Shown in pieces: positions 1 through 36,930 of a stretch of DNA of 36,930 bases. Origin of the DNA: Anaerolineales bacterium (GTDB taxonomy: Bacteria; Chloroflexota; Anaerolineae; Anaerolineales; E44-bin32); NCBI GenBank assembly GCA_037382465.1, contig JARRPX010000086.1, positions 1-36,930 on the forward strand, in the 5' to 3' direction. Made by a program: the position numbers and the translations under genes. The stretch's first letter is position 1. Every line of letters begins with the position of its first letter. Under the pieces are notes generated by a model, which did not search any database, was not told the DNA's origin, and saw only the letters and a program-made list of their open reading frames with translations.

Positions 1-14
1 ATTGAATTCGCCAC

Positions 15-3000
15 TCACTTGATTAATCGGGCGTACAGATCCCGGACCGTTTTCGGTGGATCCAACCCCAATTCTGTCGAGAGTCCATTCACGTATTTCT
101 GATAGTGAGCCACGATCTCGCTTCGTCGGCCCAATCGTCCGAGTGCCTCTAAAAATCGGAAATTGGTATCGTCACGAAGGGGATCGATCTGTAAGGCCTG
201 ACGAAGTGTATTGACAGCCCTTAATGGCTGATCGCGGATCAATGCCTCTTCGGCGTGTTGGGCTAACAAATCAAGATATTGAAGTTCTATATCCCGACGC
301 CGTTCGACGACCCAATCTGAATCGAATTCGGATAGAAACGATCCCGTGTAAGAATTGATCGCTTCCGTAAGAGCGAACATACGGCGAGGATCACCGATCG
401 GTAGACTTTCGGCTACCGATGTAGCCCGTTCAAATCGAGCCACATCGTATTCAATGGCGAGTTCAGGATTGACCGAGTATACCGAACCTTCATGCAGAAT
501 CGTCGAACGGCCAAGTACCCGACGCAGGCTGTAAACGGCAGTATGCAAATTCGCCACCTGCCGGCCGGGAGGATGGTGTTGCCAGAAAGTCTCCAGGAGC
601 ACATCCCGGTCAACATGTTGGTGATCAATGAGATAGAACAACACTTCCCGTGCAAGAGGTTTCAGATCCGTGATCTGGGCATCATTCTTGAGAACATTGG
701 CTTCCCCGAATGCTTTGAACACAAGCCGAACACCCCGTAGATCTTTTTCTTCGCCGATGTTCCGGTAATGCTGCGCGACTGCACGCATGGTCTCAACTCT
801 GCGTAGAACAACCGAAAGAGAAGGGTGGCCTGCGAGGCGGTTCCTCGCGAACTCACGAAAGGAATCATCGAATGACAATTCAGCCGACAGCAATTGTTCG
901 GTTCCGTTGGTGTTCGCCCAATCGAGAACACGTACGAGTGTGTTTTGCGCTTCATCCCGGGCCCCGATCGCAAACTCCGCCCGTGATTGGAAGTAGAGAC
1001 CTAACGTGGTAATAGCGACATCGCTGTTGTGTTCCTTTAGCAATATAGATTTCAGCTTCATTATGGACTGCTGGGGTTTAATGTGCGATTCCAGCGCCGC
1101 CAATTGGATCATTATTTCGGATGTCAAATCGCTGGTCTTTTCCAGATTGATCGCACGCCGCAGCCAATCATACGCCAGACTTCCGCCCCCGCGCCGGCGG
1201 TGTAGGACGCTCGTCTGCACGCACCCGTATCGAATTTGTTGTAGATCATCCAATCGTATGGCGATATCCAGTCCCAATCCGTAAAGCTCTGCAGCCTGCA
1301 GGGCGAGGTTGAGATCATTGAATAAATCCGCCTGACCGAAGAGGATCAGAGCTTCCTGCGGAGGACTGGCTGCTTGACGCGCATATTTGAGACCTTCATT
1401 GTAGAGCTCCATGGCCTCTTCATACTCACCGCGCTGATGCGAATCGTGCGCGAGATTCATGAAGGAAACCGCCAGCGGCAGAGGAGCTCCATCCTGCAGC
1501 AAGATTTGATGGGCCTGCTTCGTCGTAGCGTACGCTTCCGAGGATTTCCCCAAAGCAACCTGTATTGTCGATTGATCGATCAAACCGTATGCTAAATCTA
1601 ATTTTCCTTCCGTCTTTTGATATAAAGCAACGGCCTTCGAGCAGTAGGATTCGGCTGCAAGTAAATCTCCCTTCAACGAAGATGCCAGTGCACGCAATCG
1701 ATAGCATTCTGCCTTTTGCAGGCGCTTGCCGGATGGCTTTAAAATATCTTCCGCCCGATTAATTACTTCGATCACAGCCTCATATGATCCGCGACGAAGT
1801 GCTACGTGGCCGCGAAGAATTTCATAATACGCCCGCACATTTTTAGGCGAATCCAGATCCAGCATGGTCTTCGCTTGATCGAGATTTTTCTCCGCCTCCT
1901 CCAGGCGTCCCTGCTGGGTGTATTTCGCCGCGAGGTAAAGTAGCACGCGAGGCGCGGGAGAATCGATCTCTTCGAGCCGCCGCGCCCAAACCTCGAGTGT
2001 TTGCCACCGTCCGCTGACAAACATCTCACGGGCGCGTCTCTCGGCCAACTCGACAGCACGCTTGCCCTCCCCGGCATCGCAGAACAGTTCAACGGCATAC
2101 TCGGGGGAATCATGGTCGGCCAGGTATCTCGCAGCACGGTTGAGCAAGCTCTTGTATCGCTGTGCATCTCCACCCTGCAGGGTTTCCAATAGAAATTCAC
2201 GGAATTGAGGGTGGTATTCGTATGTTCTGGGGCCTTCATCGGTCGCCGTGACGAACAATCCCCGGTCGACGATGCGAGCGAGCATGCTGGAACTATCATC
2301 ACGCTGCAACAAGTAATTGCAGCCCTCCACCGTCATGACCGGAAAAACCGAAGTGTCCAACACGAAACGGCGCAGATCATCCGGTTGGCGATTCAGGACG
2401 ACCGAAGCGAGGTACTCATAGACCATCGGCCGTGAACTCATCTTCAACGCATTCAACCCTCGGCCCGAGAGTTCCGCCGAAAGGATCACCCCCGTGATCC
2501 AGCCACGGGTGTCATGCTGCAATCGCTCCGCGGCATCCTCACCAATTTCCAGGCTGGAATGCACTCGTGCGAGTTTAATAATTTCTTCTCTCGACAAGGC
2601 CAGATCTTGTGGACCGAAGCCGATTAGATTCCCCTCCGCCATGAATTTTGCTAGCGAAACCTCCAGCACTTCACGTCCTGAAGCAATGAGCGTAACCTGT
2701 TCGGGTTGTTCTTCCAAAAATTGGTCCAGGAAATTCAAGATCGGTTTGGACTTGTTGATCCAATGCACGTCGTCCAGCGCAATGACCAAGGTCTCGTTGA
2801 TGTTGGCGTCGATCACTTCGACAAACATGCGTGCGAGAGCTTCAGGTGAGTAATCGGAAAGCGAATCGAAGTCAAATATCCCCTGCAGACGCCGGAAGCG
2901 TCGTTGCAGCGAGCTGGAAAGTACCATGGCAAAATGGAACAAGTCTTGATCTACGGCTGACAGACGCGCCCAACAGACCGGCAATTCCGTGTGTTTCGTA

Positions 3001-3173
3001 AAATCGGCCAGAAGCGTCGTCTTCCCGTATCCCGCCGGGGCGGCTATGATGATGAGTTTTCGGGGAATGTTCGCGTGGATTTCATCGACCAGGTGCTCTC
3101 GATGCACCTTGCTTTCAACATCAAAACTCAGTGGTGTGATTGCATGCCGCAGAACGGAATTGAATTTTGCCAT
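15..3173 (-). CDS. MalT-like ATPase / TPR / BTAD-type transcriptional regulator
   Basis: A 1052-residue signal-integrating regulator. The N-terminal NTPase shows a Walker A (APAGYGKTT, residues 45-53) and a Walker B (LVIALDDVHW, about 129-138), as in the MalT/STAND class. Roughly residues 390-760 are Ala/Leu-rich helical repeats of TPR type. From about 815 a winged-helix OmpR/SARP-like DNA-binding segment appears (LKPLAREVLFYLI; LHTAVYSLRRVLG), followed by a BTAD domain (FLSEFDSDWVVERR; ALQIDPLRDD). Family knowledge: such proteins bind ATP and an inducer, oligomerise and activate transcription; the inducer here is unknown. The start is ATG 3173, only seven bases after the stop of the small gene 3181-3543, so the two are probably co-transcribed. 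The coding region is complete, its stop lying at 15-17. Confidence 0.88.
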   Translation of the reverse strand: MAKFNSVLRHAITPLSFDVESKVHREHLVDEIHANIPRKLIIIAAPAGYGKTTLLADFTKHTELPVCWARLSAVDQDLFHFAMVLSSSLQRRFRRLQGIFDFDSLSDYSPEALARMFVEVIDANINETLVIALDDVHWINKSKPILNFLDQFLEEQPEQVTLIASGREVLEVSLAKFMAEGNLIGFGPQDLALSREEIIKLARVHSSLEIGEDAAERLQHDTRGWITGVILSAELSGRGLNALKMSSRPMVYEYLASVVLNRQPDDLRRFVLDTSVFPVMTVEGCNYLLQRDDSSSMLARIVDRGLFVTATDEGPRTYEYHPQFREFLLETLQGGDAQRYKSLLNRAARYLADHDSPEYAVELFCDAGEGKRAVELAERRAREMFVSGRWQTLEVWARRLEEIDSPAPRVLLYLAAKYTQQGRLEEAEKNLDQAKTMLDLDSPKNVRAYYEILRGHVALRRGSYEAVIEVINRAEDILKPSGKRLQKAECYRLRALASSLKGDLLAAESYCSKAVALYQKTEGKLDLAYGLIDQSTIQVALGKSSEAYATTKQAHQILLQDGAPLPLAVSFMNLAHDSHQRGEYEEAMELYNEGLKYARQAASPPQEALILFGQADLFNDLNLALQAAELYGLGLDIAIRLDDLQQIRYGCVQTSVLHRRRGGGSLAYDWLRRAINLEKTSDLTSEIMIQLAALESHIKPQQSIMKLKSILLKEHNSDVAITTLGLYFQSRAEFAIGARDEAQNTLVRVLDWANTNGTEQLLSAELSFDDSFREFARNRLAGHPSLSVVLRRVETMRAVAQHYRNIGEEKDLRGVRLVFKAFGEANVLKNDAQITDLKPLAREVLFYLIDHQHVDRDVLLETFWQHHPPGRQVANLHTAVYSLRRVLGRSTILHEGSVYSVNPELAIEYDVARFERATSVAESLPIGDPRRMFALTEAINSYTGSFLSEFDSDWVVERRRDIELQYLDLLAQHAEEALIRDQPLRAVNTLRQALQIDPLRDDTNFRFLEALGRLGRRSEIVAHYQKYVNGLSTELGLDPPKTVRDLYARLIK

Positions 3174-3180
3174 CCGTCCC

Positions 3181-3543
3181 TCAACCTACTTCCGACGACG
3201 AATTATCTAGCGAAAAGGCTTTCTCTACTTCGTCTACCGTTCCCTGCTCTCGATAATCCACAGCAGCACGGAAGAGACACCGGCTGGAAGGTGTTAATTC
3301 GGGAAGATGCATGGTAAACGTCAATCTGCTGTTCATGGCACCGATGATATTCGTGCTGGCCAACTCAACATCATCGCCATCCGTGATTACGACAGCTATA
3401 TCCGGTGGAATTCGAAACGGTGTCAACTCCATCGAGATTCTTACTCGACGATGATCCGCTTGAACAGAAAATGACACCTTTCGAATACGAACTTCTTCGG
3501 GCGGGAGAGCATCTTCAGACGGATTATCAACGGGTAATTCCAT
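3181..3543 (-). CDS. Small protein of unknown function upstream of the regulator
   Basis: A 120-residue protein I do not recognise. It has no signal peptide, membrane segment or Cys pair. The first ~20 residues are acidic and Pro-rich; the middle alternates hydrophobic and charged residues (RKVSFSVQADHRRVRISMEL; RLTFTMHLPELTP), suggesting a small beta-sandwich. It starts at ATG 3543, and a frame stop lies just upstream, so no earlier ATG is possible. The stop is seven bases before the regulator's start on the same strand, which argues for an operon and perhaps a role in modulating that regulator (inference). A perfect TATAAT lies about 24 bases upstream of the ATG. Confidence 0.7.
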   Translation of the reverse strand: MELPVDNPSEDALPPEEVRIRKVSFSVQADHRRVRISMELTPFRIPPDIAVVITDGDDVELASTNIIGAMNSRLTFTMHLPELTPSSRCLFRAAVDYREQGTVDEVEKAFSLDNSSSEVG

Positions 3544-3566
3544 GGCCGTTTTGCCGCGTATCCTCC

Positions 3567-3572
3567 ATTATA
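3567..3572 (-). promoter_or_regulatory. Putative -10 for the small gene and regulator
   Basis: On the minus strand a perfect TATAAT occupies 3572-3567, 23 bases before ATG 3543. No good -35 is found at 16-18 bases. The predicted leader is only about 17 nt. The 325-bp divergent gap 3544-3868 holds this hexamer and another on the plus strand, and nothing else I can support. Confidence 0.4.
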
Positions 3573-3758
3573 GGGCATTCCCGAAAGTTTCCACCCCCAA
3601 CCCATGCCATTGGCAGACGTTAAACCTATCACATCTTGCAAAATTTACCACTTGCGCATAGCGGACTTCCTCAAAGTTTCTGTGTTGAATGGGTCAAAAG
3701 TATGCTGGTAGTTGAAAGTGGTAGAATTGATGTGATGTGTTGAAACGCCGATACCCAT

Positions 3759-3764
3759 TATAAT
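3759..3764 (+). promoter_or_regulatory. Putative -10 for the dipeptidase operon
   Basis: Perfect TATAAT at 3759-3764. The nearest -35-like hexamer is TTGAAA at 3740-3745, but the 13-base spacing is too short, so the -35 is uncertain. The predicted start near 3771 would give a leader of about 98 nt before the dipeptidase ATG at 3869. Confidence 0.4.
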
Positions 3765-3868
3765 TCGTTCCACAACTTTCGTATTGACTTGTAATTCAGA
3801 ACCTTTCCCCAGGTGCGTTGGGAAATGCGTTTTTCATTGAAATCTTCCCAACGGTAAGGAGTTCACAC

Positions 3869-5239
3869 ATGTCCGCTAGATCATCTGCCATCGAATGGGC
3901 TCGTTCACACCAGGCCGATGCGTTGGAGGATTTCAAGACCATACTTCGCATACCTTCGATTTCGACGCTGCCGGAAAATAATGAGGACGTCGAGCGAGCA
4001 GCCGAGTGGATCACAGAGAACCTGCGTGAACTCGGATGTGAAGTTGCGAAAACGATCGAAACCGGCGGCCATCCGGTGGTATACGCCGAGTGGCTGGAGG
4101 CCGAATCAGACAAACCGACGATCCTGGTATACGGTCATTACGATGTTCAACCCCCGGAACCCCTGGAGGAATGGGAAAGCGATCCCTTCGACCCTCAAGT
4201 GCGAGGGGAAAATCTGTACGCATGCGGCGCATCCGACATGAAGGGACAAATGATTGCCTTTCTCACGGCAGTGAAGGCCATCCAAAGCACCTCCCGATTG
4301 CCCGTGAATCTCAAATTCATGTTCGAAGGAGAAGAGGAAGTTGGTTCGCCCCATCTCGCCGACTTTATCCACGAACACAAGGATATGTTGTCCAGCACTT
4401 TTTGTTTGAACTGCGATTCGGGGATATTGGATCCCGAAACCCCCTCGCTGACGTATACCTTGCGCGGTCTGTCCTACTTCGAACTTCGCTTACAAGGCGC
4501 TAGAAGCGATTTGCATTCCGGCTTGTTTGGCGGTGCGATCGACAATCCCGCCAACGTTCTTTGCCAGTTGATCGCAGGCATGCGCGACGCCAGCGGCAGA
4601 GTCACACTTCCCGGCTTTTATGACGATGTCCGTCCGCTGACGGACGAAGACCGTGAGGAGATGGTCGCCAAACCGGATTCCTGGTGGCTCGAGCAGACTG
4701 GCGTTCCCGTCCTTTTCGGCGAAGAAGGATACACGGCTGCGGAGAGAGCCACTGCCCGTCCGACGTTGGACGTCAACGGCCTGCTGAGTGGCTTTACGGG
4801 CGAAGGCTCGAAAACCGTGCTTCCTGCGAAGGCCATGGCGAAATTCTCCATGCGCCTGGTGCCCGATCAGGATCCGAATAAAATCAAAACCATCGTGGAA
4901 ACTTACCTGACCGAGAACGCTCCGCCTACCGTAACCTGGGAATTAGAGGATTTGTCGAGCTGCTTCCCGTCGATCAGCGAGCGCGATTCGGCTTCTGTCC
5001 GTGCAGCAACGCGTGCCTTCGAGAAAGTCTGGGGTAAAGCCCCCGTCTTTCAACGTCAGGGTGGTTCCGTTCCCGTTGTGGGCATCATCCAGGAGCTGCT
5101 GGGATTGGAAAGTCTGATCATGGGTTTCGGCTTGCCCGACGACAACCTGCACGCCCCCAACGAGAAGCAGCACATCCCTACGTTTTATCGCGGCATCGAG
5201 ACCTACATTCATTATCTATTCGAGACAGCAGAAGACTAG
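3869..5239 (+). CDS. M20-family metallopeptidase (dipeptidase)
   Basis: A 456-residue di-zinc peptidase of family M20 (dipeptidase / CNDP-like). Visible motifs are the first metal-ligand and catalytic stretch YGHYDVQPPEP (H90, D92), the bridging region GASDMKGQ (D123) and the catalytic Glu region FEGEEEVGS (E155/E156). A central lid-type dimerisation domain follows (about residues 190-340, with LHSGLFGG), then the C-terminal catalytic half. The frame is open upstream to a TTG at 3818, but ATG 3869 is chosen because AAGGAG (3856-3861) sits seven bases before it. No signal peptide, so cytoplasmic cleavage of short peptides is expected. The downstream DUF1385 gene begins three bases after the stop, so they form an operon. 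Confidence 0.92.
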   Translation: MSARSSAIEWARSHQADALEDFKTILRIPSISTLPENNEDVERAAEWITENLRELGCEVAKTIETGGHPVVYAEWLEAESDKPTILVYGHYDVQPPEPLEEWESDPFDPQVRGENLYACGASDMKGQMIAFLTAVKAIQSTSRLPVNLKFMFEGEEEVGSPHLADFIHEHKDMLSSTFCLNCDSGILDPETPSLTYTLRGLSYFELRLQGARSDLHSGLFGGAIDNPANVLCQLIAGMRDASGRVTLPGFYDDVRPLTDEDREEMVAKPDSWWLEQTGVPVLFGEEGYTAAERATARPTLDVNGLLSGFTGEGSKTVLPAKAMAKFSMRLVPDQDPNKIKTIVETYLTENAPPTVTWELEDLSSCFPSISERDSASVRAATRAFEKVWGKAPVFQRQGGSVPVVGIIQELLGLESLIMGFGLPDDNLHAPNEKQHIPTFYRGIETYIHYLFETAED

Positions 5240-5242
5240 AAC

Positions 5243-6166
5243 ATGCAGGAGATGAAGAACAGCATGGAAGAAAAATTGCCAGCGTACGGCGGCCAGGCGT
5301 TGATCGAAGGTGTAATGATGCGTGGTAAACATAGTTGTGCCATGGCCGTGCGTGCACCAGATCAATCCATCGTCGTCGAAACTGAAAAACTCGGCAGCAT
5401 CTATCAAAGCAGGATTGCCCAACTGCCGTTCGTCCGCGGTTTGATCACGCTCTGGGATGCACTCGCTCTCGGCATACGGGCACTCGTATTTTCAGCGAAC
5501 ATTCAAGCGCCGGAAGATGAGAAGATCGAAGGCGGGATGCTCGCCCTCACCCTCGTGCCCTCGCTGCTCTTCGCTGTTGCCGTTTTCATGCTCCTGCCTA
5601 TCGGTATCGCTTATCTGGCGGAACGATTCCTTGCCTGGAACGCCTGGCAATCCAATCTGCTCGAGGGTTTCGTGCGCCTCGGATTGCTGCTTGCCTACCT
5701 CGCAGCCATACGCCGCGTTGCGGACATTCGACGCGTCTACATGTATCATGGCGCAGAACATAAAACGATCAACGCCTTCGAAGATGGCGCGGAACTGAAC
5801 ATAGAAGGTGTGCGGCCTTACTCGCGCCAACATCCCCGCTGCGGAACGGCCTTCCTGCTCACTGTTTTTGTATTTTCGATACTGCTGTTCAGCGCCATTG
5901 GTCCCTTACCGATGCTGACCCGAATCATAAGCCGCCTGGTGCTGCTCCCCTTGCTCGCTTCGCTGGCTTATGAGTACATCCGCTTCACGGGAACATTGCA
6001 CAACCATACCCTGGCGAAAATCCTCATGGCACCGAATCTATGGCTGCAGAACATGACGACGGCTGAGCCGGATGATGATATGCTGGCAATCGCCATCGCA
6101 GCCTTTAAAGCCATGTATTCGGAAGAACAACGGCTGGCAGCCGAAGCATCGGCCGTCTCAACTTGA
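5243..6166 (+). CDS. DUF1385 family membrane protein (YqhQ-like)
   Basis: A 307-residue integral membrane protein of the DUF1385 family, whose function is unknown. The family signature is clear: YGGQALIEGVMMRG near the N-terminus, and YHGAEHKTINAFEDG followed by RQHPRCGTAFLL in the second half. Hydrophobic segments lie at about residues 90-120, 130-160 and 200-250. Start ATG 5243 has no obvious ribosome binding site; an alternative ATG at 5264, with AGGAG at 5247-5251 twelve bases upstream, would shorten it by seven residues. It follows the dipeptidase by three bases, suggesting translational coupling. The C-terminal ~40 residues are cytoplasmic in character (EEQRLAAEASA). Confidence 0.88.
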   Translation: MQEMKNSMEEKLPAYGGQALIEGVMMRGKHSCAMAVRAPDQSIVVETEKLGSIYQSRIAQLPFVRGLITLWDALALGIRALVFSANIQAPEDEKIEGGMLALTLVPSLLFAVAVFMLLPIGIAYLAERFLAWNAWQSNLLEGFVRLGLLLAYLAAIRRVADIRRVYMYHGAEHKTINAFEDGAELNIEGVRPYSRQHPRCGTAFLLTVFVFSILLFSAIGPLPMLTRIISRLVLLPLLASLAYEYIRFTGTLHNHTLAKILMAPNLWLQNMTTAEPDDDMLAIAIAAFKAMYSEEQRLAAEASAVST

Positions 6167-6203
6167 TCCACCGCTCCCATTTCATCGGCGAATTCGACGT
6201 TCA

Positions 6204-6232
6204 TTGACTGGCCCCGGACGGCTGGGTACAAT
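6204..6232 (+). promoter_or_regulatory. Sigma-70-type promoter of the tRNA-modification operon
   Basis: TTGACT at 6204-6209, a 17-base spacer, and TACAAT at 6227-6232: five of six consensus bases in each hexamer with ideal spacing. The predicted start is about 6239-6240, leaving a leader of about 14 nt that contains a GGGG-type ribosome binding site before ATG 6254. It sits in the only sizeable gap between the DUF1385 gene and the sulfur carrier gene, so it should drive ttuB-ttuA-queF-yhhQ. Confidence 0.75.
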
Positions 6233-6253
6233 CCTTGAGAAATTGGGGTCAAT

Positions 6254-6460
6254 ATGCCGATATCCATTAAATTGCGAGATACTGTATACGAAGTACGGGC
6301 AGGCATGACAGCTCGAGACGCGCTGAAGAAAATCAATGTGCTGCCCGAGACGGTTCTCATAACCAGAAATGGGGAACTCATTACCGACGACGAGATTCTC
6401 ACAGATGGAGAGGAAATCCGCTTGATCGCTGTAATTTCAGGCGGTTCCAATCGCGGATAG
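6254..6460 (+). CDS. ttuB: TtuB/ThiS/MoaD-type sulfur carrier with C-terminal extension
   Basis: A 68-residue beta-grasp sulfur carrier. The ThiS/MoaD-like core ends in EIRLIAVISGG, the usual Gly-Gly that is adenylated and converted to a thiocarboxylate. Here four more residues (SNRG) follow the Gly-Gly before the stop. Such extensions are known in a few carriers that need trimming by a JAMM-type protease before use; no such protease gene is in this window. The gene is 24 bases upstream of a clear ttuA homologue, so a role as sulfur donor for tRNA 2-thiolation is the best reading, though ThiS or MoaD roles cannot be excluded by sequence alone. Start ATG 6254 follows GGGG at about 6244. Confidence 0.8.
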   Translation: MPISIKLRDTVYEVRAGMTARDALKKINVLPETVLITRNGELITDDEILTDGEEIRLIAVISGGSNRG

Positions 6461-6484
6461 TTCCCAATGGATCGATAGACAGCC

Positions 6485-7444
6485 ATGAATTGTCGAAAGT
6501 GCGGCAAGAAAGCCGTGATCAACATGCGACAGCACAAGCTGGGCTTGTGTGAAGAGCATTTCCTCGATTGGATCCCGCAGCAAACGCAACGTTTCATCGA
6601 AAAATATGGGATGTTTACAAAGGATGATCGAATCCTTGTCGCCATCTCCGGCGGAAAGGATTCCTTAAGCCTCTGGGATGTTCTCGTCCGCCTTGGCTAC
6701 CATGCCGATGGGCTTTACATTAACCTGGGGATCGACGATGGAACGCAATACTCCTCAAAATCCAAGCGGTTCGCAGAAGACTTTGCTGAAACCAACAAGC
6801 TGCAATTGCTGTCCGTCGCCACAGAGTCGTCGGAGGGTTTCACGATACCGGAAGCATCCCGTCGTACTTTGCGGGGACAAGACAGGCCGTGTTCCGTGTG
6901 CGGCCTCACCAAACGGCATATCCTCAATCGTGTCGCCCGCGAGAAGAATTATGACGTGCTCGTTACGGGCCACAATCTCGATGACGAAGCTGCAGTGTTG
7001 TTCGGCAACACACTAAATTGGGCGACTGGCTACCTCCTCCGCCAGGGTCCGCTTCTCGAAGCGAAATCCGGATTGGTGCGTAAAGCCAAACCGTTCTTTC
7101 GATTTTACGAACGGGAAACGGCCGCTTATGCACTCCTGCGGGGTATCGAATACATCTATGAAGAATGTCCTTACGCAGCGGGGGCAACATCACTTTATTA
7201 CAAGGAACTACTCAACAGCATGGAAGACAAGCGACCGGGTGCGAAACTGTCTTTCCTGCTCTCCTTCTTGCGAGCGAAAGAATCCGGATTCATCACCGAC
7301 GGCAACTCTGTTGATTCCCGTGAACTTCGAGCTTGCCAATCCTGCGGGCAGCCGACGACGGCTCCGGACATGTGCACCTACTGCCGCACCTGGACGCAAA
7401 TACGCAGCCGACAGCCCAGAACCATCGAAGGGAGCCTCACATGA
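6485..7444 (+). CDS. ttuA: TtuA-like tRNA 2-thiolation enzyme (Fe-S, PP-loop)
   Basis: A 319-residue member of the TtuA/TtcA tRNA thiolation family. An N-terminal zinc finger has Cys3, Cys6, Cys22 and His25; the ATP PP-loop is SGGKDS (55-60); RPCSVCG supplies Cys136 and Cys139, which with Cys228 (EECPY) match the three ligands of the TtuA [4Fe-4S] cluster; a C-terminal zinc finger has Cys284, Cys287, Cys297 and Cys300. This full set, together with the adjacent carrier, points to 2-thiolation of a uridine (position 54 in Thermus, from family knowledge) rather than TtcA C32 thiolation. The start ATG 6485 is fixed by the first zinc-finger Cys. The stop overlaps the queF start (ATGA at 7441-7444). 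Confidence 0.9.
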   Translation: MNCRKCGKKAVINMRQHKLGLCEEHFLDWIPQQTQRFIEKYGMFTKDDRILVAISGGKDSLSLWDVLVRLGYHADGLYINLGIDDGTQYSSKSKRFAEDFAETNKLQLLSVATESSEGFTIPEASRRTLRGQDRPCSVCGLTKRHILNRVAREKNYDVLVTGHNLDDEAAVLFGNTLNWATGYLLRQGPLLEAKSGLVRKAKPFFRFYERETAAYALLRGIEYIYEECPYAAGATSLYYKELLNSMEDKRPGAKLSFLLSFLRAKESGFITDGNSVDSRELRACQSCGQPTTAPDMCTYCRTWTQIRSRQPRTIEGSLT

Positions 7445-7851
7445 CGGAAGCCAAAGACCTGGAGGGACTCACGCTACTCGGGAAAGGTTCAGAACCGAGC
7501 AGACGCCTGGAGACGTTTCCAAACCGCCATCCCAACCGCCGTTACCTTGTACGGCTGGAGTCGGAAGAGTTCACCTGTTTATGCCCTGCGACAGGTCAAC
7601 CCGACTTCGCCGCGATTCACGTCGAATACATCCCCAATGAAAAGATCCTCGAATCCAAATCTTTCAAACTCTATTTGTGGTCCTACCGGGATGAAGGGGT
7701 CTTTCACGAACACGTTACCAACACGATTCTGGACAATCTCGTCGAAGCTCTGGATCCTCATTGGTGCCGGGTGGTCGGCGAATTCAACATCCGCGGCGGC
7801 ATTGCCATCACCGTGGAGTGCGAACACGGAACGCGGGGGGAATTGGGCTGA
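7441..7851 (+). CDS. queF: NADPH-dependent preQ0 reductase QueF
   Basis: A 136-residue, type I (unimodular) QueF that reduces 7-cyano-7-deazaguanine (preQ0) to preQ1 in queuosine synthesis. Family hallmarks are FTCLCPATGQPDF with catalytic Cys48 and Asp55, the NADPH-binding stretch ILESKSFKLYLWSYR (71-83), FHEH with substrate-binding Glu90, and NIRGGIAI near the end. ATG 7441 overlaps the ttuA stop by four bases (ATGA), so translation is coupled; the open frame extends further upstream inside ttuA but only the part from 7441 resembles the family. The yhhQ start is two bases after the stop, linking reduction with precursor uptake. Confidence 0.95.
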   Translation: MTEAKDLEGLTLLGKGSEPSRRLETFPNRHPNRRYLVRLESEEFTCLCPATGQPDFAAIHVEYIPNEKILESKSFKLYLWSYRDEGVFHEHVTNTILDNLVEALDPHWCRVVGEFNIRGGIAITVECEHGTRGELG

Positions 7852-7852
7852 A

Positions 7853-8542
7853 ATGCGTGCGTATCGTTGGTATCCGACCGTACTTGCAGTTTTCGTCACG
7901 ACGTTGATCATCTCGAACATCATCGCAGTGAAGCTGTTCACCGTCCTTAACCTTACCCTGCCCGCTGCGGTGATCCTGTTTCCGATCGCTTATATCTTCG
8001 GCGATGTGCTTACCGAAGTGTATGGGTATGCCCGTGCCCGGCAGGCGATTTGGATCGGATTTGGGTGCAATCTGCTGGCTGTGGCTGCGATATGGATTGG
8101 CGGCTTACTCCCTGCAGATCCGATTTGGACGGCTGGAATCTATACCGACACCCAGGAAGCTTCCCGCGCCTACCAGGCGATCCTGGGCTTTACCCCCCGG
8201 CTGCTGCTGGCCTCGTTTCTGGCTTACCTTGCTGGTGAATTTCTCAACTCCCTCGTGCTTGCTCGCCTCAAATTGACCACAGAGGGCCGCTTCCTCTGGA
8301 TACGAACGATCGCTTCGACCCTCGTTGGCCAGGGCATCGACTCAGCGATCTTCATCAGCATCGCATTCTACGCTCTCCCCGCCTCCGTATTACTCGGCAT
8401 GATCGTCAGCCAATGGCTTTTCAAGAGCGGCTACGAAGCGTTGGCAACGCCGCTGACCTACACGATCGTCAACGCGCTCAAACGAGCCGAGGGCGAAGAC
8501 TACTTCGACCGCGGGACGAACTTCAATCCCCTGCAGTTCTAG
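7853..8542 (+). CDS. yhhQ: Queuosine precursor transporter (YhhQ/ECF-type)
   Basis: A 229-residue polytopic membrane protein of the YhhQ/DUF165 vitamin-uptake family. It shows about six hydrophobic helices and the family stretch PIAYIFGDVLTEVYGYARAR (about 43-62). These transporters import queuine or preQ0/preQ1. Start ATG 7853 lies one base after the queF stop; the frame is open far upstream inside queF, but that part is out of family. Together with queF and without queC, queD or queE in sight, the context suggests salvage of preQ0 followed by reduction (inference). No terminator is evident before the convergent glnA at 8587; the gap 8543-8586 contains nothing notable. Confidence 0.9.
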   Translation: MRAYRWYPTVLAVFVTTLIISNIIAVKLFTVLNLTLPAAVILFPIAYIFGDVLTEVYGYARARQAIWIGFGCNLLAVAAIWIGGLLPADPIWTAGIYTDTQEASRAYQAILGFTPRLLLASFLAYLAGEFLNSLVLARLKLTTEGRFLWIRTIASTLVGQGIDSAIFISIAFYALPASVLLGMIVSQWLFKSGYEALATPLTYTIVNALKRAEGEDYFDRGTNFNPLQF

Positions 8543-8586
8543 CAGTCCTCAACCTCGTTTCGCATGAATGCACGCTGCATCGACGA

Positions 8587-9844
8587 CTACGCTGTCTCTA
8601 AATAGTATTCGACTTCCCAGTCCATTACCTTGATGCGGAACTCATCCCACTCTGCGCGCTTCGCGCGTACGAACGCCTCGTAGGCTTCTTCGCCCAGGGC
8701 ATTTTTCAATACCTCATCCTTGTCCAGTTCGTCCAGCGCTTCCCCCAGGGAACCGGGCAGTTGGCCGACATTCCTGGCAGCCAGCTCTTCAGGCGACATT
8801 TCGTAGATATTCACGTTATTGACCGGTTCGGGGCATTCGAGGTTTCGTTCGATTCCGTCAAGCCCGGCAGGCCTGGCCCGAATATTTCGGAATGCGGATC
8901 ATCGCCGAGCGGTTGATCTGCGCCCAGCACACGTACACCGGCGCCTCATAGCCGGGCACGATACGTTTATATGAATTCACCGTAGGCGCAACGATTCCCG
9001 CCAGTGCTCGTGCGTGCTTGATCTGTCCCGCGATGTATCCGTAGGCGATGGGGGAAAGCATGTATTCATCATTTTCATCGAAGAATAGATTCTCGCCTTT
9101 GGTGGAAAAGATCGATTGATGGGTGTGCATCCCGGAACCGTTGATGCCGAAAATCGGTTTGGGCATGAAGGTGGCGATCAAGCCGTACTTTGCCGCAAGT
9201 GCGCGGATCGTATATTTCAATGTGACGACGTTGTCCGCGGCGTGTAACGCGTCGGCGAAGCGAAAATCGATTTCATGCTGCCCGAGTGCGACCTCGTGAT
9301 GGCCCATCTCGACTTCCAGGCCCATGCTCGATAAGCCAAGCATCAACTCGGTGCGAACACGTTGAGCCTCGTCGCTGGCAGAAAAATCGAAGTAGCCACC
9401 GACATCGTGTGGCACGGGATGGATACTCTCCTGACCGTTGCGGCGCAGCAGGAAGAATTCAGGCTCCGGTCCCATGTTGGCTTTCCAACCCCGATCCTCA
9501 ATCCGCTGCAGCACCCCCTTGAGAACGCCCCGAGGGTCGCCAGGAAATAACGTTCCGTCCGGCTGATAGATGTCGCAGAACAAGCGGGCTCTGCGCCGTT
9601 CGGGTTGTGACCAGGGCAGCACCGCGTACGTGTCTGCATCGGGCACAAGACGCATGTCGCTCTCCTGGATGCGGGCGAAGCCGTGCACCGACGAGCCATC
9701 GAACCAAACCCCCTCCTTCAGCGCTTTCTCGACGCGGGAAGCAGGAATGTCCACACTCTTCACCGCCCCGGTCACGTCGGTGAACTGCAGGCACACGTAT
9801 TTGACGTTGTCCTCCTTCACCTTTTTCAAGACTTCTTTCACCAT
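8587..9844 (-). pseudogene. glnA: Glutamine synthetase type I, disrupted by internal deletion
   Basis: Type I glutamine synthetase (ammonia plus glutamate plus ATP to glutamine) in two frames. The first frame, ATG 9844 to a stop at 8858, gives 328 residues through MGPEPEFFL, GQHEIDFRF and NGSGMHTHQS, ending RIPKYSGQACRA. The second frame resumes at about 8867 with GLDGIERNLECPEPVNN and runs to 8587 (SPEELAARNVGQLPGSL). Between KYS(P)GQ and AGLDG the family normally has about 26-28 further residues including the TRVE(F/L)R..D...NPYL active-site stretch; these are absent. So this is a deletion plus frameshift, not a simple sequencing indel, and the product would be inactive. AAGGAGG (9850-9856) precedes the start. 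Either a real lesion or an assembly or amplification chimera. Confidence 0.85.
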
Positions 9845-9856
9845 TTGTTCCTCCTT

Positions 9857-10289
9857 GAGATTGCTTTAAGACTAAACTGCGATCGTGACATGTCTGGATT
9901 CACACCGGTCGCATTGAACCATCTCTCTTTTCGCCCACGGGAATTGGACGTAAAGAACAAGGCACGCAGGGCGTGCCTTCAGGTTCGATCTGCATATCGC
10001 CCTTCCATTATCTTTCAGGTACTACCGACATCGCCGTTGATGACCGATAATCACCTGACCGCAGCGCTGGCCTTGTTCCAACCCTCGCCGTTCGATTCCA
10101 AACCATCGCTTTCTCGGAAGGAAGTAAAGAGCTTGTGGCGAGCTCCGGAGATATCTGCTGTAACTTCTTCGATTTTGCCCCGAGGTTTTCCAGGTTCGAT
10201 CCTACCTTGCGGCGAGGCACCTCCTGTTCGCGCCTTCGGTATTGCCCGAAGCCCGAAAATTGTTCTTCCAATTCAGTTTTTTTACCTGG
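9857..10289 (-). other. Long leader or uncharacterised ncRNA region upstream of glnA
   Basis: About 430 bases between a near-consensus minus-strand promoter (10294-10322) and glnA. A transcript starting near 10287 would meet several hairpins: CTTCGG/CCGAAG about 30-50 nt in, and a nine-base-pair stem at 9979-9959 followed by a partly T-rich tail. An 11-base direct repeat (minus strand GATCGAACCTG) occurs at 10201-10191 and 9990-9980. It does not match RNase P RNA, tmRNA, SRP RNA, T-box or cobalamin motifs that I can recognise. An open frame with a TTG start at 10271 and stop at 10008 (87 residues, basic: EEQFSGFGQYRRREQEVPRR) overlaps it, but lacks a convincing ribosome binding site. Function unknown. 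Confidence 0.4.
9959..9979 (-). terminator. Strong hairpin, possible terminator or attenuator before glnA
   Basis: AAGGCACGC (9959-9967) and GCGTGCCTT (9971-9979) form a perfect nine-base-pair stem with a three-base loop. On the minus strand it is followed by GTTCTTTACG, only partly a T-tract, so termination may be inefficient or conditional. It lies about 105 bases upstream of the glnA ribosome binding site. Confidence 0.45.
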
Positions 10290-10293
10290 CGGG

Positions 10294-10322
10294 ATTATAG
10301 CTTTGCCCCGAATCCCAGTCAA
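10294..10322 (-). promoter_or_regulatory. Near-consensus sigma-70 promoter after tilS
   Basis: On the minus strand TTGACT (10322-10317), a 17-base spacer, then TATAAT (10299-10294). This is the strongest promoter by consensus in the window. It begins five bases after the tilS stop and is 450 bases upstream of the glnA start, so it drives either a long glnA leader or a separate small RNA. Confidence 0.75.
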
Positions 10323-10326
10323 GATT

Positions 10327-11808
10327 TTACCTTTCAGCGGCGAAGGAATCACCCCTATCTTGAAAGGGATCGAGTAATCGAAGCAATATAATTTCTTTCG
10401 TCTGCTGTGTAATTCGTGCGTCATTCGACATTCGCAATCCCGCAACCCAGAACACTTGATCCCCTCCGACGACAAGAGGCCAGCGGTTTCGCACCATTCG
10501 TGGGATGTGGCAATTGACAAAAAGGTCCGCTACCTTTAGCGATCCTCGCATGCCGAGCGGTCGGATGCGGTCGCCGCGTTTTCGATCGCGAACAATAAGC
10601 GGTATTTCGACTTTCGAGGCGTCCATCGCCGCCGTTCTTCCGGACTCGTCACTATAAATCGTCTCCCGCAGATCTCGAGTCAGGGACATCTGCATCGCAT
10701 CCAGCGCCCATCCGCAAGCGAGTTCCATTCTCCCTGGAATGGGAAGTTCTCCAGGAGACTCGGAAACGGTTTGTGGATATTCTGAGAACTCCATCTCCGC
10801 GTCCGCATCGAAAAGAAGGAACGTCTCCGCAAAGCGGGTCAACACCAGATTTCCAGCCAGGTAAATCCGCTTGCCCCTTTCTTTCGCTCGCACGAAACGG
10901 CAGGCACGCTCTACGATTTCGAAGCCCACGTCGCGTAACGTGGGTTTCAGCTTGTAGATCACCTCTCGCATGACCGCTCGCTCCAGGGCAAGCGGCAGTT
11001 CCAGGAAAGCTGCCGTACGCAGCGCAAGCGCACGATCTCCTTGTGGAATAACAATCGACGGCCAGCACCCTTCGACCTCATCCGCAAGCCAGGCCGCCTC
11101 CGCCGCCATCACCTGGGCAGTACGGTTCAACACGTTGCGGATCTCCGGATTGTAACTTTCCAGGATCGGCAGGAGCTCGTGCCGCAATCGATTTCGAAAA
11201 TATGTGGGATCGAGATTCGAAGTGTCCAGAATCGGCGATAAGCCCCGGGCTTCACAGTAGTCCACCGTCTGTTGGTGCGTCAGGCAGAGAAGCGGCCGGA
11301 CCAGCGACAAGTCACCCCCATCGCCTGTAATACCGACCCAATTGCTGAGGGACGTCCGCGGAAGCATACCGCGCAGACCCGAAGGTCCGGCGCCGCGCAG
11401 GAAATGCATCAAGACAGTCTCTGCCTGGTCGTCAGCCGTATGCCCCGTGGCGATGGCGTTCACGCCGTAATCCCGGGCGACGCGAACCAGGAAGCGATAG
11501 CGCAGGATTCGAGCGGCTTCCTCGAGCGATGCCCCGTGTTCGGCGAAAGCGGCGACTTCGGCTTTCTCAGTCACGCATTCCAGACCGAGCTGCGCCGCAG
11601 CCTGCCGGACGAATTGCGCCTCCGATTCGCTATCCTCGCGCAGTTGGTGATCGAGATGGGCCACGATGGGCCGATAATTCAACCGATGTAGGCAATGCAG
11701 CAGACAGAGGCTGTCCGCCCCACCAGAGACTGCAGCCACGAGCGGCTGGTTGGCGGTGAACAGCTCTTCTTTGCCGATAAAAAGAGCGATTTCCCGACAG
11801 ACGTCCAT
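10327..11808 (-). CDS. tilS: tRNA(Ile)-lysidine synthetase
   Basis: A 493-residue TilS, which uses ATP and lysine to convert C34 of the CAU-anticodon tRNA-Ile to lysidine. The N-terminal PP-loop is SGGADS (about residues 28-33), followed by the TilS core (AHLDHQLREDSE; ATGHTADDQAETVLMHFLRG; RNRLRHELLP) and the C-terminal TilS domain (VRDRKRGDRIRPLGMRG). ATG 11808 is chosen; an in-frame GTG at 11835 would include the -10 box within the gene. An extended -10 ends ten bases before this ATG, so the mRNA should be almost leaderless. The gene is divergent from mreB. Confidence 0.93.
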   Translation of the reverse strand: MDVCREIALFIGKEELFTANQPLVAAVSGGADSLCLLHCLHRLNYRPIVAHLDHQLREDSESEAQFVRQAAAQLGLECVTEKAEVAAFAEHGASLEEAARILRYRFLVRVARDYGVNAIATGHTADDQAETVLMHFLRGAGPSGLRGMLPRTSLSNWVGITGDGGDLSLVRPLLCLTHQQTVDYCEARGLSPILDTSNLDPTYFRNRLRHELLPILESYNPEIRNVLNRTAQVMAAEAAWLADEVEGCWPSIVIPQGDRALALRTAAFLELPLALERAVMREVIYKLKPTLRDVGFEIVERACRFVRAKERGKRIYLAGNLVLTRFAETFLLFDADAEMEFSEYPQTVSESPGELPIPGRMELACGWALDAMQMSLTRDLRETIYSDESGRTAAMDASKVEIPLIVRDRKRGDRIRPLGMRGSLKVADLFVNCHIPRMVRNRWPLVVGGDQVFWVAGLRMSNDARITQQTKEIILLRLLDPFQDRGDSFAAER

Positions 11809-11817
11809 ATTCAGGCG

Positions 11818-11826
11818 ATTATAGCA
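11818..11826 (-). promoter_or_regulatory. Extended -10 promoter of tilS
   Basis: Minus strand TGC-TATAAT (11826-11818) with no clear -35. Nine bases separate the hexamer from ATG 11808, so transcription would start two or three bases before the start codon, or on it. Confidence 0.6.
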
Positions 11827-11899
11827 TCGTAGCACTAGCGTATGGATATCGTTTTACATAACTATAGACAGCGATGTGGCAAAAGGTTAAACTTGTCTG

Positions 11900-11908
11900 T
11901 GCTATAAT
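11900..11908 (+). promoter_or_regulatory. Extended -10 promoter of the mre cluster
   Basis: TGC-TATAAT at 11900-11908, without a recognisable -35. The start near 11915 gives a leader of about 25 nt with GGAGGT at 11925-11930 ahead of the mreB GTG. It faces away from the matching tilS promoter about 75 bases off. Confidence 0.6.
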
Positions 11909-11939
11909 CTGGAACTGGCCTCACGGAGGTACACGAACT

Positions 11940-13004
11940 GTGGCATTGAACCCCCTGAACTGGCTGCTTGGACTCTTTTCTCTCGACATCGGAATCGACC
12001 TTGGGACAGCGAACACGCTCGTTAATGTACGCGGCAAAGGCATCGTCATCAACGAGCCTTCCTGGGTCGCCATCGAGAAGAAAACCAAGCGCCCTTTAGC
12101 CATTGGCGCGGAAGCCAAGCAAATGGTTGGACGAACACCGGCCAACGTGGTCGTGATTCGGCCGCTGCGGGACGGCGTGATCTCCGAATTCGAGATCACC
12201 GAGCGGATGCTGGAATACTTCATCGCCAAAGCCCACGAACAAAGCATCTCACCCGTGCCTCGACCCAGGGTGGTTGTCGGCATTCCTAGCGGAGCCACGG
12301 AAGTTGAAAAACGCGCCGTTTACGACGCCGCCATGGCTGCCGGCGCGCGGGAGGCGCTGCTGATCGAAGAACCGACTGCCGCAGCCCTCGGTGCCCGGCT
12401 TCCGATCGGTGAGGTGCGCGGATCGATGATCGTCGACATCGGCGGCGGCACGACCGAACTCGCCGTCTTTACCATGGGCGGGATCATCGTCTCACGTTCC
12501 TTGCGGGTCGCCGGGGATGAGATGGATCAGGACATCGTGAACTACATCCGCAACAAGTACAACCTGCTCATCGGGGAACGTACGGCCGAGCAATTGAAAA
12601 TCAACATCGGCTCTGCCTACCCCCTCAAGGAAGAAAAAACGATGAGTGTCCGCGGGCGCAACCTGGTACGCGGCTTGCCTGAAGCCATCGAAATATCGTC
12701 CGTCGAGATCCGGGAAGCGCTTTCCGGATCCGTGAACATCATCGTTGAAACCATGCGTGACGCCCTGGACGAAATCCCGCCCGAGTTGATTTCCGATCTG
12801 ATGGAAGATGGTATCTGTTTAGCCGGCGGAACTTCACAACTCCAAAATCTGACCGAACGTCTCTCGTCCGATCTTCGCATGCGCGTCTGGAATGCAGAAG
12901 ACCCAATGACATGTGTAGCCCGAGGTGCCGGCCTGGTGCTCGAAGACCTCGATCACATGGGTCAGTTCCTCGTCGGTCTTGACCGTCGACAGCAGAAGGC
13001 GTAA
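11940..13004 (+). CDS. mreB: Rod-shape actin homologue MreB
   Basis: A 354-residue bacterial actin that forms membrane-associated filaments and positions the elongation machinery. Actin-fold signatures are DIGIDLGTANTLV (phosphate 1), VVGIPSG, EPTAAALGARLP, DIGGGTTELAVF (phosphate 2) and ICLAGGTSQL (adenosine site). The N-terminus (ALNPLNWLLGLFSL) is an amphipathic, membrane-binding type helix. GTG 11940 is chosen because GGAGGT (11925-11930) is nine bases upstream; the frame is open to an ATG at 11874, but that would lie upstream of the -10 box. First gene of the mreB-mreC-mreD-mrdA-min-rodA cluster. Confidence 0.96.
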   Translation: MALNPLNWLLGLFSLDIGIDLGTANTLVNVRGKGIVINEPSWVAIEKKTKRPLAIGAEAKQMVGRTPANVVVIRPLRDGVISEFEITERMLEYFIAKAHEQSISPVPRPRVVVGIPSGATEVEKRAVYDAAMAAGAREALLIEEPTAAALGARLPIGEVRGSMIVDIGGGTTELAVFTMGGIIVSRSLRVAGDEMDQDIVNYIRNKYNLLIGERTAEQLKINIGSAYPLKEEKTMSVRGRNLVRGLPEAIEISSVEIREALSGSVNIIVETMRDALDEIPPELISDLMEDGICLAGGTSQLQNLTERLSSDLRMRVWNAEDPMTCVARGAGLVLEDLDHMGQFLVGLDRRQQKA

Positions 13005-13043
13005 CCTTCTCAGTCGAGGCTCGATATTCCATAGAATAGTCTG

Positions 13044-13877
13044 ATGAATCGATCAAATTCTCGTTTACTCGTCGCCGGAACGTTGGCACTGATTACGATC
13101 GGGATCATGATCCTCAGCGTCGGTGGGTATTTCACCCCCGTGCGGGATTTCTTGTCACGTCCCATCAATGCGGTGCAAGCGTGGATCGCCCTGCGCGTAT
13201 CCGCCATTCACGACACGCTGACTGCGCCGCGTGACGTCGCCTCTCTGCAGGCCGAGGTTTCCCGGCTGCAGAGCGAGGTTGCTCGATTGGAACAGGAAAT
13301 TATCAGCCTGCGCGAACAAGCGGCAGAAGCCGAAATCCTCGCCTCGCTGCTGAACTATGCCCGTTCTCAACCGGAGAGTCGTTCGATCGCTGCAAACGTG
13401 ATCGGCCGCGATCCCAGCCCCTTCATCCGCTCCGTATGGATCGACCGCGGCTCGGATTCGAACCTCAGCCAGGGAATGCCGGTGGTCACGGAACGAGGTT
13501 TGGTGGGCCGCATCGCCGAGGTATTCCCCACCGCATCGCGCGTACAGTTGATCACAGACCCTGAAGCAGCGGTTAACGTCACGCTGCAGCTCGCCAGGAC
13601 GGATGGCGTATTGGTAGCGGAATTCAATGGAGAACTGTCCGTGGATTTGATCGATCAGAATGCTGAAGTCACAGTCGGAGAGTTGGTCCTCACCTCCGGG
13701 TTGGGCAACAACTACCCCGCCGACATACCTGTCGGTCAGGTTATAAACGTCAGGCGTCGAGACTACGAACTATTCCAACAAGCGGGCGTGCAGCCGAGCG
13801 TCGATTTCGACTCGTTGCACATCGTACTGGTCATCACCAACTTCCAACCCATCCCCATCGAACTGACCGCACCGTGA
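13044..13877 (+). CDS. mreC: Rod shape-determining protein MreC
   Basis: A 277-residue MreC: a single N-terminal transmembrane helix (about 8-28, LLVAGTLALITIGIMILSVG), a periplasmic or extracytoplasmic coiled coil (about 66-105, heptad-like LQAEVSRLQSEVARLEQEI), and the two beta-barrel lobes with family stretches ANVIGRDPSP, GMPVVTERGLVGRI and GLGNNYPADIPVGQV. It scaffolds the elongasome and activates PBP2. It follows mreB by 39 bases and precedes mreD by 10. The ribosome binding site is weak. Confidence 0.93.
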   Translation: MNRSNSRLLVAGTLALITIGIMILSVGGYFTPVRDFLSRPINAVQAWIALRVSAIHDTLTAPRDVASLQAEVSRLQSEVARLEQEIISLREQAAEAEILASLLNYARSQPESRSIAANVIGRDPSPFIRSVWIDRGSDSNLSQGMPVVTERGLVGRIAEVFPTASRVQLITDPEAAVNVTLQLARTDGVLVAEFNGELSVDLIDQNAEVTVGELVLTSGLGNNYPADIPVGQVINVRRRDYELFQQAGVQPSVDFDSLHIVLVITNFQPIPIELTAP

Positions 13878-13887
13878 AAGACCAACG

Positions 13888-14388
13888 ATGTCGTACATAG
13901 TTGGTATTCCTTTGTTGAGTTTGCTTGCAATTCTCCAATCTGTGCTGATGGGGTATTTCCAACTGCTGGATGGCCGGGCCGACCTGGTGCTCGTGGCCGT
14001 TGTCGCATGGAGTCTCACGCGACGGAGCGAGGAAGCCATGGTATGGGCCGTAATCGGCGGTTTTGCACTCGATTTGCTTTCCGGATTGCCTTTTGGAACG
14101 AACGCGCTCATTCTCCTCATCGTCACGTTTCTGGTATCCTTCTTGGAAGGACGGTTTTGGGAGGCACATTTGTTGATGCCCTTGGGAGTCATGCTGGTAG
14201 CATCGCTGACCTATCACATTCTATCTACACTCGTGGCCATGATCCTCGTGCAAGACGTATCGTTTGCATACACATTCCGCCGAATCATTCTGCCCAGTAC
14301 GTTCTTGAACGTCATCATCGCCCTTCCGGCCTCACAACTTGCTTCGGCCTTGCATTATCGTCTTTACCCACAAGAGGTCGAGCTTTAA
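13888..14388 (+). CDS. mreD: Rod shape-determining protein MreD
   Basis: A 166-residue polytopic membrane protein, about five or six hydrophobic helices, with the MreD stretch AVIGGFALDLLSGLPFGTNAL (about residues 54-74). It belongs to the elongasome with MreC and is placed between mreC and the PBP2 gene, ten and twelve bases from each neighbour, as expected for an operon. Confidence 0.9.
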   Translation: MSYIVGIPLLSLLAILQSVLMGYFQLLDGRADLVLVAVVAWSLTRRSEEAMVWAVIGGFALDLLSGLPFGTNALILLIVTFLVSFLEGRFWEAHLLMPLGVMLVASLTYHILSTLVAMILVQDVSFAYTFRRIILPSTFLNVIIALPASQLASALHYRLYPQEVEL

Positions 14389-14400
14389 GGCGGTTGAAGC

Positions 14401-16554
14401 ATGTCCATCGGCAATGATACCCACATTCCCAGATCGAGGATTCGTCTTTCATACCTCATCGTCCTGATCATATTCGCCTTCTTCTTCGTCCGCTTGTTCA
14501 CCCTGCAAATCGTCGAAGGCGAAACGTACCGGGCACAAGCGGACGATAACCGCTTTGAAACGGTGAACTCTCCTGCCGCACGAGGCATCATCTACGATCG
14601 CAACGGTTTCCAACTGGTGCGAAATATTCCCTCCTTCAACGTGGTCATCACGCCCGCTCTGCTCCCTGACAGCAACGCAGAAATCGAAGCCATCTACCTA
14701 CGATTATCCGAAATCACAGGAGTGCCGATCGACCAGGAAGGACCTCCGGCGGCACGATGCGTTCCCGGCCGTGGAATTCGACAGTTCGTCGAGGAGGGAC
14801 TCACCAACAGCCCCTACGATGCCTGGCCCATCGCCTGCGACATCGACGAGACGGCCGCGCGGATATTGCGTGAAGAATCGATCGACCTGCCTGGCGTGGG
14901 AATCGAGATTTCCCCCGTGCGGGATTACACCACGGGCGCACTGACCTCGGCATTGATCGGCTACCTGGGGCCGATACCGGCAATTTTCGAGCCATATTAC
15001 ACCGAGAAGGGTTTCGTATCCGGACGCGACAAGATCGGCTACGCCGGCATCGAATTCGGTTTTGGATCGGTGATCGACCAGGGCGATTTTCAGGGGGTCT
15101 ACGTCGGTATGTACCAAGAAATCCTGGCCGGCCAGAACGGCGTAAAGCAGGTCGAAATCGATGTTGCCGGACGACAATTGCGGGAGGTCGGAGAAGTCAC
15201 CCAACCGGTTCCCGGCAACAATCTACGACTGACGATCGACACGCGTCTGCAGGCCTCCGCCGATGCGGCGCTTCGAAACCGGATGGAATTCATCAACCGC
15301 TACGCGGGCGAAGAGCGAACACCCATCGGCGTCGTCATCGCTATGGATCCGCGTACGGGCGATATCCTCGCCATGGTTTCGCTGCCCACCTACGAGAACA
15401 ATCGGTTCGCCCGCTACATCCCGGAAGACTACTACTTCCAACTGGTACAGGACGATCGTGGAAAACCGCTCGTGAATCATGCCATCGCCGATGTATTTCC
15501 GCCGGGATCATCGTTCAAGATGGTCACCGCCGTTGGCGCGCTCAATGAAGGGGTGATAACCCCCGAAGAACAGCTCAACGACCCCGGGAAGATCACCATC
15601 ACCAACCGCTACTTTCCCAACGACCCGGGGAAGGCGAAGGATTTCGTCTGTTGGAAGGAAGACGGCCACGGTCTCGTGGATTTCGTTCACGGGATTGCCT
15701 TCTCTTGCAACGTCTATTTTTACAAGATCGGCGGCGGATTCCCGGGCGAGGTTGAAGAGGGTCTCGGCGTCTCGGGGATCAATCGCTACGCACCCGCACT
15801 TGGCTACGGCGCTCCCTTGGGCATCGATCTGCCCGGAGAAGTCGGCGGCTTGATTCCCAACGAAGACTGGAAACGCATCAACCTTGGTGAGGGTTGGTCG
15901 ACGGGCGATACCTACAACACCGTCGTCGGCCAGGGCTTTGTCGCCGCAACTCCCCTGCAGGTTCTCACTTCGATCGTCACGATCGCCAACGGGGGCAAAG
16001 TCATGTGGCCCCACGTGATCAAGGAAGTTCTCGACGGTGAGGGCAACGTGATTTCCCAATACGATCCCTGTGTGCTCTGGGACATCGGTGACGACTTCAT
16101 CACGCCCCTGGACGAGATCGGCGCCGACTGTCCTACACTTCCACCCGAACTACGCCAATTCATCATCGATGAACGGCGAAATCAAGGCATGCTTTCCCCG
16201 GACATCATCGTCGATCCACAAGTGCTCGAACTGGCACAGCAAGGCATGCGCCTGGTAGTCACGGAAGGCACAGCGCACGGCTATGCCGACCTGGAGAACA
16301 TCTCTTCCGCCGGAAAAACCGGTACAGGAGAATTTTGCGACACCGTCGCCTACAACATGGGATTATGTAAACCGGGCGCCTGGCCGACCCATTCCTGGTA
16401 CACCGCATACGCTCACTTCGAAAATCCCGAGATCTCCGAGGTTGCCTTCGGCTACAACGGCGGTGAGGGCGCAATCACCGCCGGCCCGATCGTCAAGCAA
16501 GTCATGGATGCCTATTTTTCCCTCAAAGCGATCGACGTCGCCCTGGTCGAATAG
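14401..16554 (+). CDS. mrdA: Penicillin-binding protein 2 (class B transpeptidase)
   Basis: A 717-residue monofunctional transpeptidase that cross-links peptidoglycan during elongation. An N-terminal transmembrane helix (about 11-32) is followed by the PBP dimerisation domain (AARGIIYDRNG). The transpeptidase carries the three active-site motifs: SSFK with Ser370 and Lys373, SCN (435-437), and KTG (639-641). It lies 12 bases after mreD and is followed by minC after a promoter-containing gap. Slightly longer than the usual ~620-650 residues, with extra segments around 110-140 and 560-600 that contain Cys residues (PAARCVPG; YDPCVLWD; GADCPTLP), suggesting disulfides outside the membrane (inference). 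Confidence 0.94.
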   Translation: MSIGNDTHIPRSRIRLSYLIVLIIFAFFFVRLFTLQIVEGETYRAQADDNRFETVNSPAARGIIYDRNGFQLVRNIPSFNVVITPALLPDSNAEIEAIYLRLSEITGVPIDQEGPPAARCVPGRGIRQFVEEGLTNSPYDAWPIACDIDETAARILREESIDLPGVGIEISPVRDYTTGALTSALIGYLGPIPAIFEPYYTEKGFVSGRDKIGYAGIEFGFGSVIDQGDFQGVYVGMYQEILAGQNGVKQVEIDVAGRQLREVGEVTQPVPGNNLRLTIDTRLQASADAALRNRMEFINRYAGEERTPIGVVIAMDPRTGDILAMVSLPTYENNRFARYIPEDYYFQLVQDDRGKPLVNHAIADVFPPGSSFKMVTAVGALNEGVITPEEQLNDPGKITITNRYFPNDPGKAKDFVCWKEDGHGLVDFVHGIAFSCNVYFYKIGGGFPGEVEEGLGVSGINRYAPALGYGAPLGIDLPGEVGGLIPNEDWKRINLGEGWSTGDTYNTVVGQGFVAATPLQVLTSIVTIANGGKVMWPHVIKEVLDGEGNVISQYDPCVLWDIGDDFITPLDEIGADCPTLPPELRQFIIDERRNQGMLSPDIIVDPQVLELAQQGMRLVVTEGTAHGYADLENISSAGKTGTGEFCDTVAYNMGLCKPGAWPTHSWYTAYAHFENPEISEVAFGYNGGEGAITAGPIVKQVMDAYFSLKAIDVALVE

Positions 16555-16624
16555 CACCTGCCGAGGCTTGCCTGGCCTGGTACACGTCCACGGCGTTCCG
16601 CTTGTCGCATTCGTTCCGAACGCG

Positions 16625-16633
16625 TGCTATAAT
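16625..16633 (+). promoter_or_regulatory. Extended -10 promoter of minC
   Basis: TGC-TATAAT at 16625-16633. Seventeen bases separate the hexamer from the minC ATG, so the mRNA leader would be only about 10 nt with no Shine-Dalgarno sequence. Confidence 0.55.
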
Positions 16634-16650
16634 CGCCAATCGAACGGGCT

Positions 16651-17328
16651 ATGAACACACCACTGGCGATTAAAGGGGTCCGGGATGGTCTTCTGATCAC
16701 CGTTCCTGAGGGTGATTGGGCAGAAGTGCTGCCGAATCTACTCGATACCGTTCAAAAACAAACGGATTTCTTTCGCGGTGCTCGTCTTGCACTTCAAATC
16801 GAAAGCCGAGAACTGAGTGCTGCGGAACTCGGTCGTTTGCGCGATACGCTTGCGGAGGAGGAAATCACCCTCTGGGCGATTCTCACGACTTCCGCTGCGA
16901 CACGGGCCGCTGCCGCCGATCTTGGCCTGGAGCTGGAGTTGGCCAAGCCGTCACACGCCGAGAGGGATGACGAATTTCCACTCGAATCACGCCTGCAGGG
17001 CGAAGAAGCGGTACTCGTCGAAAGAACGCTGCGTTCCGGACACAATATCCGTTATGCCGGCCACGTCGTCGTACTGGGCGACGTTAATCCAGGTGCGGAG
17101 ATCGTCGCCGGCGGACACGTGATCGTATGGGGACGGCTGCGAGGCACGGTTCACGCCGGCGCCAGCGGAGACGAAAGCGCCGCGGTTTGTGCGCTCGATC
17201 TCTCTCCGACGCAACTGCGAATCGCGGGACAGATCGCCGTCTCCCCCGGCCGCCGGTCGAAAACGATGCCGGAGATCGCTTGTATCCGAGACGGACAACT
17301 GGTCGCCGAGCCCTGGCAAGCGAGATGA
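16651..17328 (+). CDS. minC: Septum site-determining protein MinC
   Basis: A 225-residue inhibitor of FtsZ assembly. The N-terminal domain begins almost at once (AIKGVRDGLLITV), so the start cannot be later than ATG 16651. The C-terminal right-handed beta-helix domain is clear from about residue 115 (RTLRSGHNIRYAGHVVVLGD; GAEIVAGGHVIVWGRLRGT; AGASGDESAAVCALDL), which binds MinD. Preceded by its own extended -10 rather than relying only on read-through from mrdA. Translation must begin with little or no leader. Confidence 0.93.
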   Translation: MNTPLAIKGVRDGLLITVPEGDWAEVLPNLLDTVQKQTDFFRGARLALQIESRELSAAELGRLRDTLAEEEITLWAILTTSAATRAAAADLGLELELAKPSHAERDDEFPLESRLQGEEAVLVERTLRSGHNIRYAGHVVVLGDVNPGAEIVAGGHVIVWGRLRGTVHAGASGDESAAVCALDLSPTQLRIAGQIAVSPGRRSKTMPEIACIRDGQLVAEPWQAR

Positions 17329-17361
17329 CTATTTTCAGCAAATTGAACACGGAGTTGGTGT

Positions 17362-18168
17362 ATGAGCGGTAAGATAGCAACAATCACATCCGGAAAAGGC
17401 GGCGTTGGTAAGACGACCGCCACCGCGAACATCGGCGCTGCGTTGGCCAATATGGGACTGAGTGTGGTCTGCATCGATGCCGACATCGGGCTGCGAAATC
17501 TGGATGTCGTCATGGGACTCGAAAACCGAATCGTCTACGACCTGGTGGACGTCGTCGAAGGCCGCTGCAAGCTCCGCCAGGCGATGATCCGGGATAAACG
17601 CCTCGAGGAGTTCTATCTCATACCCGCCGCTCAAACCCGGGACAAAACTGCGGTTTCACCCCAGGACATGGTCCGTCTGACGGATGAACTGCGCGCGGAT
17701 TACGACTGGATCTTGATCGACTCTCCGGCCGGCATCGAACGCGGCTTTCGAAACGCCATCGCCCCGGCAGACATCGTGGTGATCATCACCAACCCGGAGG
17801 TTTCCGCCGTGCGTGATGCCGACCGCATCATTGGTCTGGTCGAGGCGGAAGACAAGGGACCGGGCAGGTTGATCATCAATCGGGTCAAGCCCGAGATGAT
17901 CAAGCGCGGCGATATGCTGGGCACGGATGACGTTCTCGACGTCCTGGCCATCGAACTGGTGGGCGTGGTGCCGGACGACGAGTCGGTCATCGTCGCCGCC
18001 AACAAGGGTCTGGCGGTGGTGTTGGACCCGCGCAGCAAAGCAGGCGGATCATTTCGCAACATCGCGCGACGCCTGAACGGTGAGAACGTTCCATTCGAGG
18101 CATTGGAGGAGCAGGATGGTTTCTTCGGACGCCTGTCCCGCCTCGTCAAATCAGGAGGCGAAGGATGA
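17362..18168 (+). CDS. minD: Septum site-determining ATPase MinD
   Basis: A 268-residue ParA/MinD ATPase that dimerises on the membrane and recruits MinC. A deviant Walker A KGGVGKTT spans 12-19 (signature Lys12), switch regions are CIDADIGLRNLDVVMG and ILIDSPAGIERGF. The C-terminal GFFGRLSRLVKSG is the amphipathic membrane-targeting helix. GGAG at 17351-17354 lies seven bases before ATG 17362. The stop overlaps the minE start (ATGA, 18165-18168). Confidence 0.96.
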   Translation: MSGKIATITSGKGGVGKTTATANIGAALANMGLSVVCIDADIGLRNLDVVMGLENRIVYDLVDVVEGRCKLRQAMIRDKRLEEFYLIPAAQTRDKTAVSPQDMVRLTDELRADYDWILIDSPAGIERGFRNAIAPADIVVIITNPEVSAVRDADRIIGLVEAEDKGPGRLIINRVKPEMIKRGDMLGTDDVLDVLAIELVGVVPDDESVIVAANKGLAVVLDPRSKAGGSFRNIARRLNGENVPFEALEEQDGFFGRLSRLVKSGGEG

Positions 18169-18437
18169 GCCTCAGAAACCAATTGCGATTTGGACGACGC
18201 AGCAGTGCACAAACTGCCAAGGAACGCCTCAAACTCGTTCTCGTGCACGACAGAGCGGGGCTCTCGCCGAATCGATTGGAAGCGCTCAAGGATGAACTCA
18301 TCGATGTAATCTCCAGGCACGTCGAGATCGATAAACATTCGGTCCGCGTAACTCTCACGCGCGACCGGGAACAGCAACGCCTCGTCGCAGATATTCCCCT
18401 GACCCCTGCTCCTTCTCGACGCGGAAGGTCAAGATAA
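18165..18437 (+). CDS. minE: Cell division topological specificity factor MinE
   Basis: A 90-residue MinE: the N-terminal anti-MinCD helix region (SAQTAKERLKLVLVHDRAGL) and the topological specificity domain (LKDELIDVISRHVEID). It stimulates the MinD ATPase and drives pole-to-pole oscillation. Its start overlaps the minD stop by four bases. Its presence means a full MinCDE oscillator rather than a DivIVA-type system. Confidence 0.93.
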   Translation: MSLRNQLRFGRRSSAQTAKERLKLVLVHDRAGLSPNRLEALKDELIDVISRHVEIDKHSVRVTLTRDREQQRLVADIPLTPAPSRRGRSR

Positions 18438-18440
18438 GGT

Positions 18441-19432
18441 ATGCGTCAAACCCGCATTTGGCGACATTTCGATGTTTGGCTGTTAGCCGCGGTCGCGGTG
18501 CTGACGATCGCCGGTATTGCCATGATCAGTTCGGCGATCGCCGGGAATCAGGAATTGGCCGAAAGCCCCTCGCGGCAAACGCTTTTTGCGGTCGTCGGTT
18601 TCGTCGTAGTTCTCCTGACTGCAGCGATCGATTACCGTTTTTGGTCGACGTTCTCCCGTCCGATATACATCCTCACGATCGCGCTGCTTGGGTTGATCGC
18701 TGCGGCCGGCGTTGTCGGATTCGGCTCCGCTCGCTGGTTTCGAGTAGGCACGACAACCGTGCAGCCTTCCGAATTGGCCAAGATTTTCATGATTCTGGTA
18801 CTGGCCAGCTACGTCGCCCGCAACCAGCACAAGCTCGACCAAGTCGGCACGATCGTGCGCAGCCTGGCCCTGGTTGGATTACCCGCACTGCTCGTGTTCA
18901 TTCAACCGGATTTGAGTACCGCAATCGTCCTCGGCGTCATCTGGGCGGCGTTGGTCTGGGCCGGCGGAATGCGCATCCGGAGGCGAATTACGGCGCGACC
19001 TACAACGTAAATCAGGCCCGCATCGCCATCGGCTCCGGCGGCTTTTCCGGCAAAGGGTACGGCAACGGGACCCAGGTTCAATTAAGGTTCTTGAAGGTTC
19101 GCCATACGGATTTCATCTTTTCCGCCATGTCGGAAGAATTCGGATTCGTCGGCGCGGCGATCCTCCTGCTGCTCTTCATGTTCATCATCTTTCGCTGCCT
19201 GCGCGCGGCGAGCATGGCGCGCGACACGTTCGGTGCATTGATCTGTTATGGCGTAGCGATCCTTCTGTTCTTCCAGGGCGCTTTCAACATCGGCGTGAAT
19301 CTGAATATTTTCCCCGTATCCGGCCTCCCACTGCCCTTTTTCAGCTACGGCGGATCCTCATTGTTGACGAGCCTCCTGGGCATCGGACTCGTGGAGAGCG
19401 TGATCCTGCGCCACAAGAAAATCGAACTCTAA
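18441..19432 (+). pseudogene. rodA: RodA glycosyltransferase, disrupted by internal deletion
   Basis: RodA of the SEDS family, the peptidoglycan polymerase of the elongasome, in two frames. Frame one runs from ATG 18441 through PSELAKIFMILVLASYVARN and FIQPDLSTAIVLG to AGGMRIR (residue 180 at 18980), then hits a stop at 19010. The second frame picks up at 18980 (EANYGATYNVNQARIAIGSG) and runs to 19432 with SEEFGFVGA and SGLPLPFFSYGGSS. Joined, the two give about 330 residues against about 370 for the family; the missing segment is roughly one membrane helix and its loop between MRIR and (P)EANYG. Thus a deletion of about 40 codons with a frame change. Real pseudogene, or chimeric assembly; an essential partner of mrdA makes the latter likely. 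Confidence 0.82.
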
Positions 19433-19457
19433 TTTCAGCATTCATCAGGGAAGGTAC

Positions 19458-20933
19458 ATGACAGCTTCAAAACCCGTTCGCGTCCGTTTTGCGCCTTCAC
19501 CGACGGGCCACTTTCACCTCGGCGGCGGCCGCACGGCACTCTACAACTACCTGCTCGCCCGGCAACACGACGGAAAATTCATCCTGCGCATCGAAGACAC
19601 CGACCGCAAACGGTTCGATCCCCAGGCGGAAGAGGAGATGGTCGAGTCGCTCCACTGGCTTGGTATCCACTGGGACGAAGGCCCCGACGTCGGCGGACCG
19701 CATGCCCCCTACCGCCAATCCGAGAGAACGGAGATCTACAAGACCCGCGCCGAAGAACTCATCCGCAGCGGGCATGCCTATTACTGCTTCTGCTCCCCGA
19801 AACGTCTGGCGCAAGTTCGCCAGGAGCAGCAGTCCCGCAAAGAGCCTCCGCGCTACGACCGTCTGTGCCGTCAACTGAGCCCCGGGGAAGCCGAGTCCAG
19901 GGTCGAAGCGGGCGAATCCCACGTCGTGCGCTTCAAGACACCGCTGGAAGGAACGACCACGGCGGTCGATTTCCTGCGCGGCGAAATCAGCGTCGAAAAC
20001 GCCACCCTGGATGACTACATCCTACTCAAATCGGACGGCCTGCCGGTCTATCACCTGGCGGCGATGGTCGACGACCACTTGATGGGCATTACCCACGTCT
20101 TCCGCGGGTCGGAGTGGCTGCCCACGTTTCCCCTGCACGTGATGATCTATCAGGCCTTCGGATGGGAACAACCGGTTTGGGTGCACCTCTCCGTGTTTCT
20201 CAATCCCAGCGGAAAGGGGAAGATGAGCAAGCGCCAGGCTGGCGTGAAAGGGATATACATCTCCGAACTGCGCGATGAGGGGTACCTCCCGGAAGCGCTG
20301 GTCAACTGGATCGCGCTGATGGGCTGGTCGTACGACGATCACACGGAATATTTCAGCATGCAGGATTTAATCGAGAAATTCAGCCTGGAGAAACTCAATC
20401 CCAGCCCGGCCGCCGTGAATTACGGCAAACTCGACCATTTCAACGGCCTGCACATTCGCGCCCTGCCCATCGCAGAGCTGAGCGAACGGATTCGTCCCTA
20501 CTTCGAAGCGGAAGGGTACGAGGTCGACGAAGACCGTCTGCAGGCCATCACCGCGATCATCCAGGAGCGTATCCGCACGCTGGACGAGGCGGTCCTGATG
20601 GCGGGATTCTTCTTCCGCCAAGACGTGGAGGTTAAAGCGGAGGAGTTGGTCGGCAAGAAAATGGACGCCGCCCAGTCGGCGGAAGCGGCGCAGGCAGCGC
20701 TCGAGACGATCGAGTCGATCGCGGCGTTCAAAGTCGAACCGCTGGAAGAGAAGCTGCGGGCCCTGGCGGATTCGTTGGGTTTGAAGGTCGGGCAGTTGTT
20801 CGGCATCCTGCGCATCGCCGTCACAGGACAAAAAGTGAGTCCACCGCTCATCGAAAGCATGGTCATCATCGGCAAAGAGACCGTGGAAGTCCGCATTCGG
20901 CAAGCGGTATCCCTGCTGAAAGGAATGGAATAG
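19458..20933 (+). CDS. gltX: Glutamyl-tRNA synthetase
   Basis: A 491-residue class I aminoacyl-tRNA synthetase charging tRNA-Glu. The HIGH-type motif is in APSPTGHFHLGG (residues 12-23) and KMSKR lies at 255-259; FILRIEDTDRKR is the conserved family stretch. The C-terminal all-helical anticodon-binding region ends with GQLFGILRIAVTGQKVSPP. GGGAAGG precedes ATG 19458. It begins 25 bases after rodA and closes the shape and division cluster. Confidence 0.96.
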   Translation: MTASKPVRVRFAPSPTGHFHLGGGRTALYNYLLARQHDGKFILRIEDTDRKRFDPQAEEEMVESLHWLGIHWDEGPDVGGPHAPYRQSERTEIYKTRAEELIRSGHAYYCFCSPKRLAQVRQEQQSRKEPPRYDRLCRQLSPGEAESRVEAGESHVVRFKTPLEGTTTAVDFLRGEISVENATLDDYILLKSDGLPVYHLAAMVDDHLMGITHVFRGSEWLPTFPLHVMIYQAFGWEQPVWVHLSVFLNPSGKGKMSKRQAGVKGIYISELRDEGYLPEALVNWIALMGWSYDDHTEYFSMQDLIEKFSLEKLNPSPAAVNYGKLDHFNGLHIRALPIAELSERIRPYFEAEGYEVDEDRLQAITAIIQERIRTLDEAVLMAGFFFRQDVEVKAEELVGKKMDAAQSAEAAQAALETIESIAAFKVEPLEEKLRALADSLGLKVGQLFGILRIAVTGQKVSPPLIESMVIIGKETVEVRIRQAVSLLKGME

Positions 20934-21013
20934 ACCGCATCGTTGCTTTAAAATCTCTCGAGTTTGCGGTAGGCAGTAAAGGAGTAAAATATTACCGGTC
21001 TGTGGGACGATAG

Positions 21014-21032
21014 CTGACGCTGTAAGCGTCAG
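21014..21032. repeat. Perfect 8-bp hairpin downstream of gltX
   Basis: CTGACGCT (21014-21021), loop GTA, AGCGTCAG (21025-21032). There is no T-tract, so it is not a canonical terminator. The 268-base gap 20934-21201 otherwise holds only the ribosome binding site of the next gene. Confidence 0.5.
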
Positions 21033-21201
21033 GATTGTCTTGGCAAAGGAACGCCTCGTCAGGAACCAACTGCAATCCTTGTGAATGGGGGCTACATATC
21101 ACCAATTTGAATTCAGCATAGAAGGTACCACCCAAAATTCTTTGTTCTCACGAACTCAATACCTGACTGCCCCGATCAAAGATCGACTAAGGAGTAGGAA
21201 A

Positions 21202-21714
21202 ATGTCGAAATGTCGCGTCCGTCTGATTTATTGGCTCGTGCTGGTTTTCGTTTCGGTTGGTGGAGGTGTGGCTGTGGATGTTGCCCTGAAAACCCAGGCG
21301 TTCCCCTGGTGGCTGCGCCTTCTGGGTCTGGCCGGCATGCTGTTGGCACGCTACCCACTGCAGCGGACGGGGAGAATATTGAAGGATCGAGGGGAGGCTG
21401 AGGAGTGGGGCTGCACCACACACCTCGTGACGGATGACATCTACCAGTGCGTCCGGCATCCACACCACCTCGGGGTGGGAATCTTCATGACCGGGTTGGG
21501 TTTGTTGATCGGACATATATGGTCCTTCTTGTTCATCACGGTGGCCCAATGGGCTTGGGTGCTGGCATTCTTGCTCATCGTGGAAGAACCGGAATTGGCG
21601 GAGAAATTCGGCGAAGCATACAACGTCTACCGCCGGCGTGTGCCGATGCTGCTGGCAAACCCGAGGTGTCTGGCCAGGATCATGTCGCAGCCGCTTGATC
21701 GAGGAGAGAGTTGA
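21202..21714 (+). CDS. Isoprenylcysteine methyltransferase-family membrane protein
   Basis: A 170-residue membrane protein resembling the ICMT/PEMT family. The signature is RHPHHLGVGI in the middle and EEPELAEKFGEAYNVYRRRVP near the end, which in the family bind S-adenosylmethionine and the methyl acceptor. Three or four hydrophobic helices are visible. The frame is open from 21085, but ATG 21202 with GGAG (21191-21194) seven bases upstream gives the family length. The substrate in bacteria is generally unknown (isoprenoid or lipid methylation is possible). Confidence 0.75.
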   Translation: MSKCRVRLIYWLVLVFVSVGGGVAVDVALKTQAFPWWLRLLGLAGMLLARYPLQRTGRILKDRGEAEEWGCTTHLVTDDIYQCVRHPHHLGVGIFMTGLGLLIGHIWSFLFITVAQWAWVLAFLLIVEEPELAEKFGEAYNVYRRRVPMLLANPRCLARIMSQPLDRGES

Positions 21715-21780
21715 AGCAGGTCGTTTAGACAAATATCCCGCAGATATCGATCCAGGAATTGATTCGCAATAGATGTAGAC

Positions 21781-21808
21781 CGCCGGAAGCATGCATTTCC
21801 CCGGCGGC
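21781..21808. repeat. 7-bp GC-rich hairpin between the methyltransferase gene and tRNA-Gln
   Basis: CCGCCGG (21781-21787) and CCGGCGG (21802-21808), separated by a 14-base loop. No T-tract follows on either strand; it may mark the end of the upstream transcript but this is not certain. Confidence 0.4.
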
Positions 21809-21853
21809 GCGCAAGCCGTGGATACGGCGCACGTAGACCGGTACCACAGCCTA

Positions 21854-21862
21854 TGGTAAAAT
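21854..21862 (+). promoter_or_regulatory. Extended -10 promoter of tRNA-Gln
   Basis: TGG-TAAAAT at 21854-21862, eleven bases before the first tRNA nucleotide, so transcription would start about four bases ahead of the mature 5' end. Confidence 0.5.
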
Positions 21863-21873
21863 GCCATTTGCTT

Positions 21874-21944
21874 TGGGGGTTCGTCTAGTGGTAGGACAGC
21901 GGACTCTGAATCCGTCAGCCGAGGTTCGAATCCTCGACCCCCAG
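21874..21944 (+). tRNA. trnQ: tRNA-Gln (anticodon CUG)
   Basis: Folds into a full cloverleaf. Acceptor TGGGGGT (21874-21880) pairs with ACCCCCA (21937-21943), discriminator G at 21944. The D arm is GTC/GAC (21883-21885 and 21895-21897). The anticodon loop CTCTGAA (21904-21910) carries CTG at 21906-21908, reading CAG codons. The T arm CGAGG/CCTCG encloses TTCGAAT. The U1-A72 pair is typical of bacterial tRNA-Gln. CCA is not encoded: CC then T follows. It has its own promoter and a rho-independent terminator directly downstream. Confidence 0.96.
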
Positions 21945-21954
21945 CCTGAAGATG

Positions 21955-21994
21955 CCCGTGAGCGCGAGGTTGATCCCGGATCACGGGTTTTTTT
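21955..21994 (+). terminator. Rho-independent terminator of tRNA-Gln
   Basis: CCCGTGA (21955-21961) pairs with TCACGGG (21981-21987), loop 19 bases, followed at once by seven T residues (21988-21994). Confidence 0.85.
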
Positions 21995-22115
21995 ATGCTT
22001 GGAGACCCAACGCCGAATATGGCTATGCGAAGGAATTCAGCGTCGAGGATTTCCTTATACGTCTCTTCGAAATCAACTTCCGGAAAAACGCCCCACTAAC
22101 CCGCTCAGGCGTCGT

Positions 22116-22124
22116 TGGTATAAT
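22116..22124 (+). promoter_or_regulatory. Extended -10 promoter of ftsY
   Basis: TGG-TATAAT at 22116-22124, only six bases before ATG 22131. Transcription would start on or next to the A of the start codon: a leaderless mRNA. Confidence 0.65.
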
Positions 22125-22130
22125 GTGCGG

Positions 22131-23036
22131 ATGGAAGAGACCAAGACCTGGCGTCAAGCCCTGCAGAAGACCCGTCAGACAGCCCTGGGCCGTCTGGCGG
22201 CGCTGTTCGGGTCGAGCGAACTGGACGACACCTTCTGGGAGCAGCTGGAGGAAATACTCCTGCGTGCGGACGTGGGCGTCGAAACGACCACGACGCTCCT
22301 GGACGATCTCAAAAAAGCAAGCCGTGAAGAGGGTCTGACGAAAGGCACGCAGGTCGAAAACAAACTTCGAGGCGCCTTACGGGCACAACTGAAACCGGTT
22401 CCCGGTGAAGAACTTTTGGGAAAGCCTCACGTCATCATACTCGTGGGCGTAAACGGCTCCGGCAAAACGACCTGCGCGGCGAAAATCGCACATCGCTGGC
22501 TGGCGCGCGGCCGTTCGGTACTGCTCGCCGCCGCCGACACCTACCGGGCAGCTGCGAGCGAGCAGCTTCAGGTATGGGGACGACGCTTGAACGTCGACGT
22601 TATCTGTGGTCAGCCCGGCAGCGATCCCGGCGCAGTCGTTTTCGACGCCTGCTCCGCCGCAACTTCGCGCGGCGTGGACGTGGTCATCGTCGACACTTCG
22701 GGCAGGATGCATACCGAGCATAACCTGATGCAGGAGTTGAAGAAAATACAACGCGTGGCCGGAAAAGTGGTCCCGCATGGACCTCACGAGACGCTGCTCG
22801 TGCTCGACGCAACCACCGGTCAGAACGGATTATCGCAGGCGGAGGCGTTTTCCGCTGTGGTCGACCTCACGGCGGTGATCCTGGCGAAATTGGATAATTC
22901 CGCCAAGGGCGGCGTCGCCTTCGCCGTTTCGAGTAAAATCGGACTGCCGATTCAATACGTGGGCACCGGAGAGAACGTCCAGGCGCTCGAGCGTTTCGAC
23001 TGTGACGCGTTCATCGACAGCATACTGCCCGGATGA
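22131..23036 (+). CDS. ftsY: Signal recognition particle receptor FtsY
   Basis: A 301-residue SRP receptor GTPase with a short N-terminal region and the NG domain. G1 is GVNGSGKTT (106-114), then AAADTYRAAASEQL, DTSGRMHTEHN (G3), ATTGQNG, and AKLDNSAKGG (G4). The long acidic A domain of some FtsY proteins is missing. The reading frame stays open upstream across the tRNA gene by chance; ATG 22131 is the only start consistent with the promoter and the family. It docks SRP-bound ribosomes at the membrane and sits close to secG, another component of secretion. Confidence 0.95.
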   Translation: MEETKTWRQALQKTRQTALGRLAALFGSSELDDTFWEQLEEILLRADVGVETTTTLLDDLKKASREEGLTKGTQVENKLRGALRAQLKPVPGEELLGKPHVIILVGVNGSGKTTCAAKIAHRWLARGRSVLLAAADTYRAAASEQLQVWGRRLNVDVICGQPGSDPGAVVFDACSAATSRGVDVVIVDTSGRMHTEHNLMQELKKIQRVAGKVVPHGPHETLLVLDATTGQNGLSQAEAFSAVVDLTAVILAKLDNSAKGGVAFAVSSKIGLPIQYVGTGENVQALERFDCDAFIDSILPG

Positions 23037-23074
23037 AAAAGGTGATTCCGGGCTTGCTTTACTCAAATCGGGTA

Positions 23075-23104
23075 TTGTTCGACCCCGGACAGACATGGCA
23101 TAAT
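23075..23104 (+). promoter_or_regulatory. Promoter of prfB
   Basis: TTGTTC (23075-23080), 18-base spacer, then CATAAT (23099-23104) preceded by TGG, giving an extended -10. The leader to ATG 23127 is about 16 nt and contains AAGGAAA. Confidence 0.55.
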
Positions 23105-23126
23105 GCGAGAAAAGGAAACCTGACCA

Positions 23127-24219
23127 ATGGATGATTTGAAATCAGAACTCGAAGGCATTCAGCAACGAATTCAAGAATTAATGGTGCGTCTTTGACTTCG
23201 CTGCACGCGAAGAAGAATTAGCGAAACTCGAGCGGGCTGCAGAAGATCCCTCGCTCTGGGACAATCCGGAACACGCGCAAAAAATCATGAAAAAGGCCGT
23301 GCGACTGCGTGCCTACGTGGACGACTGGCAGACATTCCAACAGCGGGCAAGGGACGCATTCGAGCTCGCCTCACTGGGCGACGAGGATCTTCGTGCGGAT
23401 ATCGAACAGGAACGCGACGAACTGCTGCAAGAACTCGAACGCAAAGAGACGCAGGCGCAGTTATCCGGGCCCTACGATCAAGACAGCGCCATCCTTGCCA
23501 TCCACGCCGGAGCCGGGGGAACGGATTCTCAGGACTGGGCGCAAATGCTCCTGCGCATGTATCTGCGCTGGTCGGAACGCCACGGCTACGACGTCGATAT
23601 CATCGATCAGAGTGATGGAGAGGAAGCGGGAATCAAGAGCGCCACGTTGACCATCGACGGCGAGTATGCTTACGGCTACCTGCGGTCCGAGAAGGGAGTC
23701 CACCGCCTCGTGCGTATATCTCCCTTTGATTCCTCGCACCGCAGACATACATCCTTTGCCCTGGTGGAGGTGCTTCCGCAAGTTGAAGCCGATGACGATA
23801 TCGTGATCGATCCCAACGATCTGCGCATCGACACCTATCGTTCCGCCGGCGCGGGTGGACAAAACGTACAGAAGAATGAAACCGCCATTCGAATCACCCA
23901 CCTCCCCACAGGAATCGTGGTGACCTGTCAAAACGAGCGCTCGCAGGTGCAGAATAAGGAAAACGCCATGCGCGTGCTGCGTGCAAGACTCATGGATCTG
24001 AAACAACGGCAACAAGAAGAAGAAATCGCTGAAATTCGCGGCGATTACGTCAAAGCCGAATGGGGAAGCCAGATTCGTTCCTACATACTGCATCCCTATC
24101 AAATGGTAAAAGACCACCGCACTGACTATGAGGTCGGCAATCCGTCAGCCGTTCTCGATGGCGATCTCGATGGTTTCATCGACGCCTACCTGAGAGAGTC
24201 GATCGGGCAATCGAAATAA
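23127..24219 (+). CDS. prfB: Peptide chain release factor 2 (programmed +1 frameshift)
   Basis: Release factor 2 terminates at UGA and UAA. A 22-codon first segment (23127-23192) ends CTT TGA C; a +1 shift at 23190-23196 joins it to the main frame (GAC TTC GCT, from 23194) to give 363 residues. SPF (198-200) is the stop-codon recognition tripeptide of RF2, and GGQ (243-245) triggers peptidyl-tRNA hydrolysis. The in-frame UGA makes synthesis autoregulated, as known from E. coli and most bacteria. Start ATG 23127 follows AAGGA at about 23112-23116. Confidence 0.96.
23190..23196 (+). promoter_or_regulatory. RF2 +1 frameshift site (CTT TGA C)
   Basis: The conserved slippery CUU followed by UGA and C. 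The zero frame stops at 23193-23195; the shifted frame resumes at 23194. In E. coli an AGGGGG sequence just upstream stimulates the shift; here only a weak GGTG (about 23183-23186) is present. Confidence 0.92.
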
Positions 24220-24227
24220 TTGACGCC

Positions 24228-24256
24228 TTGTCGGCCCGATAGCCATCTGCTATAAT
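24228..24256 (+). promoter_or_regulatory. Promoter of secG
   Basis: TTGTCG (24228-24233), 17-base spacer, TATAAT (24251-24256), with TGC immediately before the hexamer. The start near 24263 precedes AAGGAGGT at 24274-24281. Confidence 0.75.
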
Positions 24257-24288
24257 CCGGCCGCTATTCTTCCAAGGAGGTATCGCGC

Positions 24289-24522
24289 GTGGAGAAGTTC
24301 CTCAATCTTGCAATGATCGTCGTGTCCGTCGCTTTAATCATCGTCATCATCCTCCAAAGCCGGGGAGCGGGGCTCGGTGGACTTGGCGGTGGAGCCGATA
24401 TGAGTGGGGGTTCCAGTTTTTACGCTCGTCGAGGCGTGGAACGTTTGTTGTTCAACGTCACCATCGGCATGAGCATCGTCTTCTTCCTGCTTGCAATCAT
24501 CACCACCATCTTGGTGGGCTAA
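24289..24522 (+). CDS. secG: Preprotein translocase subunit SecG
   Basis: A 77-residue SecG with two transmembrane helices (about 5-22 and 55-75) and the family loop LQSRGAGLGGLGGG between them. It binds SecYE and aids translocation. Start GTG 24289 follows a full AAGGAGGT seven bases upstream. Likely co-transcribed with the following solute-binding protein (gap 43 bases). Confidence 0.92.
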   Translation: MEKFLNLAMIVVSVALIIVIILQSRGAGLGGLGGGADMSGGSSFYARRGVERLLFNVTIGMSIVFFLLAIITTILVG

Positions 24523-24565
24523 CAACTCCACCAAACCCGGACATCCAACAAGGCATAAATCAAGC

Positions 24566-26266
24566 ATGCGAAATATACGCTGGCAACTATTGATCGCGGT
24601 CGGCGGCTTACTCCTCGTTGTAGGATTACTCGTCGGCCAATCGCCAAACACCGAAATCGTATCCTCCCAGCCTGCAGTTGGCGGCGTGTATATCGAGGCA
24701 CTCGTCGGTCAAATACAGCGTCTCAACCCAATCCTGGATGTCTACAATCAAGTCGATCGCGATATCGATCGGCTGATCTTCAGCGGCTTGATCCGTTTCG
24801 ACGATCGCGGCATCCCCGTACCGGATCTCGCCCAATGGACGGTTACGGCGGACGCGACGCTATACACGGTCACGATTCGCGAGAATGCCGTGTGGCACGA
24901 CGGCGAGCCCGTCACGTCCGATGACATCATCTATACATATTCCAAATTTCAGGATGAAGACTATCCGGGGCCGCTGGATTTACACGACCTTTGGACGCAG
25001 GTCAACATCATCCGCCTCGACGATCGCCGGGTGCAGTTCCAGCTTCCCGAACCATTTGCGCCGTTCCTGGATTATTTGAGTGTCGGTCTGCTGCCCGACC
25101 ACCTGCTCCGCGGCGTCTCTGCAACAGACTTGATCGACCACCCTTTCAACCTTCAACCGATCGGTACGGGACCGTTTCGCTTCGATCGCTTCCTGGTCCA
25201 AGACGAGCAGATCACCGGCGTCAGCCTCGTGGCATTCGATGACTATTTCGCGCAACGCCCCTACCTCGAACGCGTCGAATTCCGCACCTATACCGATTCA
25301 ACGGCTTCTCTCACTGCGTTCCTCGATGGAGAAGTCCAGGGGATCGCCAACGTCGACGAGGCCATCCTCCCACAGATTCTCGCCTCAACGGAACTCAATT
25401 TACATACGGCAAGATTGCCCAATCTGGGCATCATCTTTCTGAACACACAAAATCCCGGAAAGGATTTCCTTTCCGTCAAGCAATTCCGGCAGGCGTTGCA
25501 GTTCGCCATCAACCGGCAATGGATCATCGACAAAGCACTCTCCGGGCAGGGATTGATCCCCATCGGACCGGTACTTCCAGGCACGTGGTCCTTTGCGGAA
25601 AATCTCCAGCCGGTTCCTTTCGATCCGCAACGCGCCGCGAACATCCTGGAGACGCTGGGTTGGATTTTACCTGCAGGCGCATCCCCGGGCACGCCGGAAT
25701 ACCAACGCAGTAAAGACGAGCAGGCCTTAAGCCTGACCCTGCTGTATGAAGAGAATTCCCTGGATACCATGATCGCCGAGATGATAAAAGAAAGCTGGGA
25801 GGCGATCGGAATTCGTGTAGAGCTTCGCAGTGTAGACTCTGATACCATGATCTCCGCTTATCTCGAACCGCGCGAATACGAAGCAGCGCTTACACACATC
25901 AATCTGATGCGCTACCCCGATCCCGATCCCTATCCTTTCTGGCACGATTCACAAGTCGAGACAGGCCAGAATTACAGCGGTTTCGACGACCGGAACATCA
26001 GCATCTGGCTCGAACAGGCGCGTATCACACCGGATTTCTCTCGCCGAGCAGAGTTGTATCGCAGTTTCCAATATAGATTCCAGGATCAAGCTCCTTCACT
26101 GCTGCTCTATTACGATGTCTATAACTATGCCATCGATGCTCAGATACAAGGTGTGAGTATCGGACCGCTGTTCGATCCCAGCGACCGATTCAACAGCATC
26201 GAAAACTGGCATCTAATCGCACGCCGCAATCTGGGCACCCAAATTACGATTACAGACGAACCTTAA
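24566..26266 (+). CDS. Peptide-type ABC transporter substrate-binding protein
   Basis: A 566-residue extracellular binding protein of the SBP_bac_5 (OppA/DppA) family. After a hydrophobic N-terminal segment (about 5-24, WQLLIAVGGLLLVVGLLVG) come the family features DRLIFSGLIRFDD, YTVTIRENAVWHDGEPVTSDD (about 100-120), VKQFRQALQFAINRQWIIDKAL and the C-terminal QYRFQDQAPSLLLYYD. No lipobox Cys follows the hydrophobic stretch, so it is either secreted or anchored by an uncleaved helix. No permease or ATPase genes are nearby, so it is an orphan. Start ATG 24566 is chosen over an upstream in-frame codon at 24491 inside secG, because the signal starts here. Confidence 0.87.
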   Translation: MRNIRWQLLIAVGGLLLVVGLLVGQSPNTEIVSSQPAVGGVYIEALVGQIQRLNPILDVYNQVDRDIDRLIFSGLIRFDDRGIPVPDLAQWTVTADATLYTVTIRENAVWHDGEPVTSDDIIYTYSKFQDEDYPGPLDLHDLWTQVNIIRLDDRRVQFQLPEPFAPFLDYLSVGLLPDHLLRGVSATDLIDHPFNLQPIGTGPFRFDRFLVQDEQITGVSLVAFDDYFAQRPYLERVEFRTYTDSTASLTAFLDGEVQGIANVDEAILPQILASTELNLHTARLPNLGIIFLNTQNPGKDFLSVKQFRQALQFAINRQWIIDKALSGQGLIPIGPVLPGTWSFAENLQPVPFDPQRAANILETLGWILPAGASPGTPEYQRSKDEQALSLTLLYEENSLDTMIAEMIKESWEAIGIRVELRSVDSDTMISAYLEPREYEAALTHINLMRYPDPDPYPFWHDSQVETGQNYSGFDDRNISIWLEQARITPDFSRRAELYRSFQYRFQDQAPSLLLYYDVYNYAIDAQIQGVSIGPLFDPSDRFNSIENWHLIARRNLGTQITITDEP

Positions 26267-26302
26267 ACCTTCTCCTTTGCCGGCCCTGTCCTGTACCCCT
26301 CA

Positions 26303-26331
26303 AATCTCATTCCACCGATTGCAGTGAGATT
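26303..26331. repeat. 7-bp inverted repeat before the S1 gene
   Basis: AATCTCA (26303-26309) and TGAGATT (26325-26331), loop 15 bases, in the 185-base gap between the binding protein and the S1-domain gene. No T-tract. It resembles an operator dyad or a weak transcript end; I cannot tell which. Confidence 0.3.
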
Positions 26332-26389
26332 CTCCAACGAAGAACCCTCCCCACGAAAAGAAACGATGCGGAGAGATCGCGTCGTACCG

Positions 26390-26398
26390 TGGTATAAT
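26390..26398 (+). promoter_or_regulatory. Extended -10 promoter of the S1-domain gene
   Basis: TGG-TATAAT at 26390-26398 without a clear -35. The predicted start is about 26405, giving a leader of about 47 nt that contains a short upstream open frame. Confidence 0.6.
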
Positions 26399-26423
26399 CG
26401 ACACGCTCAAAAAGGGGGACCTC

Positions 26424-26459
26424 ATGAAGATTTCTGCAGAAAGGTGTAGATGTGAGTAG
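26424..26459 (+). other. Short upstream ORF overlapping the S1 gene start
   Basis: ATG 26424, five bases after a strong AGGGGG (about 26413-26418), opens an 11-codon frame (MKISAERCRCE) that stops at 26457-26459. It overlaps the S1 gene's GTG (26452) in another frame. The best ribosome binding site in the leader therefore serves this peptide, and S1 translation may depend on it by coupling. Could instead be chance. Confidence 0.35.
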
Positions 26460-27183
26460 CAAAGAAGGTACGGGAACGCAGCTCCATTTGGAAGACCTCA
26501 AACCCGCCATGAAACTCGAGGGGCGCGTGACGAAGACCGACCTGGTGGGCGCATTTGTCGACGTTGGCGTAGAATGCGAAGGCTTGATCCACATTTCAAA
26601 ATTGAAGGAAAGCCCGGTGAACCGGGTGGAAGACGTCGTCCAGGTGGGACAGGAAGTCGAGGTTTGGGTTCATCTAGTGGACCCGGACTCGGGGCGGCTC
26701 GAATTGAGCATGTTGAAACCCATTCTGTTGAAATGGAAAGACCTCAAACCCGGCAAACGCCTCAAGGGAAAAGTCGTACGCATCGAAAATTTCGGGGTGT
26801 TCGTTGATGTAGGCGCGGAGCGTCCGGGACTGGTGCATATCAGCGAAATGAGCAACGAATATGTAAAGAATCCTTCGGAAATCGTATCCCTGGGAGACGA
26901 AGTCGAAGTCAACGTTATCGATGTAGATCGAAAGAAGCGTCAGATTCGCTTCAGCATGAAGGACTCCATCGAGGACTACGTCGATGAGATCGATGAATCC
27001 GAAGAGGAAACCCCGACGGCGATGGAACTGGCGTTGCGCCAGGCGCTGGAACAGTCGGATCAAAACACCAAAGCTGCGCCGAGCGAACCTTCAAAGAAAA
27101 AGCAGGCCAAACGCGACGAATTGGAAGACATTCTTCAGCGAACGTTGGAACACCGCGTCCGGACCGCATCGACAGAATCCTGA
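26452..27183 (+). CDS. Two-S1-domain RNA-binding protein
   Basis: A 243-residue protein with two S1 RNA-binding domains, about residues 17-88 (GRVTKTDLVGAFVDVGVECE; GLIHISKL) and 97-170 (GKVVRIENFGVFVDVGAERP; GLVHISEMS). The C-terminal ~70 residues are charged, acidic then Lys-rich (SKKKQAKRDELEDIL) and probably unstructured or helical. It resembles the short S1-type proteins of Gram-positive and Chloroflexota bacteria that bind mRNA or the 30S subunit, but is much shorter than ribosomal protein S1. Start GTG 26452 follows AAGGTG by about five bases. A bidirectional terminator lies 43 bases downstream. Confidence 0.85.
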   Translation: MSSKEGTGTQLHLEDLKPAMKLEGRVTKTDLVGAFVDVGVECEGLIHISKLKESPVNRVEDVVQVGQEVEVWVHLVDPDSGRLELSMLKPILLKWKDLKPGKRLKGKVVRIENFGVFVDVGAERPGLVHISEMSNEYVKNPSEIVSLGDEVEVNVIDVDRKKRQIRFSMKDSIEDYVDEIDESEEETPTAMELALRQALEQSDQNTKAAPSEPSKKKQAKRDELEDILQRTLEHRVRTASTES

Positions 27184-27225
27184 TACCCGTCCAACGTCCT
27201 CCTTCCTCATTGGCATTAAACAAAA

Positions 27226-27250
27226 AATCGGGCGTCAGATACGCCCGATT
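27226..27250. terminator. Bidirectional terminator between convergent genes
   Basis: AATCGGGCGT (27226-27235), loop CAGAT, ACGCCCGATT (27241-27250): a perfect ten-base-pair stem. On the minus strand it runs directly into a T-tract (complement of 27222-27227); on the plus strand a TTTTT follows a few bases later. It separates the S1 gene from the convergent gene at 27321. Confidence 0.85.
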
Positions 27251-27320
27251 GTCATTTTTACCGCTGAAATCTTACGACTGAAAAAAATCAATGCTCGAAC
27301 ATCAGATGTTCAGGCATCCC

Positions 27321-27602
27321 TCATATAACATCGTCTTCGATCCAATCCTCATCTCCATCTTCATCTTCTTCATCATTACCACTCTCGTCCTCCCACACCT
27401 CATCGATTTCATCGAGTTCATCGATATCGTCGATGTCTTCGATTTCATCCAATTCCCAATCCTCGGGTTCCGAGAGCGTGACATCGTCGATGTGGGAATA
27501 TGTCAGGCATCCCTCATCGGGATCGAGCCGGATAATCTCAGCCGTGCAGTAACCCGATTCCAGGAAGTAACAATCGATGTAGCGACAACGAATGCGTGCC
27601 AT
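27321..27602 (-). CDS. Small Cys-rich protein with long acidic tail
   Basis: A 93-residue protein. The N-terminal 35 residues hold four Cys (6, 11, 19, 32; pattern C-x4-C-x7-C-x12-C, with RYIDCYFLESGYCTAEII between), which looks like a small metal-binding or redox module and resembles DUF1540-type Cys patterns (tentative). From about residue 38 to the end it is almost wholly Asp, Glu and Ile/Leu, predicted disordered or a charged helix. It begins 15 bases after the VKOR stop on the same strand, so the two are co-transcribed. A bidirectional terminator follows its stop. Function unknown. Confidence 0.75.
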   Translation of the reverse strand: MARIRCRYIDCYFLESGYCTAEIIRLDPDEGCLTYSHIDDVTLSEPEDWELDEIEDIDDIDELDEIDEVWEDESGNDEEDEDGDEDWIEDDVI

Positions 27603-27617
27603 ATTCTTGAACTCCGT

Positions 27618-28055
27618 CTATTCGATCACGAAATTCTCTCTCATTCGCAAGATACTCAAGACGAACAAGAAAGACATTAGGGCCGCAGAAAGAATACAAA
27701 ACGGACAGATCGCATGAATAACGGCCACTTCGAGATACGTCAGGTACGCAGAGTAAATCATACCGGTCAGGGTGACGCCAAACAATGCCAGATTCAAGTT
27801 ATCCGTCCACGCAGGACGCCGCATTCCGACGACAATCATCAGAAGGATCAAGGCGTATCCCAGTGCACCGATGAAGGCAATCGGGACATCTCCAATCATA
27901 GCATATGGACTGCTGTTTACCGCATCGCAATCCCCGATTTGTGAACAGGCCGCCGTGTTGCCGGTTATCTTCAGCCAGCCCAGGTAGAATGAATCGATGA
28001 AACCAGCAGCCGCGGAAATCAAACCCAGCAAATTCATCCGACTGACGATCACCAT
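27618..28055 (-). CDS. Vitamin K epoxide reductase family protein (VKOR)
   Basis: A 145-residue membrane oxidoreductase that re-oxidises disulfide-forming partners and passes electrons to quinone. The loop Cys pair is Cys37 and Cys43 (ACSQIGDCDAVNSSPY), and the active-site pair is CPFC (Cys117, Cys120) in the last helices; four to five hydrophobic helices are visible. Length matches a stand-alone VKOR with no thioredoxin domain. Start ATG 28055; ATG 28037 is an alternative. The operon partner downstream is the Cys-rich acidic protein. A good promoter sits about 40 bases upstream. Confidence 0.92.
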   Translation of the reverse strand: MVIVSRMNLLGLISAAAGFIDSFYLGWLKITGNTAACSQIGDCDAVNSSPYAMIGDVPIAFIGALGYALILLMIVVGMRRPAWTDNLNLALFGVTLTGMIYSAYLTYLEVAVIHAICPFCILSAALMSFLFVLSILRMRENFVIE

Positions 28056-28094
28056 TCGATCCGGCTCATTCTCTTCTCATTCACCAACGAAAAT

Positions 28095-28123
28095 AATATA
28101 CACGAAACCCCTCCGGCTGTCAG
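28095..28123 (-). promoter_or_regulatory. Promoter of the VKOR operon
   Basis: Minus strand CTGACA (28123-28118), 17-base spacer, TATATT (28100-28095): five of six matches in each hexamer. It lies between the rel stop (28178) and the VKOR start, giving a leader of about 33 nt. Confidence 0.6.
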
Positions 28124-28177
28124 TATTTAAAATTCCCCTTACGATGCGAGATTTCTCAATCCGAGAATCAGCCAAAC

Positions 28178-30343
28178 TCATCCGGGGCGGAGCCGCCGTG
28201 CTTCGAGTACGTTGGGAAGCGCCTCCAGGCGATTGAGCACACGGCTCAACTGCTCGATATCGGTCACATCCATCACCAAATCGAACATCGCCAGACTGTT
28301 CTTCGTCGAGACGTGGACCGACGACATGTTGATGCCCTCATTTGCCTCAAGCGTCGAAACGTCCCGCATCAACCCATCGCGATCGTAGGCTCGCAGACGG
28401 ACCGAAACGGGATAGGTTTGCCGGAGTCTGCCCCACGAGACCTGTACCAATCGTTCGCGGTCTTTAATCCGTAACACGTTGGGACAGTCCTGACGATGGA
28501 TCGTTGCGCCGCGTCCGCGGGTGATGTATCCCACGATCGGATCGCCCGGCGCCGGTTTGCAGCACATCGCCATTCGTGAAAGTAAACCGCCCGACAACCC
28601 GAGGATACTTACGTCTTCGGTCGTGACGTCCTTCGCCGGAACGGGTTCCAGAATTTCCGCAAAGCCAAATTCGTCTTCTTTTTCCTCGACGACTTTGGCG
28701 ATGATCTTATTCAGATGTAGGTCACCGCAGCCGATAGCGACCTGCATTTCCTCTGCGTTCGGGTATCCCAAATCCCGGGCGATTTTCTCGTAGGAGACGC
28801 TTTCCACACCCAGGCGTTTCAATTCACGTTCCAACAACAGACGACCGTGGGAGATGTTCAGCTCACGATCGCGCCGGCGGAACCACTGCCGGATCTTGCT
28901 GCGGGCTCGCTGGCTGCGGACCATTTCCAGGCTCGGGTTGAGCCAGTCCCGACTGGGTCCGCCGCGCTTCGCCGTCAGAATTTCGACCGAATCTCCGGTC
29001 TGGATCTTGTAATTTAACGGAACCAGTTTGCCCCCCACTTTCGCACCGCGGCAGCGATGGCCGATGTCCGTGTGAATGTGGTAGGCGAAATCGATAGGAG
29101 TCGATCCTGCCGGCAAGTCGATCACGTCGCCTTTGGGCGTGAAGACATACACACGATCGTTGAAGACGTCCGACTTCATCGCATCCACGAAATCGCCGGC
29201 GTCGTCGACGTCCTGGCGCCATTCCATCAATTTGCGCAGCCAGACAATCCGCTGTTCGAAAGTATCGTCTCTCGGCCGGCCTTCCTTGTAGCGCCAATGC
29301 GCCGCGATGCCGTATTCGGCCTTTTCGTGCATCGGTGGCGTCCGAATTTGAGCTTCGAGGGTACCGCCATCGTTGTAGACCACGGCGGTGTGCAAGGATT
29401 GGTAGAAGTTATCCTTCGGCGTGGCGATGTAATCGTCGAACGTGCCTGGTATGGGTTTCCAGCGATTGTGAATGACTCCCAATGCCAGGTAACAGAGCGA
29501 TTCGTTATCTACGATCACGCGCACTCCGCGGACGTCGTAGACCATGTCGAACGGCACCCCTTTACGGTCCATTTTGCGGTAGATGGAATACAGATGCTTC
29601 GGACGTCCGTAGACTTCAGCCTGTACGCCCGCTTCCGCCAGGACCGTTTTCAACTGCTTCGAAATTTGCTCCAAATCCTGCTCGCGATCGACTCGCCGTT
29701 TGGCGACGTTTTCAGCGATCTCCTTGTATTTTTCCGGAAAGACGTAGCGGAAGGCCAGATCCTCCAACTCCCACTTCATCTGCCAGATTCCCAGCCGGTT
29801 GGCCAGCGGTGCAAAAATCTCCAGTGTCTCCTCGGCGATTCGCTTCCGTTTCTCTGGTGGAAGATGAGACAGCGTACGCATGTTGTGAAGGCGGTCAGCG
29901 AGCTTGATCACGACGACCCGAACGTCGTCCCCCATGGCCAGAAAGGTTTTACGCAGGGTTTCTTTGGCCAATTCGCTCTTCGTGGCGCGAGGTTCTTTTC
30001 CACTTCCGGCGCGTCGACTGACACGTGGCAGCTGGGTCAACTTGGTCACGCTGTCCACCATTAGCGCCACCTCGTCGCCAAAATCACGAGTTATATCTTT
30101 CAAACTGACTTTGGTGTCCTCGACGGTGTCGTGGAGCAATCCGGCGACGATCGCCAGGGTCGGCGCGCCCAATTCAGCCAGAATAGCGGCAACGGCGAGA
30201 CAATGCTGTACGTAGGGTTCCCCGGAGGCGCGCTTCTGGCCACGATGGGCTTTATTGGTGAATTTATAGGCGCGCTCGATGAGCTCCCGATCTGCGGGAC
30301 TCGAGTCATCCGGTAAAAGTTTGAGAAGACCTTCAAACTCCAT
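28178..30343 (-). CDS. rel: Rel/SpoT-family (p)ppGpp synthetase/hydrolase
   Basis: A 721-residue long RSH protein. The HD hydrolase domain is intact (His47, HDTVED with His71 and Asp72, Glu75). The synthetase domain shows YGRPKHLYSIYRKM, YDVRGVRVIV and PKDNFYQSLHT. The position that is RxKD in bifunctional Rel and ExDD in RelA reads TFDD (301-304). TGS (VYVFTPKGDVIDLPAGST, about 405-465) and a C-terminal ACT domain (about 645-718, RAYDRDGLMRDVS) follow. So hydrolysis is expected and synthesis likely. Start ATG 30343 has a weak AGGG. An extended -10 and a 10-bp dyad lie about 130 bases upstream. Confidence 0.95.
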   Translation of the reverse strand: MEFEGLLKLLPDDSSPADRELIERAYKFTNKAHRGQKRASGEPYVQHCLAVAAILAELGAPTLAIVAGLLHDTVEDTKVSLKDITRDFGDEVALMVDSVTKLTQLPRVSRRAGSGKEPRATKSELAKETLRKTFLAMGDDVRVVVIKLADRLHNMRTLSHLPPEKRKRIAEETLEIFAPLANRLGIWQMKWELEDLAFRYVFPEKYKEIAENVAKRRVDREQDLEQISKQLKTVLAEAGVQAEVYGRPKHLYSIYRKMDRKGVPFDMVYDVRGVRVIVDNESLCYLALGVIHNRWKPIPGTFDDYIATPKDNFYQSLHTAVVYNDGGTLEAQIRTPPMHEKAEYGIAAHWRYKEGRPRDDTFEQRIVWLRKLMEWRQDVDDAGDFVDAMKSDVFNDRVYVFTPKGDVIDLPAGSTPIDFAYHIHTDIGHRCRGAKVGGKLVPLNYKIQTGDSVEILTAKRGGPSRDWLNPSLEMVRSQRARSKIRQWFRRRDRELNISHGRLLLERELKRLGVESVSYEKIARDLGYPNAEEMQVAIGCGDLHLNKIIAKVVEEKEDEFGFAEILEPVPAKDVTTEDVSILGLSGGLLSRMAMCCKPAPGDPIVGYITRGRGATIHRQDCPNVLRIKDRERLVQVSWGRLRQTYPVSVRLRAYDRDGLMRDVSTLEANEGINMSSVHVSTKNSLAMFDLVMDVTDIEQLSRVLNRLEALPNVLEARRLRPG

Positions 30344-30472
30344 GTTTTACCCTGGGCCGGTCTCAAATTGGAACTTTCGATCCGATGCCGATCAACGCAG
30401 CAATCGACATCTTCTCGATTCTTCAACTGCCATTGAAACGCTGAATTTCTGCGTCAAGCCCATTTTAAACGG

Positions 30473-30481
30473 ATTGTATCA
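30473..30481 (-). promoter_or_regulatory. Putative extended -10 promoter of rel
   Basis: Minus strand TGA-TACAAT (30481-30473), about 130 bases before the rel ATG. It overlaps one arm of a perfect inverted repeat (30476-30510). The 251-base gap 30344-30594 contains this and nothing else recognisable. Confidence 0.4.
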
Positions 30482-30510
30482 CCTTGCGACAACTCATCGA
30501 AAGGTGATAC
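30476..30510. repeat. 10-bp inverted repeat overlapping the rel promoter
   Basis: GTATCACCTT (30476-30485) and AAGGTGATAC (30501-30510), perfect, with a 15-base centre. One arm overlaps the putative -10. No T-tract follows, so an operator for a dimeric regulator is more likely than a terminator (inference). Confidence 0.5.
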
Positions 30511-30594
30511 GCACTACAGGTGGCGTGTATCTATTTTCGGTTTCTTCGCGAACGGTTGGGTAAAAATGGATCCACTCAGATGAGCATTTCTCGT

Positions 30595-31737
30595 TTAGTA
30601 CCCAGTCTGAGAGACATCGATCTCTGGAATACGAGTATACCAATCCTCAGCGACGTCGATCTCTGCGTTCCCGCGTACTTCCAGCAGCCACTGATCGAAT
30701 GCTGCGTTCTTTGCCAATTGGTATTCGTAATCCGTATACGGCTGCACTTCACGCCCCATGATTTCGAACACATCCCAACCCTGGTAGGTCTGAACGGGGC
30801 CAAAGAGCGTGCCGACAGGTTCCGTCGCCAGGGATTGGGCGGACGCACCAAAGCCTGCAAGTATGATTTCTTCGGTCAACCAGCCCAAGTCGCCGCCGTC
30901 TTCCTTCGTCGTGGCGTCCTGGGAATACTCCAGGACGAGATCTTCCCACGCTTCACCCTCGTCCAATTTCGAACGGACCTCCTGGGCGGTTTCCTGGGAG
31001 TCGGTTAGGATGTGACGCAGTTCTGTCTTCTCCCCATTCATGGAAACGTCCTGACCGATAATCTCCCTGATTTTTTCGCGCAGCAAATTGGTCTCTACGA
31101 GGCGGCGGAATTGCGCTTCAGAAAGACCGGTTTGCTCATCCACACTGGAGAGGAACGTAGAATAGACTTCATCAAAACCCTCTTGCGTGTATGGCGTCGG
31201 CGTTGGGCGCGGTGTGGGGGTGATTGCATCCGTCGGGGTGGCATCGAGGTTTGTGGCCTCCGCCGTCGCGGCCGCCGTTAATGTCCTCTGGGCGAATTGA
31301 GTCGGATCGACGGTCGGCGACGGTGCGCTCGTCGGTGTCCCTTCACGGTAATATCCAAAAGCCTCTTCGATCGTCTGATCGAGTTCCGTCTGGGGGATTT
31401 CGATGCCCATTGCTTTGGCCTCGTGACGTACGAGCACCCCATTGATCATGGTGTCCAGTACACTGGGGGCAATATCCTGGGGAGTATTGCCGGACTGCAG
31501 TTCGAAGAGCACACGACTTTGGAAATCTCTGGTGGTTATTTTCTCGCCGTCAACAACTGCGACCGGTTCGTTGGGCACGACGACAAGTTGGTGGTAGAAC
31601 GAATAGGCGACGAGGCCGATGACGAGAATCGTCGTGATGACTGTGCCCGCAATAATCCGATTCTGCAGGATTCTCTCGCGCTCCGCCCGGGCCAAATGCT
31701 TTTTCGTCGGTCGCAGGTGTTGTTTTTGCCTGGTCAT
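30595..31737 (-). CDS. Membrane-anchored parvulin-type peptidyl-prolyl isomerase (SurA/PrsA-like)
   Basis: A 380-residue foldase outside the membrane. A basic cytoplasmic N-terminus is followed by one transmembrane helix (about 29-51, IAGTVITTILVIGLVAYSFYH). The SurA N-like chaperone part begins VAVVDGEKITTRDFQSRV. A low-complexity Thr/Pro/Ala linker lies at about 132-192 (ITPTPRPTPTPYTQ). The parvulin domain runs about 238-335 (LRHILTDSQETAQEV; YSQDATTKEDGGDLGWL; GPVQTYQGWDVFEI). GGTGGAG lies seven bases before ATG 31737. It follows rpsR by 77 bases and may be in the same transcript. Confidence 0.88.
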   Translation of the reverse strand: MTRQKQHLRPTKKHLARAERERILQNRIIAGTVITTILVIGLVAYSFYHQLVVVPNEPVAVVDGEKITTRDFQSRVLFELQSGNTPQDIAPSVLDTMINGVLVRHEAKAMGIEIPQTELDQTIEEAFGYYREGTPTSAPSPTVDPTQFAQRTLTAAATAEATNLDATPTDAITPTPRPTPTPYTQEGFDEVYSTFLSSVDEQTGLSEAQFRRLVETNLLREKIREIIGQDVSMNGEKTELRHILTDSQETAQEVRSKLDEGEAWEDLVLEYSQDATTKEDGGDLGWLTEEIILAGFGASAQSLATEPVGTLFGPVQTYQGWDVFEIMGREVQPYTDYEYQLAKNAAFDQWLLEVRGNAEIDVAEDWYTRIPEIDVSQTGY

Positions 31738-31814
31738 GAAACGTCTCCACCGATCACGTCAGAAGTTACCTGTCGATCACGCAGACTGCAAATGAGGGAA
31801 TGATCTCACCGCAA

Positions 31815-32135
31815 TTAGCGATATCGCTCCGCGGCGAAGGGGATCAGCGCCATGTGTCTTGCGCGTTTGACGGCTTTCGCAACCATACGCTGATGTTTGG
31901 CGCACGCACCCGTCTCGCGTCGAGAACGGATCTTGCCCTGTTCGGTAACGTAGCGTTTGAGCAGATCGATCTGTTTGTAATCGAGCGCTTTGGTTTTATC
32001 CGCGCAGAATTGGCATACTCTCGGCCGGCGCGAGAAACGTCGGCCCCTGCGAGGAGAACGCGAGCGCCGCTGTGGTTGATCGTCCTCGTCTTCGTCCTCT
32101 TCCTCGTCTTCTATCAGTTCTTCTTCTTCAGCCAA
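31815..32135 (-). CDS. rpsR: 30S ribosomal protein S18, with acidic N-terminal extension
   Basis: Ribosomal protein S18 ([53 protein letters not shown]). The four metal ligands of the zinc-type form are present: CxxC near residue 41 and CxxH near 78. At 106 residues it exceeds the usual ~75 by about 30, the extra being an acidic run ([18 protein letters not shown]) then an Arg-rich stretch. The start is TTG 32135, supported by AGGAG eight bases upstream and by the absence of an ATG before the S18 core. Third gene of rpsF-ssb-rpsR. Confidence 0.95.
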
Positions 32136-32191
32136 TGTCCTTACTCCTATACTTCAAATAGAATTCATCGTGATGAAAATAGATCGTCGTA

Positions 32192-32587
32192 TTAGAAGGG
32201 GAAATCCTCTTCCATCGCTTCGCTTGAAATTGGTGCGTCGTTCGATATTTCCCGGCGATCGCCGAGCATGATCATCTCCTTGGCCACCAATTCCGTCGTG
32301 AAATGCTTGTTTCCCTCGTTATCTTCCCAGCGGCGGGTTTGCAAACGCCCTTCCACATAGACTTGCTGCCCTTTGTGCAAGTATTGATTGCATATCTCCG
32401 CCAATGAGCCCCAGGCGACGACGTTGAACCATTCCGTTTCCTCGTGTCTTTCGCCATCGGCAGAAGTCCAGGAACGCGTCGTTGCTACGCTGAACGTCGT
32501 CACCGGACGCCCCGAAGGTGTATAACGCATCTCGGGATCGCGTCCCAAATGTCCGATGATCATTACTTTATTCAACCCACGACTCAT
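32192..32587 (-). CDS. ssb: Single-stranded DNA-binding protein
   Basis: A 131-residue SSB: an OB-fold (LNKVMIIGHLGRDPEMRYTP; ETEWFNVVAWG; KGQQVYVEGRLQTRRW; KEMIMLG), a short linker, and the acidic tip EEDFPF that recruits partner proteins. AAAGGAG lies six bases before ATG 32587. Placed between rpsF and rpsR as in many bacteria. Confidence 0.96.
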   Translation of the reverse strand: MSRGLNKVMIIGHLGRDPEMRYTPSGRPVTTFSVATTRSWTSADGERHEETEWFNVVAWGSLAEICNQYLHKGQQVYVEGRLQTRRWEDNEGNKHFTTELVAKEMIMLGDRREISNDAPISSEAMEEDFPF

Positions 32588-32632
32588 CTCAGGCTCCTTT
32601 CACTCGTTTCCCCTTACCTGATGTCTCTCACA

Positions 32633-32923
32633 CTATTCACGATCTTGGAGCGTGATCATAAACCGCAGGATCTGTTCGCTGAGACGGAGATCGCGTTCGA
32701 TAACCACACCGGCTTCCGGCGGCATCTCAACGTCGATAATGAAATAATGACCATCGTTTTGTTTCGCGATCGCATAGGCCAAGCGACGCTTGCCCCAACG
32801 ATCTACTTTTACGATTTTTCCGCCGGCGGCATCAACCCAGCCGGTTACTCGCTCTTCGAGAGCCTTCAGTTCAGTTTCATCCAATTCAGGGTGTGCGATA
32901 TATGCTAACTCATAGTTGCGCAT
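32633..32923 (-). CDS. rpsF: 30S ribosomal protein S6
   Basis: A 96-residue S6 (MRNYELAYIAHPELDE; VDRWGKRRLAYAI; YFIIDVEMPPE), which binds the 30S platform as a pair with S18. First gene of the rpsF-ssb-rpsR operon. Start ATG 32923, with GGAAA-type sequence about 8-12 bases upstream. An 18-base palindrome lies in its leader. Confidence 0.95.
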   Translation of the reverse strand: MRNYELAYIAHPELDETELKALEERVTGWVDAAGGKIVKVDRWGKRRLAYAIAKQNDGHYFIIDVEMPPEAGVVIERDLRLSEQILRFMITLQDRE

Positions 32924-32956
32924 CGGGTTTTCCTTTCCTCGGGATTGCCCCCGGTC

Positions 32957-32974
32957 CTAAACCGAGCGGTTTAG
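32957..32974 (-). promoter_or_regulatory. Palindrome in the rpsF leader
   Basis: CTAAACCG (32957-32964), AG, CGGTTTAG (32967-32974): an eight-base-pair hairpin about 35 bases before the rpsF ATG. Leaders of rpsF in many bacteria contain an RNA that binds the S6:S18 pair and includes a CCG element; this hairpin with flanking GGACCGGG could be part of one. The 341-base divergent gap 32924-33264 also holds the -10 of the mutase gene. Confidence 0.35.
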
Positions 32975-33080
32975 TATGAGAGCGGAAAGCGCGTTTGATC
33001 GATAGCGCGGCAACAGGCAATAGTTTATCATGCGCGGGTTAGAATTTCAAGCTTCACTAGTACGCTCACTTTTTTCAAGG

Positions 33081-33086
33081 TATAAT
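33081..33086 (+). promoter_or_regulatory. Putative -10 of the phosphohexomutase operon
   Basis: TATAAT at 33081-33086, preceded by AGG rather than TGN and without a clear -35. The leader would be about 170 nt; within it GCCAGG (33197-33202) and CCTGGC (33213-33218) form a small hairpin. Confidence 0.4.
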
Positions 33087-33264
33087 TTTTACAAACCGGG
33101 GTTGGTTTATTGTCGACGACACGAACGCCACCAACCCAGTCGATCCGAGAGGCGTTGGAATTCGTTCTGGGCACAGCCCGGTTTCAGATCTCAACGGCCA
33201 GGTTGCTCATCGCCTGGCTCGCTTCGTGTAATGCCGCTTCATTCGTGGTTTCTCAGGAGGCAGG

Positions 33265-34692
33265 ATGTCAGCTAACTCGATTCAATTTGGCACGGACGGT
33301 TGGCGCGGCCGTATTGCTGAAAACTACACCTTTTCGGGCGTTCGGCGCTGCACACAGGGTTTTGCGCAGTATCTGCTCGAGATGGCGGGTGCTGGAGAGA
33401 AAGTCGTCGTTGGGTACGATCAACGCTTCGCTTCGGAAAACTTCGCGGCTGCGGCCGCGGAAGTCTTGGCCGCCAACGGTTTTCAGGTCTTGCTAACGAA
33501 CGCTGCTTCCCCCACACCTACTATTTCTTATGCCGCGGTGCACAACCATGCGATCGGCGCGATCAACATTACCGCTTCCCACAACCCGCCCAGCGACAAT
33601 GGATTTAAAGTGCGCGATCGGCATGGCGGCGCGATCGATCCGCAGGGTTTGAAGCAGATCGAAGCCAAAATCCCGGCAAGTGAAGACGAGATTCCCCGCA
33701 TTCCGATCGAAGATGCGCTTGAAGAAAAGAAGGTCGCCTATTTCGACCCGGCACCTGCCTACGTCGAACAAATCAAGAGTCTGGTCGACCTGGAACCAAT
33801 CCGCAAAGCCGGCCTGACGATTTTGGTCGATTCGATGTGGGGAAACGGAAGCGGCTGGTTTACAAAACTTTTAAGTGGCGACAAGACCAAAGTCATCGAA
33901 ATCCATAATCAGCGAAATCCCATATTCCCCGAAATGATCCGGCCCGAACCCATCCCGCCCAACATCGATGTTGGTCTTGCGGCGACCAAAGAACACCACG
34001 CCGATGTCCTGCTGGTCACGGACGGCGACGCGGATCGTGTAGGCATGGGTGACGAACACGGAAATTTCGTGGACCAACTGCGAGTCTTTGGTTTATTGGC
34101 CTACCACATGCTCGAAATTCTTGGCAAGCGAGGTCCGATCGTAAAGACGCTATCGACAACGTCGATGCTGAACAAGCTCGGGAAGATCTACGACGTACCC
34201 GTGTACGAAACGGGTGTAGGCTTCAAATATGTGGCGCCCAAGATGCTCGAAGTGGATGCGCTCATTGGCGGAGAGGAATCCGGCGGATACGCCTTTCGGG
34301 GTCACGTCCCCGAACGCGACGGCATCCTGGCTGGATTGTACCTTCTCGACATGATGGTTCGTCTTAATCGCAAGCCCTCGGAACTCATCGATTTGCTGTT
34401 CGAAAAAGTCGGACCGCATTACTACGAACGCATAGACACCCGCCTGGCGGCCGACGAACACGAATCGATAAAAAAGCGTGTACAGCAAGCGTCCCCTGAA
34501 AAGATAGCAGGGCTTAAAGTAACCGATATCAACACACTCGACGGATACAAGTACGAACTGGAAGACGGTGGATGGCTGCTCATCCGCTTCTCCGGAACCG
34601 AACCGATCATCCGGGTGTATTGTGAAACGACGCAAGCCGACCGGGTGGACCCTATTCTCGAGGACGGGCTTCGCATCGCAGGCATTGAATGA
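33265..34692 (+). CDS. Alpha-D-phosphohexomutase (phosphoglucomutase/phosphomannomutase)
   Basis: A 475-residue enzyme that interconverts hexose 1- and 6-phosphates. The four active-site loops are present: phosphoserine loop [11 protein letters not shown] (Ser105), metal loop TDGDADR (Asp253, 255, 257), sugar loop GEESGG (336-341), and phosphate loop [12 protein letters not shown] near residue 435. The GEESGG loop is closer to glucomutases than mannomutases but does not settle the substrate. AGGAGG (33255-33260) lies four bases before ATG 33265. The stop overlaps the tatD start (ATGA at 34689-34692). Confidence 0.93.
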
Positions 34693-35519
34693 ATGCGTCG
34701 ACAAGGAGACTCGCCGACACACACTGCCATCTCGTGCTGGCCCAGTTCGACAAGGATCGAATCGAAGTAATCGAACGAGCCCAAGAAGCGGGCGTGGAGC
34801 GCATTCTCGTTCCGGGAATCGATCTCATAACCAGCCGACTGGCGGTAGAATTATCACAGAGTAACGCGAATATACATGCGGCTGTTGGAATTCACCCACA
34901 TGACGCTCGTACGTGGGATTCCAACACTGCGGCGGAGATCGGCGAGCTCGCCCGTTCTGCGGGTGTCGTTGCGATAGGCGAAATCGGGCTGGATTACTAC
35001 CGGAACCTTTCCACGCCGCAGCAGCAAAAACACGCCTTCCTGGATCAATTAACACTCGCCGCCGAGATTGGACTGCCCGTCGTGATTCATAATCGTGAAG
35101 CGACACAGGATGTTATTGAAAATTTACTTCAATGGTCTCGAGATCTACCCGAATCCCTTCGAGGACGTGCCGGCGTGCTGCATGCGTATTCAGCGGACAT
35201 CGAGACCGCTCTTCTCGCCGCAGAAGCTGGTTTCTATTTCGGTGTGGCGGGCCCGGTGACCTTTCGCAGCGCAGAGCCTTTACGTGAAGTCGTGTCGCAA
35301 ATACCGATCACGAGGTTATTACTGGAAACGGATTCCCCCTATCTCACACCGCAGCCCTTTCGCGGCAAACGCAACGAACCTGCCTACGTGAGATTTATTG
35401 CCGAGAAATTTGCGGGTATCATGGGGATAAACGAGAGTCAGGCAGCGGATGCAACTTGGCAAAATGCCGCGACTCTCTTCGATTGGAATCATGGAAACGA
35501 CGACCGTAACCTTCTTTGA
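34689..35519 (+). CDS. tatD: TatD-family metal-dependent hydrolase / DNase
   Basis: A 276-residue TIM-barrel nuclease. Metal ligands are visible: DTHCH (His12, His14), GEIGLDYY (Glu98), IHNRE (His134), LHAYS (His165) and [10 protein letters not shown] (Asp215). The family acts as 3'-5' exonuclease or DNase in quality control and repair. It overlaps the mutase gene upstream by four bases and the prenyl synthase gene downstream by 29 bases. Confidence 0.93.
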
Positions 35520-36465
35520 TCTCATCCGCTCCCAACTTTCCGAGGTGGAGCAGAAGATGCGCATCAGTCCGGGTCAACACGACCCGAACTTGATTGCCGC
35601 GCTCGAACACATCCTCTCATCCGGCGGGAAACGCATCCGGCCGGCCTTGGTCCTGCTTTCAGCGGGCATGTTGGGCGCCGATTGTGAAGATGCGATCACA
35701 CTTGCAGCTTCGGTGGAGATGCTGCATACGGCGACCCTCGTCCACGACGACCTGATCGACGGCGCTTCCTTGCGCAGAGGGATTCCGACCATCAACGCCA
35801 CACTAGGACCCGGCACAACGGTATTGACGGGGGATTACATCTTCGCCCGCGCCGCGTACCTGGCGGCAGAAATCGGTCGACAGGCGCTGATGAAAATCTT
35901 CGCCCGCACGCTGATGACGATCGTCAATGGAGAAATCTCGCAGATGTACGCCACAAGCAGCAACGACGACGGCATCCCGGATTACCTCGAACGTATCTAC
36001 GCAAAAACCGCCTCGCTGTTCGAAGTCTCCACGGAAGGCGCCGCGATCCTGAGCGATGTCGATGAAGCTACGCTTTCTGCGATGAAATCGTTCGGATACA
36101 ACATCGGCATGGCGTTTCAGATCGTGGATGACATATTGGATTTCACCGCCGATCAGGAACGGCTTGGAAAACCCGCCGCCAACGATCTACGACAGGGCTT
36201 GATCACCCTCCCGGTACTTTGTTATCTCTCATCGATTTCCGATGGTGGGAAATTGCGCAATCAGATTGCCGAGCAGAAATGTGACGAAGAAACGCTTACA
36301 GAAATCACCTCTGCGATCCGTTCCTCGAACGCGATAGAGCAAGCACTCGACCAGGCTCGAGAATTCGTCGAAACGGGAAGGGTCATCTTGAAGGACATGC
36401 CCGCCAATCAGGAACGAAGGGCTTTATACGAACTCGCAGATCACATCATCACCCGCAATTCATGA
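35491..36465 (+). CDS. Polyprenyl diphosphate synthase (trans, probably long-chain)
   Basis: A 324-residue prenyl synthase that adds isopentenyl units to an allylic diphosphate. It shows GGKRIRP (45-51), the first Asp-rich motif DDLID (86-90) and the second DDILD (213-217). The residues just before the first motif are small (Ala81, Thr82), which in the family allows a long product, so a quinone or bactoprenol side chain precursor is more likely than farnesyl or geranylgeranyl diphosphate (inference). The frame is open from ATG 35449, but ATG 35491 fits the family start better; both overlap tatD. Confidence 0.9.
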   Translation: METTTVTFFDLIRSQLSEVEQKMRISPGQHDPNLIAALEHILSSGGKRIRPALVLLSAGMLGADCEDAITLAASVEMLHTATLVHDDLIDGASLRRGIPTINATLGPGTTVLTGDYIFARAAYLAAEIGRQALMKIFARTLMTIVNGEISQMYATSSNDDGIPDYLERIYAKTASLFEVSTEGAAILSDVDEATLSAMKSFGYNIGMAFQIVDDILDFTADQERLGKPAANDLRQGLITLPVLCYLSSISDGGKLRNQIAEQKCDEETLTEITSAIRSSNAIEQALDQAREFVETGRVILKDMPANQERRALYELADHIITRNS

Positions 36466-36536
36466 AACATTATTCCGAGAAGGTTCTGAAATCAGAAAGC
36501 ATCGATTGACGTTCCACGGATTGCCTGGAGATCGGT

Positions 36537-36930
<394 letters not shown>

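Follow-up and report, generated by a model that had tools for sequence, protein, structure and literature searches.

A conserved four-cysteine protein with an acidic tail encoded beside VKOR in Anaerolineae

Organization of the VKOR-Cys4 locus

The window, the whole 36,930-nucleotide stretch of Anaerolineales DNA that was analysed, had been reported in a preliminary description to hold a VKOR gene adjoining a small gene for a four-cysteine protein with a 50-residue acidic tail. We recovered both open reading frames on the minus strand, VKOR followed after 15 bp by the small gene (hereafter Cys4), together with the motif C-x4-C-x7-C-x12-C (Table 1). Upstream of RelA, and in the same direction, the window encodes a SurA-like PPIase, ribosomal protein S18, SSB and ribosomal protein S6. 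The S18 protein (31815-32135, minus strand; 87.6 bits against PF01084), which is encoded between SSB and the PPIase, is extended at its N-terminus by an acidic stretch of some 20 residues.

The terminator-like stem lying 3′ of the Cys4 gene has 10 pairs and a T-rich flank and is usable on both strands. Because this stem follows it, the Cys4 gene probably closes its transcription unit, and the short gap with its GGAG, taken together with the stem, suggests that this minus-strand unit includes RelA and VKOR. Five terminator-like sites were found, where shuffled versions of the whole scanned stretch gave 3.8 on average; a promoter-like site at 28095-28123 was the only one of its kind, where shuffling gave 2.5. 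We infer that VKOR and Cys4 are co-transcribed in many species.

Table 1. Positions of the Cys4 gene, its parts and neighbouring features in the window
Feature	Position	Strand	Remarks
Cys4 acidic-tail protein	27321..27602	-	93 aa, calculated pI about 4.05
DUF1540-like Cys4 domain	27495..27602	-	residues 1-36; Cys 6, 11, 19, 32
Acidic tail	27324..27473	-	residues 44-93; 31/50 D/E; ends in Ile; pLDDT 56-65
VKOR/Cys4 gap	27603..27617	-	15 bases; GGAG 9 nt before ATG (by eye)
Stand-alone VKOR	27618..28055	-	145 aa; catalytic Cys 37, 43, 117, 120
Terminator-like stem	27226..27250		between convergent S1 and Cys4 genes
RelA/SpoT	28178..30343	-	upstream of VKOR, same direction
Two-domain S1 protein	26452..27183	+	convergent neighbour of Cys4 gene
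SSB	32192..32587	-	same minus-strand run; tail ends MEEDFPF; comparison only, outside pair

The Cys4 domain and its acidic tail

Of 61 genomes, comprising the window's own and those of 60 relatives, 49 carry the Cys4 gene, as do 138 of 396 genomes of a class-wide sample, where it occupied 140 places and nearly every carrier had a single match. In a phylum sample, 36 of 400 genomes matched, and all 36 fell within one class, the same as the window's. We also collected named loci, which include those of Anaerolinea thermolimosa and Thermanaerothrix daxensis; these are the best 80 of 180 found, so counts drawn from them lean to near relatives. Cys4 represents a genuine and conserved branch of its gene family. 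Among the matches listed, literature on DUF1540, on VKOR in Chloroflexi and on acidic tails gave no description of this branch, and a plasmid collection searched for the Cys4 protein gave no match at E<=0.1.

The cysteine spacing of the window protein was identical in 80 of the 80 named loci (best 80 of 180), each with exactly four cysteines and never a fifth, and the four cysteines were the only invariant columns among 55 diverse members (55/55). The window protein itself had no Pfam match even at E<=10 and no NCBIfam match, so its link to DUF1540 (PF07561) rests on its relatives. DUF1540 matched 18 of 25 near relatives at E<=10 (best 0.004) and 45 of the 55 diverse members at E<=1 (best 3e-7). 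Of the 15 diverse members scored singly, L161 (30.9 bits) and L142 (28.0 bits) pass the gathering cut-off of 22.1 bits, which no match in the 61 near genomes exceeded. These relatives are related to DUF1540, and the Cys4 domain of the window protein would be a divergent relative of the same family.

The likeness to DUF1540 lies in a short domain with four conserved cysteines, at least two Anaerolineae members of which score above the Pfam cut-off; the difference lies in the acidic, Trp-bearing tail, which falls outside the 40 positions of the Pfam model, and in the window protein, which does not score. DUF1540 is described as a family without an assigned function (PMC7677010), and members near Firmicute cytochrome bd genes are described as having one transmembrane segment (PMC5322542), an architecture that, as given there, does not fit the Cys4 protein. 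The Cys4 branch is thus a compact, conserved and usually single-copy form of a functionally unassigned family, and its acidic tail, with a Trp and a mostly hydrophobic end, offers a testable trait outside the Pfam model.

The structure prediction proposed in the preliminary description for the cysteine domain gave a confident model within the full protein (AlphaFold pLDDT 83-91, against 56-65 in the tail) and a poor one when the domain was folded alone (mean pLDDT 63). Foldseek returned no match for the Cys4 protein among solved structures, and there was accordingly nothing to carry into a VIA-align comparison. Most likely, the four cysteines hold one structural metal ion (Zn), and the putative metal-binding role in the earlier guess is its most plausible part. 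No 19-residue stretch in 120 members had a mean hydropathy above 1.19, that is, none formed a hydrophobic export segment, which makes export via a common signal peptide unlikely and points to a cytosolic protein.

The tail had been called almost pure Asp/Glu, which overstates its composition: the last 50 residues of the window protein are 62% Asp/Glu (31/50), with 13 hydrophobic residues and no Lys or Arg, and end in EDDVI. Tails lacking Lys and Arg were found in 61 of the 80 named loci (best 80 of 180), and a Trp was present in every tail of the 68 dereplicated members, a set that leaves out L081, whose start is not complete. The last residue was hydrophobic in 92 of 121 tails and 50 of the 68 dereplicated tails, against 22.7% in the tail interior, and aromatic in 62 of 121 and 33 of 68, against 8.5% in the interior; the 121 tails combine the 80 named loci, 40 class regions and the window, and include duplicates because the first two sets overlap in part (for instance L116/L169 and L131/L171). 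Among 936 neighbouring open reading frames used as controls, the last residue was hydrophobic in 170 and aromatic in 50. Sixteen controls were acidic-tailed, two of them Cys4 genes that we left out; of the 14 that remained, three had hydrophobic ends and none had an aromatic end, and with just 14 such frames the hydrophobic ends may reflect a general bias of acidic tails. The tail is probably disordered, as the low pLDDT values suggest.

Linkage of Cys4 to VKOR and to other genes

The window VKOR scores 98.1 bits against PF07884 (cut-off 27.5), and its loop cysteine pair and CxxC motif were invariant in 51 of 51 aligned VKOR rows, comprising the window's VKOR and 50 from named loci. Lys and Arg are concentrated in the N-terminus, second loop and C-terminus of VKOR, while the side bearing the cysteines is poor in them: with segments set by hand, those presumed to lie inside averaged 2.61, 1.90 and 1.90 Lys and Arg over the 51 rows, versus 0.65 and 0.61 for those outside. 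By the positive-inside rule, this pattern places the active site outside the cell. An inverted VKOR with a cytosolic active site, which would permit contact with Cys4, was rejected on the charge pattern of the same 51 rows.

VKOR regenerates DsbA, as described in PMC11208910, and we asked where thioredoxin-fold proteins are encoded. There is no DsbA gene between RelA and VKOR in the window. The window's genome has three Thioredoxin_4 (DsbA-like) matches above the cut-off, all elsewhere than the pair locus, and these three proteins are available as putative partners for this VKOR. In the class loci, a DsbA-like gene lay one or two places upstream of Cys4 in 8 of 39 (six families), and in five of those six families it was directly upstream of VKOR, so in these families a partner of the kind normal for VKOR belongs to the locus. 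The earlier suggestion that Cys4 stands in place of a thioredoxin-fold partner was misleading, since DsbA-like proteins are encoded elsewhere in the genome and, in distant relatives, at this very locus. The likeness of the window locus to a DsbA-VKOR pathway is confined to the four catalytic cysteines that its VKOR keeps and to the DsbA-like proteins that precede VKOR in distant relatives, whereas the Cys4 protein has neither a CxxC motif nor a thioredoxin match. A thioredoxin-like role for Cys4 was rejected on these grounds, namely the missing CxxC and hydrophobic export segment and its occurrence without VKOR.

The window's genome has a second VKOR (G000:C1:103195-103578; L184:2636-3850, minus strand) in a 404-residue frame with CPHC in its N-terminal part, as seen by eye. 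That part matched Thioredoxin_4 weakly (E=0.11, 13.1 bits, cut-off 23.2), and a thioredoxin-VKOR fusion is only suggested. Many VKOR matches of relatives likewise sit in frames of about 350-450 aa. In L173, a DsbA-like gene between MoeA and Cys4 (3269-3952, plus strand) contains one in-frame TGA; because this falls exactly on the first cysteine of the CxxC motif (*GHC), the gene probably encodes a selenoprotein. In L146, the DsbA-like neighbour has a hit below the cut-off to NCBIfam NF041057, ‘thioredoxin-like (seleno)lipoprotein’.

Conservation of the pair in Anaerolineae, which the preliminary description had proposed to check, was borne out among near relatives. Among the 49 near genomes with a Cys4 gene, the window's included, 26 have VKOR directly upstream of it in the same orientation (judged by eye from coordinates); VKOR was also directly upstream in 55 of the 80 named loci (best 80 of 180), with VKOR absent in 23 and two loci cut by contig ends. 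Of the other 23 near carriers, six lack a VKOR match altogether and 17 encode VKOR at another place; in two of the 23 (G011 and G019) the Cys4 gene is close to a contig end. Across the class, 9 of the 39 parsed loci, representing 7 of 27 families, have VKOR immediately upstream. These 39 come from 40 fetched loci, hand-chosen from the 140 places mostly for family spread; L169 is outside the 39, and its coordinates place VKOR directly upstream. Occurrence mostly apart from VKOR, which had been named beforehand as the observation that would speak against a pairing, was thus seen across the class and not within the order.

The independence of the two genes is also visible at single loci. RelA is still upstream of Cys4 in 22 of the 23 named loci lacking VKOR (best 80 of 180). 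Conversely, G009 (L185) retains the order RelA-MoeA-VKOR-S1 with no Cys4 open reading frame; in the gap at the Cys4 place one frame reads WIDCSFQDDPCCA, a sequence similar to the conserved stretch, and this interval (5403-5688 of L185, after an intact VKOR) may be a decayed remnant of a Cys4 gene. Carriers of Cys4 without VKOR and the G009 locus with VKOR and no Cys4 together reveal that each gene persists without the other. The proposal that Cys4 is a redox client or regulator of VKOR is not supported, in view of this loss, of the 44 of 138 class carriers of Cys4 that have no VKOR match, and of the predicted placement of the two on opposite sides of the membrane. As far as the data go, what ties Cys4 to VKOR is position and not function. 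Even a close operon pairing that persists across families need not imply that a redox enzyme and its neighbour share a reaction.

The Cys4 gene is the constant element of the locus while its neighbours change. Read in the window's direction, the gene order is RelA-(MoeA)-(VKOR)-Cys4, with a RelA match upstream of Cys4 in 69 of the 80 named loci (best 80 of 180); the open reading frame after RelA was confirmed as MoeA in L074, L101, L105 and L185, and MoeA was found by profile in others. Distant families often have MoeA-DsbA-VKOR-Cys4 or MoeA-MobB-Cys4, and no RelA match was found in the distant-family loci among the 39 class loci parsed. Because DsbA and MobB were each searched with a single seed and MoeA with three, the counts of these neighbours are lower bounds. 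A DksA-like zinc protein acting beside RelA had also been considered. The cysteine spacing of DksA differs from that of the Cys4 protein, and for this reason and the missing RelA matches in distant-family loci this reading was dropped.

Candidate roles of the Cys4 protein

We favour, with moderate confidence, the reading that the Cys4 protein is a cytosolic metal-knuckle adaptor with an acidic docking tail, whose VKOR neighbour shares its transcript and not its reaction. The N-terminal DUF1540-type domain would hold one structural Zn through its four invariant cysteines, and the disordered acidic tail, with its Trp and its usually free hydrophobic or aromatic end, would dock on a partner protein in much the same way as the acidic tails of SSB and T7 gp2.5. 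VKOR would generate disulfides in the ordinary manner on the outer side of the membrane, relying on DsbA-like proteins whose genes lie elsewhere in the genome; although transcribed together in many species, VKOR and Cys4 would take part in separate reactions.

The tail invites comparison with SSB, whose layout, as outlined in a review, includes a flexible C-terminal tail that contacts partners (PMC9917605). Like the tails of SSB and T7 gp2.5, the acidic tail of the Cys4 protein ends in a hydrophobic residue (Ile in the window); the protein differs from SSB and gp2.5 in lacking an OB fold, a Pro-Phe end and evidence for a part in DNA metabolism. The two SSBs of the window's genome end in DFPF and EIPF and the Cys4 protein in EDDVI, so the likeness is one of layout only: the Cys4 tail may work like an SSB tail without being one, a resemblance of mode and not of membership. 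A bolder form of the adaptor reading, which we regard as unlikely, makes the protein an Anaerolineae-specific cytosolic hub in which a DUF1540-type metal knuckle with an SSB-like acidic tail recruits a housekeeping machine, possibly one also contacted by SSB tails. The latter is suggested by the minus-strand run of the window, which holds S6, S18, SSB, the SurA-like PPIase and RelA. If true, recruitment of such a machine would be the first function for a DUF1540 relative.

Cys4 could instead be dedicated to a DsbA-VKOR oxidation unit as its partner or regulator, such as a sensor in the cytosol that binds the inner loops of VKOR. Tight spacing and the order kept in 55 of the 80 named loci (best 80 of 180) argue for this, as do the seven of 27 class families with VKOR directly upstream, five of them with DsbA before VKOR, and the co-occurrence of the two genes in the class sample (odds ratio 2.46, p about 5e-5, kinship not corrected), where 94 genomes had both, 44 Cys4 only, 120 VKOR only and 138 neither, counting as VKOR any match at E<=1e-5, fused forms included. 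We nevertheless consider it improbable, given those 44 and 120 genomes with one gene alone, the G009 locus in which VKOR stays and Cys4 is gone, and the different predicted membrane sides of the VKOR active site and the Cys4 protein. Another candidate role is in molybdenum-cofactor assembly with MoeA and MobB, where Cys4 would be a small metal protein or an adaptor. In its favour, MoeA or MobB is encoded in the same orientation no more than three open reading frames upstream in 20 of the 39 class loci and in 17 of 27 families, compared with seven for VKOR, and MoeA stands between RelA and VKOR in L101, L172 and L185. It is weakened to a similarly improbable level by the 14 of 138 Cys4 carriers without a MoeA match, some of them genomes listed as 95-99% complete, and by the equal frequency of MoeA in carriers (124/138) and non-carriers (232/258). 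The window locus has no MoeA, as just 122 bases lie between RelA and VKOR, though its genome has three MoeA_N matches. That Cys4 is a metal buffer or storage peptide whose acidic tail binds divalent ions would suit the invariant cysteines and the high Asp/Glu content; we consider it quite improbable, because a single Cys4 site has small capacity and because neither the Trp found in all dereplicated tails nor the many hydrophobic ends would be explained.

On the other side of Cys4, several distant families encode an amidohydrolase with kinship to SAH/MTA deaminases, which follows the gene in L141, L145, L151, L156, L160, L161, L163, L173, L178, L180 and L146. The L146 protein (4399-6387) also matches CYTH weakly in its C-terminal part.
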